64,000 nucleotides of DNA from a bacterium (GTDB taxonomy: Bacteria > Chloroflexota > Dehalococcoidia > Tepidiformales > Tepidiformaceae), in contig QEVS01000004.1 of the NCBI GenBank assembly GCA_003577245.1, forward strand, positions 124,001 to 188,000. The letters run 5' to 3'. Made by a program: the position numbers and the translations under genes. A model generated the notes under the pieces. It was not told the origin of the DNA, made no database searches, and worked only from the letters and a program-made list of their open reading frames with translations. The stretch's first letter is position 1. Every line of letters begins with the position of its first letter. Positions 1-64,000 of the stretch are shown here, piece by piece.

Positions 1-3000
1 GAGCGATTCCTCTTCGCCGTAGCCGCTGGAGAGGACGACGCGCACTGCCGGGTCGATAGCGCGGAGCACCCTGAACGTTTCGGCGCCATCCATGCCGGGC
101 ATGGTGAGGTCAAGCACCACGAAGTCGAAATCGCCCGGGTGAGCGCGAAAGAGCCGCACCGCCTCGTGCCCGTCTTGCGCCACGGTCACCTTTGCCCCTG
201 CCCTTTCCAGCACCCGCGCGGTCAGCCTGCGGACGGCGTCATCGTCGTCCACAACGAGGGCCCGGCTGCCATCCAGGGTCACCACAGCCGGCGCCGCTTC
301 GGGAACCGGTGCGGCTTCCACGCCATCGGCGGCAGGGATGAGCACCCGGAATGTCGAGCCCCTCCCCGGCTCGCTTGCAACGATGATCGCCCCCCGGTGC
401 GAGCGGATGATCCCCAGCACGGCCGCCATTCCAAGGCCCCGGCCCGTGAACTTGGTCGTGAAAAACGGCTCAAAGATGCGGTCCATGGTCGCCTGGTCCA
501 TCCCTGAACCCGTGTCCGACACCTCGACAAAGGCGTAGGTGCCCGGTGGCAGGTCACCATCGACGTACGAGCGCAGCAGGTCTTCGCGCGTCGCCTCCAT
601 GGCCCCCGTCTTGATCGTTATCGTTCCCGGGCTGTCGCCGATTGCGTCGGAGGCGTTGGTGATGAGGTTCATCACCACCTGGCGGAGCTGGGTGGCATCG
701 CCCTCGACCGCCGGGAGCCCGGGGGCAAAGTCGTAGACGAGCCGCGCCTTCTTCGAGATTGAGACTTCGAGCAGGTGGGCCATCTCGTTCACAAGGCCGT
801 CCAGGTTGACCGGCTCCACGGTGAAACGCGCCCGCCCCGCGTAGGCGAGAAGCTGACGCGTGAGCTCGGCTGCGCGCAGCCCCGCGGACTCGATGTCCCG
901 CACGGTGTCGCGAGCGGCGGACCCGGGGGGTAATTCGTTGAGCGCCAGGCCGGCGTTGCCGATGATCCCTGCCAGCAGGTTGTTGAAGTCGTGCGCGATT
1001 CCGCCTGCGAGCACTCCCAGGCTTTCCAGCTTCTGGGTGTGCTGGATCTGCGCTTCCATGTGCTGGCGTTCGGCTTCGGCCTTTTTTCGGGCCGTGATGT
1101 CGAGCGCCACCACATGCACCGCCGGGCGACCCTCGTGGATGAAGGGCGCGGCCGTCACCTCCACCGTTACAGTTGTCCCATCGAGCCGTACATAGGTTTG
1201 TTCGACTGGGAAGAGCCCCTTCTCCCCACCGAGCATGCGGGCGATGCGGTCGAGCGCAATCTCCCGGCTGACAGGATCGAGCACTTCCCGGATATCCATC
1301 CCTTTGAGCTCTTCCGGACTGTTGGCGCCCAGCAACCGCGCGCCGGCCGCGTTGGCGAACACAATCAGCCCGTCCTGGTGCACGGCAATCCCGTAGGGCG
1401 AGGTGTCGACGAGCAGCCGGTACCGCTCCTCGCTCTCCCTGAGCGCAGCATCGGCCCTCTTCCTGTCGCTGACATCGTGAATCACGATTCCGAGCGCAGC
1501 CGGGGCACCGTCGGGGCCCGGCATGGTGAAAAGAGAGAAGGTGATTGCGATACGCCGCCCATCCTTCGTCAGGCGCTCCGTCTCGGCGCGAACGATCTCT
1601 CCCCTGAGGGCGCGTTGCGAAAAGCCGGCCGCCTCTTCGCGCAGCTCCGGGGGCGTGATGGGCTCGAAGGTCATGCCCACCATCTCCTCGGCGGTGTAGC
1701 CAAAGAGCTGCTCGGCGGCGCGATTCCAGGTGAGGATCCGTCCCTCCATGTCGCGGCTCATGATCGCGTCGTGGGAAGATTCGACGATCGCCGCCAGTTG
1801 TGCCGACACACGGGCTGCTTCCCGGCGCTCATGTTCCGTCCGCTTCTCTTCGCTCAGGTCGTGGAAGATGGCGGCAATGCCCGTCTGGGCACCATCCACG
1901 TCGCGAATGGGAAAGGCCGAGATGCGCACGGGGAGAGTGCGGCCATCGGGACCGCGGGCCTCGATCTCGGCCTCGAACGGCTCTCCCGAAAGCGCCCGGG
2001 CAGTGAGGGGCGCCATGCGCGCGCGCTCGTCCCCTGCTGCCAGGTCGAGCCCCCTTATACCCACTATGCGGGAGGCCGGCCACCCAATGATTCGCTCAAA
2101 GGCAGGGTTCACGTACGTAACCACCCCGCTCATGTCGCGAATGAGGATGGCATCGTTGGTGGAATGGACCACCTCCGCCAGCCGGAGAGCCTCGTTCACC
2201 GCCTGTACTCGCTCGCGCTCCAGCCGCTGCCTGTCGGAGATATCGCGGAGCATCACTACATCCACCACCTGCCCGCCGGGGCCCGGAATGGAAAAGAAGG
2301 TTGCCGCCACGCCCAGGCGGCGGCCGTCCTTCGTGACGCACTCGGTCTCGGTCTGTCTCGTGCCATCGCGTTCGGGCGTATCCGCCGCCTCATTCGCGCG
2401 CAAGCCGGGGTCGGGGGGAAGGACCTGCTCTGCCCGGGTCCCCACCATCTCCCGGGCCTGGAACCCCAGCAGCCGTTCGGCGCCCCGGTTCCAGGTGAGC
2501 ACCGTTCCGTCCCGGGCGCGGCTGATGATGGCATCATCCGAGGCTTCGACCATGGCAGCGAGCCGCGCCCGCTCGCGCTCGGCGGCCACGCGGATACCGG
2601 TATCCCTGAGCACGGACCCCACCCCCGTCACGCGGCCCGAAGCATCGCGGACGGGAAAGGTGGAAAGCGAAACCAGCACCTCGCGCCCATCGCGAGTGAG
2701 CGCCACGGCGCGGTCGACCACCACGTCCGCTCGAAGAGCCCGTGCCAATAGCTCCATGGCCTCGGCGCGGTGGCGCGGCGGCGAGATATCGAACAGGCTG
2801 CGGCCAGCCATCTCCTTGGCGCTGTAACCAAGCAGCCGCTCGGCCCCCACGTTCCACGCCGTGATCGCGCCGCCCGGATCGGCGCCGATGATGGCGACGT
2901 CGGCCGCTTCCACAACGTCGGCGAGGTTTATTCCCTGCGCGGCCCCCTGCCCCCCTGTGCCCTCGGCAGGCTCAACCGCCGCTGCAGGCTGCCGCCCTGG

Positions 3001-3372
3001 GGAGGGCCAGCGCCGGCGGCCCGCCATGAACCCAAGCGCCAGGAAAAGCGCGGCGCCCACAAGCGCGACCGCCCCGCCCGGCCACAGCGCATCCGCGTGG
3101 ACGATAGAGTGGTCGAACAGCCCCGGGCCCGGTAGTCCGCGCCCGGCCGTCCCGGCGTTGGCGGCGAGCGCCGCCGGTGAGCTGCCCGGGGCATGCGTCG
3201 CAGGTCCATCCGCCGGGGGATCCATGGGCAGGGAGAGAGTGGCGCATTCCCCGGGACTTCCGAGTTGGCGCTCAAGGGCCGCCGCGGGCTGCGCTCCCAG
3301 CACCAGCCCGAGCACCAGAAAGCCCGCCACCAGGGGCCGGCGCTGTGCTGTGGACGGCCACCAGGGCGGCAT
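1..3372 (-). CDS. Hybrid PAS sensor histidine kinase with receiver domain (3' end off the window)
   Basis: The minus-strand frame is open from an ATG at 3372 to base 1 (1124 codons) with no stop, so the C-terminus is missing. I read it by hand. A hydrophobic segment (about 13-30) and a second (about 105-122) bracket a roughly 75-residue outer loop. Five PAS-like domains follow, starting near residues 149, 277, 394, 526 and 650; several carry the TWNRGAERL-like motif. The phosphoacceptor histidine is in AHDFNN (H794), then an HATPase domain with an N box near 900 and a GRGLGMAAV lid near 980. A receiver begins near 1037 (VVDDDD) with phosphoacceptor D1088 in LDLTMPGMDG. It probably senses a redox, ligand or envelope cue and passes phosphate within the same chain. 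No partner regulator is adjacent on the visible side. The start fits a hydrophobic N-terminus; no strong ribosome site precedes it. Confidence 0.9.
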   Translation of the reverse strand, partial: MPPWWPSTAQRRPLVAGFLVLGLVLGAQPAAALERQLGSPGECATLSLPMDPPADGPATHAPGSSPAALAANAGTAGRGLPGPGLFDHSIVHADALWPGGAVALVGAALFLALGFMAGRRRWPSPGRQPAAAVEPAEGTGGQGAAQGINLADVVEAADVAIIGADPGGAITAWNVGAERLLGYSAKEMAGRSLFDISPPRHRAEAMELLARALRADVVVDRAVALTRDGREVLVSLSTFPVRDASGRVTGVGSVLRDTGIRVAAERERARLAAMVEASDDAIISRARDGTVLTWNRGAERLLGFQAREMVGTRAEQVLPPDPGLRANEAADTPERDGTRQTETECVTKDGRRLGVAATFFSIPGPGGQVVDVVMLRDISDRQRLERERVQAVNEALRLAEVVHSTNDAILIRDMSGVVTYVNPAFERIIGWPASRIVGIRGLDLAAGDERARMAPLTARALSGEPFEAEIEARGPDGRTLPVRISAFPIRDVDGAQTGIAAIFHDLSEEKRTEHERREAARVSAQLAAIVESSHDAIMSRDMEGRILTWNRAAEQLFGYTAEEMVGMTFEPITPPELREEAAGFSQRALRGEIVRAETERLTKDGRRIAITFSLFTMPGPDGAPAALGIVIHDVSDRKRADAALRESEERYRLLVDTSPYGIAVHQDGLIVFANAAGARLLGANSPEELKGMDIREVLDPVSREIALDRIARMLGGEKGLFPVEQTYVRLDGTTVTVEVTAAPFIHEGRPAVHVVALDITARKKAEAERQHMEAQIQHTQKLESLGVLAGGIAHDFNNLLAGIIGNAGLALNELPPGSAARDTVRDIESAGLRAAELTRQLLAYAGRARFTVEPVNLDGLVNEMAHLLEVSISKKARLVYDFAPGLPAVEGDATQLRQVVMNLITNASDAIGDSPGTITIKTGAMEATREDLLRSYVDGDLPPGTYAFVEVSDTGSGMDQATMDRIFEPFFTTKFTGRGLGMAAVLGIIRSHRGAIIVASEPGRGSTFRVLIPAADGVEAAPVPEAAPAVVTLDGSRALVVDDDDAVRRLTARVLERAGAKVTVAQDGHEAVRLFRAHPGDFDFVVLDLTMPGMDGAETFRVLRAIDPAVRVVLSSGYGEEESL

Positions 3373-3415
3373 TAACAACCCCCTTCTGCGTGCACCTGCC
3401 CTGTATACCGCACGA

Positions 3416-3445
3416 ATCATAAGTTAACGCCGGGTCGAGTGTCAG
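3416..3445 (-). promoter_or_regulatory. Candidate sigma-70 promoter of the hybrid kinase
   Basis: On the minus strand a -35-like CTGACA (3440-3445) and a -10-like TATGAT (3416-3421) are separated by 18 bases and lie 44 bases before the kinase ATG at 3372. This is seen by eye only. Confidence 0.4.
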
Positions 3446-3558
3446 GCTTCGATTGAATCCTTGTTTCGTCCAAAACAGCGCCATCACGCAAGAGGTCGCC
3501 GGGGGCTGCTCCAGGGGGGCGCCCTATTGCCCCACGATGGGGGTGCAAAGACTTTAAT

Positions 3559-3572
3559 AAGTTCGTAAACTT
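3559..3572. promoter_or_regulatory. Inverted repeat, possible operator of the SufR-like gene
   Basis: AAGTT-CGTA-AACTT forms perfect 5-bp arms about 78 bases before the GTG of the SufR-like regulator, in an unusually AT-rich patch between divergent genes. Regulators of this family often control themselves, so an autoregulatory site is plausible. The arms are short and chance is not excluded. Confidence 0.35.
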
Positions 3573-3649
3573 GCGTTATCCGCAGGAAGAATGGCGCGAA
3601 GCATGTACATCGTGGTGCATTACTTGTCAGGAAACAGGATAATTCGAAC

Positions 3650-4303
3650 GTGACCGCCAACCAGTCCGCTACTCTCGCCTCGTTGCCTACCACCCGGCGC
3701 GAGATCCTGACGACGCTCAAGGAGCGTGGTGGCGCCCGCGCCGAGGAGCTCGCAACCGCGCTTGGCATCACGGTGAGCGCCATCCGGCAACACCTGGCCG
3801 CCCTCGACGCCGGTGGCCTCGTTTCTCACCGCGAGCTCAAGGGCGGCCCCGGCCGGCCCAAGTTCATCTTCCACCTCACTGCCGCCGCCGAGGCCCTCTT
3901 CCCCCAGGCCTACAGCGAGCTCGCCAACGACCTGCTCGATATCGTCCGCGGAGAGGACCCCGGTATGGCCGACCGCGTGCTCCAGCGCCTGGCCGAACGG
4001 AACCTGGGTTTCACCAGGAACCGGCTCCGCGGCCAGGGCTACGCCGAGCGCCTGAACAGCCTCGTCAGCGTCCTCGATGAGCGCGGCTTCTTGCCCCGGC
4101 TCGAAACCCACGAAGACGGCTCCTTTACCCTGACGATGCACAACTGCCCTGTCCTTGCCGTGGCAACGAACTTCCAGGGCATTTGCGATGGCGAGGTCGG
4201 GGTGCTGCAGTCGGTCCTGCCCGAGGTCGAACTGACCCAGTGCACGCGCATGCGCGAAGGCTCGCACGCCTGCGAGTTCCGCGGCGCCCCCCGTCGCAAG
4301 TAG
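3650..4303 (+). CDS. SufR-like iron-sulfur-responsive transcriptional regulator
   Basis: A 217-residue protein with an N-terminal winged helix (about 15-75; TVSAIRQHLAALDAGGLVSH recognition region and a GGPGRPKF wing) and a C-terminal sensor region. Four cysteines lie at 166 (HNCP), 179 (GICDGE), 198 (TQC) and 208 (HACEF). That arrangement matches SufR-type regulators, which bind an Fe-S cluster and repress suf genes when the cluster is present. No suf gene is in this window, so the target is unknown; the divergent kinase and the gene itself are candidates. GTG start, taken because the frame begins in the HTH lead-in; no clear Shine-Dalgarno is visible. Family assignment is fairly sure; control of Fe-S assembly is inferred from the family. 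Confidence 0.8.
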   Translation: MTANQSATLASLPTTRREILTTLKERGGARAEELATALGITVSAIRQHLAALDAGGLVSHRELKGGPGRPKFIFHLTAAAEALFPQAYSELANDLLDIVRGEDPGMADRVLQRLAERNLGFTRNRLRGQGYAERLNSLVSVLDERGFLPRLETHEDGSFTLTMHNCPVLAVATNFQGICDGEVGVLQSVLPEVELTQCTRMREGSHACEFRGAPRRK

Positions 4304-4365
4304 GGCCCGGCTTTCTCCCCAATCCCTGCAAGGCGATGGCCACCCGAGCCAGCGCCCACAACAAA

Positions 4366-4390
4366 GCGGGGCCGGATGTCCCGGCCCCGC
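4366..4390 (-). terminator. Intrinsic terminator of the thiolase gene
   Basis: A perfect 10-bp stem (GCGGGGCCGG / CCGGCCCCGC) with a 5-base loop lies 38 bases past the thiolase stop. Reading the minus strand, the stem is followed by TTTGTTGTG, a modest U-rich tail. It also sits between convergent genes and could end transcription from the SufR-like gene, though the plus-strand tail is not T-rich. Confidence 0.7.
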
Positions 4391-4427
4391 CCATGCTTGC
4401 TCCAGGGAGCCCTCGCCTCGAACGAGT

Positions 4428-5732
4428 CTAGAGAGCCTCGATGATGGTGCTGATGCCCATCCCGGCGCCGATGCACTGCGTGGCGAGGCCATACTTCTTG
4501 CCGCTGCGCCGCAGTTCGTGGCCAACGGTGAGCACAAGGCGCGCTCCCGTCGCCCCGAGCGGATGCCCAATCGCAATCGAGCCGCCGTTGACGTTCACCC
4601 GGTCGAGCGGGATGCCAAGGTCCTTGCAGGACGGGATAACCTGCGCCGCGAACGCCTCGTTGAACTCCACCCGGTCGATGTCGCCCGCCTCTATCCCGGC
4701 GTGGCGGAGCGCCTTCTTCGTCGAGGGGATCGGGCCGAGGCCCATCACCTGCGGCTTCACGCCGGCCACGCCGTAGCCAACGATCCGCGCCAGGGGCTCC
4801 AGCCCGAGCTCGAGGGCCTTCTTCTCGCTCATGAGCAGCGCCGCCGAGAAGCCATCGTTGGTCGGGCAGCTGTTGCCGGCCGTGATGCGGAGCTCTTCGC
4901 CGCGCGGGCTCACCACGCCCTTCACGGCCGGAAGCTGACCAAGCGTCTCAAGGTTTGTGCCCGGCCTCAGGCACTCGTCACGGTCGAAGACGATCTTCTG
5001 GCCGCGCTCGGCCTCCACCCAGTTGCCTTCCGCATCGAAGACGGGCTCTTCAACCTCAAGCGGGATGATCTCGTCCTTGTAGATACCCTTCTCGTAGGCC
5101 GCGGCCGTCTTCCGGTGGCTCTCCACCGAAAAAGCATCCATCTCTTCGCGCGTGAGTCCGTAAACCTCGGCCACGTTCTGGGCCGTCTGAACCATGGAAA
5201 GGATCGGCGAGTAGTCCAGGATCTCGTCCTGGAAGGGAACGCTGAAGGTGTCGAAGTGGTCCGGCGCCATGTCGCGCTGCAGCTTGCTCATGGCCAGCCG
5301 CTTCTGGTTGAACTCGGTGATGCGGGTGGCCGTGCCGCGGGGCCCGCCACCAAGTTGGCGGCCCATGCGCTCCACGCCGATGGCGATGCCGCATTCGGTG
5401 GCCCCCACCTGGATCGACTGGGCGACGCGGTGAAGGGTCTCCATGCTCGAGCCGCACTGGCGGTTGCTGGAGAAGGACGAGACCTCCATGGGCAGGCCCG
5501 CAAGCCTGGCCACGACATCTCCGCCAATGCCGGCAAGCTCGGCAACCCCGCCGACGTTGCCCATCCCAACGTCCTCAATCATCCAGGGGCCCACCTTCGG
5601 GTTCCGCTCCAGGAGAGCGCGCACAACCTGGGCGCCCACCTCATCCAGCCGGGTGGCCACCAGCTTGCCTCGCCCGCCGCGCGAGAACGCGGAGCGGACG
5701 CCATCCACGATAACGACGCTGTTCAGTTCCAA
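4428..5732 (-). CDS. Thiolase family acetyl-CoA C-acyltransferase
   Basis: A 434-residue thiolase, slightly longer than typical 390-400-residue members. It keeps the acyl-enzyme cysteine in NRQCGSS (C93), NEAFAAQ, the GHPLGATGAR histidine motif, and the C-terminal CIGAGMG cysteine. These residues support thiolytic cleavage of 3-ketoacyl-CoA, or the reverse Claisen condensation, in the cytoplasm. The substrate chain length cannot be read from the sequence. It stands alone, with a terminator after it and a perfect palindrome before it. Elsewhere in the window are acyl-CoA dehydrogenases and an enoyl-CoA hydratase that could supply the other beta-oxidation steps, but they are not in one operon. 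Confidence 0.93.
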   Translation of the reverse strand: MELNSVVIVDGVRSAFSRGGRGKLVATRLDEVGAQVVRALLERNPKVGPWMIEDVGMGNVGGVAELAGIGGDVVARLAGLPMEVSSFSSNRQCGSSMETLHRVAQSIQVGATECGIAIGVERMGRQLGGGPRGTATRITEFNQKRLAMSKLQRDMAPDHFDTFSVPFQDEILDYSPILSMVQTAQNVAEVYGLTREEMDAFSVESHRKTAAAYEKGIYKDEIIPLEVEEPVFDAEGNWVEAERGQKIVFDRDECLRPGTNLETLGQLPAVKGVVSPRGEELRITAGNSCPTNDGFSAALLMSEKKALELGLEPLARIVGYGVAGVKPQVMGLGPIPSTKKALRHAGIEAGDIDRVEFNEAFAAQVIPSCKDLGIPLDRVNVNGGSIAIGHPLGATGARLVLTVGHELRRSGKKYGLATQCIGAGMGISTIIEAL

Positions 5733-5779
5733 GGGTCTTCCTTCGTGACTGCGGGCCGCTTCTATGGCTCGCAGCGGTG

Positions 5780-5793
5780 TGATTCGCGAATCA
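5780..5793. promoter_or_regulatory. Perfect palindrome upstream of thiolase, candidate operator
   Basis: TGATTCGCGAATCA is a perfect 14-bp palindrome 48 bases upstream of the thiolase ATG. It overlaps a minus-strand -10-like TATGAT (5790-5795), the position expected for a repressor site. The binding protein is unknown; TetR- or GntR-type fatty-acid regulators would be natural candidates. Confidence 0.45.
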
Positions 5794-5928
5794 TATCGCA
5801 GCTACATCTGCGGGGCGAATAGTCCCGCCTGCGAATGGCCCCACAGGCGGCGAACGATGATGGCAGCCGGTGGAGAGCCACCTGCCCGGCCGTCAGCCCC
5901 CGGCAGCCCCGCGGTAACCGGGAGCGCC

Positions 5929-6255
5929 TCAGGCCGCCGGGGGCAGCGTGGGCAGCCACTCCGCCGCGCGGGAATTGCCCAGCCGCGCGCGTGAACGCGA
6001 GGTGGGGCGCAGGCCATCGCGCCAAGAAGGCGCCGTGCCCGCCGCGCGGAAGCCACGTACCTGGAGCCCGGCCTGCGCGAACTTTTCGAGCACCGCGCCA
6101 AGGGGCACCCGCGGCTCGATGTAGACGCCATCGATGGTGTGGGCGCACATCGTCGCAAGGCCTTCGCGTTCCAGGCGCGCGGGGAACCCCGGCGGCGCCC
6201 AGCCTGTTTCCACGACATATCCCCTGCCGGGGCGGTAGGTTGCCTGCTCGCTCAT
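5929..6255 (-). CDS. Hypothetical protein, 108 residues
   Basis: The frame is open further upstream, but the ATG at 6255 is preceded by a strong GGAGGG ribosome site, so translation should start at MSEQATYRPGRGYVVETG. The protein is soluble, rich in Arg, Gly and Pro, and has no membrane segment or known motif. The last 30 residues are low-complexity. It lies between the thiolase and a divergent ArsR-type gene and shares that intergenic region. I do not recognise the family; the strong ribosome site is the best argument that it is real. Confidence 0.6.
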   Translation of the reverse strand: MSEQATYRPGRGYVVETGWAPPGFPARLEREGLATMCAHTIDGVYIEPRVPLGAVLEKFAQAGLQVRGFRAAGTAPSWRDGLRPTSRSRARLGNSRAAEWLPTLPPAA

Positions 6256-6382
6256 CACATTCCCTCCGTGGTTTTGTTGTCCATGCAATGGACCGCGGCC
6301 CCGGTGGGGTGACGCCGGCGGCGCGTGCATCGTAAAGACGCCCTGACCCGCCCGTTCCGATGCGCTGTCACCCGATTAGGGT

Positions 6383-6388
6383 TATAGT
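6383..6388 (+). promoter_or_regulatory. -10 element suggesting a leaderless ArsR-type transcript
   Basis: TATAGT ends nine bases before the ATG at 6398, so transcription would start within about two to four bases of the start codon. No Shine-Dalgarno precedes the ATG, consistent with a leaderless mRNA. No good -35 was found. Confidence 0.4.
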
Positions 6389-6397
6389 CATAGCACG

Positions 6398-7405
6398 ATG
6401 CCAGTTGAGCTCGAACCGGCCCCGCTAACGCACGGGCCCCGCGTGGCCGTTTCCGGTGTGATGGAGCTCAACTTCGCGCTCTTCACGGTCGAGTGCCTCA
6501 CCCGGCCCCCTCGCTATGGAGCCTATCCCTGCGCTCCGTGGGCCCAATCCGCCCTTACTTCCGATCCCGGCACTCTCAACCGGGTCGCCGCCTTCTGGGG
6601 TGACGGGCATGCCGAGTGGGCCGAATCGCTCATCCTTGCCCATCGCGGCGGAATGCTGCTTGACGAATCACCCGATGCCTTCCTCGAAAACCTCGACCGC
6701 CTCATCATGCTCACCCCCGACGTCCCGCCCCTCCCCAGCGAATCGCCCGAGGTGCGCGACCTCCTTGTAGCGCGCATCGCCCGCCTCCGCGACTCGCAGG
6801 ACCTGCGGCGCCAGTACGCGGGGCTCCTCCGCGACGTCTGGAACCTGGTGGAGCCGGGATGGCGCAAGGAAGGGCTCCCGGGCGCGCGCCAGAGAGCCGC
6901 ACGTCTCGAGCAACAGCTCGCCGGCGGCGCCGATGTGCGCACGCTGCTTCCCGGGCACCACTTCGTGATGCGCGAACGTCACGCTGCCGAGTTCCGGGCG
7001 GCCGAAGAACGGGGCGAGGCCGTGCTGGTGCCCCTCGCCGTCTCCGGCGCTGGCGTCGCCTACTTTGTCCTCCCCGGGATTGCGATCGTGGCCTTTGGTC
7101 CCGAAAGCGGCGCCGGCAGCGCAAAGCACCGTGCCTCCATGGAGCGCGCCGCCGCGAGGTTCAAGGTCCTTTCTGACGCCACGCGCCTCGCCATCCTCGA
7201 CCAGGTCAGCTACGACGACCACACCATCACTGACCTCGCGCGGTCGCTTGAGGTCTCGCAGCCGACCGTGAGCGTGCACATGAAGGCGCTTCGCGAAGCC
7301 GGCCTCGTCGAGGCGCATCGCGAAGACGGGCGCACAACCTACCGGGCCGCGCCGGCGCGCACCCGCGAATACGTCAACGAAGCGCTGGAGGAGCTCGGAC
7401 GCTGA
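6398..7405 (+). CDS. ArsR-family winged-helix transcriptional regulator with large N-terminal domain
   Basis: A 335-residue protein. Residues about 255-335 are an ArsR-type winged helix: KVLSDATRLAILDQV, then TITDLARSLEVSQPTVSVHM as helix-turn-helix and a wing before the C-terminus. The first 240 residues have no metal-binding cysteine cluster typical of ArsR. They resemble the extra domain of long ArsR-like regulators (DUF5937-like), whose ligand is unknown. It would act as a DNA-binding dimer in the cytoplasm. The preceding -10 element suggests a leaderless transcript. No obvious target operon is adjacent; the divergent 108-residue protein is one possibility. Confidence 0.85.
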   Translation: MPVELEPAPLTHGPRVAVSGVMELNFALFTVECLTRPPRYGAYPCAPWAQSALTSDPGTLNRVAAFWGDGHAEWAESLILAHRGGMLLDESPDAFLENLDRLIMLTPDVPPLPSESPEVRDLLVARIARLRDSQDLRRQYAGLLRDVWNLVEPGWRKEGLPGARQRAARLEQQLAGGADVRTLLPGHHFVMRERHAAEFRAAEERGEAVLVPLAVSGAGVAYFVLPGIAIVAFGPESGAGSAKHRASMERAAARFKVLSDATRLAILDQVSYDDHTITDLARSLEVSQPTVSVHMKALREAGLVEAHREDGRTTYRAAPARTREYVNEALEELGR

Positions 7406-7582
7406 GCGATAGCCGCCGCCGGGAGCAGCCATTGGCGCTTTCGATTTACGGGTTTGCCCTAGAGACTGTTCCCCTGCTTGTTGTTCTCATGTTGGAACGC
7501 GGTGGTATATTAGGCGCCGGCCCGGCGCTGGCGGGGTGTAGCTGCCGTAAAGCGGTAGCGTGCGCCGGGTTCGCGACACCCC

Positions 7583-10114
7583 GTGCCTATCCTGCGAGAT
7601 GAAGGACGGTCTTACCGCTTGACCGAACCACTCCAGGTTGGCCAGTTCGCGATAGTCGATCACGAACCGGTTGACCGCGGCCCGAATGCCGGGATCTTCC
7701 ATGGCAGAGGGCCGGCCGACGACCGCGCTGAGCTCTACGCTCTCGCCGAAGGCACCACGCCCGCCGGCGAAGCCTTCGCGGGCCACGTCGTCTCGGCCAT
7801 CGGCAGCGCCTGGCACACGCTCGATCTCTCGCTCACCGGGGCGCTTCGGCGCGTGTTCGACGAGGCCCGGCGCAACCTGCGCGACTGGAACCAGAAGAGC
7901 ATCGCCCAGCACCGTGTCAGCATCGGCCTTACCTGCTTCGCCCGCCGCGGCGAAAACGCCGTCATCGCCCAGGCAGGGCCTTCAGCCATCTTCCACTTCC
8001 ACGGCGGCTCCGTCCGCGCTTACTACAGCGACGAAGAGCACGCCCACCCGGTTGGCACGAGCGCGAGCGCCGAACCGCAGCTCACGCGCCTGCCCTTCGA
8101 GGCCGGCGATCGCCTCCTCCTCATCTCCACCGCTGCCCTGCACGAGCTGGACGACGAGCTCATCAGCGGCATCGTGTCTCTTCCCATTGACCGCGTCCTG
8201 CCCGACCTCTATCGCCGGTTGCAGGGTCTGCGCAATCTCACCGCGGTCCTCGTCGCCTCACCCGACGAAGCCGCCCGTCCCGCCGGCGATGCCCGGGACG
8301 CCGGCCACGAGGCGCCCGCTCCCGTGATCGACGCCACCGCGGGGAGCGTTCCCGCGCTCCCCCCGCCGGCCATTGGCGAAGACCAGGAAGAGGACGCCTA
8401 CCAGCCCAGCCTGTTCATCGACGAACCGGGGGAACCCGCCCGCGTGGTTCTGCACGAAGTGGCGCCCCGGCCCATCGCCTCCACCCTGCGTTTCCCGGAA
8501 GCTCCCGTTGACGTTCCCGCACCGCTGCGCCGTGCTGCAGGCGACAGCCTGCTGGCCGCTCTCGCCGTCGAGAGGCAGCTGCGCGTGGCCATGGCGCATT
8601 CGGCGACCGTGGCGAACACGATGGCAGCAGCCGGCAGCTATCAAGGGGGGCCCACCTGGCGCAACGCCCCGGCCACCACCGAATCGTCCCCGGCAGCGGC
8701 GGAAAGGCGCCGCCAGCGCAACGGCAGCTTCTCCCGTGGCCTTGTCCGCGGCGAAGCCCCGCCACTGCCGCCTGTTGCCGCCGACCCCGATACTGTCCCA
8801 CCCGTTGAGGAGCTGGCCGCCGGCATTCGCGCCTCGACCACGCTTGCCAGCCCGAGCCTGGCGAGCCCCGCGGCCACAACCATCGCCACCGAGAACTCGG
8901 CCGCCTATCCCCACGGGGGCTCGCTGGTACGGGTGCGCGACAACATGGGCGGACGCTGGAAGGGCGGCGGTGGCCTTTCCAAGCGCCGCAGCACGACCTC
9001 GGCGCAGCTTCCTCCCACGTGGCTCGTGGTCATCATTGGGCTCGGCATCCTGCTCGCCCTCGTTGGCTACCTGGTTGTGCCCGGGATGCTGGAACAGGAC
9101 CGCAGCGCCCGCTACACCAGCCTCATCGACGGCGCCCAGAGGATGCTTGCCACGGCCCGCGTGCAGGAAGATCCCGGCGAACGGCGCAAGGCCCTGACCG
9201 AGGCCCAGGCGCTCCTCCTCGAAGCCCAGGAAACCAGCCCCGGCCACCCCGAGGCGGGCGAGCTCATCAACGAAGTCGCAGGCGCCATCTCCACCCTCGA
9301 TGCAGTCGCCACTCCCGCCTCCGTGGATACCCTCGCCGACCTCTCGCAGTTCGGCGACAAGCCTGTTACTCCCCTGCGCCTCACCATGGGCGAAGAGACC
9401 GCCTATGTTCTCGATAGCTCCTCGTCGCAAGTGATCGCCGTCACCCTTGCCAATGGCGAAAAGAGCGTCATTTTCGCAGAGGACAAGGCCGCCGGCCGGG
9501 GCCGTCCCATTGCGACCACCATGGCCAACAACGCCGAGATTGGCCGCAACACCCTCGTCATCGCCGATTCGGAGAAGGGCCTCTGGGCCTACACCGCCGA
9601 AACCGGGCTGCGGCGGCTCGCCTTCGCCGCGCCTTCCGGGCTGGGCATCACCGACATCGCCCTCTGGGAGCGCGACCTCTTCGTCCTCGACGCCGCGCAG
9701 TCCACCGTTTACCGTTTCAGCCCCGCCGACAGCGGGTACGGAACGGCCCCCCGGAAGCACCTCTCCACCCCCGACCTGGCCGCTGCCCGCCGCTTGATGG
9801 TGGACGACGAGATCATCACCGTTGACGCGAACGGAGCCATTCACCGCTTCGCCGGGCAGGTTTCGCTTGTGCTTTCCGGGGCCGGCATCGACAAGAAGAT
9901 CGCCGCCGCCGAAGTTCCCCAGTCCCTGGGCGCCAATGGCGATATCGCCATCCTCGATGCGGCTGCCGACCGCATCGTGGTCTTCCGACGGGATGGGACG
10001 TTCGACCGCCAATACCGCCACAAGGACTTCCAGGGCCTTACCGCCTTCGCCGTCCGCGATGGCGTGGGCTACGTGTTCACCAGCTCCGGCCACCTCCGCC
10101 GCATAACCTGGTAA
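7583..10114 (+). CDS. Membrane protein: PP2C-like (probably inactive) cytoplasmic domain and propeller-like outer domain
   Basis: An 843-residue, GTG-started protein with four parts. Residues 1-225 look like a PPM/PP2C phosphatase fold, but the usual DGMGG and GDSR metal motifs read AEGTTPAGE and AGPSA, so key aspartates are missing. Residues 230-455 are a low-complexity Ala/Pro/Ser linker. One membrane segment follows (about 479-500, WLVVIIGLGILLALVGYLVV). Outside there is a short helical stretch (505-575) and repeated beta segments with FVLD, VLDSSSS and AILDA, like a beta-propeller to the C-terminus. The topology suggests a link between an envelope sensor domain and a cytoplasmic binding domain. 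The missing metal ligands are inferred from alignment by eye. It stands alone between the ArsR and UspA genes. A -10-like TATATT lies about 75 bases upstream; no clear ribosome site is visible. Confidence 0.7.
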   Translation: MPILRDEGRSYRLTEPLQVGQFAIVDHEPVDRGPNAGIFHGRGPADDRAELYALAEGTTPAGEAFAGHVVSAIGSAWHTLDLSLTGALRRVFDEARRNLRDWNQKSIAQHRVSIGLTCFARRGENAVIAQAGPSAIFHFHGGSVRAYYSDEEHAHPVGTSASAEPQLTRLPFEAGDRLLLISTAALHELDDELISGIVSLPIDRVLPDLYRRLQGLRNLTAVLVASPDEAARPAGDARDAGHEAPAPVIDATAGSVPALPPPAIGEDQEEDAYQPSLFIDEPGEPARVVLHEVAPRPIASTLRFPEAPVDVPAPLRRAAGDSLLAALAVERQLRVAMAHSATVANTMAAAGSYQGGPTWRNAPATTESSPAAAERRRQRNGSFSRGLVRGEAPPLPPVAADPDTVPPVEELAAGIRASTTLASPSLASPAATTIATENSAAYPHGGSLVRVRDNMGGRWKGGGGLSKRRSTTSAQLPPTWLVVIIGLGILLALVGYLVVPGMLEQDRSARYTSLIDGAQRMLATARVQEDPGERRKALTEAQALLLEAQETSPGHPEAGELINEVAGAISTLDAVATPASVDTLADLSQFGDKPVTPLRLTMGEETAYVLDSSSSQVIAVTLANGEKSVIFAEDKAAGRGRPIATTMANNAEIGRNTLVIADSEKGLWAYTAETGLRRLAFAAPSGLGITDIALWERDLFVLDAAQSTVYRFSPADSGYGTAPRKHLSTPDLAAARRLMVDDEIITVDANGAIHRFAGQVSLVLSGAGIDKKIAAAEVPQSLGANGDIAILDAAADRIVVFRRDGTFDRQYRHKDFQGLTAFAVRDGVGYVFTSSGHLRRITW

Positions 10115-10145
10115 GCCGATTCAACAATCCATCACGGAACCGGGC

Positions 10146-10169
10146 TACAATCGTTCACGGAGCGTGAAC
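10146..10169 (+). promoter_or_regulatory. -10 element and inverted repeat before uspA
   Basis: TACAAT (10146-10151) is followed at once by GTTCACG-GAG-CGTGAAC (10153-10169), a perfect inverted repeat with 7-bp arms. It covers the expected transcription start, a typical place for a repressor. The RBS GGAGAG and TTG of uspA follow. The -35 is weak. Confidence 0.45.
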
Positions 10170-10183
10170 CCCGGAGAGCCGCC

Positions 10184-11047
10184 TTGACCCGCATCCTCGT
10201 CACCACCGATGGCTCCCAGCTTTCGCGCAGCGTGCTTCCCCACGCGGTGCGCCTTGCCGCGGCCTGCGGCGCCCGGCTTGTGCTCGCTCGCGTGCTCAAT
10301 CCCTCGGTGGACCTCCCCCACAACCATGCGGGCGAGCCTGACGCCCTCGCCGCGCTGGTGCGCACCTGGCAGGCGGAGCTCGAATCTGTTCTCCGGGCCG
10401 CAGAGGCCGAGGGCTCGGCCACGGTTGCCATCGAAAGCAACGGTGAAAGCACCCATGAAGCCATCGTCCGCGTCGCCGTGGAACAGCAGGCAGCGCTCAT
10501 CGCGATGCACTCCCGCGGCAGCGGGGCCCTGCGCCGGGCGCTGCTTGGCAGCGTGGCCATGGGGGTGCTCGGCCACTGGCAGGGGCCCCTGCTGGTCACG
10601 GGCGGCCACGCTCGCTCCCCTTCCCATGAGCGCCCCTACAGCATCGTCATCACCAGCGATGGTTCGCCTGCATCGCTCGACGTGGTGCCCGCGCTCGAAG
10701 CCGTCCTCACGCCGGGACGGATCCCGGTCACCCTGGTTCGCATCTGCGAGCCGCGCAGCGGGCGCCCGAGCCCCGAGGCCGAGCAGGCAGCCTGCCTCCA
10801 CCAGCTGGAACGCCTTCGCGAGCAGCTCCCCCCGGGGGTCGCCTGCGAGTGCCGCTGCCCGGCGGCAGCCTACGAACAGCCCGTCGCCGGCGCCATCATC
10901 GAAGCGGCGGAGCTGGCCAACGCCGGCGCCATCGCCATGTCCACCCACGGCCACGGGGCGATGCGCCACCTGCTCGCAGGGAGCGTCGCCCTCGACGTGC
11001 TCGGCCACTCCCCCGTTCCCCTGATCCTCGTGCGCTGCCGGGGCTAG
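10184..11047 (+). CDS. Universal stress protein with two tandem Usp domains
   Basis: A 287-residue protein of two UspA domains, about 1-140 and 150-287. Each ends with an ATP-binding GxxG-x9-GS pattern: [20 protein letters not shown] in the first and [20 protein letters not shown] in the second. Both domains therefore look able to bind ATP. It is a cytoplasmic stress protein; the physiological trigger is unknown. TTG start, six bases after GGAGAG. An inverted repeat overlapping the promoter suggests regulated expression. The gene is monocistronic or leads into cysE-cysS 157 bases downstream. Confidence 0.92.
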
Positions 11048-11077
11048 CGCCATTGCCCGATTCTCCTCGGCCCCCGT

Positions 11078-11093
11078 ATCGTGGTACCACGAT
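11078..11093. promoter_or_regulatory. Perfect 16-bp palindrome before cysE
   Basis: ATCGTGGTACCACGAT is perfectly palindromic and lies 30 bases after uspA and 111 bases before the cysE start. It is followed by G/C-rich segments able to form two competing hairpins (CCCCGCGG 11107-11114 with CCGCGGGG 11135-11142, or GGGGCCC with GGGCCCC just after). Its core resembles the conserved T-box sequence, but there is too little leader before it for a T-box stem I. An operator for a cysteine regulator is the simpler reading. Confidence 0.4.
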
Positions 11094-11204
11094 GCTGGCT
11101 CTTCCTCCCCGCGGTTGCGCAGGCTGCTCCTGTCCCGCGGGGCCCTGTCCCTGACCGGGCCCCCTGCCACGCCGCCGTCTGCCACCCGGGAGGTCCCCTG
11201 CAAC

Positions 11205-11900
11205 ATGTCCACCCTTTTCCAGATTCGCGATGACATCCGCGCTGCCCTCGCCCGCGACCCGGCGGCCCGGAACGCCGCCGAAGTAGTCCTGTTCTATCCC
11301 GGCTTCCATGCCCGCATCGCCCACCGCCTCGCTCACGCGCTCCATCGCCGGGGCGTGCCCCTCATCCCGCGCGGGATCATGCACCTGGCCCGCTTCTTCA
11401 CCGGCATTGAGATCCACCCCGGGGCCCGGATCGGGCCGCGCTTCTTCATCGACCACGGGATGGGCGTCGTCATCGGCGAAACGGCCGAGATCGGCGCCGG
11501 CGTCACGCTCTACCAGGGCGTCACCCTGGGCGGCACAAGCACCCGCCGGGCCAAGCGGCACCCCACTCTCCGCGACAACGTGGTGGTGGGCGCCGGCGCC
11601 AAGGTTATCGGCGCCGTCGAAATCGGCGAGAACGCCCGCATCGGCGCCGGCTCGGTGGTGGTTACCAGCGTCCCCGCCAACGCCACCGTCGTGGGCGTTC
11701 CCGGCCACATCGTTGCCTTCCACGACGACTCCAACGGCGTCATCCAGCGGCTCCCCGACCCTGAATGGGAACGCCTCAACGACCTCGACCGCCGGCTACA
11801 GGACCTGCACGACCTCGTCGCCCACCTGGAGGGACACCTGGCCGGTCTCCACGACGAACATCACAATGGCGAACCTACCGCCACCAGAACTGATGACTGA
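11205..11900 (+). CDS. cysE: Serine O-acetyltransferase
   Basis: A 231-residue enzyme that transfers acetyl from acetyl-CoA to L-serine, giving O-acetylserine for cysteine synthesis. The N-terminal helical part (1-60) is followed by a left-handed beta-helix of hexapeptide repeats (about 65-170), with the family motif [14 protein letters not shown] carrying the catalytic histidine, and GVTLGGT. The C-terminal tail (170-231) is charged and predicted helical, longer than the short feedback-sensitive tail of enterobacterial CysE. The frame is open upstream, but the ATG at 11205 follows GGGAGGT and matches the family start. It is followed nine bases later by cysS, so cysteine synthesis and cysteine charging appear to be co-transcribed. 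Confidence 0.95.
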
Positions 11901-11909
11901 GGGGCACCG

Positions 11910-13313
11910 TTGACACGCATCACCGACACGCTAACCGGCGCCAGGCACGACCTGCGGCCGCTCGCCCCCGACGGCGTCGTGCGCCTCTACGTCTGCGGCG
12001 TCACGCCCTACAGCGAATCCCACGTGGGACACGCTCTGCACGCCATCGTCTTCGATGTCCTTCGCCGCTACCTCGAATGGCGCGGCTTCAAGGTCCGCCA
12101 TGTCCAGAACTTCACCGACATCGATGACAAGCTCATCGACCGGGCGAACCGCCTCGGCGTGCCCATGGAAGAGCTGGCACAGGAGAACATCGAGGCCTAC
12201 CTGCGCCAGCTCAAGGCGATGAACGTCATGCCCGCGACCGTCTATCCCCGCGTCACCGAGATGGTTCCCCAGATCATCGCCTTCATCTCCGGCCTAATCG
12301 AAAAGGGCTTTGCCTACCCCTCGGGTGGGGACGTCTACTTCCGCGTGCGCAAGAAGGCCGACTACGGCAAGCTCTCGCATCGCAACATCGACGACCTGCG
12401 CAGTGGCGCGCGCGTCGACCCCACCGAGCTGAAGGACGATCCCCTGGACTTCGCGCTCTGGAAGGGGGCGAAGCCGGGAGAGCCCGCCTGGGAGAGCCCC
12501 TGGGGCCCCGGGCGGCCCGGCTGGCACATCGAATGCTCGGTCATGGCCCGCGAGACCCTCGGCGACCAGATTGACATCCACGGCGGCGGCGCCGACCTCA
12601 TCTTCCCCCATCACGAGAACGAAATCGCCCAGACCGAGGCGTTCACCGGCAGGCCGCCTTTCGCCGCCACCTGGATGCACAACGCCCTCCTCCAGCTCGG
12701 GACCGAGAAGATGTCGAAATCCCTCGGCAACCTCGTGACCATCGACGAGGCGCTGGCGCGATACGGCTCCGACGCGCTCCGCCTCTTTGTGCTCGGCAGC
12801 CACTACCGTAGCCCGTCGACGTATTCCGACGAGGCCCTGGAGGCGGCGAAGACCGGCGCCGAACGCCTGCGCGAAGCCGCCTTTGCGAACTGCCCGGTGC
12901 CGCCCGGCACTCCCCCTGACTCCACGGAATCATCCGCGCCGCACCCGGCCGGCCCCCGGCAACTCCTCGATTGGGCCAGGTTCGACCTGGCGATGGACGA
13001 CGACCTGAACACGCCTCGCGCGCTCGCCGTTCTTTTTGACCATGCGCGGACCATCAACCGGCTCAAGGACAGCGTGGATATCAGGCCCGCGCAGGAGGAG
13101 TTCAGGCGCCGCTGCGAAGTGCTGGGCCTCACCCTCGAATCGGCCCCCACCGGAGCACAGGAGGCCGCCCCCTTTATCGACCTGCTCGTGGCCGTGCGCG
13201 GCGAGCTCCGGGCCGCGAAGCAGTGGGCGCTCTCCGACCGCATCCGCGACGGGCTCGCCGGGCTCGGCGTCGAACTGAAGGATGGCCCCGAAGGCACCAC
13301 CTGGTCGGCCTAG
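11910..13313 (+). CDS. cysS: Cysteinyl-tRNA synthetase
   Basis: A 467-residue class I synthetase that activates cysteine and charges tRNA-Cys. Visible hallmarks: zinc ligand C29 in YVCG, the HIGH-type SHVGHA motif (about 37-42), the WHIECSVM segment with further zinc ligands, HGGGADLIFPHHENE, and EKMSKS near residue 268. The C-terminal helical anticodon domain is complete. TTG start, nine bases after cysE, with AGGGG as a weak ribosome site. MshC (mycothiol ligase) is a relative, but the length and the full C-terminal domain favour CysS. Confidence 0.95.
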   Translation: MTRITDTLTGARHDLRPLAPDGVVRLYVCGVTPYSESHVGHALHAIVFDVLRRYLEWRGFKVRHVQNFTDIDDKLIDRANRLGVPMEELAQENIEAYLRQLKAMNVMPATVYPRVTEMVPQIIAFISGLIEKGFAYPSGGDVYFRVRKKADYGKLSHRNIDDLRSGARVDPTELKDDPLDFALWKGAKPGEPAWESPWGPGRPGWHIECSVMARETLGDQIDIHGGGADLIFPHHENEIAQTEAFTGRPPFAATWMHNALLQLGTEKMSKSLGNLVTIDEALARYGSDALRLFVLGSHYRSPSTYSDEALEAAKTGAERLREAAFANCPVPPGTPPDSTESSAPHPAGPRQLLDWARFDLAMDDDLNTPRALAVLFDHARTINRLKDSVDIRPAQEEFRRRCEVLGLTLESAPTGAQEAAPFIDLLVAVRGELRAAKQWALSDRIRDGLAGLGVELKDGPEGTTWSA

Positions 13314-13384
13314 TCATGGGCCAGCGTGGGGCACGGTGGGGTGCACACCCCATGTGATGGGCGTCCGCCGGGAGAGCCCGGGCG

Positions 13385-13618
13385 GTGTCTGAAGTCCTGG
13401 GGACCTTCTATGAGCGCGGCCAGCACACCGTGATCTACGGCGACCGCGGCGTGGGCAAGACTTCCCTGGCGAATGTGACTCAGAGGCAGCTCGCGCGCCG
13501 CGAAGACGTCCGGGACGTGGCACGGCCCCTCGTCCTCAAGGCAGGCTGCGATTCCACCGGCGACTTCACTTCGGTATGGAGGCGCGTCCTCCGCGGAGTT
13601 GCCGGGCTGGGCCTCTGA
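13385..13618 (+). pseudogene. Truncated P-loop ATPase fragment
   Basis: A 77-codon GTG-started frame holds a good Walker A motif (YGDRGVGKTSLANV, about 19-31) followed by a beta-strand-like LVLKAGCDSTGDF segment, then ends at TGA. The beginning resembles AAA/STAND-type ATPases, in which 'GERGVGKTSL' opens a nucleotide-binding domain of 250 or more residues. Walker B, sensor motifs and any effector part are absent, and no continuing frame is seen in the 110 bases before the DUF488 gene. I read it as a remnant of a larger gene, perhaps a defence-type ATPase. A real short protein is possible but less likely. Confidence 0.6.
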
Positions 13619-13729
13619 CCTCCGCCCCATCCTCTGGCCCGGCCCGGAACCGAACGAAAGGACGGACCCGAATCGTCCGCCTGGCCCGCCGGGCAGCGCG
13701 GCCGTTCATCAACCGGCCCGGCCTGTTCC

Positions 13730-14095
13730 TCAGCCCGGCGTGGCGGGCAGCTCAAGGTATTCTGCCAGGGCCACGGCATCGTTCATCGTCTCGTTCCGGG
13801 CGGCAAAGAGGAGCGTGAGCGTGCCCCCGGCGGCCAGGTCCCGGAGACGCGTGAGTGCTTCCGCGGCCGCCGGCTCCGCAAGCTCCTCCCGGTATCGGCG
13901 CTTAAACTCGGCCCACTTTTCGGGGTCGTGCGCGAACCACTGCCGAAGCTCTGTCGAAGGCGCCACCTCTCGCAGCCACTCGTCCACCGCTGCCCGTTCC
14001 TTCGAAAGGCCGCGTGGCCAGAGGCGATCAACCAGGACCCGGCGCCCATCGCTCGCCGCCGGCCGGTTGTAAACGCGCTTCACCTGCACCGTCAC
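13730..14095 (-). CDS. DUF488 family protein
   Basis: A 121-residue protein that matches DUF488 (YeaO-like) throughout: VKRVYNRPAASDGRRVLVDR, LWPRGLSKERAAVDEWLREV, and the HDPEKWAEFKRRYREEL helix. The family is widespread and small; biochemical function is unsettled. It is alone, convergent with the upstream ATPase remnant, and divergent from purM, with which it shares about 170 bases of upstream DNA. The ATG at 14095 gives the usual family length. Confidence 0.9.
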   Translation of the reverse strand: MTVQVKRVYNRPAASDGRRVLVDRLWPRGLSKERAAVDEWLREVAPSTELRQWFAHDPEKWAEFKRRYREELAEPAAAEALTRLRDLAAGGTLTLLFAARNETMNDAVALAEYLELPATPG

Positions 14096-14263
14096 GGTTT
14101 GCGCCCTCCTTCGTACCGGGGTGCGCCCTGTCCGGGGTAATGGGGAAAGCGGGCGGCCTTCCCTGCATTGTCACGCGCGCCCGAACGGGACGCACCCTAC
14201 CCTCGCCCCCCGGTCAACTTCCCCGTGCCGCCCTCAAACCTCGCGATCCGTTACCCTAGCCCC

Positions 14264-15307
14264 ATGACAGAACGCCAGTACGCGGCTGCCGGGGTCGACC
14301 TCGCCGCACGCAACCAGTTTGCGAAGAGCCTGCCCGGGATCCTGGCCCAGGCCCGCCGCCCGGAGGTCATCTCCGATGCGGGCCCGTTCAGCGGCCTCTT
14401 TCGCCTGGGAGATCGCTACCGCGACCCCGTGATCACGGCCAGCGCCGACGGCATCGGCACCAAGGTGAAGCTCCACCTTGCAGCCGGCAGGCTCGACCTC
14501 TGTGGCGCCGACATCATCGGCCACAGCGTGAACGACATCCTCGCCTGCGGCGCCGAACCCCTCTTCTTCCTCGATTACATCGCCGGGAACCGCCTCAGCA
14601 ACGACCAGAAGCGGTCGCTTGTCGAAGGCGTCGCCCGCGCCTGTGCCGATTCTGGCTGTGCCCTCCTGGGCGGAGAAACGGCCGACATGCCCGACATCTA
14701 CGCCCCGGGCGAGTTCGACCTTGCGGGCTTCATCGTCGGCGTGGTTGAGCGCGACCGCATCATCGACGGCTCGAAGATCGCCGCGGGCGACGCACTCATC
14801 GGCCTGCCCAGCTCTGGCCTGCACACGAACGGCTTCTCGCTCGCCCGGCGGGCGCTCGACATCTGCAATGGCGAGCCGCTCGCCGAGACCCGACGCCGGC
14901 TCGAGGAGCGCCCCGGGCTGCTGGGAGGCCAGTCGCTCGCTGAGGCCCTCCTGGCCACGCACCTGCCGTACTTCCATGCCGTCGCTCCCGTGCTCGACCG
15001 CATCCACGGAATCGCACACATCACCGGCGGCGGCTACGTGGAGAACGTGCCCCGCATTCTTCCGCCGGGCGTCACGGCCGTCTTCGATACGCGGTCATGG
15101 CCGGTGCTACCCATCTTCCAGCTCATCCAGGAGCGCGGCGGCATCACCGGCGAGGAGATGTACGAGGTCTTCAACATGGGTATCGGGCTCGTGCTCATGG
15201 TTTCGCCCGCCGATGCCGAGGCCGTGCTGGCGGCCATCCCCGGCGCCCTGCGCATCGGACAGGTGACCGCCGGCGCCGGCCGCCGCGTCGAACTCAAGGG
15301 GCTTTGA
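14264..15307 (+). CDS. purM: Phosphoribosylformylglycinamidine cyclo-ligase (AIR synthase)
   Basis: A 347-residue enzyme of purine synthesis: it converts FGAM and ATP to aminoimidazole ribonucleotide. Typical segments are GPFSGLFRLG, SADGIGTKVKLH, VNDILACGAEPLFFLDY, GGETADMPDIY and the C-terminal ITGGGYVENVPRILP. The frame is open further upstream, but MTERQYAAAGVDL at 14264 matches known PurM starts. No other pur gene is nearby, so the pathway is scattered. The DUF4097 lipoprotein gene begins only nine bases after its stop and is probably co-transcribed, though no functional link is known. Confidence 0.95.
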   Translation: MTERQYAAAGVDLAARNQFAKSLPGILAQARRPEVISDAGPFSGLFRLGDRYRDPVITASADGIGTKVKLHLAAGRLDLCGADIIGHSVNDILACGAEPLFFLDYIAGNRLSNDQKRSLVEGVARACADSGCALLGGETADMPDIYAPGEFDLAGFIVGVVERDRIIDGSKIAAGDALIGLPSSGLHTNGFSLARRALDICNGEPLAETRRRLEERPGLLGGQSLAEALLATHLPYFHAVAPVLDRIHGIAHITGGGYVENVPRILPPGVTAVFDTRSWPVLPIFQLIQERGGITGEEMYEVFNMGIGLVLMVSPADAEAVLAAIPGALRIGQVTAGAGRRVELKGL

Positions 15308-15315
15308 GCCCGCCT

Positions 15316-16137
15316 ATGCCCCTTCGTGCCGTCCCCCTCGCACTCGCACTCGTGCTCCTCGCCTCCGCCTGCAAGAACAGCTCAAGCTCGACCTACACGG
15401 AGAATGAGGTCGTCAGCGAGGCTTTCCCATCTGTCGCCAACCCCCGCCTCGTCGTTGAGACTTTTCGCGGCCGCATCGAGGTCACCGGTTCACCGGACCC
15501 GGATATCGCCGTTGAGGTGACGAAGGCCGGCACCGGGAGCAGCTCACAGGCCGCACTGCGCGACCTCCGCTTCGTCGGCGTGGGCATCCAGCGCGAAGGC
15601 GGGACCATTCAGGTGGTTGCCGCTCGCAGTGCGGGTGCGAGCGTCTCCACCACCTCGGCCGCGCACGTGGCGGTTCGCCTTCCGGCCGGAGCGAGCATCA
15701 ACATCAAGACGGCCGACGGCGAAATCACCGTGACCGGCATGGCCGGTGGCGTCATTGCCGAGACCGAGAACGGGCCAATCACCATTGCCGGCGGCCGCGG
15801 CCAGGTGAGCGCCCGCACCAAGAACGGCGAGATCCGCATCGACGGGGAGCTCCTCACCGTGGAGGCGCGGACCGAGAACGGCAGCATTGGCTTTTCCGGG
15901 TCCCTTTCCCCGGCCGTGAGCCAGATGCGGTCGGGGAACGGCGCGATCACCGTCGACCTACCTCCCTCCGCCGACTTCCGTCTCGAAGCCAGCACCATCA
16001 CCGGCACGGTCACGTGCGCGTTCAACCTCCCCGGGGCCGACAATTCGGCAAAGACCAACCTTTTCGGCGCGACCAGCACCGGCGCGAAGACCGTCCTCGC
16101 CCTTCACACCAACAACGGGAACATCTCCATCCGCTGA
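15316..16137 (+). CDS. DUF4097 beta-strand repeat lipoprotein
   Basis: A 273-residue protein with a lipoprotein signal (LALVLLASAC, cleavage before C19), so it should be anchored on the outer face of the membrane. The rest is a chain of short beta segments with alternating charged and Gly/Thr turns, such as GRIEVTGSPD, TADGEITVTG, TENGPITIAG and TKNGEIRIDG. This is the DUF4097 pattern, a solenoid with no known catalytic residues. A second DUF4097 protein without a signal is at 35.1 kb. The start at 15316 is chosen because it begins the signal peptide, nine bases after purM. Confidence 0.85.
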   Translation: MPLRAVPLALALVLLASACKNSSSSTYTENEVVSEAFPSVANPRLVVETFRGRIEVTGSPDPDIAVEVTKAGTGSSSQAALRDLRFVGVGIQREGGTIQVVAARSAGASVSTTSAAHVAVRLPAGASINIKTADGEITVTGMAGGVIAETENGPITIAGGRGQVSARTKNGEIRIDGELLTVEARTENGSIGFSGSLSPAVSQMRSGNGAITVDLPPSADFRLEASTITGTVTCAFNLPGADNSAKTNLFGATSTGAKTVLALHTNNGNISIR

Positions 16138-16208
16138 GCGGCCGGCAGTGACATCGCCCGCTCGGCGCTCGCGCTTCCACCGCGCAGCCTGCCGGCGGAG
16201 GTGGCACA

Positions 16209-16814
16209 TTGGACCGCAACGCTTTCTTCGCTGAAGTCTGCAGCCGCATGGGTTGGGAACCCACGCCATGGCGGCTGGCGGCCTTTGCCGAATGGGCCCG
16301 GCTCGAAGGGATGCCCTACGAGCGCACCTTCAATCCCCTGGCCACCACCCGCCTGAGCACCGGCACGCCGCTCGATACCGCCTTCGACCTCGGGTTCGGG
16401 CCCGGGAACTGGAACAGCGTGCCCGTGCGCGTTTATCGCGATGCGGAGGCAGGAATCGCCGCCACGACGGAGACCCTCGTCCTTCCCTACTACCCCAACA
16501 TCCGCCGTTGCTTCGCGGCCGAGCGAGGGTACGACGAGGCCATCCCCGAGTTCGGCACATACGTTGGCAGCGATGCCTATGGCCGGGCGCTGGTGGGCTT
16601 CATGCGCGCGCTGCCCGCCCCGCAGCCGCAGCAGCCTTCGCTGGAGGAGCGCATTGCCCGCCTCGAGCGGCTCATCGGCGGCAACGGGATTGATGCCGGC
16701 GGCGCCCGCCTCACAGGCGAAGCCGCGCTCGCATGGCTCGACTCCCGGGAGATGAGCCTCTACCTCGGCCTGGCGCTGACGCAGGCAGAGGTGACCCGCC
16801 TGGGCGAACGGTAG
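16209..16814 (+). CDS. Hypothetical protein with phage-associated lytic-domain-like fold
   Basis: A 201-residue protein. Residues 1-130 contain ERTFNPLATTRLS, a GNWNSVPVRVY segment and an 'AGIAATTETL ... YYPNIRRCF' segment. The same order (NPLATT, then a Val-x-Tyr strand, then a repeated-Thr helix ending in YP) occurs in small domains of actinophage and mobile-element hydrolases. I recall this only by pattern. Residues 140-165 are a likely coiled coil (SLEERIARLERLI). No signal peptide or membrane segment is visible. The frame starts with a good TTG/ATG context after GGAGGTGG. No other phage gene is nearby, so the domain may have been domesticated. Confidence 0.55.
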   Translation: MDRNAFFAEVCSRMGWEPTPWRLAAFAEWARLEGMPYERTFNPLATTRLSTGTPLDTAFDLGFGPGNWNSVPVRVYRDAEAGIAATTETLVLPYYPNIRRCFAAERGYDEAIPEFGTYVGSDAYGRALVGFMRALPAPQPQQPSLEERIARLERLIGGNGIDAGGARLTGEAALAWLDSREMSLYLGLALTQAEVTRLGER

Positions 16815-16819
16815 CCGGG

Positions 16820-17770
16820 CTACAGGGTCCGCACGCGCGGCGCGATCTCCGCCGCCAGGTACTCGGGCACCTCGTCCGAATCGAAGTTGAAGTGCTGGAA
16901 CTGAACCTCCCGCACCCCGAGCTCCGCCAGGCGGCCGAGCGTGTCCACCACCTCGCCGGTGTTGCCCACGATCATTCCCCGCGCCTTCGCCCCGGCCCGC
17001 CATTCCGCGGGGGGCACATTGGCGCCGCCGAACATGCTCTGCACGCGACGGGTGGCCGCATCCAGGGCCGCCTCGTTTGGGCCAACAATCGCAAAGGCCA
17101 TCATCGAGCGGCCAATGGTTGAGGGGTCGCGGCCCTCCCGCTGGCAATGCCGTTCGAGCACTTCACGCTTGCCCGCATACGCTTCCGGCGAGAGATTGAC
17201 CGCGTTCCACTCATCCGCGTAGCGAGCGACCAGCCGCAGCGTTCGCTTTTCGCCGCCACCGCCGATGAGGATGGGCGGCCGCCCCTGCGCCGGCTTGGGC
17301 AGGCAGTCCGCCCCATCGACCCGGTAGAACGGCCCTGCGTGGGTGGCCGGTCCCGGCGCCCAGAGCGCCTTGAGCACGTGGATGGCCTCTTCGAGCCGGT
17401 CGAATCGCTCCTTGATGGGCGGGAAGCTAATCCCGTAGGCGTGGTGCTCGGCCTCGTTCCACCCGGCGCCCAGCCCCATCACGAAGCGGCCGCCGCTGAG
17501 GATATCGACCTGCGCCGCCATGCGTCCCACGTTCACCGGCTCGCGAAAGGTTACGGGCGTGACCAGCGGCCCGAAGCGGATGCGCCTGGTCTCCTTCGCG
17601 GCCACAACGAACGACAGGTAGGCTTCGAGCGAATCCTGCTGTGGCCCGATGAAGTAGTGGTCCGAGCGGAAGACCGTGGGAAACCCCAGCCGCTCCGCAA
17701 GCGCGAGGATGTGGCTCCAGCGCTCCCACGTGAGCCCGTTCTGGCCTTCCACCATCAGCCCGATTTCCAT
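16820..17770 (-). CDS. LLM-class (luciferase-like) F420-dependent oxidoreductase
   Basis: A 316-residue TIM-barrel oxidoreductase. Family segments include FRSDHYFIG, RIRFGPLVTPVTFREPV, AAQVDILSGGRFVMGLGAGW and the C-terminal GTP-like VGNTGEVVDTLGRLAELG. Such proteins use F420 or FMN, and which one cannot be told from sequence alone; in Chloroflexota and Actinobacteria F420 is more common. An upstream in-frame start exists at 17803, but the ATG at 17770 follows GGAAGG at good spacing and begins the first barrel strand (MEIGLMVEG). It is convergent with the phage-type hypothetical and alone. Substrate unknown. Confidence 0.9.
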   Translation of the reverse strand: MEIGLMVEGQNGLTWERWSHILALAERLGFPTVFRSDHYFIGPQQDSLEAYLSFVVAAKETRRIRFGPLVTPVTFREPVNVGRMAAQVDILSGGRFVMGLGAGWNEAEHHAYGISFPPIKERFDRLEEAIHVLKALWAPGPATHAGPFYRVDGADCLPKPAQGRPPILIGGGGEKRTLRLVARYADEWNAVNLSPEAYAGKREVLERHCQREGRDPSTIGRSMMAFAIVGPNEAALDAATRRVQSMFGGANVPPAEWRAGAKARGMIVGNTGEVVDTLGRLAELGVREVQFQHFNFDSDEVPEYLAAEIAPRVRTL

Positions 17771-17931
17771 GGCCGCCTTCCTTTCACGCCCCGCTTCAGA
17801 CACCGGATCCTACCAGAGCCGCGGCCCCCACATTCCGTGGCGGGGATTGGTATTATGGCTCCCACTTCGTCAGCTTAGAGAGGCGCGGCCCGGGCTCACG
17901 GCCTGCGGCGCGCACCGGTGGGGAGGAACTC

Positions 17932-19596
17932 ATGCCCAAGCTCAAGGCCCTCCAGCAGCTTGAAGCCTGGCGGGAACGGTACCCGGCGCCGTGCCAGGCC
18001 GCCTGCCCCGTCCACACCAATGCCCGTGCCTACGTGACGCAGACGGCGGATGGCCGGTTTGAAGGGGCCTTCCTGGCAGCGCGCGGCCCCAACCCGCTCG
18101 CCGCCATCTGCGGCCGCGCCTGCAGCGCCCCCTGCGAGGACGTCTGCACCCGCGGTGAGTTCGACCGTCCCGTGAAGATCCGCCAGATCAAGCGCTTCCT
18201 CACCGACCGCTTCGAAGCCTCGGACGCCGCCGCCGGACGCTCTTCCCCGACCGGGCTGGGAGTTGCGGTGGTCGGCGCGGGACCGGCCGGGCTCGCGGCC
18301 GCGCACGACCTCGCCTTCCTCGGCCACAACGTCACCGTCTATGAAGCGGCGCCTGCCGCCGGGGGCATGGCCCTCCTTGGCGTGCCGCGCTTCCGCCTCG
18401 CCAACGCTGCCATCGACCGCGACGTTCACTCCATCGAAGGCCTCGGTGTGGAGATCCGCACCGGCGTCCGCGTTGGCCAGGACGTTTCGCTTGATGAGCT
18501 TCGGCGCGACTTCAACGCCATCTTCGTCGCCACCGGGACGATGCGCCTGAACGCGCTCGACGCGGCGGGCGTTCAGCTCAAAGGCGTCGTGCAGGCCCTG
18601 CCCTTCCTCGAAGTCGCCAACCTTGGCGGGCGGCCCGCGTGCGGCAGTCGCGTGGCCGTGCTTGGTGGCGGCTACACGGCCATGGACGCTGCCCGCACCG
18701 CGGTCCGCCTCGGCGCCGAGGTCTCGGTTCTCTACCGCCGCACACGCAGCGAGACCGAAGTCCACGACGAGGAGCTGAACGAAACCCTGCACGAAGGCGC
18801 AGCCATCGAGTACCTGGTCTCTCCCATCCGCTTCATCGACGACGGCACGGGGAACGTGGCGGGCGTCGAGTGCGTCCGCAACCGCCTGGGCGAGCCGGAC
18901 GCTTCCGGCCGGCCGCGGCCACTGCCCATTCCCGGGAGCGAGTTCACCTTCGAATGCGACATGGTGATCCTGGCCCTCGGCCAATCTCCCGACCCCATGG
19001 GCGTCGATCAGCAGCTGGCCGGCCAGCTCCGCGAGGTGGACCCCGAGACCTCGATGACGCCGCTGGCGGGCATCTTCTCGGGGGGCGACTTCGTCTCGGG
19101 AGCGAGCACGATCATCGAAGCCGTGGGCGCCGGGAGGGCTGCCGCGGCCTCCATCCATCGCTACCTGCACGACCGCTTCGCCCCGGGCGCCGTGTGGCCC
19201 GAGCCCGCCGAGACCTGGCCGCTCGTCCCGTCCAACGGGCGCAATAGCGCCCTCTCCAGCAACGGCACACTCCCGGGCGGGAAGCTCTCCCTGGAACATG
19301 AGGTGGAACGGACCTTGACCGAGGAGGAGGCGATGGCCGAGGGCCTGCGCTGCCTCTTCTGCGGCCTTCTTCCCACCGTCATCCTCGATGACTGCACCGC
19401 GTGCCAGGCCTGCGTGCTCGTCTGCCCCGTCGACGCCATCCACCGGGTGAGCATCGTCGCGGGCGGGGACATGGCGGACCTCACCGGCGAGCGCGACGTC
19501 CTTGGTTACCAGATCTGGGCCGAGGAGTGCATTCGCTGCGGGCGCTGCTTCAAGGCCTGCCCCACTGGCGCCATCGTGGTGCCCGAAAGGGACTGA
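17932..19596 (+). CDS. GltD/NfnB-like FAD-dependent oxidoreductase with C-terminal 2[4Fe-4S] ferredoxin domain
   Basis: A 554-residue iron-sulfur flavoprotein. The N-terminus carries the GltD-type cysteine set (CQAACPVHTNARAY, then CGRACSAPCEDVC). An FAD Rossmann motif (GAGPAGLAAAHDLAFLGHN) and an NAD(P) motif (VLGGGYTAMDAARTAVRLG) follow. The last 80 residues add two ferredoxin clusters, CTACQACVLVCP and CIRCGRCFKACP. This architecture moves electrons between NAD(P)H, FAD and ferredoxin-like centres, as in glutamate synthase small subunits and bifurcating transhydrogenases. There is no glutamate synthase large subunit nearby, so a stand-alone reductase feeding another partner is likely. GGGAGG precedes the ATG. 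Confidence 0.85.
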   Translation: MPKLKALQQLEAWRERYPAPCQAACPVHTNARAYVTQTADGRFEGAFLAARGPNPLAAICGRACSAPCEDVCTRGEFDRPVKIRQIKRFLTDRFEASDAAAGRSSPTGLGVAVVGAGPAGLAAAHDLAFLGHNVTVYEAAPAAGGMALLGVPRFRLANAAIDRDVHSIEGLGVEIRTGVRVGQDVSLDELRRDFNAIFVATGTMRLNALDAAGVQLKGVVQALPFLEVANLGGRPACGSRVAVLGGGYTAMDAARTAVRLGAEVSVLYRRTRSETEVHDEELNETLHEGAAIEYLVSPIRFIDDGTGNVAGVECVRNRLGEPDASGRPRPLPIPGSEFTFECDMVILALGQSPDPMGVDQQLAGQLREVDPETSMTPLAGIFSGGDFVSGASTIIEAVGAGRAAAASIHRYLHDRFAPGAVWPEPAETWPLVPSNGRNSALSSNGTLPGGKLSLEHEVERTLTEEEAMAEGLRCLFCGLLPTVILDDCTACQACVLVCPVDAIHRVSIVAGGDMADLTGERDVLGYQIWAEECIRCGRCFKACPTGAIVVPERD

Positions 19597-19668
19597 CCGG
19601 CCCTTCTCCCGTTGTGGTGGTGACACGGGCCACTTGGAGTTCGAGCGCTCTTTGTGCACAGTCGCGCC

Positions 19669-19869
19669 ATGACCTGCAATCACCCCCGCGAAGAGTGGCA
19701 GCGCGTCTACGAAGGTGGCGCCACACCGGTCCCCGGCCGTTACTTCTGCAGCTCCTGCGGCGAACACCTCTATTCAGAGAGCCCCCCGCACGCGGCCAGC
19801 CCCCGTGCACAGGCTGTCCCCCTTCCGGCTGCCGGCCGCGGGGCGCGCACGCCCGGCCAGTCTCAGTAG
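19669..19869 (+). CDS. Small zinc-ribbon-like protein, hypothetical
   Basis: A 66-residue frame starting MTCNHPREEWQRVYEGG and continuing to YFCSSCGEHLYSE. C3, H5, C31 and C34 could bind one zinc ion, in a CxH...CxxC arrangement. The last 25 residues are Ala/Pro-rich and probably disordered. A longer start at 19654 adds five residues. No clear ribosome site precedes either start. The pattern of spaced cysteines argues that it is coding. Function unknown; the GltD-like gene lies just upstream. Confidence 0.5.
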   Translation: MTCNHPREEWQRVYEGGATPVPGRYFCSSCGEHLYSESPPHAASPRAQAVPLPAAGRGARTPGQSQ

Positions 19870-19999
19870 GAACACAGTCATGCTGCCCCCTCACCGGTTC
19901 CCGGCTACCGGGAACCCGTGCGCGCGGGTATGCTTTGCCATCGAGGCGCGGCGCGGTCCCCGCCGGTGAAGCCGCGCGATGCGCCCACGGAGGCACTCT

Positions 20000-20110
20000 A
20001 TGAAGAAGTTCCTGGGCATCGTTGCCCTCGCGGGCGCCGCTGTGGCCGCCCTCATGTTCTGGCGCCGCAACAAGGACGAGGACGAGTTCCTCGACGAGGA
20101 GCTCGAATAA
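20000..20110 (+). CDS. Small single-pass membrane protein, 36 residues
   Basis: The frame reads MKKFLGIVALAGAAVAALMF, then WRRNKDEDEFLDEELE, and ends at TAA. It has a perfect GGAGG ribosome site (19989-19993) six bases before the ATG. One membrane helix (about 4-20) is followed by a basic stop-transfer WRR and a strongly acidic tail. The design is like the short DLW-39 type proteins of Actinobacteria, but I cannot confirm family membership. It lies 87 bases before a secreted hypothetical gene. The ribosome site, charge pattern and tidy stop make it likely real. Confidence 0.65.
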   Translation: MKKFLGIVALAGAAVAALMFWRRNKDEDEFLDEELE

Positions 20111-20196
20111 CGTTCTTCGCCTGACTCGACCTGTTCCGGTGCGGACGGGCGCTCGTCCCCAATACGCCAGGGGCACCGTTTGCCGATGATCGCGAT

Positions 20197-20937
20197 GTGG
20201 GCAAGTTCGGCGTCCTCTTTGTTGCCCTGTTGCTGCTGGGCACCGCGCGCTGCTACGGCGCGAGCATCGACATCGCGGGCCTGCCCGTCGTCGGTGCCCA
20301 GCCCGCGCCTGCCGCGCCCGCCTACGTCACCTCCATGGGCACGCCGGCCGCCGTGACGCTGCCCGAAATGGACCTCTCGCGGTGGTTCTCCACCGAAGCT
20401 CCCGAGAGCGGCGCACCCGCCGACACCTACGACCCCGCATTCTGGGTTGAAGTCGAAGCCTTCTTCGCCGCTTCTCGCACCCCGGCCGGTTGGGCCGAAG
20501 CCTGCAAGAAAGCCTCCGACGCCGCCGGCGCCGACCGGGCCACGAAATCCGAGATCGGGGCCCTCGCCTGCAGCGCCAACCCCGCGGTCACCCCCGTGCA
20601 GCGCTTTGCCGTCCAGGTCCTGGGCGCCCGCGCCGCGCTCGCCCTCTGGATACGGGGAACCCCGGGCAGCAGCCAGGGAGCCGTCTCCGGGCGCCAGGGC
20701 GAGGCCCGGCTAATGTGTTCGGTCGACGTCATCGCGCGCGAAGGGGGGGCCGGCTCGGCCTACGAGCAGGCGTGCACGAAGGCGCTCGACACGTCGTATC
20801 TCACGGGAGACCCGGCTGCCACCTTCGCGGCACTTGGCGAGGCCTTCTCGCTCATTGCCGCCGAGATCGCCGTGCGCGACCCGAAGACCGCTTCCGAGCC
20901 GGCCTATTACGCCACCGCGGGCGAGTCCACTCCCTGA
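20197..20937 (+). CDS. Secreted hypothetical protein
   Basis: A 246-residue protein with a GTG start and a signal peptide (VLFVALLLLGTARCYGAS; cleavage around 22-25). The mature part is Ala-rich and has two Cys pairs that could form disulfides outside the cytoplasm (CKKASDA, ALACSAN, LMCSVD, QACTKAL). Residues 80-240 are mostly helical. No catalytic motif is recognised. The other ATGs near the start (20186, 20195) are out of frame. It follows the 36-residue membrane protein on the same strand and may share its transcript. Confidence 0.65.
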   Translation: MGKFGVLFVALLLLGTARCYGASIDIAGLPVVGAQPAPAAPAYVTSMGTPAAVTLPEMDLSRWFSTEAPESGAPADTYDPAFWVEVEAFFAASRTPAGWAEACKKASDAAGADRATKSEIGALACSANPAVTPVQRFAVQVLGARAALALWIRGTPGSSQGAVSGRQGEARLMCSVDVIAREGGAGSAYEQACTKALDTSYLTGDPAATFAALGEAFSLIAAEIAVRDPKTASEPAYYATAGESTP

Positions 20938-20971
20938 GACCCGCGGCCCCGGAAGCCGGGCACTCCTCCCG

Positions 20972-22327
20972 TCAACGCTCCGCCCACACAGGCGCAGCCA
21001 GCGCGCGCGTCAACGCATGGTCGCCGGGCAATGGGCCCGGGCTTCGCAGCTCCGCCCGCAGGTAGTGGTCGAAGCGCAGCCCGGCCGGGAGGGCCAGCCG
21101 TCCCCGCTGTCGCGGCAATTCCAGTTCCTGGCGCGTCTCGCCATCGGCAACAAGGACGAGCGAGCAGCCGCCGGCGCGTTCCCACTCCACCTCCACCGGA
21201 TGCCCCTCTCCTCCCGCAACGAGTGCGACGAACGGCCCGCCCGGCGACTCCGAGATGGAGGTCCGGCCCTCTACCACCGCCGCGAGGATTGCCTCCTCCG
21301 AGACCTCTCCTTCAACCTGCACCCACGTCGTGGGGTCGCCGATGTGGTGCGGGTGCATGGGCTCGGCGGGGGGCACGCTGTGCGCGTCGCTCCCCCCAAC
21401 GGGGACCACCCGCCTTCCGGCCGCGAGCTCGGCCTCCCAGTCGCGCACCGACTCCCAGTTGTACCAGCGCCATGGCGCCTGCCACACCTCGCGGATGGCG
21501 AAGCCCGGGTCACAGAGCAGCCATGGCGGCCCAACTGACTTCGGGTGGTTCATCGAGAACGGGGCGCCACGGGCGGCCACCCAGCGGAAGAGGCGGTGCA
21601 TCTCCTCGTCCGTCGACACGCGAAAGTCGGCCCATTCGCGCAGGCCCCACGTATTGGCGTGGCCGCTGTAGGTGGTCACCTCCTCGCCGGGGATGAGCAG
21701 CAGGCGCGGGTGGTCGAAGGCGTCCACTTCGGCGTGGTGCGAGACGGTGTTGTGGTCGGTAATCGCCAGGAACCGGAGCCCCCGTTCGAGTGCAAAGCTC
21801 GCCATCTCGGCAATCGGGTTCCTGCCGTCAGAGTGCTCGGAGTGGCTGTGGAAGTCGCCCGCTACCCAGCGCCTGCCGGCTGCCGGTTCGCGAGCGAAGC
21901 GCCGCGCAGGCGGGAGTCCCGGCTCAGGGGGGTCGCCCGGGCTGTTGCCCTCAACGGCTTCGGTCCCAATCGTGACCGACCAGCGCACGCCCGGCTCTGG
22001 GACCGTGTAGAGCCCGAGGACCACGCTCCACGTCCCGGCCGGCAGCGGACCGGCAAGGTACCCGGGGGTGGCTCGTTCGCGGCTCACGAAGAACTGCCGC
22101 CGGGCCGAGCCGCTCCAGCCCCGGAACCCCCCGGTCAGCGGCTCCGTGCCGCGCGGATCGAAGAGGCCGATGTCGATGACCGGGTCCCCTTCCCCCGTGG
22201 CGCCGAAATCGTACGCCACCTCGATGCGTGTGCACCGCGCCGGCACCGTAAAGGGGATGTAGAGGTAAGGCGCGGCGGCCGCTTCGGCAGGAGTGGCAGA
22301 ACCCCTGTGAAGGGTCTGGTGACGCAT
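20972..22327 (-). CDS. CehA/McbA-type PHP-domain metallohydrolase
   Basis: A 451-residue protein. Residues 20-140 are a beta-rich N-terminal domain, and the PHP domain occupies about 150-360. Metal ligands are visible in DFHSHSEHSDG, AITDHNTVSHH, SMNHPKS and GGSDAH. Members of this group (CehA of carbaryl degraders is one) hydrolyse esters or phosphoesters with two or three metal ions. The substrate here is unknown. A C-terminal beta domain (380-451) completes it. There is no obvious signal peptide. The start lies 13 bases from the 59-bp repeat that precedes hicA, so its promoter region includes that repeat. Confidence 0.85.
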   Translation of the reverse strand: MRHQTLHRGSATPAEAAAAPYLYIPFTVPARCTRIEVAYDFGATGEGDPVIDIGLFDPRGTEPLTGGFRGWSGSARRQFFVSRERATPGYLAGPLPAGTWSVVLGLYTVPEPGVRWSVTIGTEAVEGNSPGDPPEPGLPPARRFAREPAAGRRWVAGDFHSHSEHSDGRNPIAEMASFALERGLRFLAITDHNTVSHHAEVDAFDHPRLLLIPGEEVTTYSGHANTWGLREWADFRVSTDEEMHRLFRWVAARGAPFSMNHPKSVGPPWLLCDPGFAIREVWQAPWRWYNWESVRDWEAELAAGRRVVPVGGSDAHSVPPAEPMHPHHIGDPTTWVQVEGEVSEEAILAAVVEGRTSISESPGGPFVALVAGGEGHPVEVEWERAGGCSLVLVADGETRQELELPRQRGRLALPAGLRFDHYLRAELRSPGPLPGDHALTRALAAPVWAER

Positions 22328-22339
22328 GCGCCCCAGTCT

Positions 22340-22398
22340 ACGCCGCCGCCCGTTGCGGGCTCAGGTGCAGTGGCCGAACCCGGCGGCCATCCTGCGCC
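22340..22398. repeat. Direct repeat B, outer copy, left of the hicAB module
   Basis: A 59-bp sequence that matches 22894-22952 at 56 of 59 positions. It contains the hairpin GCCCG-TTG-CGGGC. It ends one base before the hicA ATG, so the hicA leader is made of repeat sequence, and also forms the 5' flank of the divergent PHP gene. Confidence 0.85.
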
Positions 22399-22399
22399 C

Positions 22400-22666
22400 A
22401 TGACGCGCATCGAGAAGGTTCTCGATACTGTCCTCGGTGGCCACGCCGGCGCCAACATTCCCTTCGGCGACGTCGTGCGCCTTCTTGATGCCCTCGGCTC
22501 CGAGAGCCGAATCAAGGGTGACCATCACATCTTCACCTTTCCGGGAATCGATGAGATCCTAAATCTGCAGCCTCGTGCTAGCCTGGCAAAGGAATATCGG
22601 GTGCGGCAGGTGAGGAATGTCATCGTCAAGTACCGGCTCAGGTTCCGAGACTTCCCCCAGGTATGA
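22400..22666 (+). CDS. hicA: HicA-family toxin, type II toxin-antitoxin
   Basis: An 88-residue protein with the HicA/YcfA dsRBD-like pattern: residues 20-50 hold NIPFGDVVRLLDALGSE and RIKGDHHIFTFPG. H42-H43 lie where HicA has its catalytic GSHH-type histidine, here as GDHH. The C-terminus (LQPRASLAKEYRVRQVRNVI) matches the longer HicA-like family of cyanobacteria and Chloroflexota. Such toxins cut mRNA. It is upstream of hicB and overlaps it by 50 bases, so the two are translated together. The ATG at 22400 is chosen because it begins the toxin fold, and follows the repeat at once. Confidence 0.85.
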   Translation: MTRIEKVLDTVLGGHAGANIPFGDVVRLLDALGSESRIKGDHHIFTFPGIDEILNLQPRASLAKEYRVRQVRNVIVKYRLRFRDFPQV

Positions 22667-22862
22667 GCTGATCATCTGGTGGAGCAACGACGACGAAGCC
22701 TTCATCGTGGAGGTGCCCGAGCTACCCGGCTGCGCCGCCGATGGACCGACCTATGAAGAGGCGGTGGCCCAGGCTCGCCGGGTGATCAGGGAATGGATTC
22801 AAACCGCCACGGAATTGGGTCGCCCCGTTGCGGAGCCCCGGGGGCGGTTGCTCTTCGCCTGA
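22617..22862 (+). CDS. hicB: HicB-family antitoxin
   Basis: An 81-residue partner with the partial RNase H-like HicB fold: YELIIWWSNDDEAFIVEVPE, LPGCAADGPTYEEAVAQA and a C-terminal helix. It has no added DNA-binding domain, so autoregulation may depend on another regulator. The 50-base overlap with hicA fits tight coupling. The start at 22617 is the only ATG giving the N-terminal serine-rich lead; a later start would cut the first strand. Confidence 0.88.
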   Translation: MSSSSTGSGSETSPRYELIIWWSNDDEAFIVEVPELPGCAADGPTYEEAVAQARRVIREWIQTATELGRPVAEPRGRLLFA

Positions 22863-22893
22863 CCCGTCCTGTTCGCCGAGGGGTTCCTGGCCC

Positions 22894-22952
22894 ACGCCGC
22901 CGCCCGTTGCGGGCTCAGGTGCGGTGGCCGAACCCGGCGGCTATCCCGCGCC
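22894..22952. repeat. Direct repeat B, inner copy at the 3' end of the acetyltransferase gene
   Basis: This copy differs from 22340-22398 at three bases. Its last 12 bases are the final codons and stop (22941-22943) of the GNAT gene, so this copy looks like the original and the outer one the duplicate. In the outer copy the stop triplet is changed. The distance between matching positions is 554 bp and encloses only hicAB. Confidence 0.85.
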
Positions 22953-23426
22953 GCCAGTGGCCAGCCGGCGCAGCGCCTCGCCACTGACCCGGTGCACGGT
23001 CCACTCATCCATGGCCACTGCCCCCAGCGAGCGGTAGAAGGCGAGGGCCGGTTCGTTCCAATCGAGTACCGACCACTCGAACCGCCCATAGCCGCGTTCG
23101 AGGCAGAGGCGCGCCAGCTCCACCAGCAGGGCGCGCCCGAACCCCGCGCGGCGGAACCGGGGCTGCACGAAGAGGTCCTCCAGGTAGAGCCCCGGCTTGC
23201 CGGTCCACGTGCTGAAGTTCTGGAAGAAGAGGGCGAACCCGGCCACCTCGCCTGCATCCGATTCGGCGAGGATCACCTCGGCAGCAGGCGCGGGACCAAA
23301 GAGGTGAAGCCGCAGCTCTTCACGCTCGAGCTGCACCGCCTGCGGCTCACGCTCGTACTCCGCCAGCCCCCGGATGAGGCCGATGATCGTGTCCAGGTCG
23401 CTTTCGCGAGCGCGCCGGAGGGGCAT
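22941..23426 (-). CDS. GNAT family N-acetyltransferase
   Basis: A 161-residue acetyltransferase. The fold is shown by LRRARESDLDTIIGLIRGLA at the start, the strand LYLEDLFVQPRFRRAGFGRA that binds acetyl-CoA (Q/R-x-x-G-x-G/A type), and the C-terminal WNEPALAFYRSLGAVAMDEW. It is closest by eye to the diamine or polyamine N-acetyltransferase type (ELAEYEREP, FFQNFSTWTGKPG), so a small amine is a plausible substrate. It starts one base after thrB ends, so it is translationally coupled to homoserine kinase. Its 3' end is in direct repeat B. Confidence 0.88.
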   Translation of the reverse strand: MPLRRARESDLDTIIGLIRGLAEYEREPQAVQLEREELRLHLFGPAPAAEVILAESDAGEVAGFALFFQNFSTWTGKPGLYLEDLFVQPRFRRAGFGRALLVELARLCLERGYGRFEWSVLDWNEPALAFYRSLGAVAMDEWTVHRVSGEALRRLATGGAG

Positions 23427-23427
23427 C

Positions 23428-24333
23428 TCAGGCCTCGAGGAGCTCCACGGTTGCCACCTCAGCGCCCTTTGGCGCGATGCGGGTTACCAGCGTCCGGCCC
23501 GTCATCCCGGCGCCTTCGAGCGCCCCCAGCATGGCTGCCGCCACTTCGCGCACGCCTTCGCCGCTGCAGATGGCGGCTACCGAGCTTCCCGCGCCGCTCA
23601 GCCAGGCCGCGTGCGCACCCGAACCCTTAGCGGCTGTGAAAATATCGAAGAGCGGCGGGAAGAGCGCCGCGCGCTGGGGCTGGTGCACACGGTCCTGCGT
23701 GGCCTCATCGAGGAGGTCCATCCGTCCCGCGGCCATGGCCGCCACGAAGAGCGCCGCCCGCCCGATGTTGTGCACCGTATCGGCCTTGCTGTAGCTCTCG
23801 GGCAGCACGCGGCGCGCATCCTTGGTGGCCATCGAGTGGTCGGGCACCAGGATTGCCAGCTGGGCATCCTGCGGGTAGCGGCAGGCAACGTGCAGGTAGC
23901 GTCCTTCGCTTCCCACGCAAACCTGCATGCCGCCGAACATGGCCGGGCAGGCATTGTCACCGTGCCCTTCCAGGTCGTTGGCTATGGCCAGGCACGTCTC
24001 CTCGTCGAGGGGGCGGCCCTCGGCCTCGTTCGCCGCCAGCACGCCCGCGACCCGGGCGACGGCGCTCGCGCCCATGCCGCGCCCGAGCGGGATCGCCACC
24101 TGGTACTTCGCTGCGAGCCCGGCCGGGGGCGTCCGGCCCATGCGCTGATACGCCTGGCGGACCGCCGTGAGCACCATCTTCTCGCCAACGTCGTCGGTAG
24201 GCGGCTGTTCCACATCACGGAACGAAACGCGGATGGAAGCGAAGACATCGAGCGCCAGCCCGAGGCAATCAAAACCCGCGCCCAGGTTGGCGCTGGTGGC
24301 CGGGACACGAACAGTTACTGCGATTGGATTCAT
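23428..24333 (-). CDS. thrB: Homoserine kinase
   Basis: A 301-residue GHMP kinase that phosphorylates homoserine in threonine synthesis. Motifs: VPATSANLGAGFDCLGLALD at the N-terminus, the ATP loop PLGRGMGASAVARVAG (a slightly altered PxGxGLGSS), and WLSGAGSSVAAIC near the C-terminus. The frame is open upstream to 24366; MNPIAVTVRVPATSAN at 24333 matches the family. No thrA or thrC is adjacent. The acetyltransferase gene follows after one base. Confidence 0.93.
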   Translation of the reverse strand: MNPIAVTVRVPATSANLGAGFDCLGLALDVFASIRVSFRDVEQPPTDDVGEKMVLTAVRQAYQRMGRTPPAGLAAKYQVAIPLGRGMGASAVARVAGVLAANEAEGRPLDEETCLAIANDLEGHGDNACPAMFGGMQVCVGSEGRYLHVACRYPQDAQLAILVPDHSMATKDARRVLPESYSKADTVHNIGRAALFVAAMAAGRMDLLDEATQDRVHQPQRAALFPPLFDIFTAAKGSGAHAAWLSGAGSSVAAICSGEGVREVAAAMLGALEGAGMTGRTLVTRIAPKGAEVATVELLEA

Positions 24334-24413
24334 GGTGGAAGGCCCTGGAACCTGCGAAGCCGCCATGATACCAGAGCCCCCCTACCGGCCAAGAACGGGA
24401 GGGCCGTCGCGGG

Positions 24414-25118
24414 CTAGGGCCGGAACTCCTCCCGCGCCTTCAGCCGGTTCGTGTATTCGCTCCCCGGCGTGAGCAGCTCTTCTGCGAGCACGTAGGCCGA
24501 CAGCAGCCGGGTCATCAGCCAACGCCCCTCTTCATACGACCAGCTTGAGGCGAACGCCGCCCGCACCGGACCCTGCCCGTTCGGGCGCCCCGGCTGCTCC
24601 ACCATCGCGGTGAAGATGATGACGTAGTTGCCCGGCTCCGCGTTAAGCGAGTGCACGCGGAGCGCGCCCGAACCGAACCTGTCGCTTGCCCGCGCATCGG
24701 CCGTGGTGACGAGCATCTTCAGCTGGCTGATTGTGTCTTCCACGGGTGAGATTGCGCCTTCGGAACGCCAGTTCGCGGTCTCAAAGCCTTTGAACCGCTC
24801 ACCCACGGCCTTGCAGGCAGGACCACCCGCGCCCTGCGGGTTCACATCGGCGGCGGTGCAGACCACGTCTACGGTCTTCATGCGCAGGTCGAAGAAGGCC
24901 ACATCGCCGCTGCCGAGGGCGGTGTTCACCCGCGCGGAGAGCCAGCGCAGCCCTTCGGCCCCGGCTTTCTCGGCACCGGCTGCTGCCGGTGGCGTTGTTG
25001 TAGCGGCCACCGTGGCGGACGCGGGAGCGGGTGTGCTGTCGTCAGAGTCGCAGGCCGCGCCCAGGAGCAGGGCTGCGCCGAACGCGGCGATGAATGGCAG
25101 GAGAAGATGAGCACGCAT
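24414..25118 (-). CDS. Lipoprotein of unknown function
   Basis: A 234-residue protein with lipobox LLLGAAC (Cys 23) at the end of a signal peptide, followed by a Thr/Ala/Pro-rich linker (24-55) and a folded domain. The domain has a predicted helix at the start (EGLRWLSARVNTAL), a Cys pair (VVCTAADV, PACKAV) and a beta-rich second half (YVIIFTAMVEQ). It is probably on the outer membrane surface of a monoderm-like or diderm envelope. The ATG at 25118 is chosen because it begins the signal. No known family. It lies 80 bases downstream of thrB in the genome order but is its own unit. Confidence 0.7.
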   Translation of the reverse strand: MRAHLLLPFIAAFGAALLLGAACDSDDSTPAPASATVAATTTPPAAAGAEKAGAEGLRWLSARVNTALGSGDVAFFDLRMKTVDVVCTAADVNPQGAGGPACKAVGERFKGFETANWRSEGAISPVEDTISQLKMLVTTADARASDRFGSGALRVHSLNAEPGNYVIIFTAMVEQPGRPNGQGPVRAAFASSWSYEEGRWLMTRLLSAYVLAEELLTPGSEYTNRLKAREEFRP

Positions 25119-25213
25119 GGTTGCCGGGGGTTCCCTCATGGGCACGATGATCAAGGATTGCACTACCCAAGACGCCACTCGCAACGTGAAGGTTCCCCGG
25201 CGCCCGGTGATCC

Positions 25214-26182
25214 TTATGGCGTCATTACCACCCGCCCGAACGCCTGGCGGCTTTCAATGTGGCGATGCGCTTCGGCCGCCTGCGAAAGCGGGAACACGCG
25301 GTCGATCACCACCTTCAGTTCACCCCGCGCGATGCCGGCAAGGATCTCCTCGATCACTCGCCGCGTACGCTCGGGCTGTGCCACCATTTCGGCGCCGAGG
25401 TAGACGCCCGTGATGGAAGCGTTCTTCTGCATGATTGGGGCAACATCGGGGACGACTCCTTCGCGGCCTGCGCGCCCAACCCAGCTGATGCGGCCCCGGT
25501 AGGCGAGTGCCGCCACGCTCCCTTCGAGCGTGCGCCCCCCCACGGAGTCGACCACCAGGTCCGCACCACGGCCGCCGGTAAAGCTCATCACCTTGCCCAC
25601 CCAGCCGGACGCCGTGTAATCGATGCCGTGGTCCATGCCATACGGCTTCAACCTCTCCAATCGCTCCGCGCTCGACGCCGTGGCCAGCACGGTAGCGCCG
25701 GCGCGCTTCGCGAGCTGGATGGCCGCCAGCCCGACGCCGCCCGCTCCCGCCTGTACCAGCACCGTCTCACCCTTCTGCAGGTGTCCGAATTCGAAGAGGC
25801 AGTCGTGCGCCGTGGCCCACTCGACGGGTACGCACGCGGCCTCCTGGATGTCCATGCCATCGGGGACAAGGAACGCCGCCGCGGCCGGCACCGAAACCAG
25901 CTCAGCGTGCGAGCCGAAGCCCATCGTCGCCACCACGCGCTGCCCGGGGCGGAGGTGAGTGACGCGCTCGCCCGCCTCTCTCACGGTGCCGGCTGCCTGG
26001 TAGCCCACGATGTGGGGGGTGTGCGCCATCACGCCGCCCTGGCGGTGGAGCGTATCGCCTCCCTGGATGCCTATGGCTTCCACCTGGATGATGACCCCGC
26101 CGGGGTGGCAAACGGGATCGGGCACATCTTCGTAGCGGAACACCTCGGGACCACCCGTCTGGTAGTAGACAGCCGCTTTCAT
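25214..26182 (-). CDS. Quinone oxidoreductase, zeta-crystallin-like MDR family
   Basis: A 322-residue medium-chain dehydrogenase/reductase. The NADPH-binding VQAGAGGVGLAAIQLAKRAG and the catalytic-domain segments GIQGGDTLHRQG, GYQAAGTVREAG and VPVEWATAHDCL are clear. It lacks the structural-zinc cysteines, so it belongs to the zinc-free quinone/enone reductase branch that reduces quinones or enones with NADPH. Start at 26182 follows AGGAGGT; the frame is open further upstream but those starts lack a ribosome site. It stands alone. Confidence 0.92.
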   Translation of the reverse strand: MKAAVYYQTGGPEVFRYEDVPDPVCHPGGVIIQVEAIGIQGGDTLHRQGGVMAHTPHIVGYQAAGTVREAGERVTHLRPGQRVVATMGFGSHAELVSVPAAAAFLVPDGMDIQEAACVPVEWATAHDCLFEFGHLQKGETVLVQAGAGGVGLAAIQLAKRAGATVLATASSAERLERLKPYGMDHGIDYTASGWVGKVMSFTGGRGADLVVDSVGGRTLEGSVAALAYRGRISWVGRAGREGVVPDVAPIMQKNASITGVYLGAEMVAQPERTRRVIEEILAGIARGELKVVIDRVFPLSQAAEAHRHIESRQAFGRVVMTP

Positions 26183-26266
26183 GGGGACCTCCTGTGAATG
26201 GCTCTCCAGTGTAGGCGCGCGGCCGAGGTCAGGGGCAAGCGAGCGGCGCCTGCGGCGGCAGCTAGG

Positions 26267-26289
26267 GGAGATGATTGACGAGCATCTCC
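26267..26289. other. Stem-loop in the 212-bp gap before the hydrolase 3' end
   Basis: GGAGATG (26267-26273) and CATCTCC (26283-26289) can form a 7-bp stem with a 9-base loop. It lies between the quinone reductase start and the lipoprotein hydrolase stop. Neither side has a U-rich tail, so it is not a convincing terminator. I see nothing else in this gap. Confidence 0.3.
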
Positions 26290-26394
26290 GTCGCCCTCTG
26301 ACGAGAGCAGCCGTGGTCGGCCGTGGCCGCACCATCCGGGGACCGGCGGCTGCGATGGGCAACGAGACAGGTCGGCGGCAGAGTCGCCGAGGCC

Positions 26395-27762
26395 CTACCT
26401 TGTGCCCGGGTCGCCCCGCCGAATCGGGTTGGTGAACTGCCGGCCGACATCGGTGAGATCGCCGAGCATGTCGTCGCCACCTGGCTTCTGCCCATCAACC
26501 ACCCACGACCTGAGATCCTTCCAGGCTGTGGTGAGTTCCGCGGCGGTAAACATACAGTGGCCTCCGTCGCGGATCGCACGCTGCACCAGGAGGTCACCCG
26601 CTCCCGCAGCCTCTACTCTTCGCCGAAACTCAGCCTCCTGACTGATGGGTACGTTCAGGTCGCCGGTATTGTGAAGGGAGAGCAGCGGCACCGTGATCCT
26701 GCCAGTTGATGGAACTGCATCGGGGTGATTGGTGGAGTTGCGTGCCGCCCGGTCGGCCTTCTTGCGCACAATGCCAGCGTTGAGCTGGTCAGGAGATAGA
26801 CCCAGACCTGGCTCGATCCCGTACACCGTGTGCTCATTGGAAGCCGCCAGAGTGGGCACCAGCTTCTCCTCGACATCCGACAGGATGTTTCGGAAAACGG
26901 TCGTAGCTGCCACGCCGGCGCCCTCGAGGAAGAACGGACGCGGCCCGCCTGTCAGCACCCGGATGACGCTGAGGAACTGGAGTCCCGCTGCAGAGGGGTT
27001 TTGGACCGAGCCAAGCGTGGCGACGATGGCCTCAAGCGACTCTCTAGCCTGTTCGCGGGACACGCCCGGTCCCCGGACCAGCTCCCTGCCGGAAACGAAT
27101 TCAGCGACCAGGGCCCAGGACGTCACATAGTCAACCTGCTCGATTCCGGTCATTACGCCACAAAGAGCGAGAGCACCATCAAACTCATGAGGGAAATACT
27201 CAAGCAAGAGGGTTATGACGTGCCCGCCCATCGACAAGCCAGCAATGTACGTCCGCTGCGGCTGGCCGACTTCCCGTTCGAAGAGCCGCTTCAACGCGAG
27301 TGTGTCGTCGGCACCGATGCCTGGCACGTACCCGTTTTCGCTGTAGCTGCTGGCGGCCCAGGCTGTCCCATCGGCGATGATCGCCCTGCGCAGGGCGAGC
27401 GGAGGGCTGTCGACCACCACTTCAGAGCCTGTACCAGCGTAGCCATGCGCCCAGAGCACGAGCTCGCCATTCCAACTTTCGGGCACTTCAATGCGGTAGA
27501 CGGAGCTCCCGAGTGTCCCGAACCGGGCCGTTGCGCCTGTCAGCGGGTCGAAGTCCGGTGCCCTGGCAGTTGTGGGAACTCCCGCCGACGTGCCGAGTTT
27601 CTTCGGGCCCGGGTCCGCCGCGGTCGCCGTTGCCTGCGGACTCACATCAGCAGTGACAGCCGTTGCAGATGGAGCGACCGTTTCCGGTCCGTTGCCACAG
27701 GCCGGAGCCGCAGCCCCGACAAGCGAAGCAGCGAGCAGGCACCCAAGCAGACTCCGGTTCAT
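26395..27762 (-). CDS. Secreted lipoprotein alpha/beta hydrolase
   Basis: A 455-residue protein with a signal and lipobox (LVGAAAPAC, about Cys 21), a Thr/Ala-rich linker, and an alpha/beta hydrolase domain. The nucleophile sits in GLSMGG. An Asp in the NTGDLNVP loop and the His in DGGHCMFT complete a plausible triad, and the HGYAGTGSE segment matches the oxyanion loop. It likely hydrolyses esters or peptides outside the cell membrane; the substrate is unknown. The ATG at 27762 begins the signal peptide; longer in-frame extensions read poorly. It is divergent from the hicB remnant. Confidence 0.85.
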   Translation of the reverse strand: MNRSLLGCLLAASLVGAAAPACGNGPETVAPSATAVTADVSPQATATAADPGPKKLGTSAGVPTTARAPDFDPLTGATARFGTLGSSVYRIEVPESWNGELVLWAHGYAGTGSEVVVDSPPLALRRAIIADGTAWAASSYSENGYVPGIGADDTLALKRLFEREVGQPQRTYIAGLSMGGHVITLLLEYFPHEFDGALALCGVMTGIEQVDYVTSWALVAEFVSGRELVRGPGVSREQARESLEAIVATLGSVQNPSAAGLQFLSVIRVLTGGPRPFFLEGAGVAATTVFRNILSDVEEKLVPTLAASNEHTVYGIEPGLGLSPDQLNAGIVRKKADRAARNSTNHPDAVPSTGRITVPLLSLHNTGDLNVPISQEAEFRRRVEAAGAGDLLVQRAIRDGGHCMFTAAELTTAWKDLRSWVVDGQKPGGDDMLGDLTDVGRQFTNPIRRGDPGTR

Positions 27763-27821
27763 GGCCAGCTGAGTATAACGAACGTCGGCGAAAGTGCCGG
27801 ACGGGGAGCAAGCCCAAGACC

Positions 27822-27932
27822 CGAGGCGCCGAAGCGCCCCGTGACACCGCTGAGGCGATCCGCGGCTACCTCGCCGCCATATCGGATACGCACCACGGTG
27901 GCGAGGTCCACAAGGTCGAAGGGGCGGCCTGA
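27822..27932 (+). pseudogene. HicB antitoxin remnant
   Basis: The frame ends DTAEAIRGYLAAISDTHHGG and then EVHKVEGAA before TGA. That aligns with the end of the intact HicB at 29.3 kb (NIADAIREYLAAVSETPRDG, then VIREVEV). Upstream, the bases no longer encode the first strands of HicB, and the pair's toxin is absent. So only about the last 36 codons of a third hicB remain. The surrounding 285-bp gap has no other feature. Confidence 0.65.
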
Positions 27933-28048
27933 CTCTGGATTCCAATCACTCGTATGGCCCCCATTGCAAAGCCACTTGACACCCTGCCTATACTTCCTTA
28001 CCCCGCCTGAGCAACTGGCGCCAGTGCGCCCGGAAGGAAGGACAAGAG

Positions 28049-28378
28049 ATGGCAATCCAGTACTCACGCTGGGAACGCCGCGACGGCGCGGACCGCGATG
28101 CCCTCGGCAAAGCTGCCCTCGCCGCGTGCCGCGCCGCCCGCACCGATGACAGCCGCACGCGCTTCTACTGGGCCTCGATGGACGAAATCGTCTTCCTCAC
28201 CGAGGCCCCGGAATTGCGCGACTTCTTCGCCGGCACGACTCCAGAGCTGGCGAGCGCCTTTTTCGCCTTTTCCGACCTCGCCCGGCGGACGGACTATCAG
28301 CTGTGGTCCGACGCCGGCCGGGGCGAGCAGACATACCGTGCCGCCCAGGAGGCGCAGCTGGCGGGCGCCCGCCGCTAA
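28049..28378 (+). CDS. Hypothetical protein, 109 residues
   Basis: A soluble protein with a good GGAAGGA ribosome site. It is mostly helical: LGKAALAACRAAR, then an acidic segment MDEIVFLTEAPELRDFF, then LARRTDYQLW and a C-terminal EQTYRAAQEAQLAGARR. No cysteine or metal motif and no membrane segment. I do not recognise the family. It sits between the hicB remnant and the vapBC module, so it may be part of the same variable patch, but codon use looks like the host's. A -10-like TATACT lies about 60 bases upstream. Confidence 0.6.
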   Translation: MAIQYSRWERRDGADRDALGKAALAACRAARTDDSRTRFYWASMDEIVFLTEAPELRDFFAGTTPELASAFFAFSDLARRTDYQLWSDAGRGEQTYRAAQEAQLAGARR

Positions 28379-28417
28379 GGACGCCGCCCGGGTTCCGCTG
28401 TTGCCCCTGCGGTAGCG

Positions 28418-28810
28418 TTATCGAATCGCGCGGATTTCGACCGGCAGCCCGAGTGTTTCCCAGGAGCGGTCTGCCGTAAGAACTGGCAGGCGCAGCTGCA
28501 TGCCCAGCGCAAGACAGGCGCGATCGCCGAGAGAGAGACCCGCAGAGCGTGTGCTCGCCCGCAAGAGGCCGGCCGCATAAGCGAGGGCCTCGTCAAGCGG
28601 GTGCACAACAAGGTCCAGCGCCGCGAGACCAGAGCGGATGGAGGTTTCGCCGGCGCCCCGATCGACCAGCTTCGAAACGACTTCAGCGAAGTTGATCGAT
28701 GCCACGATGATGTCGCCGCTTCTCTCAACGGCGGATTCGACCAGGTCCATCCCGGACTCGGATTGCAGGTAGGCCAGGATCGCCGACGAATCCACCACGA
28801 CATCATTCAC
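28418..28810 (-). CDS. vapC: VapC-type PIN-domain toxin
   Basis: A 130-residue PIN ribonuclease. Acidic residues are in the expected order: D7 in VVVDSSAILAYL, E43 region in NFAEVVSKL, D near 95 in SLGDRACLALG, and D near 113 in LTADRSW. PIN toxins cut tRNA or rRNA with Mg. The gene begins eight bases inside the end of the antitoxin gene, the usual VapBC order. Confidence 0.92.
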   Translation of the reverse strand: MNDVVVDSSAILAYLQSESGMDLVESAVERSGDIIVASINFAEVVSKLVDRGAGETSIRSGLAALDLVVHPLDEALAYAAGLLRASTRSAGLSLGDRACLALGMQLRLPVLTADRSWETLGLPVEIRAIR

Positions 28811-29051
28811 CCTGACCCTGCTCCCTCCTCTCGGCGATCAGCTCATCGGCCATCGAAGCAGTGCCCTCCACGAAGGGGCGAAGGAGGTCACGAGCTTCGC
28901 GCCACCCATGTACCCGGCTTGCAACACGGATCTCTGAATCGACGAGGCTCAGGGTGAGCTGGTCGCCGACGCGCAACCCGAGGGCTCTGCGAAACGCCGC
29001 CGGAATGACAACCCTTCCACCTTCGGCAAGACGTGTCCTGACTGTCGTCAT
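28803..29051 (-). CDS. vapB: AbrB/MazE-type VapB antitoxin
   Basis: An 82-residue antitoxin. Residues 1-47 form a swapped-hairpin AbrB fold (TRLAEGGRVVIPAAFRRALG, LRVGDQLTLSLVDS), which binds DNA and usually represses the operon. The C-terminal helix region (ARDLLRPFVEGT ... AERREQ) should block the PIN active site. The 8-bp overlap with vapC indicates coupled translation. The promoter lies between 29052 and the 82-bp repeat A. Confidence 0.9.
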   Translation of the reverse strand: MTTVRTRLAEGGRVVIPAAFRRALGLRVGDQLTLSLVDSEIRVASRVHGWREARDLLRPFVEGTASMADELIAERREQGQGE

Positions 29052-29131
29052 CTGTCATATGCTCCGCAATTGCCATTCAGCGGCATCATGTCACTTGCCG
29101 TGGCCGATGGCAATGCTCGGGACGTTCCACC

Positions 29132-29213
29132 GCCGGGCCCACCCCTACCCCCTTGGCAGCCCCAGCCCCCGCGTGGCGATGATCCCGCGCTGCACTTCGC
29201 TCGTCCCCGCGGC
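29132..29213. repeat. Direct repeat A, outer copy: duplicated 3' end of an acyl-CoA dehydrogenase gene
   Basis: An 82-bp sequence identical to 29682-29763. On the minus strand it encodes the dehydrogenase C-terminus (GTSEVQRGIIATRGLGLP) and its stop, but no dehydrogenase gene continues. In frame the similarity reaches slightly past the perfect block (LGSIAAG in place of ATIAAG). It is therefore a gene-end fragment 44 bases before hicB. Confidence 0.95.
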
Positions 29214-29257
29214 AATGGAGCCCAATCTCCAGAACCTGCGGGTGTACACTGGAGCCG

Positions 29258-29467
29258 ATGCCGCAAGTCGTGCGCTACAAGGTTGTCCTGGTTCACTCCG
29301 AAGAGGGTGTGAGCGTGTCCTGCCCCGGGTTGCCCGGATGCTGGTCCCAAGGTGCCGACGAGCGCGAAGCCCTCGATAACATTGCCGACGCAATCCGCGA
29401 GTACCTTGCCGCAGTGTCGGAAACACCCCGTGATGGTGTGATTCGCGAAGTTGAAGTCACGGTCTGA
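29258..29467 (+). CDS. hicB: HicB-family antitoxin
   Basis: A 69-residue HicB with the short RNase H-like fold: RYKVVLVHSEEGVSVSCPGL, PGCWSQGADEREALDNIADA and IREYLAAVSET. There is no ribbon-helix-helix domain at the end. It precedes hicA, the reverse of the order at 22.4 kb. A -10-like TACACT lies about 12 bases before the ATG, so the message may be nearly leaderless. Confidence 0.92.
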   Translation: MPQVVRYKVVLVHSEEGVSVSCPGLPGCWSQGADEREALDNIADAIREYLAAVSETPRDGVIREVEVTV

Positions 29468-29469
29468 GC

Positions 29470-29682
29470 TTGCCACGAATCCCCGGCGTGAATCATCAGC
29501 GGGCGGTCGCAGCGCTGGAGCGGGCGGGCTTCCGCATCGTGCGCCAGGGCAAGCACATCGTGATGTCCGACGGCATGCGGTTCGTGACCATCCCGCGTCA
29601 CGACCCGGTGAACGCATTCACGATGGGCGGGATCGTCCGGGATGCCGGGCTCACGACGGAGCAGTTCAAGGCGCTCCTGTAG
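29470..29682 (+). CDS. hicA: HicA-family toxin
   Basis: A 70-residue YcfA/HicA toxin with the typical sequence pattern: IPGVNHQRAVAALERAGFRI, then VRQGKHIVMSDG with the catalytic histidine in GKH, then VTIPRHDPVNAFTMGGIVRD and an ending LTTEQFKALL. It starts at TTG two bases after hicB. Its TAG stop shares its last base with the first base of the inner copy of repeat A, so the module and the repeat are joined without a gap. Confidence 0.93.
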   Translation: MPRIPGVNHQRAVAALERAGFRIVRQGKHIVMSDGMRFVTIPRHDPVNAFTMGGIVRDAGLTTEQFKALL

Positions 29683-29763
29683 CCGGGCCCACCCCTACCC
29701 CCTTGGCAGCCCCAGCCCCCGCGTGGCGATGATCCCGCGCTGCACTTCGCTCGTCCCCGCGGC
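29682..29763. repeat. Direct repeat A, inner copy: native 3' end of the acyl-CoA dehydrogenase gene
   Basis: Identical over 82 bp to 29132-29213. It includes 13 bases downstream and the last codons of the dehydrogenase at 29695-30855. The two copies are 550 bp apart and enclose only hicBA and its leader. Confidence 0.95.
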
Positions 29764-30855
29764 GATAGTCGCCGCCACGGCGGTCATATATCCGGAGGCC
29801 AGGTCGATCACCTCGTGCTTCGATTCATCCCTTAGCTGGCCCAGCGCGCCGAGCAGGTGCATGCCCGTGAGGGCAATCCGCTGGCTCATTTCGCTGCCGA
29901 AGAGCTTGCTCGCGCTCGCCTCATGGTTGGGCACAAGGCCGCGCGCCTGCATGGTGGCCACCCGGTAGGCGAGGAACGTGCCCACGTTCACCTCCAGCGC
30001 GCGGTCGGCCAGCTCCTGGCGAATGCCCGGACGTTGCGAAACCAGCCACCGCCGCTCCTTCGCCGTGCGCACGAGCCTTTCGACGGACCTTCGCCCCCCG
30101 GCATACGCCTGGATGCCGCTCCGTTCGAAGTCCAGCGCCACCGCCATGTGGTACCAGCCGCGGTTCACTTCGCCCACCACCTGCGTCGCCGGGACGCGCA
30201 CGTCTTCGAAGAACACCTCGTTGAAGCCGTGGTGCCCGGCGATATTGATGAGCGGCCGCACGGTGACGCCGGGCGACTTGATGTTCACCGTGAACATGGT
30301 GATCCCCTTGTGCTTGGGGACGTCGGGGTCGGTGCGAGCGGCCAGCCAGCCCCAGTCGGCGAGGTGGCCGCCGCTCGTCCAGATCTTCTGGCCGTTGAGC
30401 ACGTAGTCGTCGCCATCGCGTTCGGCGCGAGTTTGGAGGGCGGCGAGGTCGGAGCCGGCGCCGGGCTCGCTATAGAGCGTGCACCACCAGTCATCGGCGC
30501 CGGTGATGCGGGGGATGAACCGCTGTTTCTGCTCTTCGGTGCCGTAGAGCATGAGGCTGGGCCCGACCCAGGCGATGCCCATGTTGCCCACGGGCGCGGC
30601 CGCGTAGGCCATCTCTTCGTTGTAGACCAGCTGGCGCATGTGGCTGGCGCCGCCCCCGCCGTATTCCCGGGGCCACGCCATGGCCAGCCAATCGCGGGCG
30701 GCGAGCTTCTTCTGGAAGCCCATCGTGTATTCGTATTCATCGTTGAGCGAAGCGAACTGGCGCGGCCGCTCGTCGATAGGCGGCAGCTCGGCGGCGATGA
30801 AGGCGCGCACCTCGCGCCGGAACTCCTCCACATCCGGTTCGTAGCGAAACTGCAT
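29695..30855 (-). CDS. Acyl-CoA dehydrogenase
   Basis: A 386-residue FAD-dependent dehydrogenase that makes an enoyl-CoA from an acyl-CoA. Segments: WPREYGGGGASHMRQLVYNE, YSEPGAGSDLAALQTRAERD (FAD and substrate loop), NGQKIWTSG, and the C-terminal TSEVQRGIIATRGLGLPRG that closes the FAD site. The lack of a clear middle-domain Glu position by eye leaves the subclass open. The frame extends upstream, but the ATG at 30855 follows GGAGGG. It is alone; its 3' end is duplicated beyond the hicBA module. Confidence 0.92.
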   Translation of the reverse strand: MQFRYEPDVEEFRREVRAFIAAELPPIDERPRQFASLNDEYEYTMGFQKKLAARDWLAMAWPREYGGGGASHMRQLVYNEEMAYAAAPVGNMGIAWVGPSLMLYGTEEQKQRFIPRITGADDWWCTLYSEPGAGSDLAALQTRAERDGDDYVLNGQKIWTSGGHLADWGWLAARTDPDVPKHKGITMFTVNIKSPGVTVRPLINIAGHHGFNEVFFEDVRVPATQVVGEVNRGWYHMAVALDFERSGIQAYAGGRRSVERLVRTAKERRWLVSQRPGIRQELADRALEVNVGTFLAYRVATMQARGLVPNHEASASKLFGSEMSQRIALTGMHLLGALGQLRDESKHEVIDLASGYMTAVAATIAAGTSEVQRGIIATRGLGLPRG

Positions 30856-30900
30856 TGGGGGCCCTCCGGGGCAGTGTGGTTCGTGTGCTCCGAAGTATAC

Positions 30901-30938
30901 GGGAGGAGGGAGGAGGGAGGAGGGAGGAGGGAGGAGGC
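30901..30938. repeat. Short tandem repeat of GGAGGAG
   Basis: About five consecutive 7-bp GGAGGAG units lie between the dehydrogenase start and the stop of the next gene. On the plus strand the runs of G could form a G-quadruplex, and on the minus strand they read CTCCTCC. The region is 45 bases upstream of the dehydrogenase ATG, so copy-number change could tune its expression. Confidence 0.8.
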
Positions 30939-31189
30939 TACGCGAGGCGGTACTTCTTGTTTCGCTTGCCCGGCTGAAGCGCCTCCACCGCGCCATCCAG
31001 TGTGAGGGCGACGAGCAGCGACCATGTGAAGTAGCCGTCGTATTCCGGAAGGTTGAGCGCGAACCCAGCCGCCTCCTCCAGTGCCCTTTGCCCGAGCCCA
31101 CTCCCATTGGGGCTGCACTCCGGCAGCGCCTGCATCGTCTCGAGGAGATGCCGCTTGCAGAGCTCAATGAGGGCTTGCCCGCTTGCCAT
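30938..31189 (-). CDS. Small winged-helix-like protein, unknown
   Basis: An 83-residue protein starting MASGQALIELCKRHL. Residues 25-80 read like a winged helix: ALEEAAGFALNL, then DGYFTWSLLVALTLDGAVEA, then a basic wing LQPGKRNKKYRLA. Similar small wHTH proteins are sometimes encoded near restriction-type genes, but I cannot name a family. It starts 20 bases from the divergent Trp-rich gene. GC content is normal here. Confidence 0.5.
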   Translation of the reverse strand: MASGQALIELCKRHLLETMQALPECSPNGSGLGQRALEEAAGFALNLPEYDGYFTWSLLVALTLDGAVEALQPGKRNKKYRLA

Positions 31190-31209
31190 GGCGGGAAGTA
31201 TACCTGGGC

Positions 31210-31635
31210 ATGCTTTCCTTGTCGGATGACCGGTGCCCCACCTGTCCACAAGACTGGGCGGATGGCCGCTGGGCCTGTTCACAAGATGCGGACTGGGTTG
31301 ACTCCAGTGGAAACGCCCCCTGGGGCGAAGGAGGCCCGCTCCGATACCTTGCTAGTGCCAACGCCGGCGAGTGCCGTTGGCTAGCCGATTCCGCTTTCGA
31401 AAATCTTCACACAGGTGCGTGGCGGGGACGGGTCGACGAAAACGGCTGGGAAGGCGCCCAGCCGACGAATGAAGAAGAACGTAGGTGGCGGATCGCAGCG
31501 CGAGACTTCTATGACCGGTTCACGCGCGGCGAACGATCCCTCACGGAAGGGCTCGTGGCCTATGGAAAGTGGGACTTGGGCCGGGAGCTGGCATGGAGGA
31601 GGGGATGGTGCCCGGGGGAGGACGCAGCCACCTAG
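31210..31635 (+). CDS. Trp-rich hypothetical protein
   Basis: A 141-residue frame (a longer start at 31183 adds nine residues) ending four bases inside the 3' end of the convergent GHKL gene. It has about 11 tryptophans, many charged residues and two N-terminal Cys (RCPTCPQDWADGRWACSQD) that might bind metal. A middle segment (EERRWRIAARDFYDRFTRGE) is helical. Codon use is ordinary. No family recognised. Its position beside the GHKL ATPase is the only clue. The opposite strand has no good frame here. Confidence 0.5.
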   Translation: MLSLSDDRCPTCPQDWADGRWACSQDADWVDSSGNAPWGEGGPLRYLASANAGECRWLADSAFENLHTGAWRGRVDENGWEGAQPTNEEERRWRIAARDFYDRFTRGERSLTEGLVAYGKWDLGRELAWRRGWCPGEDAAT

Positions 31636-34004
31636 CCCGTGTCTGCGATTTCGGCTTCGTCTGTTCGGCCAAAGTCATCTGCAAGATCCGAAAGACCATC
31701 GATCATTGGCAAGAGGATCGGTGCCAGAGCTCGTGAGAACCGCTGGATATCGGCATCACAATCGCGTTCGGGACGGTCGCCACTCGCACCCTTCACTTCG
31801 TCCTGCTCATCATCCGCCCGCAGCATCGCGAGCCCGAATAGCACCAGCCCGTACTTGAACTTCGCCTCAGCCAAGCTTCGACTTTCTGGGCGTTGCCGCA
31901 GCTCACTTGCGAGATAGACATTATCCACGTTCACGAAGAACGCGGTGGTCTCCCTGTCCCGCATCACCTTGAGGGCGGACTCCCGATCAAACCCGTGCTC
32001 GGACCACTGTTCCCGCCGGACCGCATAGATGTCTGGCAATGCTAGCCCTGAGGGAAGCTGGCGATCACCAAAACCATGAACGGTTGGGGGCTTTCTCTTT
32101 CCGAGTTCTGACCCTCCCCTATCGGCATCCGGAGCACGAACGCGGCGGCTGAAACTCGCCTTGAAAGGCTCCACGCGGGACGGATCAGTGATCTCGACAT
32201 AGATGGTAATGGTCTCATTGGCCAGCACCCCCTCCGGCAAAACGAAATTCCAAGTGACAATACCATTAAGTGCGTTGATTGTCGGTAACCCTAATGATGG
32301 GTATCCATCCGCATTGACAGTGAACGTACCTGGATCGCTATCGCGAGAGAAGTATTCATTAACTGCATCCGTCTCAAATTGGACGCGAAATCGACGCCCG
32401 ACCTGCGCATCTCCAACGTTCTCTCCTTTACAGATTCTGTAATACGTCGGAAACTCACGCCCTAGAAAGATAATGCGGTCGTCAGTAGCATTTTTCGTTC
32501 GATAAGGATCGGACAAGCGCGTTCCTGTAATGAATAGAGCCGAAAGAGAAGGGGAACGTTTAATGATATTATCAAGTACCTCGGCCAATTGTTGATCATC
32601 AGCGAGTCTAGTTTGAATCAATTCTGCTCTTCTGCGTGCGCGTAGATCGCGAAGAAGTGGATGCGTGTTTAATAGTTGCTCCAGTTCACGTTCGATTGCC
32701 CGAGCAAGCTCGCCGGATCGAATACGATCTCGACTATTCATGAATAAATCTTCACGTGTTCGCCCATCGATTGCGGTCGCATCAACAATCACTAGGAGAT
32801 CCTCTGCAAGGAACGCCATATCGACAGCTTTGCGCTTGAAGAAGACCTTCTCATAGTGTCCATGGGCCTGCCCGTTTATGGTAAAGATTACCCCCTCAGA
32901 TGTCCGGAATTTCTGTGAGGCGCTGGAGGTGCCTTCACCATCAGTCCGGCGTTTGAATGCGTACACGTTGGCTTTTAACAATTGATCGCCGACTGAAAAG
33001 GTGTGCGCGGTGGGCGGGAACTCGAGGTTGTCCCTCGTGTCTCTTTCGAGTCGAGTCGCAAGCCCTTCAACGTTTGCCTCGAGCGAGTGCCCTTGGAAGC
33101 CAGCACGACGTTCGTAGAGGCGGACCGGAAGCGCGGGTGAAGTCATCAGCGCGGCAATGTGGTTGCGGAGGTCAAAAAGGATGTTGGTCCGCAATGCCGG
33201 GGGAAGGGAATAGCCAAACAGCTTGATGATGGTACCGGCAGCGAGGACCGGGAGTGAGGATCCACTCTTGACGTCCAATCTGTCGAGAGGAATCGGATTG
33301 CCGGGGGACAAGAGGACCGCGCCGTCGGGAGCAAGATACCGGTAGACAGAACTTCGGCGACCGCCCTGTGGGTCCTCTCGGCGAACAACCGTGTAGCCCC
33401 AAGACGGGTCATGTGCCTTAAGTGTTTCCGCACGCCGGGAAACGATCAGTTCGAGATTGTGGCGGCCACAAAACTGAAGGACTCCGGTTCCACCCATGTT
33501 GAACTTCCCTTGTACAAACGGTATCCGGAGCTTGTTTGAACGTCCGATGGACAACAGCGTGGCGGGGAAACCCGTTGGCTCCTGGCCTTCGCCGTCATCG
33601 AACACTGTCAGGTTGGGTAGGTTCTTTGCACCAGTAGCAACGAGGCCCACGTGCCCTGCAAGGTCAGTGAGTTCTTTCGCGGTGCAATGGGCTAGATTCC
33701 CGTGGGGAATCCGGAGCAGCTGCTCGGCAGCCTCGCGAATGCCCTGCGGGGCAGCCGCACCTTCGGGGTCGAGGCCAGCTTCCAAGCATCGACGCAACAA
33801 CACAGCATCAATGGAGTTCACTAGCTTCTCGACGAGAGCAGCAACCGGACTTGCCTGTTGGTTGCCCACGGTTGAGAAGTTGTTCTCCTGCGCGCCAAGG
33901 TCGGCCCAGGCGGTAGGAGAGTCCCAGTACCCCGTCTCCCTGAGAATGCCGATACTGGCATCCTCGTTCGGTGCGCCCAGAAGCGAGAACAACAGGTCGG
34001 TCAT
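31632..34004 (-). CDS. Large orphan GHKL-type ATPase
   Basis: A 790-residue protein with a GHKL (gyrase/Hsp90/MutL/kinase) ATP site near the N-terminus: N box KLVNSIDAVL (N63), G1 box TVFDDGEGQ (136-141), and lid GKFNMGGTGVLQFCG (166-180). After this ATPase come about 400 residues of mixed fold, with ARAIERELEQLL and a beta-rich C-terminal part that ends in a helical, acidic tail. There is no receiver, DHp helix or signal peptide, so it is not a two-component kinase. The closest known idea is the MutL/MORC-like ATPases of restriction and phage-defence loci, but no nuclease or methylase gene is adjacent. GC falls to 43% over 32461-32580 by hand count, against about 70% in flanking genes, suggesting transfer. 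The start lacks a clear ribosome site. Confidence 0.75.
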   Translation of the reverse strand: MTDLLFSLLGAPNEDASIGILRETGYWDSPTAWADLGAQENNFSTVGNQQASPVAALVEKLVNSIDAVLLRRCLEAGLDPEGAAAPQGIREAAEQLLRIPHGNLAHCTAKELTDLAGHVGLVATGAKNLPNLTVFDDGEGQEPTGFPATLLSIGRSNKLRIPFVQGKFNMGGTGVLQFCGRHNLELIVSRRAETLKAHDPSWGYTVVRREDPQGGRRSSVYRYLAPDGAVLLSPGNPIPLDRLDVKSGSSLPVLAAGTIIKLFGYSLPPALRTNILFDLRNHIAALMTSPALPVRLYERRAGFQGHSLEANVEGLATRLERDTRDNLEFPPTAHTFSVGDQLLKANVYAFKRRTDGEGTSSASQKFRTSEGVIFTINGQAHGHYEKVFFKRKAVDMAFLAEDLLVIVDATAIDGRTREDLFMNSRDRIRSGELARAIERELEQLLNTHPLLRDLRARRRAELIQTRLADDQQLAEVLDNIIKRSPSLSALFITGTRLSDPYRTKNATDDRIIFLGREFPTYYRICKGENVGDAQVGRRFRVQFETDAVNEYFSRDSDPGTFTVNADGYPSLGLPTINALNGIVTWNFVLPEGVLANETITIYVEITDPSRVEPFKASFSRRVRAPDADRGGSELGKRKPPTVHGFGDRQLPSGLALPDIYAVRREQWSEHGFDRESALKVMRDRETTAFFVNVDNVYLASELRQRPESRSLAEAKFKYGLVLFGLAMLRADDEQDEVKGASGDRPERDCDADIQRFSRALAPILLPMIDGLSDLADDFGRTDEAEIADTG

Positions 34005-34204
34005 GCGCGGCTACCCAGACTACGCTCAGAGTGGGGGAATCATGGAGGACCATTCCCGCCGAGTCAACGGCCTCCCCCGTCTCCATCCCCCCTCTCCCTT
34101 CCCCTTCCACGCACGTGCCGTTGACGCTGGCAATCCAGCCTTCTCAACGACTGGTACCCTCCACCACCATCGCCACACCTCTATGGCGGCGGCACTAACC
34201 CCCC

Positions 34205-35050
34205 CTACACCTGGCTGTAGCCCGAGCCTTTGCGTTCGACGCCGGTGCCTTTGCCGCTGGGGATCCAGCCGAACTCCAGCAGGATCTCCTGGCTATAGGT
34301 GACGCGGCCGGCGACCTTTTCCTTCGGTTCGGTGGCGAGCAGGAGGGCGGCCTTCGCCATCAGCTCGGGGGGCTCGCCGCGCGGGTCGTCCATGCCCGTG
34401 ACCAGGTGGTGGAACACCGTGCCCGGCGTCGGCACCACCTGCGAGGGCGAGACGCAGGTGACGCTCACCCCATCGGCATAGACCTCCGAGGCGAGGCCCT
34501 GCGTGAAGCGTTCGAGCGCCGCCTTCTCCGCCCCGTAGAGGGTGCCGCCGCGCATCACCGGGCCGGTGTAAGGGCCGCGCCCGGGGCCAATGGCCGCGCC
34601 ACTGGAGATGTTGACGATGGACCCGGCGCCCTTCGCCACCATATCGGGGAGCACAAGCTGGCTGAGGTAGAAGGGAGCGTGGAAGTTGACGCCGATGGAA
34701 CGGTGCCACTTGTTCACCGGGAAGTCTCTGATCGGTATGAAGTAGGTGAGGGCGGCGTTGTTCACAAGCACGTCGACGGGGCCGTACTTCGCGCGCGTCT
34801 CCTCAACGAGCTTCTGGCACTGGTCGTAGTCCGAGATGTCGACCGCGACGGCGTGAGCTTCGCCGCCGGCCTCGCGGATACCGTTCACGGTGTGCTCGAG
34901 CGAGCCTTCGAGCGGGTGGTCGCCTTCGCGCAGCGTGCGGGCGGCGCACACCACCTTGCCCCCTTCGGCGGCGAACACCTCGGCGATTGTCTTGCCAATG
35001 CCGCGGCTGGCGCCGGTGACGATGCAGACTTTCCCATTGAGCTTGCCCAT
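34205..35050 (-). CDS. SDR family oxidoreductase
   Basis: A 281-residue short-chain dehydrogenase. The dinucleotide motif is TGASRGIGKTIAEVF, the NNAALTYF motif follows, and the active-site Tyr-Lys is in YGAEKAALERF with Ser in NISSGAAIG. It uses NAD(P) to reduce or oxidise an unknown alcohol or ketone. The C-terminal extension (about 250-281, SGKGTGVERKGSGYSQV) is longer than usual. It is alone; a 200-bp gap to the GHKL gene shows no other feature. Confidence 0.92.
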   Translation of the reverse strand: MGKLNGKVCIVTGASRGIGKTIAEVFAAEGGKVVCAARTLREGDHPLEGSLEHTVNGIREAGGEAHAVAVDISDYDQCQKLVEETRAKYGPVDVLVNNAALTYFIPIRDFPVNKWHRSIGVNFHAPFYLSQLVLPDMVAKGAGSIVNISSGAAIGPGRGPYTGPVMRGGTLYGAEKAALERFTQGLASEVYADGVSVTCVSPSQVVPTPGTVFHHLVTGMDDPRGEPPELMAKAALLLATEPKEKVAGRVTYSQEILLEFGWIPSGKGTGVERKGSGYSQV

Positions 35051-35139
35051 TCGAATCTCCTTAACGTGAAGGTGAAAGTGGGGGGATTCTACACCAACGC
35101 GCCCGGGGCGGCAGGGAACGATGGACCGCGCTTTCCGCT

Positions 35140-35871
35140 ATGATTGCGGCGATGGCAACCGCCCGCGCGACAGCATTGCCTTCCGGGCGGCCCAGGCTGC
35201 GGGTAGCGACGCGGTCGGGGTCGGTGCGCCTCGTGGCCGAAGAGCGGGCCGACATTCTCTTCGAGACGCGAAAGCCCTGGATCGTGGACGTCCGCGTGGA
35301 CGGCGACGGGGTCGTGTGGCCCGAGCTCGACCGGGACTCGCGCTCGCTTGAGGTGCGCTGCCCGCGGGGGACGGGCGTGGTGGTTGGCACAGCTTCGGGG
35401 AGTGTCGCGCTTGAGGGGGAGTTCGGGCACGTGAGCGTGTCCACGGAAAGCGGCACGATCCGCCTCGACCGGGCGGAGAGCGCGGACCTGCGCAGCAGCT
35501 CGGGGAGCATCGAAGTTGAAGGCTGCGGCGAACGTTGCCGCGTGAGCACGCAGAGCGGGAAGGCAGTCATCGGGGCGGCGGGTGCGACGGAGGTCGATAC
35601 GGTCTCCGGCTCGATCGTGCTCGAAGGGGCGGCCGGCGGAGTGCGCGCCCGGTCGGCCAGCGGGAGCGTCGAGGTTCGCACCACGGGGAAGCACGACGTG
35701 GCCGTGGAGACGCTTTCCGGGAAGGTGCGGGTGCGCGTCCCCACCGAGGTGAAGCCCGCCGCAGCACTGAAGAGCCTTTCGGGCAGGCGCGTCTTCGATT
35801 GCGAGGCAGGGTCGGACTGCTGCGTGGCGGTACGAACCATGAGCGGGTCAATTGAGGTGATCCCGGACTGA
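35140..35871 (+). CDS. DUF4097 beta-solenoid protein, cytoplasmic form
   Basis: A 243-residue protein of short repeated beta segments with Ser/Gly turns (TASGSVALEG, TESGTIRLDR, SSSGSIEVEG, TVSGSIVLEG, SASGSVEVRT, TMSGSIEVI), the DUF4097 pattern. Unlike the 15.3-kb member it has no signal peptide or lipobox, so it should be in the cytoplasm. ATG at 35140 is taken; 35152 is equally possible. Its TGA overlaps the ATG of the cyclase gene by one base, which couples their translation and suggests a shared job. Confidence 0.82.
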   Translation: MIAAMATARATALPSGRPRLRVATRSGSVRLVAEERADILFETRKPWIVDVRVDGDGVVWPELDRDSRSLEVRCPRGTGVVVGTASGSVALEGEFGHVSVSTESGTIRLDRAESADLRSSSGSIEVEGCGERCRVSTQSGKAVIGAAGATEVDTVSGSIVLEGAAGGVRARSASGSVEVRTTGKHDVAVETLSGKVRVRVPTEVKPAAALKSLSGRRVFDCEAGSDCCVAVRTMSGSIEVIPD

Positions 35872-36398
35872 TGTGCGCGATGGCGCCCGCTGCAGAGACG
35901 GTAACGGGCGCCACCATGTTCACGGACATCGTGGGCTTCACCGAATACACCGCCCTGCGCGGCGACGATGAGGCGCTGCGCCTGCTCGCCCTGCAGGAAG
36001 AGATCGTGCGGGAGGAGCTGCCCGAAGGGGCGCGCGTTGTGAAGGAGCTCGGGGATGGCCTGCTGCTCTGGTTCCCCGACGCCGGGGCGGCGGTGGCCAC
36101 GGCGGTGCGGCTGCAATGCCGGTTCGAACAGGCCTCAGAGGAGCTCGAAGCGCCCCTCTGGGTGCGGATTGGGGTCCACTACGGGCGGCAGACCGTGAGG
36201 CGCGGCGACGTGCTGGGACATGATGTGAACATCGCTTCCCGGGTTGTGGGAATAGCCGGCCCGGGCGAAGTGGTTGTCTCGGAAGCGACCGTGGCCGCGG
36301 CCGGGCCGGGGTTGGCGGGAGTGTGCTTCGAAGAGATCGGCCCCGTCTTCATGAAAGGCCTCCCGGAGGCTGTGCGGCTCTACCGGGCGAGCGAGTGA
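35871..36398 (+). CDS. Class III nucleotidyl cyclase domain protein
   Basis: A 175-residue stand-alone cyclase catalytic domain. Metal-binding aspartates are in MFTDIVGFTEY and ELGDGLLLWF, and DVLGHDVNIASRVV forms the purine-pocket side. Adenylate cyclase is more likely than guanylate, but specificity cannot be read safely. It has no sensor domain of its own and is coupled to the DUF4097 protein by a TGATG overlap. cAMP or cGMP would act in the cytoplasm; a receptor is not in this window. Confidence 0.88.
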   Translation: MCAMAPAAETVTGATMFTDIVGFTEYTALRGDDEALRLLALQEEIVREELPEGARVVKELGDGLLLWFPDAGAAVATAVRLQCRFEQASEELEAPLWVRIGVHYGRQTVRRGDVLGHDVNIASRVVGIAGPGEVVVSEATVAAAGPGLAGVCFEEIGPVFMKGLPEAVRLYRASE

Positions 36399-36408
36399 CG
36401 CCACGCCC

Positions 36409-37392
36409 CTACCCGTGCCAGACGGTGTTGTAGCAGGCGACAACATGGGCCGCGTCGCCATCGGCGGGTTCGAGCAGCGGGGGCGGCTCGGCGCGGCAGC
36501 GGTTCACTGCCTTGCCGCACCGGGGCGCGAAGGGGCAATGCTCGGATGGCGCAACGAGGTCGGGCGAATTGCCGGGAATGCCCCGGAGCGGGCCACGGTC
36601 GCCATCGAGGCGCGGCGTGGCGGCGATGAGGGCGGCGGTGTAAGGGTGTAGCGGCCGCAACATCACCTGCTCGGTGGAGCCGTGCTCCACGATGCGCCCG
36701 GCATAGATGACGGCCACCTCGTCGGCCATGTGGGCGACTACGCCGAAGTCGTGAGTGATGAGGAGGATGGCCGTCTGCCGTTCGCGGCGAAGCTCGTCGA
36801 GCTGGTAAAGGATCTGCGCCTGGACGGTGACATCGAGCGAGCTGGTGGGCTCATCGGCAAGCAAGATGGAGGGATTGAGCGCGGTGGCCATGGCGACCAT
36901 CACCCGCTGGCACATCCCCCCGGAGAGCTGGAACGGGTAGGCGCGCGACACGCGGTCGGGCTCGGCCAGCCCCACCCCGCGAAGCAGGTCGAGAGCGGCC
37001 TGGCGGGCCTGCTTCCGGTCCATGCCCCCGTGGCTGCGCAGCGTCTCCGCAACCTGCTCGCCGATCGTGAGGACGGGGTTCAGCCCGGCCACGGGGTCCT
37101 GGAAGATGATGGCAGCTTGACGCCCGCGTACCTGGCGCAGGTCGTGATCGCTGGCCTGCAAGAGGTCCCGCCCTTCGAATAGGACCTGGCCCGACGTGAC
37201 CTCGCCCTGGGCGGGAAGAAGGCGAAGGAGCGCGAGGGCGGCGGTTGTCTTCCCGGAGCCGGATTCCCCCACGAGCGCGAGCACCCTGCCGGCGGCAAGG
37301 TCGAAGGAGACCCCCTGCAGCGCATAGATGGTCTCGTCCTTGCCACGGTAGCGGACGCCGAGGTCACGCACGCTGAGCGCGGGCTGCGCCAT
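36409..37392 (-). CDS. Oligopeptide/dipeptide-type ABC transporter ATP-binding protein, orphan
   Basis: A 327-residue OppD/DppD-like ATPase. Walker [10 protein letters not shown], signature LSGGMCQRV (M-C where R is usual), Walker [15 protein letters not shown], and the C-terminal Cys-rich oligopeptide-transporter tail ([15 protein letters not shown]) are all present. That tail binds a Fe-S cluster in some relatives. No OppB, OppC or binding protein is adjacent on either side, so the partner permease is elsewhere or lost. Confidence 0.9.
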
Positions 37393-37437
37393 GCAACAAC
37401 CATACGGGGTTGGAAGGCCCCATGGGCTCCCGCGCTC

Positions 37438-38076
37438 TCAGTCGCTCGGGCGGATGGAGGTGATGAACCGGCCCTGGACCTCGACGTTGTCGGGCGTGGT
37501 GTAGATGGGTTCCATGGTGCTGTTGGCGGGCTGCAGGCGAACGCGCCCGCCCTCGTGGTAGAGGCGCTTCAGGGTCACCTCGCCACGATCCTTCAGCCAG
37601 ACCGCAACCTTTTCGCCATCGCGGGCCGTCTGCGCGGGCTCGAGGAAGACGATGTCTCCGTCGTCGATGAGGTCTTCGATCATGGACTTGCCCTTCACGC
37701 GGAGGGCGAAGACGTTGCGGCGGCCACGCACCATGTCCTCGGTCACCGTTACGGAGTCGGTGACGTCGGCGGCCCAGCGATCGCTGGTGGGAACGGGGAT
37801 GGGCTGGCCGGCAGCGATGGCGCCCAGCACGGGAATGTCGATGACGCGGGGGCGCCGGCCGCGCGGGCCAAGGATTTCGATGCCCCGCGAGACCTCGCGG
37901 TCGCGGCGGATGAAGCCCTTCTCTTCGAGCTTGCGCAGGTTGTAGTCGACTACCGACGTGCTGCTGATGGAGCAGCCGTCCTGGATGTCGCGGATGCTCG
38001 GCGGGTAGTCCTTATCCTCGACGAAGTCCTGCAAGAACTGCAGGATCTGCGATTGCTTCTCGGAAAGCTCCTTCAT
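37438..38076 (-). CDS. lexA: LexA repressor
   Basis: A 212-residue SOS repressor. The N-terminal winged helix (1-70) includes YPPSIRDIQDGCSISSTSVV. The self-cleavage site is Ala89-Gly90 (LGAIAAGQP), and the catalytic dyad is Ser131 (KGKSMIEDL) and Lys170 (VTLKRLYHE). On DNA damage RecA filament promotes cleavage and derepression. It has its own promoter and a canonical operator just upstream (entries below), so it represses itself. The 5' leader to the ATG at 38076 is short. Confidence 0.97.
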   Translation of the reverse strand: MKELSEKQSQILQFLQDFVEDKDYPPSIRDIQDGCSISSTSVVDYNLRKLEEKGFIRRDREVSRGIEILGPRGRRPRVIDIPVLGAIAAGQPIPVPTSDRWAADVTDSVTVTEDMVRGRRNVFALRVKGKSMIEDLIDDGDIVFLEPAQTARDGEKVAVWLKDRGEVTLKRLYHEGGRVRLQPANSTMEPIYTTPDNVEVQGRFITSIRPSD

Positions 38077-38089
38077 CTGGCGGCCCCTG

Positions 38090-38103
38090 CGAACGGATGT
38101 TCG
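38090..38103. promoter_or_regulatory. LexA operator (SOS box)
   Basis: CGAACGGATGTTCG fits the Gram-positive-type SOS consensus CGAAC-N4-GTTCG exactly. It lies 14 bases upstream of the lexA ATG, downstream of the -10 element, at the transcription start, ideal for autorepression. Confidence 0.9.
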
Positions 38104-38108
38104 CCGTC

Positions 38109-38138
38109 ACTTTACCGAGCGCCGCTCCTTATCGTCAA
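38109..38138 (-). promoter_or_regulatory. lexA promoter
   Basis: Minus-strand -35 TTGACG (38133-38138), 18-base spacer, -10 TAAAGT (38109-38114). The LexA box begins six bases downstream of the -10. Confidence 0.7.
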
Positions 38139-38145
38139 GGCTGTT

Positions 38146-38161
38146 CGGAACAAACATTCCG
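38146..38161. promoter_or_regulatory. Imperfect inverted repeat, possible second LexA site
   Basis: CGGAAC-AAAC-ATTCCG has 5 of 6 arm matches and lies just upstream of the lexA -35. It resembles the SOS box but departs from it at several positions. A weaker second operator, or a site for the divergent deacetylase gene, is possible. Confidence 0.35.
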
Positions 38162-38246
38162 CGCATGCGTTCGCATGGCATGCGGTTGCCGCGCGAGCGC
38201 ACTGCCCTGCACGATAGATCGCACACTTGAACAGGGTTGAACGCTC

Positions 38247-38948
38247 GTGACCGCACCGGAAGAACGCCAGGTTGCTCTTGTCATCGCCGCCCACCCCGAT
38301 GATGGGGACTTCGGCTGCGCGGGATACTCCTCCCAGCTCGCAGCACAGGGCTGGGAGATCCACTTCCTCGTCTGCACGAATGGGGCGAAGGGAACATCGG
38401 ACCGGAACATGACGCGCGAGCGGCTCGTTGCCCTGAGGCGCGACGAACAGCGGGAAGCGTGCCGCCGCATGGGGGTTGCCGATGTGCACTTCCTCGACAA
38501 CGAAGACGGCGAGCTCGTCTACGACCGGCGTCTGCTCGAACAGCTGGTGCGTTACATCCGGCTGCTGCGGCCGCACACCGTGTTCACGCATGACCCGACC
38601 GACATCATCGTGCGCGACAGCTTCATCAACCACCCGGACCACCGGGCGACGGGGACGGCGGCGCTCGATGCCATCTACCCGACGGCGCGGGATCACCTCA
38701 ACTTCCCCGAACACCTGGCCGAAGGGCTGGAGCCGCACAAGGTGCGCGAGGTGTTGCTCTGGGGGTCGAACCAGCCGAACTTCGACATCGACATCTCCGC
38801 CGATGTGGACCGGAAGATCCACGCCCTCACCGCCCACGTGACGCAGTTCGCCAACCGGGAGGACTTCATCAGCTTCGTGCGGGAACGGTGGAAGGCCCAG
38901 GACGGCCGCTACCTGGAGCAGTTCCGGCGCATCGCGCTGCAGTTCTGA
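38247..38948 (+). CDS. PIG-L family deacetylase
   Basis: A 233-residue LmbE/PIG-L enzyme. The zinc site is shown by AAHPDDGDFGCAG and the later NHPDHRATG. Members remove acetyl groups from N-acetylglucosaminyl conjugates, as in mycothiol, bacillithiol or GPI-like synthesis. No other thiol-cofactor gene is adjacent, so the substrate is uncertain. GTG start. It is divergent from lexA, and its upstream region is shared with the lexA promoter. Confidence 0.9.
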   Translation: MTAPEERQVALVIAAHPDDGDFGCAGYSSQLAAQGWEIHFLVCTNGAKGTSDRNMTRERLVALRRDEQREACRRMGVADVHFLDNEDGELVYDRRLLEQLVRYIRLLRPHTVFTHDPTDIIVRDSFINHPDHRATGTAALDAIYPTARDHLNFPEHLAEGLEPHKVREVLLWGSNQPNFDIDISADVDRKIHALTAHVTQFANREDFISFVRERWKAQDGRYLEQFRRIALQF

Positions 38949-39071
38949 GCGGCAGGCCCGCACCTGCCCGCATTCGGCGGCAAGGAACACCGACAGGCCC
39001 GGGACGTGTTCCCTAATGCATGAGGTGGCCGTTCCGTGGAACAGGAATGGTACGGGCGGCGCCGGACCGGG

Positions 39072-40082
39072 CTACTTCCACACATCCTCCGCCACGCGTA
39101 GGAAGTTCCCGTTGCAGATGCGTTCCAGGCTCGATTCCGCGTAACCGCGCTCCTTGAGGGCACGGCACACGAGGGGGAGCCCGGTGGCGTCCCTGATGGC
39201 ATCGGGTACATCCGTGCCGTCAAAGTCGGTGCCGAACGAGACGTGCTCGTCCCCGACAAGGTTCAGGATGTGGTCGAAGTGTTGAGCGATCAGGTCGACC
39301 GGGGTGCTGGCATCGCGTTTCATGTCGGGGCGCAGGAAGATGTTCGCGAAGTTGATCCCAATGGTTCCGCCCTTCTCCGCGATCGCCCGGATCTGATCGT
39401 CGTCCAGGTTGCGAACGTGGGGACTGATCGCCTTCACGCACGAATGCGAAGCGATGATCGGGTACCTGGATTCGGCGATGAGGTCCCAGAAGCCGGCCGG
39501 GTTGATATGCGATGCATCGAGGATGATGCCGAGCCGGTTGCACTCGGCAACAAGCCTGCGCCCGGAAAGCGTCAGCCCGGTCTCGGGCAGTGCGTCGCCG
39601 AAGGAGACCCCGTGAGCGAAGATCGTGGAACGGCTCCATGCCGGCGCGAGGCAGCGCAGTCCTGCCTCATAGAAGACCCTCAGCTCCTTCAGGCTCCACG
39701 AGATCGGGTCTGCCCCTTCAAACATGAACACCGAGGCAAACGCTCCCGCAACGAAGGCATCGCGGACCTCCGCTACGGTGCGGCAGACGCGGAATTGCCC
39801 GGCCGATCGGTCGGCCAGGGTGAACACATCGTCCATCTCCCGCATCGCGTAACCCACGGCGTTCATCTCGGCGCGCTCGTCCGTGAGATAAATGGAGGTG
39901 AAGCACCCGCCGAGCCCGCCGCGTCGCGCTCGCGGGAGATCGACCTGCCCGTCGTTCGACTCGGTGAGGAAGTCGCGCGGGGGCTTTGGAGGGAAGCCCG
40001 GCGTGCGCATCCTCACCTGGGTGATGAAGTCCTCGTGTCCATCAAAGATGGGTGGGAACTCACGATTCAAGGTCACTGTCAT
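39072..40082 (-). CDS. Membrane dipeptidase family (M19) peptidase
   Basis: A 336-residue TIM-barrel zinc dipeptidase relative. Ligands appear in FDGHEDF, in EGADPI, and in the paired histidines DASHINPAG and IIASHSCVKAISPHVRN, with the SFGTDFDGTD segment at the C-terminal side. Renal-dipeptidase enzymes split dipeptides or lactone-like bonds. There is no signal peptide, so it is probably cytoplasmic. It is divergent from queG. Conservation of metal sites suggests it is active. Confidence 0.9.
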   Translation of the reverse strand: MTVTLNREFPPIFDGHEDFITQVRMRTPGFPPKPPRDFLTESNDGQVDLPRARRGGLGGCFTSIYLTDERAEMNAVGYAMREMDDVFTLADRSAGQFRVCRTVAEVRDAFVAGAFASVFMFEGADPISWSLKELRVFYEAGLRCLAPAWSRSTIFAHGVSFGDALPETGLTLSGRRLVAECNRLGIILDASHINPAGFWDLIAESRYPIIASHSCVKAISPHVRNLDDDQIRAIAEKGGTIGINFANIFLRPDMKRDASTPVDLIAQHFDHILNLVGDEHVSFGTDFDGTDVPDAIRDATGLPLVCRALKERGYAESSLERICNGNFLRVAEDVWK

Positions 40083-40183
40083 GGTCCCTCTCCGGCCGCT
40101 TCGCGCGAACCGTATCCGCCCGGGCAGGGGGGCACAAGGCCTGCCCCCTTGCCACCGTTCGCCGGTTGGTGTCCCGTTACCTC

Positions 40184-41362
40184 ATGAACGGCACGGCCGC
40201 CCGCGAAAGGATCGTTGAGCTTGCCCGCGCCGAGGGCTTCGCGCTCATTGGCTTCGCACCGGCGGGCGAGATGCCCGGGCCGCGCGAGGCCGCGCTTGCC
40301 GCCTTCCGGGAGGGCCGCCTGGCGGAAATGGCCTGGATGACCCCCGAATGGCTCGTCCACGCCACCAATCCCGGGGCTTTCCTTCCCGGCGCACGCACCG
40401 TCATCGTCCTCGCGCTCCCCTGCCACGCGCCTGACCCCATCAGTCCTCATCCCTCTTCGCTCACGGCTTCCCGCGGGCGGGTGGCCAGGTACGCGCGCGG
40501 GCGCGACTACCACCGCGTCTTCGAGAAGAAGCTCCGGCGGATTGCCCGGACCCTGCGCGACGAACTCGGCGCGGCCGCGCGGGCCACAGTCGACTACGGC
40601 CCGCTGCTCGAACGCCCCCTGGCCGTCCTCGCCGGGGCCGGCTGGCAGGGAAAGTCGGCCATGCTCCTTGTTCCCGGGTTCGGCCCGTGGGTGATGCTCG
40701 GAGCCATCGCCACGGACCTGGAGGTCGAACCGGGCGCTTCCCTCCGCAAGAGCTGCGGCAGCTGCACCCGCTGCCTCGCCGCCTGTCCAACGGGGGCACT
40801 GTCGCCGGCCGGCCACGTCCTCGATTCGCGCCTCTGCATCAGCTACCACACCATCGAAAACCGGGGACCCATCCCCCACGCGCTGCGGCCGAAGTTCGGC
40901 GACTGGATCTTCGGCTGCGACGAGTGCCTGGATTCCTGTCCCGTCGGGGCCGCCCAATTAGAATCGCACCCCGATTTCGTCGCTTCGCGATTTGACGACG
41001 CCTTCCCGCCCCTGGCCGAGCTGCTGGCGCTCGATGACGAGGCCTTCGCCGAACGGTTCCGGGGACGGGCGATCATGCGGGCGAAGCGCGATGGCCTCCT
41101 TCGCAACGTCTGCGTGGCGCTGGGTAACGTGGGCACGGCCCCTGACTTCGCCGCCCTCGCTGCCGCGCTCGACGACCACTCGCCGCTGGTCCGCGGTCAC
41201 GCCGCCTGGGGCCTCGGCCGGCTCGCCGCGCGCGAGGCGCTCGAACCTGAGGCCGCCGCCGCCCTTGAAGCGCGGCTCGCCATGGAGGAGGATCCCTTCG
41301 TCCGTAACGAACTCACGACCGCCCTCGGCAACCTCGTAGCAACGCAAAGGAGCGAGCCATGA
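40184..41362 (+). CDS. queG: Epoxyqueuosine reductase with C-terminal HEAT repeats
   Basis: A 392-residue enzyme that makes the last step of queuosine synthesis: reduction of epoxyqueuosine in tRNA with cobalamin and two [4Fe-4S] clusters. Clusters: CGSCTRCLAACPTGAL and CDECLDSCPVGA, each with the expected spacing. Residues 310-392 are HEAT-like helices (LRNVCVALGNVG ... VRGHAAWGLGRLA) that bind tRNA in longer QueG proteins. Start at 40184 removes a long unlikely extension; the ribosome site is weak. Overlaps the next gene by ATGA. Confidence 0.93.
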   Translation: MNGTAARERIVELARAEGFALIGFAPAGEMPGPREAALAAFREGRLAEMAWMTPEWLVHATNPGAFLPGARTVIVLALPCHAPDPISPHPSSLTASRGRVARYARGRDYHRVFEKKLRRIARTLRDELGAAARATVDYGPLLERPLAVLAGAGWQGKSAMLLVPGFGPWVMLGAIATDLEVEPGASLRKSCGSCTRCLAACPTGALSPAGHVLDSRLCISYHTIENRGPIPHALRPKFGDWIFGCDECLDSCPVGAAQLESHPDFVASRFDDAFPPLAELLALDDEAFAERFRGRAIMRAKRDGLLRNVCVALGNVGTAPDFAALAAALDDHSPLVRGHAAWGLGRLAAREALEPEAAAALEARLAMEEDPFVRNELTTALGNLVATQRSEP

Positions 41363-41826
41363 CAACCGCACCTGAACTCCCCCTGCTCGAACGCCGCCGC
41401 ATCGAAGCGGGGGTGCTCGTTCCGCTCATTCGCGCCATGCAAGCGGAGTTCGGCGCCGGGCCGGTGAACGAGGTGGTGGCGCGCACCATCCGCGATCTCG
41501 CCCGCGCCCAGGGAGAGGCCGACCGCGCCCGCATGAACGTCTCGTCCCTCGCCGATGTTGCGGCCCGGCTCCGCCAGGGCCCGCTGGCCGAAGGATCGCT
41601 CATTGTGGAAGTGGCTGAGGAATCGCCCGGGCGATTCGCCTTCAACGTCCGGCGCTGCCGCTTCAAGGAGATGTACGAGGAGATGGGCGCGGGCGACCTC
41701 GGCTTCCTGCTCTCCTGTAACCGCGACTTCGCCTACTTCGCGGGCCTCGCCCCGGAAATCAGCTTCAGCCGAACGCAGACTCTCATGGAGGGCGACCCCG
41801 TTTGCGACTTCTGCTACGGCCGGTAA
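41359..41826 (+). CDS. L-2-amino-thiazoline-4-carboxylic acid hydrolase-like protein
   Basis: A 155-residue protein matching the ATC hydrolase family by its core: VLVPLIRAMQAEFGAGPVNE, then FNVRRCRFKEMYEEMGAGDL, GFLLSCNRDFAYFAGLAPEI and the ending DPVCDFCYGR. In some pseudomonads the family converts ATC to S-carbamoyl-cysteine. The spaced cysteines and the CDFCY end may bind metal. It overlaps the queG stop by four bases, so it is in the queG operon. A true ATC substrate is not shown. Confidence 0.78.
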   Translation: MTTAPELPLLERRRIEAGVLVPLIRAMQAEFGAGPVNEVVARTIRDLARAQGEADRARMNVSSLADVAARLRQGPLAEGSLIVEVAEESPGRFAFNVRRCRFKEMYEEMGAGDLGFLLSCNRDFAYFAGLAPEISFSRTQTLMEGDPVCDFCYGR

Positions 41827-41878
41827 CCCTGCCCCGGCGCGCCGCGTTCTGATACCCGTGGCCGGTTCACCAGCCCCG

Positions 41879-42412
41879 ATGACGCGCGTGCTCGTGATGG
41901 GGCCCTCGGGCTCGGGGAAGTCTACCCTCGCGCGCGAGCTGGGCGCAGCCCTGGGGCTCGAGGTGGTACATCTCGACCAGCTCTTCTGGCGGCCGGGGTG
42001 GAAGGAGCCCCCGCCGGAAGAGTTCCGCGCCGCCGTACTGGAGGCGCTGGAACGGCCCCGCTGGGTCATCGACGGCAACTACTTTGGCTCGGGCGCGGGC
42101 GAAGAGCGACTGGCGGCGTGCGATACCATCGTTGTCCTCGACTTCCCGCGGCGCGTCTGCATGTGGCGGGTGCTACGGCGCATCGCGGGGAGCTATGGGC
42201 GAGTGCGCCCCGACCTTGCAGAGGGCTGCCCGGAACAGGTCGACCTGGAGTTTCTGCGGTGGGTGTGGACCTCTCCTTCGCGGCGGCCGGAGATGTTCGC
42301 CAGGCTCGAACCTTACCGGGGCAAGCGCCGCTTCGTGGTGCTGCGAAACGCGGGCGAAGTGCGCCGCTTTCTCGCCGGGCTGCGGCCCGAGGCGAACACC
42401 GGCCGCGCCTGA
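41879..42412 (+). CDS. Adenylate-kinase-like P-loop protein (DNA topology modulation FlaR-like)
   Basis: A 177-residue P-loop NTPase with Walker A MGPSGSGKSTLARELG and segments VVHLDQLFWRPGWKE, WVIDGNYFGSG and VLDFPRRVCMWR. It belongs to the small kinase-like family often named FlaR or topology modulation protein; the true substrate is unknown. The ATG at 41879 begins at the P-loop strand; longer in-frame lead from 41555 overlaps the previous gene and is unlikely. It lies 52 bases after the hydrolase and may be in the queG unit. Confidence 0.85.
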   Translation: MTRVLVMGPSGSGKSTLARELGAALGLEVVHLDQLFWRPGWKEPPPEEFRAAVLEALERPRWVIDGNYFGSGAGEERLAACDTIVVLDFPRRVCMWRVLRRIAGSYGRVRPDLAEGCPEQVDLEFLRWVWTSPSRRPEMFARLEPYRGKRRFVVLRNAGEVRRFLAGLRPEANTGRA

Positions 42413-42459
42413 CCCGTCCAGGGGCGAAAGCCGTTCGTCTGCGCGTATACTCCGCAGGC

Positions 42460-43818
42460 GTGAGCACGTACGAGGCGCTGCGCCCCCTGCTGGAGCCCCG
42501 CTCGGTCGTGGTGGTCGGCATCTCCCGTTCCGGGAAGCAGGGCGCCATCTTCCTCCAGGGGCTCCTCGACCCGGGCTTCAAGGGCGACGTTTACGTGGTA
42601 AACCCCTCCGCCGACGAGATCATGGGCGTGAAAGCCTATCCGTCGATCGCCGCCCTGCCCGCGACACCCGACCTTGCCGTCCTCACGCTGCCATCGGAAC
42701 CGGCCATCCAGGTGGTGGCGGAATGCGCGGAGCGCGGCATCCCCGGCGCGGCCATGTTCACGGCGGGTTTCGACGAGCTCGGCACGGAGGAGGGGCGTGA
42801 GCGTGGCCGGCGGCTAATGGCGGCCGCCGCCGGGCGCGTGCGGCTCATTGGCCCGAACGGCATGGGGGTCTACAACCCGCGGCGCGGCATTGCCTTCTTT
42901 CCGGGGATGCCGTCAGTTCCGGGCGGGCTGGGGCTCATCTCGCAGTCGGGTTCCCTCGCCCAGTTCACCGTACAGGCGGCTGTGAACCGCGGCCTGGGCT
43001 TCAGCAAGGCTGTAAGCATGGGCAACCAGATCGATTTGAACGCCGCCGACTACCTTGAGTACTTCGCGGCCGACCCCGAAACGCGCGCCATCTGCGCCTA
43101 CATCGAGGGTGTCCCCGATGGCCGCCGCTTCCGCCGGGCGCTCGAACAGGCGGCAGCGGCAAAGCCCGTGGTCATCTGGAAGTCGGGGCGCGTAGCCTCG
43201 GGGGCTCGCGCGGCACGCTCCCACACCGGGCAGCTCGCAGGGGACTACGCCATCTGGCAGGCCATGGCCAGGCAGTCGGGGGCGATCCTGGTGCGCGACC
43301 TGGAAGAGATGATTGACACCATCACGGCTGCGATGGCTTTCGCCGGCGTTTCCAAACCGGGGCGCCGCATCGCCATCATGACCGGACCTGGCGGACCCGC
43401 CGTGAGCGCCAGCGACGCCTGCGAGGAGGCCGGGCTGGAGCTCGCCACCCTTTCGCCGGCCACCACGGAGGTGCTCAGGGAGATAATCGCGCCGGCAGGA
43501 ACGAGCGTGAACAACCCCATCGACGTGGGCATGGTGCTTAAGGGTGCGGCGGACTTCTACGGACGCTGCCTGCGGCTGGCGCTGGCCGACGAGAACGTCG
43601 ATGCCGCCGTGGTCATTGGCGGCGAACGCGGCAACCTCGAAGGCTTCGCCGGCATGCTCGTGGACGCGCGCCGGGAAAGCGGCAAGCCCGTGATGTACGC
43701 CCTCAGCGATGACTTCGGCCCGAACCCCACGGCCCCAATGCTGGCGCGAGGCAGTGTGGCCGCGGCCCCGAGTGCAGAGCGGTGCCTCCGCGCCTACGCA
43801 CGCCTCGCACACCGCTAG
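42460..43818 (+). CDS. CoA-binding protein / ADP-forming acyl-CoA synthetase alpha-like subunit
   Basis: A 452-residue protein with the ACS/AcdA CoA-binding and ligase-CoA modules: LLEPRSVVVVGISRSGKQGA, then RLIGPNGMGVYNP, GLGLISQSGSLAQFTVQAAV, and SGARAARSHTGQLAGDYAIW with the phosphorylated-His region (SHTG). That supports ATP-linked CoA thioester formation or cleavage. The beta (ATP-grasp) subunit is absent here. GTG start at 42460, preceded by TATACT, so the transcript may be leaderless. Confidence 0.87.
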   Translation: MSTYEALRPLLEPRSVVVVGISRSGKQGAIFLQGLLDPGFKGDVYVVNPSADEIMGVKAYPSIAALPATPDLAVLTLPSEPAIQVVAECAERGIPGAAMFTAGFDELGTEEGRERGRRLMAAAAGRVRLIGPNGMGVYNPRRGIAFFPGMPSVPGGLGLISQSGSLAQFTVQAAVNRGLGFSKAVSMGNQIDLNAADYLEYFAADPETRAICAYIEGVPDGRRFRRALEQAAAAKPVVIWKSGRVASGARAARSHTGQLAGDYAIWQAMARQSGAILVRDLEEMIDTITAAMAFAGVSKPGRRIAIMTGPGGPAVSASDACEEAGLELATLSPATTEVLREIIAPAGTSVNNPIDVGMVLKGAADFYGRCLRLALADENVDAAVVIGGERGNLEGFAGMLVDARRESGKPVMYALSDDFGPNPTAPMLARGSVAAAPSAERCLRAYARLAHR

Positions 43819-43884
43819 CAGCCCCGGGGGACACGCGCCTGCCCTGCCCGGTCTCAGTACCCTTCGCCGCACCCCATCCCCGCC

Positions 43885-43913
43885 TTGCGCCGGAAGCTGC
43901 GACTATGTATCAT
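43885..43913 (+). promoter_or_regulatory. Promoter of the metal ABC operon
   Basis: TTGCGC (43885-43890), a 17-base spacer and TATCAT (43908-43913) sit just before the 25-bp palindrome. Both elements fit sigma-70 spacing, though the -35 is weak. Confidence 0.5.
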
Positions 43914-43917
43914 TCAT

Positions 43918-43942
43918 CTTGTTGAGAGTGAGTCTCAACAAG
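43918..43942. promoter_or_regulatory. Perfect 25-bp palindrome, metalloregulator operator
   Basis: CTTGTTGAGA (43918-43927) and TCTCAACAAG (43933-43942) are exact inverted arms around GTGAG. It overlaps the transcription start and the AAGGAG ribosome site of the substrate-binding gene. The core is of the Fur/Zur kind, but MntR or another metal regulator is possible. Confidence 0.75.
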
Positions 43943-43953
43943 GAGCTGGCCGC

Positions 43954-44865
43954 TTGCTCTTCCGCCGTTGTACCGGGCTGCTCTCCATGCTCATGGGGGC
44001 CATCCTCGTCGTCCCCCTTGCTGCCGCCTGCGGCGACGATGAGGGCGGCGGCGACGGCCGCTTCGCGGTCCTGGCCACAACGGTCCAGGTGGAGGCTCTC
44101 GCTCGTGTAGTTGCCGGCGATGCCGCCAGCGTCAGATCCCTGCTCAAGCCCGGCGTGGACCCGCACGACCACGAGCTCACGGCCGGCGACCGGAAGGCGA
44201 TCAGCAAGGCCGGGGTCATCCTCCGCAACGGGATCGGGCTGGACGCCTACCTCGAGAGCGCGCTTGAGGACCGAGGGACGAAGGAGAAGACCTTCACGGT
44301 GACAACGGGCATCACCATCCGCAAGGCCGATGGTGAAGAGGACCCGCACGTCTGGCAGAATCCGCTCAACGTGAAGGTGATGGTGGAGAACATCGCCGGC
44401 GCACTGTCCGCGAAGGACCCCGCAAATGAGGCCGGGTACCGCGACCGTGCAGCGGCCTACCTGCAGCGCCTGGACGAGGTCGACCGCGAAATCGCCGCGC
44501 TCATCGAAAGTATCCCGCCTGAAAACCGGAAGATGGTGACGAACCACGACGCCTTCGGCTACTTCATCGAGAGGTACGGGCTGAGGTTTGTGGGAGCGGT
44601 AATCCCCAGTCTTTCGACGCAGGCCGAGCCCTCGGCGAAGGATATCGCCACCCTCCAGGACCTGATCAAGCGCGAGAACGTGAAGGCGATCTTCGCCGAA
44701 AGCTCGCTGGACCCGAAGATCGCTTCCCAGGTGGCGAAGGACACCGGCGTGAAGATCGTGGACGACCTTTACGGGGATTCGCTCGGCGAGCCGGGCTCGG
44801 GCGCGGAGACCGTCGACGGCATGCTGCTGGCAAACGCCCGCAAGATCGCCGAGGCACTGAGATAG
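43954..44865 (+). CDS. Zinc/manganese ABC transporter substrate-binding lipoprotein
   Basis: A 303-residue cluster-9 binding protein. A TTG start follows AAGGAG, so the signal reads into the lipobox LAAAC (about Cys 26). Metal ligands are in GVDPHDHELTAGD, EEDPHVWQNPLNV, TNHDAFGYFIERY and DDLYGDSLGE. It lacks the long His-rich loop of many ZnuA proteins, so Zn and Mn cannot be told apart. The longer start 43885 would include the operator and is rejected. It leads a three-gene operon. Confidence 0.9.
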   Translation: MLFRRCTGLLSMLMGAILVVPLAAACGDDEGGGDGRFAVLATTVQVEALARVVAGDAASVRSLLKPGVDPHDHELTAGDRKAISKAGVILRNGIGLDAYLESALEDRGTKEKTFTVTTGITIRKADGEEDPHVWQNPLNVKVMVENIAGALSAKDPANEAGYRDRAAAYLQRLDEVDREIAALIESIPPENRKMVTNHDAFGYFIERYGLRFVGAVIPSLSTQAEPSAKDIATLQDLIKRENVKAIFAESSLDPKIASQVAKDTGVKIVDDLYGDSLGEPGSGAETVDGMLLANARKIAEALR

Positions 44866-44918
44866 CCGCCGCGGACGGGGCGGGCGAGCCCGCTGCAGGG
44901 GCGCTTGAGCTTGACGGG

Positions 44919-45617
44919 GTGGGAGCGGGTTACGGCTCGACCTTCCACCTGGGAGGCATCTCGTTTCAGGCCGGCGCCGGGAGCGTGGTAGGGCTCATCG
45001 GCCCCAACGGCGGGGGAAAGAGCACCCTCCTCAAAGCCGTGGCGGGCGTCATCCCCCTGCGCGAGGGACAGATCCGGCTCGGCGGCCGGCCGCTCCGCCG
45101 CAACGAAGGGCACATCGCCTTCGTGCCCCAGCGCGAGGAGGTGAACTGGGACTTCCCTGTTTCGGCGGGCGATGTCGTGCTCATGGGGCGTTACCGCGCC
45201 GCCGGCTGGGTGCGGCGCCCCGGCGCCGAAGACCGCCGCAAGGCCGGGGCCGCGCTGGCAAGGCTCGGACTCGAAGGGAAGGGCAACCGCCACATCAGCC
45301 AGTTTTCCGGAGGGCAGCAGCAGCGCATTTTCCTCGCCCGGGCGCTTGTGCAAGAGCCCCGGGTGGTGCTGCTCGACGAGCCCTTCACCGGGATAGACCA
45401 GGAGAACCGCGAGGTGTTGCACCAGGTCATCGCCGGGTTCGCGCGGGACGGCGTGATCGTGCTCATCGCCACCCACGACCTTGACGAGGTGGCCGCCATG
45501 ACCACCCATGTGTGCTGCCTGGCCGGGCGGTTTGTGGCATTCGGCCCGACCGCATCGACCTTCACCCCCGAAACGCTGCGCGCCACCTTCGGCGGCCAGC
45601 TGGCGGTGTTCGCCTGA
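44919..45617 (+). CDS. Zinc/manganese ABC transporter ATP-binding protein
   Basis: The ATPase shows Walker A IGPNGGGKSTLLKA, signature FSGGQQQRIFLARAL, Walker B VVLLDEPFTGIDQ and switch His ATHDLDEV. The GTG at 44919 gives 232 residues but drops the first strand. In frame upstream the bases read back to about 44865 as AADGAGEPAAGALELDG, the expected family beginning, yet no ATG, GTG or TTG is found before the previous stop; only ATA at 44862 is placed well. The true start may be rare, or a base is missing. Its TGA overlaps the permease ATG. Confidence 0.9.
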   Translation: MGAGYGSTFHLGGISFQAGAGSVVGLIGPNGGGKSTLLKAVAGVIPLREGQIRLGGRPLRRNEGHIAFVPQREEVNWDFPVSAGDVVLMGRYRAAGWVRRPGAEDRRKAGAALARLGLEGKGNRHISQFSGGQQQRIFLARALVQEPRVVLLDEPFTGIDQENREVLHQVIAGFARDGVIVLIATHDLDEVAAMTTHVCCLAGRFVAFGPTASTFTPETLRATFGGQLAVFA

Positions 45618-46522
45618 TGCTGGACTTCATCACCGAACCGCTTGGCTATCCCTTCATCCAGCGGGCACTGATCGAGATCGTGATCGTGGGCACGGTCTGC
45701 GGCCTGGTGGGGTGCTTTGTTGTACTGCGGGGGCTGGCCTTCGTTGGCGATGCGCTGGCGCACACAGTCTTCCCCGGCGTTGTGCTCTCCTACATCGCCG
45801 GGCGCAGCATCATGATCGGCGCCTTCGCCTTTGGCGCATTGACGGCAATAGGAATTGGGGTGCTGTCGCGCTCGCGGAGGGTGAGCGCCGATTCCGCCGT
45901 GGGCGTGCTGTTCGCCGCCTTCTTCGCCCTGGGTGTGGTGCTCATAAGCCGGCAGGCTGGCTTCAAGAAAGACCTTGGCTCGCTCCTCTTCGGAAACGTG
46001 CTCGGCGTCTCGCGCGAAGACGTCATCGCAACATTAATCATCGCCGTCATCGTCATCGCCGTGCTCTTCCTGCTCCTCAAGGAGTTCACGGTGGTTGCCT
46101 TCGATGCGACCATGGCCCGCTCGCTCGGTTACCCCGTATTCGCACTCGACCTGGTGCTGTTGCTGCTGGTGGCGGCAACGATCGTGGTGAGCCTGCAAAC
46201 GGTGGGCAACATCCTCATCCTGGCCCTCATCGTGACGCCACCCGCCACCGCCCGGCTCCTCACCGATCGGCTCGGCCAGATGATGGCCCTGAGCGTGGCA
46301 GCGGGCGTCCTCGCCGGCGTGGCCGGGATCTTCATCTCCTACCATGCCGACACCGCGGCGGGGGGCACCATCGTCCTCGCGGGCACAGCGCTCTTCCTGC
46401 TTGCGCTCGTCTTCGCGCCCAATCACGGGCTGCTGAGCACGTTCCTTCAGCGCCGCCGCGGCTACCACCACGTCCATCACTACCACCCGATTGACGAGGC
46501 CGCTCCCCCGGGCGGCCACTGA
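45617..46522 (+). CDS. Zinc/manganese ABC transporter permease
   Basis: A 301-residue membrane protein with eight to nine hydrophobic segments and the ABC-3 family features LRGLAFVGDALAHTVFPGV and NILILALIVTPPATARLL. A His-rich C-terminal tail (YHHVHHYH) may hold metal near the inside gate. The start is the ATG overlapping the ATPase stop (TGATG); the longer 45512 start overlaps the ATPase too much. With the binding protein and ATPase it forms a complete importer. Confidence 0.93.
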   Translation: MLDFITEPLGYPFIQRALIEIVIVGTVCGLVGCFVVLRGLAFVGDALAHTVFPGVVLSYIAGRSIMIGAFAFGALTAIGIGVLSRSRRVSADSAVGVLFAAFFALGVVLISRQAGFKKDLGSLLFGNVLGVSREDVIATLIIAVIVIAVLFLLLKEFTVVAFDATMARSLGYPVFALDLVLLLLVAATIVVSLQTVGNILILALIVTPPATARLLTDRLGQMMALSVAAGVLAGVAGIFISYHADTAAGGTIVLAGTALFLLALVFAPNHGLLSTFLQRRRGYHHVHHYHPIDEAAPPGGH

Positions 46523-46612
46523 GACAGCACACCGGAAGTTGTCGCGTGTGAGATGACGGCGCGCCGCCCACGCGGTAGAGTCGCTTACCACACACTCTGC
46601 GGGGGAACCGAA

Positions 46613-47833
46613 ATGTCCGACGGCCACGCGGTGGAGCGCAAGCTCTCCAAAGAAGAGATAGAAGAGATCCGCCAGAAGACAAAAGGGCTCATGGACGAGC
46701 TCGTCTATCCGAACGAGGTGCAGTACGAACACTGCACCGACGACGAGCGAGAGGCCCTCATCAAGAGCCTGCAGGCGAAGTCGAAAGCGGCAGGGATGTG
46801 GGCGCCCCACCTGCCCGCGGCCGCGGGCGGAATGGGCATCGGATTCATGCCCTACGTCTACATGAACGAGATCATCGGCCGGAGCTGGATGGCGCCCCGC
46901 GTCTTCGGCTCGCAGGCGCCCGATTCCGGCAACGCCGAGATCCTCTGGCAGTTCGGCACCCCGGAGCTCCAGGAGCGGTGGATGAAGCCGCTCGTGAACG
47001 GCGATATCCGCTCCTGCTTCTCGATGACCGAGCCCGAGGTTTCCGGCGCCGACCCCACCGGGCTCCGCACCACGGCTGTGCGCGATGGCGACGAGTGGGT
47101 CATTCGCGGCCACAAGTGGTTCACAAGCGGCGCCGTGGGAGCCTCGTTCGCCATCGTCATGTGCGTCACCCAGCCCGACCAGCCACCTCACAGGCGCATG
47201 AGCCAGATTGTCGTGCCCACGGACACCCCGGGCTTCCAGATCGTGCGCGAGATCCCGGTCATGGGCTCCACCGAGGGCTCGCACTGCGAAATCCGCTACG
47301 TGAACGTGCGCGTCCCCGTCACGAACCTCCTCGGCGAAGATGGCGGCGGCTTCCGCATCGCCCAGCGCCGCCTCGGCCCCGGCCGCATCCACCACTGCAT
47401 GCGCTGGCTCGGGCAGATGCAGCGCGCCTTCGAGATCATGTGCGAGTACGCACTCAAGCGTGAGGTCTACGGCAGCACCCTCGCCGAAAAGCAGACCGTG
47501 CAGAACTGGATTGCCGATTCCTACGTCCAGATCCAGGCCGCGCGCCTGCTCACCCTCAACGCCGCCGCCAAGATTGATACGGGCGACGAGGCCCGCGTCG
47601 AAATCTCCGCGATTAAGTTCTTCGGCGCCCAGGTGCTGCACGACGTGATCGACCGCGCCATCCAGGTGCACGGCGCACGCGGCGTATCGGGCGATACCCC
47701 GCTCGAAGGCATGTACCGCCTCGCCCGCGGCGCCCGCATCTACGACGGCCCCGATGAGACCCACCGGATGGTGGTTTCCCGCCGCATCCTCCAGAGTTTC
47801 AAGGCGGGTCTCGGCTGGGACTTCGGGGTCTAG
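46613..47833 (+). CDS. Acyl-CoA dehydrogenase, ACAD10/11-like
   Basis: A 406-residue dehydrogenase. Segments include WAPHLPAAAGGMGIGFMPYV, FSMTEPEVSGADPTGLRT, KWFTSGAVGASFAIVMCV and a C-terminal DGPDETHRMVVSRRIL. Its layout and the DGPDETHR ending are like the ACAD10/ACAD11 and LvaC branch, which removes phosphate from 4-phosphoacyl-CoA. An APH-type kinase gene follows 69 bases downstream on the same strand, as in that pathway. The longer start at 46553 lacks a ribosome site. Confidence 0.9.
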   Translation: MSDGHAVERKLSKEEIEEIRQKTKGLMDELVYPNEVQYEHCTDDEREALIKSLQAKSKAAGMWAPHLPAAAGGMGIGFMPYVYMNEIIGRSWMAPRVFGSQAPDSGNAEILWQFGTPELQERWMKPLVNGDIRSCFSMTEPEVSGADPTGLRTTAVRDGDEWVIRGHKWFTSGAVGASFAIVMCVTQPDQPPHRRMSQIVVPTDTPGFQIVREIPVMGSTEGSHCEIRYVNVRVPVTNLLGEDGGGFRIAQRRLGPGRIHHCMRWLGQMQRAFEIMCEYALKREVYGSTLAEKQTVQNWIADSYVQIQAARLLTLNAAAKIDTGDEARVEISAIKFFGAQVLHDVIDRAIQVHGARGVSGDTPLEGMYRLARGARIYDGPDETHRMVVSRRILQSFKAGLGWDFGV

Positions 47834-47902
47834 CCAGCAACACACGCAAGAGGCGCTGGCGCCGGCTGCCCGTCCCTGGCGCCCGCGCGCCCCGGAGGGC
47901 CC

Positions 47903-48913
47903 GTGGATGAGATCGTAGTCCTCATGGACCAGTTGAACCGGTTCCTCCGGGCGCAGCTCGGCGATGAGCGCCTGCGCGTGCTCTCAATGGAGACGACCCC
48001 CGGCCACGCCGGCCTCTCGTTCTTCTTCACCGTCCTCGCTGGCAACGAGACTCAGGAGTTCGTGCTCCGCGTGCCGCCCGCGAACGTGAAGTTCGAAGGC
48101 ACCGCCGATATCCTGCGCCAGGCGCGGGTGATCACGTCCCTCAGGGACTCGCGGGTGCCCGTGGCCGAGGTTGCCTGGGCCGGCGACGACCCGCAATGGT
48201 TCGGCCGCCCTTACATGATCGTGCCGCGCCTGCGGGGCGATTGCCTGCGAATGAGCGAGGGCGAATGGGCGGCCGGCCTGCCCGCGGAGCGCCTGCGCCC
48301 CATGGCGCAACAGGCGATGGAGGTGCTGGCGCGGCTGCACGGCCTCGACTGGCAGCAGTACGTCCCCGGCGATGGGCCGCCGCTCGACCCCACCTTCGAT
48401 ATCGAGCGCTGGGACCGTTTCTGGGAGCGCGCCGCCGAGCCGGAGATGGTGGCCCTGGGGCCCGAGGTGAAGCGCCGCCTCCTCGAACGCCTGCCGCGGG
48501 ACCCGCGCATCGGCATCTTCCACGGCGACTACCAGTGGACCAACCTCTTCTATACCGATGACCGCCTGGCCGCCGTCATCGACTGGGAGCTCTGGGGCGT
48601 GGGCGCCACGCTCAACGACCTCGGCTGGATCCTCCTCTTCAGCGACCCCGAGGCCTGGGTGCACGAAGACCGCTCCACCGCGCCCATCCCCCGGCCCGCC
48701 GAGCTGGAGGCAATGTACGCAGAGGCGCTCGGCGAGGCCCCGGGAGATGTCGCCTGGTACAGGGCGCTGGCGGCCTACAAGTTCTCCATCATCGGCGGCT
48801 TCAACCTGATGCTGCACCGCCGCGGCAAGCGCGACGACCCGCACTGGGAGGTGCTGAAGCCATCCATGCCACGCCTCATGGAACGCGCGCTCGAGGTGCT
48901 CGACGGCGCGTAA
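47903..48913 (+). CDS. APH/ChoK-type phosphotransferase next to an acyl-CoA dehydrogenase
   Basis: A 336-residue aminoglycoside-phosphotransferase-fold kinase. HGDYQWTNLFYTDD is the Brenner catalytic loop, VIDWELWGVG the metal-binding DxE/DxD segment, and the N-lobe has VLRVPPANVKFEG. Such kinases act on small hydroxyl substrates. In the human ACAD10/11 and Pseudomonas LvaA systems a kinase of this fold phosphorylates the 4-hydroxyl of acyl-CoA for a partner ACAD. Gene pairing here suggests the same. GTG start. Confidence 0.85.
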   Translation: MDEIVVLMDQLNRFLRAQLGDERLRVLSMETTPGHAGLSFFFTVLAGNETQEFVLRVPPANVKFEGTADILRQARVITSLRDSRVPVAEVAWAGDDPQWFGRPYMIVPRLRGDCLRMSEGEWAAGLPAERLRPMAQQAMEVLARLHGLDWQQYVPGDGPPLDPTFDIERWDRFWERAAEPEMVALGPEVKRRLLERLPRDPRIGIFHGDYQWTNLFYTDDRLAAVIDWELWGVGATLNDLGWILLFSDPEAWVHEDRSTAPIPRPAELEAMYAEALGEAPGDVAWYRALAAYKFSIIGGFNLMLHRRGKRDDPHWEVLKPSMPRLMERALEVLDGA

Positions 48914-48967
48914 GCGCGGAGCGGGCAGCCCCCCGGCACCGGCCGCTGTCCGCGGGGGTGGACGGTA

Positions 48968-49012
48968 TGTCCCACTCGATGTGGGATCAGCCGTGTGATA
49001 TACTTGTCCCAC
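48968..49012. promoter_or_regulatory. Operator repeats and -10 element of the RHH-PIN module
   Basis: TGTCCCAC occurs at 48968-48975 and 49005-49012, with the inverted GTGGGATC at 48981-48988; TCCCAC-TCGAT-GTGGGA forms a clear inverted repeat. The -10 TATACT (48999-49004) lies between two copies, so the antitoxin could repress its own promoter. Confidence 0.65.
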
Positions 49013-49031
49013 AGCGAGTTCGGAGGACCCC

Positions 49032-49319
49032 TTGGGAGAGACTGTCCGTACGCATGTGGTGCTGCCCAAAGAGCTGGTCGATGAGATTGACGCGCTCGTG
49101 GGCAAGCGAAAGCGGAGCGAGTTCATCGCGGCGGGGCTGGAAGCCGCGGTGAGGCGAATGAGGCGCGCGGGATTAACGCGCGAGCTGATGGGCTCAATCC
49201 CTGCCGGCGCTGTGCCGGCCTGGGACACTCTCGAGTCGACGCTTGCCTGGCAGCGCCTGCAGCGGCCCGTTGACGACCCCTGGGATGACGCCGCCGCGCG
49301 CGCCACGGCCGCTTCGTGA
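49032..49319 (+). CDS. Ribbon-helix-helix antitoxin
   Basis: A 95-residue antitoxin. Residues 4-48 form a ribbon-helix-helix: beta strand VRTHVVLPKE, helix LVDEIDALVGKRKRSEF, then IAAGLEAAVRRMRRAG. The acidic C-terminus (DPWDDAAARATAAS) should cover the PIN toxin. TTG start five bases after GGAGG. Overlaps the toxin gene by four bases (GTGA). The repeats upstream are probable sites for autorepression. Confidence 0.85.
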   Translation: MGETVRTHVVLPKELVDEIDALVGKRKRSEFIAAGLEAAVRRMRRAGLTRELMGSIPAGAVPAWDTLESTLAWQRLQRPVDDPWDDAAARATAAS

Positions 49320-49708
49320 CCCGGTACCTGCTGGACTCGAACGAGCTGATCAACTTCGCCCGTGGACGCGAGCCGTTCGCCATCCGCATCCGCGATTTGC
49401 TCGAATCGGGTGAGGAGGTTGGGGTCTCGCCCGTGTGCGTCGCGGAGTTCCTCTCGAACCTTCCCCCGGAAAGGCGTTCCCGGTGGGTCGAGCTGTTGCT
49501 GGGCCTGACCGTCTGGCCACTCTCGTTCGAAGACGGTGTGCAGGCGGGAATCTACCGATACGAAGCAGCACGCTCAGGGCGCCCGCTGTCGACCCCGGAC
49601 ACCTTGATCGCCGCGACGGCGCACAGGGTGAACGCCATCGTTGTCACCGAAAACCTGAAGGACTTCCCTATGCCCGGCGTCCGCGTGATGAGCCTGGCCG
49701 AAGGCTAA
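49316..49708 (+). CDS. vapC: VapC-like PIN-domain toxin
   Basis: A 130-residue PIN ribonuclease with acidic residues in order: D8 in YLLDSNELINFA, E near 44 in CVAEFLSNL, D near 94 in STPDTLIAATA, and the VVTENLKDFP motif near the end. It begins with GTG in the last codons of the antitoxin gene. Likely cuts tRNA. Unlike the 28.8-kb module, its antitoxin is of the RHH rather than AbrB type, so cross-neutralisation is unlikely. Confidence 0.92.
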   Translation: MTRYLLDSNELINFARGREPFAIRIRDLLESGEEVGVSPVCVAEFLSNLPPERRSRWVELLLGLTVWPLSFEDGVQAGIYRYEAARSGRPLSTPDTLIAATAHRVNAIVVTENLKDFPMPGVRVMSLAEG

Positions 49709-49742
49709 CGGCCGCGAGGGGCAGCGGCGTAGAATCGGCGCC

Positions 49743-51104
49743 ATGGGCGAGCCCCGCATTCGCTACCTGACCTCGGGTGACGGGGTGAACATCGCCTACT
49801 GGGCGGAGGGCGAGGGGCGCACCGTCATCCACATGCCCCCCATGCCGTGGAGCCACCTGCAGGTGGAGTGGGAAGGCGAACGGCAGCGCGCGTGGTACCA
49901 GGCCCTGATTGCTCGCTGCCGGCTGGTCCGCTACGACAACCGGGGAAGCGGCCTCTCCGACCGGGGTGCCGAGAACCTGGGGCTGCAGGCCCACATCGGA
50001 GACCTCACGGCGCTCGTGGAGCGGCTCGGGACCGGGCCGGTCGCGCTGATCGGCGTTTCCTTCGCGAGCCCGGTGGCAATCGCTTTCGCAGCGTCGCACC
50101 CCGAGCTCGTGTCGCACCTTGTGCTCTGGTGCGGATTCGCAAATGCCATCGATTCCCACATCCCCCAACTCGCGGCCATGGGGCCGATGTTCGAGACGGA
50201 CTGGCCGCTCGCCACCGAAACGGTCGCCCACGCGCTCGTCGCAGGGTGGGACGCGCCCGACGAAGCGCGCCATTTCGCCGCCATGATGCGAGAGGCCAGC
50301 GACAGGGAGGGCACCTCGAAGTTCTTTTCCGCCTTCGACACGTTCGACGTGACGGCCGACCTCGGGCGCATCACCTGTCCCGTGCTGGTGCTGCAACGCC
50401 GCGGCGCCCGGGTTCCCGACCCGGCGGTATCGCGAAAGCTGGCGGCCATGATTCCCGGCGCGCAGTTGACGGCGCTCGAAGGAGAGTCGGTGCTCCCCTG
50501 GGTAGGAAACACCGCCCAGCTGCTGGAAACGACAGCGGATTTCCTCGGCCTGCGGCCGGCCGAGACCGCGCCATCCGCCGCCGCGGTGGCCACGGCCGGC
50601 GCCCTGCGGACCATCCTCTTCACCGACATCGAAGGGCACACGGCGATGATGCAGCGCCTCGGCGACGCCGAGGGACGCAGTATCCTGCGCCAGCACGAGC
50701 GCATCACGCGCGAAGCGCTGCGGGAGTTCGCGGGCAGCGAGGTCAAGACCATGGGCGATGGCTTCATGGCCTCGTTCGGCTCAGCGCAACGCGCGCTGGA
50801 GTGCGCCATCGCCCTGCAGAGGCGGCTCACCGAAGCTGCTTCGCGGCTCCCCTTCGTGCTCCGCATCCGGGTGGGGCTCAACGCCGGCGAGCCAATCGCC
50901 GAGGAAGACGACCTTTTCGGCGCCTCCGTAATCGCGGCGGCGCGCATCGCCGCTCACGCCGATGGCGGAGAGATCCTCGTCTCCAACGTGGTGCGGGAGC
51001 TGGCGGCGGGCAAGGGATTCGTATTCTCAGAGCGGGGAGAGACGGTGCTGCGCGGTTTCGATGACCCCGTGCGCCTCTTCGAGCTGCGCTGGCAGGAGGG
51101 TTAG
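49743..51104 (+). CDS. Fused alpha/beta hydrolase-like and class III adenylate cyclase protein
   Basis: A 453-residue fusion. Residues 1-275 are an alpha/beta hydrolase fold with nucleophile Ser106 (GVSFAS). The acidic residue is replaced: the usual 'RRGDR' reads RRGARVPDP, and the last loop reads EGESVLPW where His is expected. So the triad looks broken and the domain may bind rather than hydrolyse ligands. Residues 285-453 are a class III cyclase with FTDIEGHT and KTMGDGFMASF (metal aspartates) and DLFGASVIAAARI. The whole is probably a cytoplasmic ligand-sensing adenylate cyclase. No cAMP receptor is adjacent. Confidence 0.85.
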   Translation: MGEPRIRYLTSGDGVNIAYWAEGEGRTVIHMPPMPWSHLQVEWEGERQRAWYQALIARCRLVRYDNRGSGLSDRGAENLGLQAHIGDLTALVERLGTGPVALIGVSFASPVAIAFAASHPELVSHLVLWCGFANAIDSHIPQLAAMGPMFETDWPLATETVAHALVAGWDAPDEARHFAAMMREASDREGTSKFFSAFDTFDVTADLGRITCPVLVLQRRGARVPDPAVSRKLAAMIPGAQLTALEGESVLPWVGNTAQLLETTADFLGLRPAETAPSAAAVATAGALRTILFTDIEGHTAMMQRLGDAEGRSILRQHERITREALREFAGSEVKTMGDGFMASFGSAQRALECAIALQRRLTEAASRLPFVLRIRVGLNAGEPIAEEDDLFGASVIAAARIAAHADGGEILVSNVVRELAAGKGFVFSERGETVLRGFDDPVRLFELRWQEG

Positions 51105-51105
51105 T

Positions 51106-51432
51106 TCAGGCGGCGTCGCGGGCGCCGGGCCCGTGTTTCGCCCGGTACTGCTCGCGCAGGGCGCGGGCCGCACGGTCGGCTTCGAAGGCCAGAATGCGGC
51201 GGTTCTTGCGCCTCCGCGCGCGGCCCGCAAGGTGGTGCGCGGAATCGGCCACCACAAGCCCCAGGGCCAGGGCCATGAGGCTGATGGACCACGCTACGAC
51301 CCCGGCAACGCCCGAAACCAGCCCCAGCAGGGCCATCGCAAGCGCCGGGTTGCGCACTCCCCACGACCAGAAGGCGACCATACTTTCATGGTCGGCAGCG
51401 GCGGCAAGAACTAAAGGGAAGTCCGTCATCAC
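51106..51432 (-). CDS. Small membrane protein, hypothetical
   Basis: A 108-residue protein with two closely spaced hydrophobic segments (about 28-65: NPALAMALLGLVSGVAGVVA and ISLMALALGLVVADS), then a basic cytoplasmic tail (GRARRRKNRRILAFEADRAAR). It resembles small integral proteins near enzymes of lipid metabolism but has no family motif. It ends two bases from the convergent cyclase fusion. The ATG start has no strong ribosome site. Confidence 0.6.
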   Translation of the reverse strand: MMTDFPLVLAAAADHESMVAFWSWGVRNPALAMALLGLVSGVAGVVAWSISLMALALGLVVADSAHHLAGRARRRKNRRILAFEADRAARALREQYRAKHGPGARDAA

Positions 51433-51474
51433 ACCGGGGTGGCACGCTCCCCGGCATGCGTCCGGATGGACTGC

Positions 51475-52317
51475 CTAGCGGCCCTGGGTCCAGAACGGGC
51501 CGGTATCAGTGGCCCAGGCCCTTGCCCAGTCTGGCTCCCGGCGCTCGAGGAAGGCCGCCAGCCCTTCTGTGAACTCGGGACTCGCGATCTGCATGCGCTG
51601 GTTCGCCCACTCGTATTCAAGGTGCTGCTCGAGCGTCGACGACATGGCGTACTGGAGATCGCGGCGAGTGTAGGTGAGGGCGGATGGCGGCTGGGAGGCG
51701 ATCTTGCGGGCCAGCGCCATGGTCTCGTCGAGGAGCTGCGCGTGGGGTACGACCTTCGACACCATGCCGATGCGCAGCGCCTCCTGCGCATCGATCATGC
51801 GGGCGGTGAAGAAGAGCTCGGCCGCGCGCTCGGGACCCACCAGCCGCGGGAGGAACCAGGAGAGGCCGAAGTCGGGCGCGAGCCCGCGGCTGATGAAGAC
51901 GGTGCTGAAGCGCGCTTCTTCGCTGGCGATGCGGATGTCCATGCAGAGGGCCAGCCCGAGACCACCGCCCACCGTGACGCCGTTTATGGCGGCGATTACC
52001 GGCTTGGAACCGCGGCAGATGGTGAGCACGGTTCGGCCCGCACCGCCCAGGTAGTCGATCGCTTCGGCGCGGCGGCCGCCCGGGCCGGCGCCGGGGAAGG
52101 CCTCGACGGCCGGGTCCTTCAGGTCGGCGCCCGCGCACCAGGCACGGCCCTCGCCAATGACAACGAAGGCGCGCACCGAGTCATCCTGCTCGCCGGAGCG
52201 GATGGCTTCGTTGATTGAGACGATGAGGGTGCCGCCCATGGTGTTGAGGCGCTCGGGCCGGTTCAGGCGGATGAGCCGCACCCCTTCAGGCGTGGTTTCG
52301 ACAATGCAATCGGGCAT
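51475..52317 (-). CDS. Enoyl-CoA hydratase/isomerase family protein
   Basis: A 280-residue crotonase-fold protein. The oxyanion segments WCAGADLKD and NGVTVGGGLGLALCMDIRIA are clear. The first catalytic Glu position in GGGLGLAL is Gly, and the second reads APDFGLSWFLPRLVG with Asp for Glu, so classical hydration is uncertain; isomerase (PaaG-like) or CoA hydrolase chemistry should be weighed. Start at 52317 matches the family (MPDCIVETTPEGV). Alone; divergent from no neighbour. Confidence 0.88.
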   Translation of the reverse strand: MPDCIVETTPEGVRLIRLNRPERLNTMGGTLIVSINEAIRSGEQDDSVRAFVVIGEGRAWCAGADLKDPAVEAFPGAGPGGRRAEAIDYLGGAGRTVLTICRGSKPVIAAINGVTVGGGLGLALCMDIRIASEEARFSTVFISRGLAPDFGLSWFLPRLVGPERAAELFFTARMIDAQEALRIGMVSKVVPHAQLLDETMALARKIASQPPSALTYTRRDLQYAMSSTLEQHLEYEWANQRMQIASPEFTEGLAAFLERREPDWARAWATDTGPFWTQGR

Positions 52318-52424
52318 GGCGCAGGCCCCCTCAGGTGATTGAGGGGATTCTGGCGCACACCGCCGCCGGGCGCCAGCAGCGGGCACGGCGCTTGCCGGCA
52401 TCCTGTGCGCCGGGCCGGGCTGGT

Positions 52425-53303
52425 TCAGCCGGCCGCCGCGTACCAGCGTTCCGGGGTGCCACTCGCGCTCTCTATGAAGGCAAAGGCGCGTTCGAGGACG
52501 CGCTCGATGCCGCCGGCTGCCTCTTCGATTGCCGCGAGGTCGCCCGGCATCTCGCCAGGGGCGGCCTGTTCATCGTCGTAGCCGCAGTAAAGGCCGTAGT
52601 GGAGCACCAGGCGATTGGCCTGCGCGACCACGCCCGGCAGGCCGTCGGCGGCAGGGGTCTGCGCTTCATCGTGGTGCAGGGCGATGGCATCGACCAGGTG
52701 GCCGGGGAATTTCCACTGCTCGCCCAGCACGCGGCCCACGGCGGCGTGGTCAAAGCCGGTCAGCCGGGTCTCGGCCTCGTGGAGGCTGGAATGGTTGGAG
52801 CGGGCGAAGGTCACGGCGTCGGCGAACTCGCGGGGCATGACCTGCGAGATAACCAGCCGGCCGATGTCATGGAGGATGCCGGCGGTGAATGCGTCCTCGG
52901 GGCGCGCCGCGCGCGTCTTCTTGGCGATGGCTTCGCCGGCCACCGCCGTGGCAACGCTGTGGCCCCAGAAGAGGTCCAGGTCAAAGACGCCATCGAGCAG
53001 GCGGTTGCGCTTGAAGGAGTTGACGAGGCTCGCGCCAACAGCCAGCTGGCGAACCTGCTTGAAGCCGAGAACCAGCACGGCCTCCCGCACGGTGCCGACT
53101 CGGCGAGCGAAGCCGTAGTAGGCAGAGTTGCTGATCTTTATGAGCCGGGCAGTGAGAGCCTGGTCCGTACTCAGCACCTGCGCCAGGTCGAGCGCGCTCG
53201 TGCGGTCATCGTCGGCGAGCCCCATCACGCGCGCCGCGACCGCGGGCAACGGGGGAAGGTCTTCAAGTTGGCCCAGGATATCGCGGGCGTTGCTGCTCAT
53301 CAC
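52425..53303 (-). CDS. HDOD domain signalling protein
   Basis: A 292-residue HDOD protein. LPPLPAVAARVMGL starts the domain; KISNSAYYGFARRVGTVREA and LGFKQVRQLA follow, and HDIGRLV with HHDEAQ gives HD-like residues. HDOD proteins usually bind regulators rather than hydrolyse cyclic nucleotides. The C-terminal 80 residues are variable and acidic. It is divergent from the SDR gene and shares about 130 bases of upstream DNA with it, including CTTAA-CGGCCA-TTAAG near 53340. Confidence 0.87.
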   Translation of the reverse strand: MMSSNARDILGQLEDLPPLPAVAARVMGLADDDRTSALDLAQVLSTDQALTARLIKISNSAYYGFARRVGTVREAVLVLGFKQVRQLAVGASLVNSFKRNRLLDGVFDLDLFWGHSVATAVAGEAIAKKTRAARPEDAFTAGILHDIGRLVISQVMPREFADAVTFARSNHSSLHEAETRLTGFDHAAVGRVLGEQWKFPGHLVDAIALHHDEAQTPAADGLPGVVAQANRLVLHYGLYCGYDDEQAAPGEMPGDLAAIEEAAGGIERVLERAFAFIESASGTPERWYAAAG

Positions 53304-53380
53304 GAGACGATCATCGGTTCGCGGGCAACGTCACTTAACGGCCATTAAGGAGAATTCGGCCGCTCTGCCGCCCCGGCGCT

Positions 53381-53408
53381 TTGCACGGTGGCAATGGCTC
53401 TCTAGAGT
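53381..53408 (+). promoter_or_regulatory. Candidate promoter of the SDR gene
   Basis: TTGCAC (53381-53386), a 16-base spacer and TAGAGT (53403-53408) lie 28 bases before the ATG at 53436, with AGGAG before the start. Confidence 0.4.
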
Positions 53409-53435
53409 GAGCGCATTCACACCAGGAGTTGGGAC

Positions 53436-54218
53436 ATGCGCCTGAAGGGCAAGGTTGCCGCCGTCACGGGCGGCGCAAGCGGCATCGGCAAGGAAATCGC
53501 CTACGCGTTCGCGCGCGAAGGGGCCGCGGTCGCGATTGGCGATATCGATGAGGAAGGCGCCAGCGCCGCCGCCACGGAGATCGCCGAGGAGACGGGGGCG
53601 CGCACGCTCGGGATGCGCTGCGACGTGGTCTCGAGAGCGGACCTGGACGGGCTGGTGGCGGCCGCGGCTGACAAGTTCGGAAGGTTCGACATCATGGTCG
53701 CGAACGCGGGCATCGCCATCTTCAGGCCCCCGCTCGAAACCACCGAGGAAGACTGGGACAGCATCATGGATGTGAACGCCAAGGGCGTGCTCCTGAGCGA
53801 CCAGGCGGCGGCACGGCAGATGATCGCCGAGGGGCACGGCGGCGCGATCGTGAACATCGCGAGCGTGGCGGCCCTCATGCCGTCGGTGGGGCTCACCGCC
53901 TACTGCGCCTCCAAGGCCGCTGTCATGCATATGACCAAGTGCTTCGCGCTCGACCTGGCGCAGTATGGCATTCGGGTGACATCGATTGCGCCCGGGCTCG
54001 TGGACACGCCGCTCTGGGGCAAGGGAATGGGTGACCCCGGCATCCTCGACCACGGGCTGCGCGACCAGTTCGCCACGCGCGTGCCCCTCGGCCGCATGGC
54101 AACCGCCGATGACATCGCGAAGATGGTCGCCTTCCTTGTCAGCGACGAAGGGGAGTACCTCACCGGCCACATCTTCGTGGTGGACGGGGGGCAATCGCTG
54201 GCCCCTGCGGCCCGGTAG
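53436..54218 (+). CDS. SDR family oxidoreductase
   Basis: A 260-residue short-chain dehydrogenase: TGGASGIGKEIAYAFAREG, VANAGIAIF, Ser in NIASVAALM, and YCASKAAVMHMTK for the Tyr-Lys pair. The C-terminal VDTPLWGKGMGD substrate loop follows. D37 after GDIDEEG suggests NAD rather than NADP. Substrate unknown; its end is far from MFS (164 bases), so it is its own unit. Confidence 0.94.
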   Translation: MRLKGKVAAVTGGASGIGKEIAYAFAREGAAVAIGDIDEEGASAAATEIAEETGARTLGMRCDVVSRADLDGLVAAAADKFGRFDIMVANAGIAIFRPPLETTEEDWDSIMDVNAKGVLLSDQAAARQMIAEGHGGAIVNIASVAALMPSVGLTAYCASKAAVMHMTKCFALDLAQYGIRVTSIAPGLVDTPLWGKGMGDPGILDHGLRDQFATRVPLGRMATADDIAKMVAFLVSDEGEYLTGHIFVVDGGQSLAPAAR

Positions 54219-54382
54219 GAAGGCGCATCGGCCCCGGGAGCGGAGGCCCATCCCGCACCGGCCGGCTGTGCGGCGGCGAGCCCCCTTGCTCGCGGACCAG
54301 CCCGCTGGCGCGCTCCATGAGTTACGGGTTACGGGGCCACTCCTGATGGCCGTCATAGTCCGGGTGGTGGCTTTGCGCTTGA

Positions 54383-55654
54383 GTGGGGATTGAGCAGAGC
54401 AGTGTGGGAGGGTGGTTCCCCGTGTCTTACCGCTGGCTTGTGATCATCGGGCTCTTTTCGGGCGTCAGTTCGACCGCCATGTGGGTCAGCTACTCCGTCG
54501 GCATCATGCTCCCCGACATGAAGGCCGAGCTCGGCATGTCGCCCGCGCAGGCAGGCATCCTCGGGGCGATGAGCTGGTTCGCCATGATCCTGCTCGGCAT
54601 CCCCGTGGCCACTATCGTGAGCAGGTTCAACGCCCGCCTCATGATCTTCGCGAGCGCCGTGCACATGGCGCTGTTCGCATTCCTCCAGGGATGGGCGCCC
54701 ACCTTCGAGCTGGAGCTGCTCTTCCGCTTCATCTTCATGATGGGTTTTGTCAGCCGGCAGGCAAACTCGGCCATGCTCATCCAGCAGTGGTTCGCCCAGC
54801 ACGAGGTGCCGCGCGTGCAGTCGTTCATCACCGTGGTCATGGGGCTGGCGCAGATTGCCGCCGTAGGCTTCCTACCGTGGATGCTCATCTGGTTCGACGG
54901 CTGGCGAAACACGTTCTACGCCCTGGGCGTGCTGCTGGCCGCCTCTTCGCTGCTGTGGGTCATCTTCGCGCGCGATAACCCGGGAGCAACGGTCCGGGCG
55001 CCGGCAGCCTCGAAAGAGCGCACCCCGCTGACAGCCATCTTCCGCTACCAGCCAGTCTGGATGTTCGGCGTGGCCACGGCGTTCTGCATCGTCGGCACGT
55101 CGGCCTTCTCCGTGTTCTGGCCCACCTTCCTGACCGAGGAGCGCGGGCTCTCGCTCCGCATGGCGGGGTTCTTCACTGCGGGCATCCCGGTGGGACAGAT
55201 CCTGGGGGCGCTCCACTGCTCCTGGATCCGGGGTCGCGTGACTGCTCGCCGCCAGCAGATGTACCTCACCGGGGTGGTCTGCACCGGTTCGATGCTGGTG
55301 ATGGCGCTGGTGCCCTTCCGGCCGCTCCTGCCCCTGGGTGCGTTCGGCCTGGGGTGGGCGTGCATGCAGGTCTACCCGACCCTGGTGGCCATCCCCTTCG
55401 AGCTGCCCAACATCCGCCCCCGCGAAGTCGCCGTTGTCTCCTCGTTCATGTTCAGCCTCTTCACCCTCGGAGGGGTGATTGGGCCGCTGCTCACCGGCGT
55501 TGTCCAGCAGGCCACGGGCTCGCTCCAGACCGGGTTCCTGGTTGTCTCACTCATTCACCTGGGCATCTTCGTGGTGGTCTTCGCATCGGAGAGAGGGCTA
55601 CCCGCGCTCCCCCGCGTGGCGCGGCGCGAGCCGGCGCTGGCGGCGGCCGACTGA
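54383..55654 (+). CDS. MFS transporter
   Basis: A 423-residue major facilitator with 12 hydrophobic segments; the first is SYRWLVIIGLFSGVSST and the loop after the second has PVATIVSRFNARLM, a weak form of the MFS motif. The mid-protein loop is basic/helical. Substrate unknown; monocarboxylate or drug-type members look alike by eye. GTG start. Its TGA overlaps the next ATG by one base, so the small following gene is coupled. Confidence 0.9.
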   Translation: MGIEQSSVGGWFPVSYRWLVIIGLFSGVSSTAMWVSYSVGIMLPDMKAELGMSPAQAGILGAMSWFAMILLGIPVATIVSRFNARLMIFASAVHMALFAFLQGWAPTFELELLFRFIFMMGFVSRQANSAMLIQQWFAQHEVPRVQSFITVVMGLAQIAAVGFLPWMLIWFDGWRNTFYALGVLLAASSLLWVIFARDNPGATVRAPAASKERTPLTAIFRYQPVWMFGVATAFCIVGTSAFSVFWPTFLTEERGLSLRMAGFFTAGIPVGQILGALHCSWIRGRVTARRQQMYLTGVVCTGSMLVMALVPFRPLLPLGAFGLGWACMQVYPTLVAIPFELPNIRPREVAVVSSFMFSLFTLGGVIGPLLTGVVQQATGSLQTGFLVVSLIHLGIFVVVFASERGLPALPRVARREPALAAAD

Positions 55655-55950
55655 TGACTGGGCTCCGCGCAGCGGCCCTCCTCGCAACCCGCCATGGCAC
55701 GGCCCTGGCCAGCGTTGGCGCCGCCGGCTTCCTGGCGGCACTCATGCTCATGCCTCAGCCTTCCGGCGCCAACGAACGGAACCCCGGGGCATTCCTCTGG
55801 GAGTGCCACGCCGCCGGAAGCGGCAGCGGGCAGCTTGCCGCCACACTCCTGGACAGCCACGAGGGCGAGCGCACCATCCGGGCACCCGCGCTTCCGGACG
55901 CCGGGCGCCCGCCGCGGGGACTGGCCTTTGGCACATTCGCGCGCGAGTGA
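55654..55950 (+). CDS. Small secreted or membrane hypothetical protein
   Basis: A 98-residue protein. The N-terminus has one hydrophobic segment (about 16-34: ALASVGAAGFLAALMLM) that may be a signal anchor. The rest is Gly/Ala/Arg-rich and has one Cys (FLWECHAA). It begins within the MFS stop (TGATG), so it may work with the transporter. Nothing else identifies it. Confidence 0.55.
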   Translation: MTGLRAAALLATRHGTALASVGAAGFLAALMLMPQPSGANERNPGAFLWECHAAGSGSGQLAATLLDSHEGERTIRAPALPDAGRPPRGLAFGTFARE

Positions 55951-56091
55951 GGCTTCGCCCGCTGCTGCTGTCTGTCATGCACCCCTGTCCTGGCCCCGGC
56001 AACCATGGCGACGAAAGCGAAGAACTCCCCTACCATGGCCGCCGTGGGCGCCGCGCGAGCCAGGGACGGCGCCGGGACGACGAGGTATCGC

Positions 56092-57303
56092 ATGCCCTAC
56101 AACGACGACTTCACCGATCTGACGCCGGACCAGGCGCTGCTGAAGCGGGAAGCACACCGCTTCGCCGAAGAGGTGATGCGGCCCACTGCCGCCAGCCTGG
56201 ATGACCTCCGGCCCGAGGAGGTTATCAGCGGCGGCTCTCCCCTCTGGGAGGCCTTCAGGAAGACCTACCAGGCCGGACACCACCTGCGCGCCTTTCCGCC
56301 CGAGCTCGGCGGTCCGGGGCTGGGACCCATTGAAGCCCACGTGGTCGCCGAAGAGTTCGGCTGGGGAAACGCCGGGCTTTCCATTGCCATGGGCGTCACC
56401 GCCATGCCCTTCCGCTTCGCCGCCATGAACGGTAACCCCGACCTGATGCGCGAGATCGTGATGCCCTTCCTCGAAGACAGGGAGGGCCGCCACATCGGCT
56501 GCTGGGCGGGGACCGAGCCCAACCACGCCTCGGACCTCATCCTCGGCGGCTACAACCCGGACGACCATCTCGACTGCAGCGCCTTCAGGGACGGCGACGA
56601 GTGGGTCATCCGCGGGCAGAAGTCTTCGTGGGTATCGAACGGCACCATCGCCACGCACGCGCTCGCGTTCCTGAACGTGCAGCCCGAAATGGGTATGGCG
56701 GGGACGGGCATCGCCGTGGTGCCGCTCAACCTCCCCGGGGTCTCGAAGGGCCCGCCCCTCAACAAGCTGGGCCAGCGCGCGCTGAACCAGGGCGAGATCT
56801 TCTTCGACGACGTGCGCATCCCGGCGCACTACATGCTCATGGAACCACCGCACGCCTTCGCCGCCATCGAGATGATCATGGCCGGGGCCAACGCGGGCAT
56901 GTCGACCACGTTCAGCGGCGTGGCCCGCGCCGCCTTCGAAGAGGCCCTGACGTACACCCAATCGCGCAGCCAGAGCGGGGTTCCCCTTTCCAGCCACCAG
57001 CTGGTCCAGAAGCGCCTCTTCGATATGTTCATGCGCGTCGAGGCTTCGCGCGCTCTTTCGCGGAAGGCGAACCTCCGCCTTGGGAGCGGGCAGCCGACCG
57101 TGCACTTTTCGATGGCGGCCAAGGTGTTCGCCACGCGCACTGCCTTCGACGTGGCCTCCGACGCAAGCGAGCTCTGCGGCGCTATGGGCATGGTCAAGGG
57201 CGTGCTTGTAGAGCAGCTCATGCGCGACGCTCGCGCATCGCTAATCGAAGACGGGGCGAACGACGTGCTCTCGCTCGCCGCCGCCCGCCAGCTGCTCAAC
57301 TGA
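56092..57303 (+). CDS. Acyl-CoA dehydrogenase
   Basis: A 403-residue dehydrogenase from MPYNDDFTDLTPDQ, with ELGGPGLGPIEAHVVAEEFG, GCWAGTEPNHASDL, RGQKSSWVSNGT and a C-terminal helical domain ending VKGVLVEQLMRDARASLIED. The longer frame to 56005 is open, but GAGG lies before 56092. It differs from the other two dehydrogenases here, including GTEPNHASD in place of the usual EPGAGSD. It leads a unit with nitroreductase and cupin genes. Confidence 0.9.
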   Translation: MPYNDDFTDLTPDQALLKREAHRFAEEVMRPTAASLDDLRPEEVISGGSPLWEAFRKTYQAGHHLRAFPPELGGPGLGPIEAHVVAEEFGWGNAGLSIAMGVTAMPFRFAAMNGNPDLMREIVMPFLEDREGRHIGCWAGTEPNHASDLILGGYNPDDHLDCSAFRDGDEWVIRGQKSSWVSNGTIATHALAFLNVQPEMGMAGTGIAVVPLNLPGVSKGPPLNKLGQRALNQGEIFFDDVRIPAHYMLMEPPHAFAAIEMIMAGANAGMSTTFSGVARAAFEEALTYTQSRSQSGVPLSSHQLVQKRLFDMFMRVEASRALSRKANLRLGSGQPTVHFSMAAKVFATRTAFDVASDASELCGAMGMVKGVLVEQLMRDARASLIEDGANDVLSLAAARQLLN

Positions 57304-57334
57304 GCGGCGCCAGCAAGCAGAACAGGGAGTCGAA

Positions 57335-58147
57335 ATGGAACTGAAGGAAGTCATTGGCCGTCGCCGCACCATCCGCTTTTTCCTGCCCCACCGGCAGGTG
57401 GAGCGCGAGAAGATCCAGAAGATGCTGGAGGCGGCCCGCCACGCCTCGTGCGTGGGCAACGTCATGAACGTGCGCGCGGTGGTCATCTGGCGCGACCAGG
57501 CCCCGGAAAACCTGCTCAAGGCCCTCACGCCGCCATTGGGCTACCAGCAGATGCAGACCGCGCCCGTCTTCATCTTCTGGTACAACGAGCGCGCCGCCTA
57601 CCAGATCGACAAGTGGATTGACGACCTTTACGGCCTCGTCCGGTCGCGACGCATCGGCACCTCGGTGGAGGGAACGATCGCCGAGATAGACAAGCGCCTG
57701 AAGCCGGTCTTCTCCATGGGGTGGGAGGCCTCATCGGTCTCGCCGCTGGCCTTCATGGATGTGGGCCTGGCGATTTCCCAGGCGAACCTCGTGGCCTACG
57801 ACGAGGGCCTCGGCACCTGCATGATGAGCAGCCCCCGCATCGAACGCATCGGCAAGATGCTCAACCTCCCCGAAACCGCCGTGCCCGTGGCCGTGCAGGC
57901 CGTTGGCTACCCGGCGGAGTCGTGGGAAGCAGGTGGCCAGACCCCCAAGCCCCCGCTGGGAGAGCTCTTCTCCGAGATGAGCCACGGTAAGCCGTTCGAG
58001 GCCGACCCGGCGGTCGAAGAAGAGCTGAAGGACGCCCGCATGTGCCAGGAAACGGCGCCCCTGCCGTGGCGCGATGCGGAGCTCCAATACCTCATTCGCG
58101 CGCTCGGACTTGAGGACCGCATTCTCGCCGTGGACTTCGGGACGTAG
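57335..58147 (+). CDS. Nitroreductase family protein
   Basis: A 270-residue FMN protein. RRRTIRFFLPHRQVEREKIQ is the FMN-binding N-terminus, and GLGTCMMSSPRIERIGKMLN the C-terminal FMN site. It may reduce nitro groups, quinones or enoyl-type substrates with NAD(P)H. It is 31 bases after the dehydrogenase gene and directly abuts the cupin gene (stop 58147, start 58148), so all three probably act on one pathway. Confidence 0.88.
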   Translation: MELKEVIGRRRTIRFFLPHRQVEREKIQKMLEAARHASCVGNVMNVRAVVIWRDQAPENLLKALTPPLGYQQMQTAPVFIFWYNERAAYQIDKWIDDLYGLVRSRRIGTSVEGTIAEIDKRLKPVFSMGWEASSVSPLAFMDVGLAISQANLVAYDEGLGTCMMSSPRIERIGKMLNLPETAVPVAVQAVGYPAESWEAGGQTPKPPLGELFSEMSHGKPFEADPAVEEELKDARMCQETAPLPWRDAELQYLIRALGLEDRILAVDFGT

Positions 58148-58522
58148 ATGAAGGCCACCCGCGTCTACACCGGCGACGACGGCCGCTCGCACATCGAAGA
58201 ACTCGAGATCCCGCTCATTCGCGGGCGTTACGGCGACCTTTCGGAGCTGGTGCCGGCCGAGGGGATCATCTTCCGGGTAACCCCCGAAGGCGCGGAGCTT
58301 GGCTTTCACAACGCCCCGCGGCGTCAGTTCGTCATCACCCTCGAAGGCGTGGCCGAAATCGAATGCGGCGATGGCACGAAACGGCGCTTCGGGCCCGGCG
58401 ACATCCTGCTGGCCGACGACACCACCGGGCAGGGGCACATCACGCGAGAGATCGAAGGGCCCCGGCGCAGCCTGTTCGTGCCCCTGCCGGAGGCCTACGA
58501 CATCTCCGCCTGGAGGCGGTAG
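58148..58522 (+). CDS. Cupin domain protein
   Basis: A 124-residue single cupin. The two cupin motifs are LGFHNAPRRQFVITLEGVAE and FGPGDILLADDTTGQGHITR, with H56 and H103 region residues as possible metal ligands. Metal sites of cupins vary; with only a few His, catalysis is not certain. It follows the nitroreductase with no gap. Confidence 0.87.
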   Translation: MKATRVYTGDDGRSHIEELEIPLIRGRYGDLSELVPAEGIIFRVTPEGAELGFHNAPRRQFVITLEGVAEIECGDGTKRRFGPGDILLADDTTGQGHITREIEGPRRSLFVPLPEAYDISAWRR

Positions 58523-58534
58523 GAATACCCTTCG

Positions 58535-59506
58535 TCAGGCCACGACGAGGACGATCCCGGCCACGCAGAAGAGCGTACCCATGCCGATCCGGCGGGTGAA
58601 GCCCTCCTTGAGGAAGAGGATCGAAAGCGGCAGCGCCATCAGGGGCGAAGTCGCGGAAAGGATGGCCGTGCGCGCCGCCCCGGCCGTCATCACCGCGTAC
58701 ACGTAAAGGAGGCTGCCAAAGGAGGTCCCGACGAGCCCGGCGGCCACGATCCCGGCCACCTGCTTCCGGTCGCGAAATGGAGCGGCGAGGGCAGGCCGCC
58801 GGGCCAGGGCGGCAAAGGCCAGCAGCGCCAGCGCTCCCGAAGGCGTGCGGATGGAGGCCGCCGCCAGCGCGGGCATGCCATCGTTGCTCGCCGCCAGCCA
58901 GAGGGTGGCGGAGGCCCAGAAGATGCCCACGGCGCCGAGCAGCGCATACCCGAACCAGCCCAGGCGTTGACCGGGAGCCGGGTGCAGGGCCGCCACATGT
59001 TCCGCCGGCGGCAGGTCCGCGAAGCCGGCGAGGGCCGGCTCGGCCACGGCGATCACGGGAAGGGGGATGTCTTCCTGTCCGCGGCCCGGGATAACGATCA
59101 GGTACACACCCACGGCAATGAGTGCGGCGCCGAGGGGCAGCCCCCACGTGAAGGCCTCATCCAGCAGCAACACGCCTCCGAGGACCGTTAGCCCGATGTA
59201 GAGCGCCATGGAAATGGGAAACGTCCGCTGCATGCCGAGCAACGCAAGGGCCTTGATGTAGACGGTGTCGCCCAGCCCGTAGCCCACGAGCCCGCTGCCA
59301 AGCATCGCGAAGAGCGTGGCCGCCGAGGCGGCGGTAATGTCACCGGGGTCGCCGAATGCAAAGAGCACGGCGAAGAGGAGGAGGCTGCCCGCAGAGAGCC
59401 GGAGTGCGGAGAGCACCACCGGCGCCGTGCGCTGCGAAAGGGAAGTGAGCGCCACGCTTGTGGCCGACCACGTCATCGCCGCAACCAGGGCCGCCAGCTC
59501 ACCCAT
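58535..59506 (-). CDS. EamA/DMT-family transporter
   Basis: A 323-residue membrane protein with two EamA repeats. Ten hydrophobic segments can be counted, including LVGYGLGDTVYIKALALLG and ARTAILSATSPLMALPLSIL. DMT transporters export amino acids or other metabolites. It is convergent with the cupin gene (12 bases apart) and 34 bases before the kinase 3' end. The ATG at 59506 fits. Confidence 0.92.
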   Translation of the reverse strand: MGELAALVAAMTWSATSVALTSLSQRTAPVVLSALRLSAGSLLLFAVLFAFGDPGDITAASAATLFAMLGSGLVGYGLGDTVYIKALALLGMQRTFPISMALYIGLTVLGGVLLLDEAFTWGLPLGAALIAVGVYLIVIPGRGQEDIPLPVIAVAEPALAGFADLPPAEHVAALHPAPGQRLGWFGYALLGAVGIFWASATLWLAASNDGMPALAAASIRTPSGALALLAFAALARRPALAAPFRDRKQVAGIVAAGLVGTSFGSLLYVYAVMTAGAARTAILSATSPLMALPLSILFLKEGFTRRIGMGTLFCVAGIVLVVA

Positions 59507-59540
59507 CGAGGCGAATGCTAAGACGGGCCGCCGTTACGGT

Positions 59541-61637
59541 TCAGGCCAGGGGCGCCGCCACCGCCTCCTGGGCATCGGCGGTGGGCAGCCGCATGGTGAA
59601 CGTGGTCCCAACACCGGGCTCGGACTCCACCAGCAGCTTGCCGCGGTGGCCCTGAACTATGCCGTACGCGGTCGAGAGGCCCAGACCGGTGCCGCCTCCG
59701 GGCCCCTTGGTGGTGAAGAACGGCTCGAAGATGTGACTGCGGGTTTCCACGCTCATGCCCATGCCGGTATCGCTGACGCGGACGACTGCGGTCTTGCCCT
59801 CGAGCGCGAGTCTGATGGCGATCACGCCACCCCCGGGCATGGCGTCGCGGGCATTGATGACGATGTTGAGGAGCGCCTGCTCGAGCTGCTCCCGGTCACC
59901 ATTCACATACAAGTGGACTCCGGGTAGTTCCTCCTGAACCGTGACAGCAGGCGTGAGGCCCGGGCGTGCCAGCCGCAACGTGTCGGTGACGACGCCATTC
60001 AGGTCGACGCGTCCAAACTCGGTGAGGCCACCGCGCGAAAAGGAGAGGAGGCGGCTGGTGATGCCGGCGCCGCGCCTGGCTGCATCCTCAACCAGGGAGA
60101 GCGCTGCGGCATCCTCTTCCGAGTGAACATTCGACTTCTTCAGTATTCCCGTGGTGATAAGGATGGCCGTGAGAATGTTGTTGAAGTCGTGTGCAACTCC
60201 TCCAGCAAGGAGCCCAAGGCTTTCAAGCCGCCGCGCCTGGTGGAGCGCTCGCTCTGTTTCGCGGCGAGCCGTGATGTCACGGGCAACCACCGTGAAGCGG
60301 TCTGGCGCGTTCCCATCCATGCGGGCAGCAGCAATCTCTACTTCGACCCGCTTCCCGTCGGGGCGAACGAAGCTGGCTTCGAGGGCTCCGACGCTCGGCC
60401 GGACGAGTTGCTGGAACACAGGAACCGAATCGTCCTCGTCTCCCCCCGATAGGACCTTGGCCCATGAGGGAAGCGACAGCATCTCTTCGACGGGCATGCC
60501 GAGCAATTGGGTTGCGGCGTCGTTTGCGAACACGATCCGCCAACCATCGACAATCAGGAGGGCTTCGCCGAGATCACTCTGGGCCCGTAGTAGCGCATCG
60601 CGGTCTTCTTTGTCCTGCCTTAGGCGCCCCAGGAGTGCGCGGTTGCTTGCGAAGGCCGCCAGTTGCCGAAGGGCAACCAGAGCCATCACGCCAATGGCCC
60701 CGGATGTGAGGACGAAGGATTGGTCGCCCCCTGCCGCCTTCACCATGGCAATCACCACCAGGGGGAAGGCCACGGCATAGGGAAGGAGGAAGCTAACGGC
60801 GCCGCGGAACTCGACTCCTCGACCCTGGGCAGCGGACGGGCGCCCGGGCGTGACCATGGCAAGAGCAAACGACCAGTACCCGGAAAGCCAGAGCAGGTCC
60901 AGCAATCCTGCACCATTGTCCAACTCGGCCACGGCCCATGAATAGGTGTACGCGCCATCGGCAAAGACAAGAAGCGTTGCCGCAATGCCTATGACGGTTG
61001 CTCTTTCGCGGTGAGCGCCACCTTCCTGGTAGACCGCCGCCACCACGATGGCGAGGATCCCGAGGTCGAATACCGGATAGCTGAGGGCGACCAGTTTGTC
61101 TCGGAGCGAACTGTTGGCCGCGGCCGCGGGCTCAATGAGGTAAACCCACGAGATGACGCCTGCAGCCGCCATGACAATCAGCGCATCGAGCATCCATGCG
61201 CCGCGCGCCAGGCGCCGTGGGGGCAGGAGAAGGCAGGCCACGGCCGGAAAGAATGCCACATAGCCCGCCAGGTAGAAGACGTCCGGCAGACCCGGAAACG
61301 GCGCGTCACGGTCAAGGAAGACGGTGTAGCCAGCAAACACCCAGTCGGCGATGTTCCACATCGCGAGCATCACGGCGAGCAAGAGCCAGCCCGCCCGTTC
61401 CCGGCCGCGGCTGTGCCGGACGGGGATGATAGCAAGGGCAATGCCCACCATGGCGGGAACCTGGTAGCCGAAGTTGTAGGCGACGTAGCTGGCGGGTTCG
61501 CTCAGCATGCAGGCCGCATAGGCCGCAAGGAATGCCACCGCCACAACACCCACGACGAACTCGCGCCTGTGCTCGCCGACCAGCGGGCGTGACCTTGCCA
61601 CCCTCACCGGTGTCACCGCCAGGTTCGAGGGACGCAT
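59541..61637 (-). CDS. Membrane-bound PAS sensor histidine kinase
   Basis: A 698-residue kinase with about nine hydrophobic segments in residues 28-325, a PAS domain (about 345-460), HisKA with GLLAGGVAHDFNNI (H483), and HATPase with N box LNIVINARDAMP and GGGTGLGLSTAYG. Receiver is absent and no response regulator is nearby, so its partner is elsewhere. The PAS-kinase part is like that of the first gene in this window (AHDFNN box). The membrane part is not a known sensor by eye. Confidence 0.92.
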   Translation of the reverse strand: MRPSNLAVTPVRVARSRPLVGEHRREFVVGVVAVAFLAAYAACMLSEPASYVAYNFGYQVPAMVGIALAIIPVRHSRGRERAGWLLLAVMLAMWNIADWVFAGYTVFLDRDAPFPGLPDVFYLAGYVAFFPAVACLLLPPRRLARGAWMLDALIVMAAAGVISWVYLIEPAAAANSSLRDKLVALSYPVFDLGILAIVVAAVYQEGGAHRERATVIGIAATLLVFADGAYTYSWAVAELDNGAGLLDLLWLSGYWSFALAMVTPGRPSAAQGRGVEFRGAVSFLLPYAVAFPLVVIAMVKAAGGDQSFVLTSGAIGVMALVALRQLAAFASNRALLGRLRQDKEDRDALLRAQSDLGEALLIVDGWRIVFANDAATQLLGMPVEEMLSLPSWAKVLSGGDEDDSVPVFQQLVRPSVGALEASFVRPDGKRVEVEIAAARMDGNAPDRFTVVARDITARRETERALHQARRLESLGLLAGGVAHDFNNILTAILITTGILKKSNVHSEEDAAALSLVEDAARRGAGITSRLLSFSRGGLTEFGRVDLNGVVTDTLRLARPGLTPAVTVQEELPGVHLYVNGDREQLEQALLNIVINARDAMPGGGVIAIRLALEGKTAVVRVSDTGMGMSVETRSHIFEPFFTTKGPGGGTGLGLSTAYGIVQGHRGKLLVESEPGVGTTFTMRLPTADAQEAVAAPLA

Positions 61638-61759
61638 GTGACCGGGCCCGGGACCGGGTGGGTACGCATCTCTGAAATCGTCTCTATGGCATGGTACCCC
61701 GGCAATGGGGCAGTACCCTGATTATCGGTAGCTGGTGGCGGTTCATAAGCGGGCCCGTT

Positions 61760-62926
61760 TCAGCCGCCGCCCCTCCCCAGCTCCGCTTCCAGCCGCCGCT
61801 GCACCTCGATCGCCGGCAGACCAAGCCTGGCGGACAGCACCTTCACGTCCTCGAACTCGGGCACCGCTCGGCGGTGGCCCCGCCATTCGCCCACCTTTAC
61901 GCGGACGGGTCCGAACGAAGACTCGAACGTCTCGACGTGGCGCTCTGCCTCCCAGCGGCGGTAGGAGGCCGCTCGCACGCCCAGGGTGGTCGTTTCCGAA
62001 AGGAAGAGGTCCGCGAAACGCTCCTCTTCGCCGGCGCGCACAAGGGCGCAGAGCTTCGACGCCGCACGGCCCTTCTTCATGCCGATGGGCTCAATCCAGG
62101 CGTCGAGCGCTCCCTCTTCAAGGAGCCGGTCACGCGCGTGCGACAGGAGTGCTGGGGACATGTCGTCGATGTTGGCAGCCAGCTCTATCACCCGCGCTTG
62201 CGGCGCCGTGGCCGGCACATGTTCGCCCACCCACACGCGGAGCGCGTTCGGGCGGCCCGGCGGGTCGAAGGCGCCCGCGCCGTAGCCGTGAACAGAAGGG
62301 GTGATCACGGCGCCACGCGGCTCGGCCACGGCCGCCAGGATCGCGGCCCCCGTGGGCGTGACCAGCTCATGCGAGGCCTCCACAAAGCGCAGGGCGAACC
62401 CGGCCTCCTGGAGGATGTGCGCCGCCGCAGGCCCCGGCGCGGCGGGAATGGCGCCGTGCTGCGATTTCACGATGGTGCCCGCGCCCACGGTCACCACCGG
62501 GCACCAGGCCTGCTCGATGTGCAGGTCTTCGAGAGCAAGCATGGCCCCCACAATGTCCACCATCGCATCCACGCCGCCCGCCTCGTGGAGGTGAGGGCGG
62601 GGGGTCCGGTGCGCCAGCGCCTCCCCGCGTTCGAGCCAGCCGATGGCCCCCAGCGCTCGCGCGGTCACCCTCCCCGGCAGGCCGGCGCTCTCAACCAGGG
62701 CGCGCATCTCGGCGGGGCTGTAGGTCCGCTCGGCTTCGACGCGGACATCGGCGTAAACGGCCTCGATTCCACCACGGGCCACGCGCGACGTTTCGATGGC
62801 GAAAGGCGGCAGCCCGAGCCGCGCCAGCCCGTCGCGCACGGCGTCGAGCGACGCGCCGGCATCGGCAAGCGCGGCCAGGGTCATGTCGCCTGCAATCCCG
62901 GAGAAGCAATCGAAGACCGCACCCAC
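61760..62926 (-). CDS. larC: LarC, nickel insertion for the nickel-pincer cofactor
   Basis: A 388-residue LarC-like protein. FDCFSGIAGDMTLAALADAG starts it, HLHEAGGVDAMVDIVGAMLA is the family core, and NIDDMSPALLSHARDRLLEE the C-terminal domain. LarC adds nickel to the pincer nucleotide used by lactate racemase and relatives. A GTG at 62926 is the start; longer frames do not match. It follows larB by 52 bases on the same strand. larE and larA are not seen here. Confidence 0.9.
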   Translation of the reverse strand: MGAVFDCFSGIAGDMTLAALADAGASLDAVRDGLARLGLPPFAIETSRVARGGIEAVYADVRVEAERTYSPAEMRALVESAGLPGRVTARALGAIGWLERGEALAHRTPRPHLHEAGGVDAMVDIVGAMLALEDLHIEQAWCPVVTVGAGTIVKSQHGAIPAAPGPAAAHILQEAGFALRFVEASHELVTPTGAAILAAVAEPRGAVITPSVHGYGAGAFDPPGRPNALRVWVGEHVPATAPQARVIELAANIDDMSPALLSHARDRLLEEGALDAWIEPIGMKKGRAASKLCALVRAGEEERFADLFLSETTTLGVRAASYRRWEAERHVETFESSFGPVRVKVGEWRGHRRAVPEFEDVKVLSARLGLPAIEVQRRLEAELGRGGG

Positions 62927-62978
62927 GGTCCGCGTCGCGCCGGGGCGAGGGGCAGGAACACTCCGCGTATGGGGCTGC

Positions 62979-63755
62979 TTACCCGACAGGGCCCTCGCCC
63001 CTTCCTCCCATGGCGAGCCGGTTGATGGTGGCCGCAAGGAAGCCCGCGCCGAAGCCGTTGTCGATATTGACCACGGCCACACCGGTGGCGCAGCTGTTCA
63101 GCATTCCCAGCAGCGCGGCAACGCCGCCAAACGAGGCGCCATAGCCGACAGAGGTGGGCACCGCGATGACCGGGTTCGCAACCAGCCCGCCGACCACGCT
63201 CGGGAGAGCGCCCTCCATCCCGGCCACCACCACCAGAGCGTTCGCCGCGCGCAGCGCTTCGATGCGGTCGGCCAGCCTGTGGAGACCGGCCACGCCGACG
63301 TCGAAGTGGCGGGTGACCATGGCGCCCATCATCTCAGCGGTGAGCGCCGCCTCCTGGGCCACGGGGATGTCCGCGGTGCCGGCCGTAACAACGGCGACGT
63401 TCCCGCGCTTCGGCCGCGGCGCAGGGTCGTACCAGGCGAGGCGGGCGTCGCGATCGAAGAGCATTCCGGGTACGGCAGCGGCAAGTGCGGCAGCGTGCGG
63501 CGGCTCGACGCGGGTTACGAGCACTCGTCCGGCCGCATCGAGGATGCTGCGAGCGATGGCCGCGACCTGCTCGGGGGTCTTGCCGAGCGCCAGGACCACC
63601 TCGGGCAGGCCATCGCGCAGGGCGCGGTGGTGATCGACGCGCGCGAAGCCGAGGTCGTCGTAGGGAGCGCGTTCCAGGCGCGCAGCCGCATCCTCCACGG
63701 TCTTCTCGCCTGCGGCCACGGCAGCCAGCAGTTCGCGCAGGGCTTCGCGGTCCAT
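62979..63755 (-). CDS. larB: LarB, pyridinium-3,5-dicarboxylate mononucleotide synthase
   Basis: A 258-residue PurE-like protein. VAVVTAGTADIPVAQEAALT and EMMGAMVTRHFDVGVAGLHR, then VVAGMEGALPSVVGGLVANP and VPTSVGYGASFGG, are typical of LarB, which carboxylates nicotinic acid adenine dinucleotide and releases AMP. The longer frame to 63824 lacks a family match; ATG at 63755 gives the usual start (MDREALREL). Divergent from the membrane gene at the right edge. Confidence 0.93.
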   Translation of the reverse strand: MDREALRELLAAVAAGEKTVEDAAARLERAPYDDLGFARVDHHRALRDGLPEVVLALGKTPEQVAAIARSILDAAGRVLVTRVEPPHAAALAAAVPGMLFDRDARLAWYDPAPRPKRGNVAVVTAGTADIPVAQEAALTAEMMGAMVTRHFDVGVAGLHRLADRIEALRAANALVVVAGMEGALPSVVGGLVANPVIAVPTSVGYGASFGGVAALLGMLNSCATGVAVVNIDNGFGAGFLAATINRLAMGGRGEGPVG

Positions 63756-63826
63756 GCTGGCAGTGTATCGCAGCGCGGCCGGGGCAGGTCGACGAGCGGG
63801 CTCGCAGCCCCGACAATGTGGCACAT

Positions 63827-64000
63827 ATGACGATCAAGGCGTCCTCGCTCTTCTCCATCATCGCCATCTGGGCAACGATGATCCCGGCGGTCATTGTGGA
63901 GCCCGATGCGTGGTGGTCGCTGTTCTTCGCGGGCTTCGCGACGCTCCTGGTGGGCGTTAATGCATGGCGGCGCCTCGGGGTGTCGAGACTCATCTCCATC
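63827..64000 (+). CDS. Membrane protein, cut by the window edge
   Basis: The frame opens at ATG 63827 and runs to the last base (58 codons). It begins MTIKASSLFSIIAIWATMIP, then has a second hydrophobic segment (WWSLFFAGFATLLVGVNAW), so two membrane helices are visible. No family can be named. It is divergent from larB over 71 bases. Confidence 0.6.
   Translation, partial: MTIKASSLFSIIAIWATMIPAVIVEPDAWWSLFFAGFATLLVGVNAWRRLGVSRLISI

Follow-up and report, generated by a model that had tools for sequence, protein, structure and literature searches.

The acyl-CoA dehydrogenase (ACAD) gene and the kinase gene that follows it in the window (the whole 64-kb stretch of DNA that was analyzed, positions 124001-188000 of contig C6 of a 2.16-Mb, 72% complete Tepidiformaceae (Chloroflexota) genome, G000) probably encode a split kinase/phospho-eliminase pair that brings hydroxyacyl-CoAs into beta-oxidation, in the manner of LvaA/LvaC and ACAD10/11. 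In the proposed pathway, the kinase would phosphorylate a hydroxyl group of the acyl-CoA with ATP, most likely at C4; the phosphate would be bound by R253, H261 and R264 of the neighboring FAD enzyme; and D378 of the same enzyme would take the alpha-proton as the phosphate is expelled, yielding a 2-enoyl-CoA by which hydroxylated acyl-CoAs would enter beta-oxidation. What is predicted is the reaction itself, the carbon that bears the hydroxyl group, the CoA-bound state of the substrate and the use of 4-hydroxy acids by the organism. The sequence evidence for the eliminase half is strong, and the case for the kinase half is made by its catalytic residues, its fold, its recurrent adjacency to the ACAD and its exchange with the canonical kinase. 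For the most part the pair fits a known kind, and its novelty lies in the lineage of the kinase (type A), which is distinct from that of the ACAD10/ACAD11 kinase and would have to hold its substrate differently.

The gene pair and its surroundings

The earlier note placed the pair at 46613-48913 and described an ACAD ending in DGPDETHR followed on the same strand by a kinase with HGDYQWTN and VIDWE, all of which the open reading frame (ORF) scan and the DNA bear out exactly (Table 1). The stop codons of the ACAD and the kinase are at 47831-47833 and 48911-48913, respectively (ORF scan and DNA). Pfam finds the N-terminal, middle and C-terminal domains of the ACAD, and the APH domain of the kinase (PF01636, E 3.9e-23). 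GGGGGA stands before the ATG at 46613, which is the better start of the ACAD, since an alternative in-frame ATG at 46553 would fall ahead of the open frame in the same-genus ortholog.

Table 1. Coordinates of the gene pair and its neighbors within the window
Feature	Position	Strand	Basis
ZnuA	43885-44865	+	Pfam
ABC ATPase	44919-45617	+	Pfam
ABC-3 permease	45512-46522	+	Pfam
ACAD of the ACAD10/11-LvaC (HCMR) subfamily, 406 aa	46613-47833	+	ORF scan, Pfam, motif alignment, tree
Intergenic gap, 69 nt, genes unfused	47834-47902	+	DNA sequence
APH-family kinase of 336 aa (GTG start) in the divergent type A clade	47903-48913	+	Pfam, trees, AlphaFold
PIN-domain protein (downstream of kinase)	49316-49708		Pfam PIN
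Alpha/beta-hydrolase region joined to adenylate/guanylate cyclase catalytic domain, one protein (downstream of kinase)	49743-51104		

The second genome of the genus (G037) keeps the pair, with 98% identity of the ACAD (dN 0.0097, dS 0.61 by NG86) and 91% identity of the kinase (dN 0.055, dS 0.51 by NG86), and by these values both genes are under purifying selection. Because the pair is kept in the genus under purifying selection and its arrangement recurs across the family, it is not a product of chance. In relatives, the spacing from ACAD to kinase is approximately 50-150 nt between matches. The upstream ZnuA, ABC ATPase and ABC-3 permease genes are syntenic with the pair in about eight related loci, but despite this conservation they probably lie outside the pathway. 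Next to the pair, ORFs and Pfam within the 64-kb window show neither a CoA ligase nor an LvaD-like gene.

Directly 3' of the kinase, a short ORF-like stretch is followed by the PIN-domain gene (49033-49708 together); on the basis of the Pfam PIN match, they are probably a VapBC-type toxin-antitoxin pair.

The dehydrogenase belongs to the ACAD10/11-LvaC subfamily

In phmmer searches, the nearest PDB matches of the window ACAD are structures of ACAD11 (8v3u, 2.1e-88; 8v3v, 1e-87; 2wbi, 1.3e-86), followed by 4hr3 (1.5e-81), and the best ordinary ACAD scores 2.2e-54. By alignment, R253, R258, H261, C262, M263, R264 and D378 of the window ACAD correspond to R626, R631, H634, C, M, R637 and D753 of mouse ACAD11, such that all 7/7 motif positions are identical to ACAD11. 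The phosphate-binding set R253, H261 and R264 of the HCMR helix is present (RLGPGRIHHCMR), and D378 stands at the position of D753, where ordinary ACADs mostly carry Glu. PMC12440821 assigns the binding of the 4-phosphate in mouse ACAD11 to R626, H634 and R637 (by modeling), reports that their replacement ablates the ACAD step, and names D753 as the catalytic base; according to PMC11342911, a conserved Pro (Pro463 of human ACAD11) widens the cavity.

ACAD genes were located at 27 places in the window's own genome, and 23 of these were tabulated for the motif, excluding L025, L027, L028 and L029 (internal stop or fragments). Two of the 23 carry the full motif, one being the window ACAD and the other its paralog L004 (56% identical), and 21/23 lack it, with gaps in the table for L026 at 6/7 columns and for L012, L014-L018, L020 and L021 at two or more columns. 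In a maximum-likelihood tree of 58 rows (without L026, L012 and P. putida LvaC), a branch with 100/100 support holds 38 motif-bearing rows, including the window ACAD, its orthologs, human ACAD11, 4hr3 and sequences of Burkholderia, Deinococcus and others, and leaves outside it 19 ordinary ACADs of the same genome and the 5ol2 chain. No NCBIfam model matches either protein of the pair above its cut-off; 22 models of the ACAD superfamily match the ACAD, all of them below. The ranking of PDB matches, the complete set of residues and the 100/100 grouping together place the ACAD clearly in the ACAD10/11-LvaC subfamily. The earlier note had called the dehydrogenase half ACAD10/11-like, which the PDB ranking, motif table and tree confirm, and the grouping with ordinary enzymes that it named as grounds for refutation was looked for and did not appear: a 100/100 branch separates the ACAD from the 19 ordinary ACADs encoded in the same genome.

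The second HCMR ACAD of this genome (56% identical; RLGPGRIFHCMR) is located at G000:C6:82946-84115 (L036:8938-10431, minus strand) and is also found in G037 (L190). No kinase adjoins it, and the ORF that follows it on its strand resembles an alpha/beta-hydrolase; an APH gene approximately 2 kb away was rejected as its partner, being separated from it by ORFs of opposite orientation and having the look of a generic APH. An HCMN variant of the subfamily, reading RLGAGR[VI][YF]HCMN (L227, L229, L231-L237, L239, L245), keeps R626 and H634 and has Asn in place of R637; HCMN ACADs occur in 11 of the 18 non-Chloroflexota genomes that have both a type A kinase and a subfamily-like ACAD, and could possibly act on another phosphate or substrate.

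The kinase has the catalytic residues of its family but belongs to a separate clade

The landmarks of the window kinase are R72-Q73 of helix alpha-C, HGD209-Q211-N214, D227-W-E229, G234-A-T and a C-terminal LHRRGKR (304-310). D209, N214 and D227-W-E229 correspond to the catalytic Asp (D220), the Asn (N225) and the metal-binding DxE, which are constant in 26/26 type A rows and in all rows aligned, and from HGD, N and DxE the kinase looks active. In counts that depend on the rows chosen by the analyst, the column of the CoA-contacting R176 holds Arg in 28/28 canonical and type B rows and in 0/29 rows of type A and its sister type A-prime, and the alpha-C residue is Glu in 28/28 of the former and Gln in 29/29 of the latter. 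The Arg before the alpha-C Glu, number 84 by the count of the PDB chain, is kept (R72) in every row except the pair formed by 25-hydroxy-steroid kinase and Rv3168; the published description has R86 as the neighbor of the alpha-C Glu. Type A kinases are marked by the motif HGD[YF]QW[TSAQ]N with G[APST][TVM] and by an invariant C-terminal H-R-x-G-K-R; type A-prime keeps HGD[YF]RLGN with a GDP motif.

As a single sequence the kinase has weak matches (3dxp, 2.3e-15; 9o56, 1.1e-13; ACAD11, 3.6e-8), and a 41-row profile gives 9o56 at 5e-23, 3dxp at 1.8e-22 and ACAD11 at 2.8e-19. Two trees were made, one of 58 rows and one of 48 rows (12 dropped, including L002, and two added), with P. putida LvaA absent from both. 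In both trees the window kinase is inside the type A clade (100/99), the sister of which is A-prime from Actinobacterial plasmids, with a joint A plus A-prime branch at 98/92 in the 48-row tree. The other side (97/91) is the canonical clade, which comprises ACAD11, 3dxp, 9o56, kinases of Burkholderia, Deinococcus and Gemmatirosa, and the Chloroflexota type B and type C kinases, and which excludes the window kinase; 25-hydroxy-steroid kinase (9fsg) and Rv3168 (3ats) form a branch of their own (100/99), also without the window kinase. Among the matches listed, the nearest relatives outside the genus are Rokubacterial kinases (L099-L101; 69-71% identity), and because these are closer than other kinases of the organism's own family, horizontal transfer of the kinase of this genus is suggested by sequence.

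An AlphaFold model of the kinase (pLDDT 92) has the APH fold, and its top three structural matches, which are effectively tied, are 25-hydroxy-steroid kinase (Z 28.4, rmsd 3.5, 328 aligned), Rv3168 (Z 27.7, rmsd 3.4, 322 aligned) and 3dxp (Z 27.6, rmsd 3.3, 314 aligned). The ACAD11 kinase and 9o56 are absent among the 50 structural matches listed, an absence that excludes nothing. Identification as a resistance APH was rejected, as the NCBIfam APH(3') model scores 25.9 bits versus a cut-off of 205 and the fold is nearest to APH-type hydroxyl kinases.

Because of its separate clade and its loss of R176, the kinase should not be filed as ACAD10/11-type, although it may work like one. Thus, of the ACAD10/11-like pair claimed in the earlier note, the architecture and the ACAD stand, but the kinase lies outside the ACAD11 clade and lacks two residues that are constant there; the phylogenetic placement that the note had called for puts the ACAD with ACAD11 and the kinase in the type A clade, in trees without LvaA and LvaC.

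One dehydrogenase is paired with two kinase lineages in the family

Searches of 38 family genomes, made with the ACAD and with the kinase, found an ortholog of the ACAD (65-100% identity) in 33. A type A kinase is beside the ortholog on the same strand in 16/33 genomes (G000, G037, G003, G004, G005, G007, G008, G012, G016, G019 and G022-G027; 0.8 kb from it in G008), a type B (canonical) kinase is beside it in 8/33 (G029-G036, all of one genus), and no kinase is adjacent in 9/33. Two kinase lineages are thus swapped in place beside one ACAD, and the partner is exchangeable. The genus with type B beside the ACAD has its type A kinase elsewhere (L041-L048), with no ACAD within 1.5 kb and, at L041, a CoA-transferase-like ORF after it. 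The window's genus, as represented by G037, has a type B kinase elsewhere, in a strand run shared with an AMP-binding ligase (L188); none turned up in the window genome, which is 72% complete. Across the family the ACAD is the more conserved of the two, with identity to the window proteins of about 75-98% for the ACAD and 48-91% for the type A partner.

Wider distribution of type A and A-prime kinases

A search for related loci in named genomes gave 196 places, of which the best 80, all with type A kinases, comprise 25 Chloroflexota loci and 55 others. An ACAD is just upstream in 13/25 of these Chloroflexota loci, 12 of the ortholog type and one of another subclade (L148, Dehalococcoidia), and the pair is present in the cultured Tepidiforma flava (L144). 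Among the 55 others of the best 80, some of which are cut by contig ends, none (0/55) has an ACAD within up to 4 kb, and the idea that type A kinases accompany ACADs everywhere is therefore false outside Chloroflexota. Within the same 55 loci, an acyl-CoA ligase (AMP-binding) is upstream in 22, a crotonase is near 12 and an SDR is near 11, one representative of each type of neighbor having been confirmed by Pfam. A subfamily-like ACAD is encoded elsewhere in the genome in 18 of 20 non-Chloroflexota type A genomes sampled from the 55 loci.

Other neighbors at these 55 loci (best 80 of 196) are a GMC oxidoreductase after the kinase in 14, one of them confirmed by Pfam, and a conserved protein of approximately 190 aa downstream in nine; loci with these neighbors include L115, L123, L124, L132, L134, L137, L138 and L139.

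The A-prime kinases of Streptomyces and Rhodococcus plasmids are beside or near ACADs that read HYAMR or HAMR. At L257/L259 and L258 the A-prime kinase and ACAD are in clusters with CoA ligase and SDRs, the cluster of Rhodococcus BH4 also includes a thiolase and a hydratase, and at L187 the A-prime kinase directly precedes the ACAD. Canonical kinases form split pairs with ACADs in Burkholderia, Deinococcus, Gemmatirosa, Rhodococcus, Bosea, Sphingobium and Alteromonas, and the split arrangement is thus the common bacterial form. The earlier note was right that the window has a two-gene version, but this is no peculiarity; it is the ordinary state in bacteria (LvaA/LvaC, Burkholderia, Deinococcus, Rhodococcus).

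Comparison with known systems

The human enzymes ACAD10 and ACAD11 strip a hydroxyl group from unusual fatty acids after phosphorylating it. Mammalian ACAD10 and ACAD11 (8v3u, 8v3v, 2wbi; PMC12440821 and PMC11342911) resemble the window pair in the catalytic Asp, R626, H634, R637 and HCMR, and in having an APH-superfamily kinase linked to an ACAD, but the window has two separate genes with the ACAD first, no HAD domain, and a kinase of another clade, in which Gln replaces the alpha-C Glu and R176 has no counterpart. A fused polypeptide like ACAD10/11 is excluded by the stop codon and the 69-nt gap.

As described in PMC11342911, PMC12440821 and PMC6692424, the kinase LvaA and the HCMR ACAD LvaC of P. 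putida are likewise encoded by two genes near one another; however, lvaB, lvaD and lvaE stand beside the lva pair, whereas no lvaD or lvaE was seen at the window pair, the neighbors of which are ZnuABC-type genes upstream and PIN-domain and cyclase/hydrolase genes downstream. The pair of Burkholderia arboris (L178) also consists of separate kinase and HCMR ACAD genes, but in the order kinase-SDR-SDR-ACAD and with a canonical kinase; in PMC11342911, B. pseudomallei orthologs replaced ACAD10 domains.

The 25-hydroxy-steroid kinase (9fsg, 9ft5) has in common with the window kinase the APH-type fold, the alpha-C Gln and an about equal best structural match, but it occupies a separate branch (100/99) and acts on a steroid alcohol rather than a CoA ester. 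Phosphorylation of the alcohol by this enzyme initiates an ATP-dependent dehydration (PMC8449060), and because so similar a structure activates a steroid alcohol, a substrate other than a 4-hydroxy compound is conceivable for the window kinase. The A-prime kinases (L187, L257, L258) are the sister clade, with alpha-C Gln, no R176 equivalent and a place beside or near HYAMR or HAMR ACADs, and differ in keeping the HGD[YF]RLGN and GDP motifs that type A has changed.

Alternative explanations

Reading the two genes as a functional pair is favored by the fact that the A/A-prime lineage pairs with ACADs of several subclades (L148 and the HYAMR/HAMR forms). Counting against it are the position of the kinase outside the canonical clade without R176 and the alpha-C Glu, the Gln and equal structural closeness of a 25-hydroxy-steroid kinase that acts on a non-CoA alcohol, the lack of a nearby ACAD at 0/55 non-Chloroflexota type A loci (best 80 of 196), and the lack of an adjoining CoA ligase or LvaD-like gene in the window. 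A rather doubtful alternative is that the ACAD does eliminate phosphate from 4-phosphoacyl-CoA while the type A kinase is directed at some other hydroxyl group (at another carbon, or of a tertiary, branched or non-CoA alcohol), with a canonical kinase elsewhere serving 4-hydroxyacyl-CoA. The residue differences at R176 and the alpha-C Glu are consistent with such a kinase, as are the type B kinase elsewhere in the genus (G037, L188) with an AMP-binding ligase in its strand run, the pairing of the same ACAD with type B in eight sister-genus genomes, and, outside Chloroflexota (best 80 of 196), the lack of nearby ACADs (0/55) and the GMC oxidoreductase after type A in 14/55. However, type A adjoins the ACAD in 16/33 genomes, A and A-prime are repeatedly paired with motif-bearing ACADs of different subclades, and no type B kinase was detected in the window genome (72% complete).

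That the genes are adjacent without functional coupling, with the ACAD using a kinase elsewhere and the APH engaged in unrelated phosphorylation of antibiotics or small molecules, is improbable: APH-family genes are common (six places in the window genome) and in 9/33 family genomes the ACAD stands without a kinase next to it, but adjacency in 24/33 together with a swap of types in one slot is hard to obtain by chance, and both fold and sequence are near kinases of metabolite alcohols rather than resistance APHs. The complete HCMR/R626/Asp set and the 100/100 separation from ordinary ACADs make it least probable that the ACAD is simply a FAD/ETF acyl-CoA dehydrogenase of the ordinary sort with a likeness to ACAD11, even though every ACAD domain is present and 22 NCBIfam models of the superfamily match below their cut-offs.

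With the two genes taken as a split kinase/phospho-eliminase pair, a tentative extension is that types A and A-prime constitute a second, separately specialized lineage of hydroxyacyl-CoA kinases that replaces the canonical kinase beside the same ACAD, and that differs either in its route of CoA binding, perhaps through the C-terminal H-R-x-G-K-R stretch of type A, or in the position, branching or configuration of the hydroxyl group.

Implications

The mechanism of ACAD10/11 was published only in 2024-2025, and a literature search found no paper on a pair of ACAD and aminoglycoside phosphotransferase genes in Chloroflexota. According to PMC10284905, Tepidiforma uses volatile fatty acids and hydrolyzes Tween; 'levulin' and 'lactone' are absent from the text of that paper. 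The presence of the pair in cultured T. flava makes the proposal testable, and separate bacterial kinases could help to engineer the use of levulinate or lactones. The association of the same eliminase with a different kinase lineage would mean either that R176 and the alpha-C Glu are dispensable for the partnership or that new hydroxyacyl substrates are involved. If types A and A-prime are indeed a second hydroxyacyl-CoA kinase lineage, the strategy of phosphorylation followed by elimination would be modular, with one eliminase fed by exchangeable kinases.
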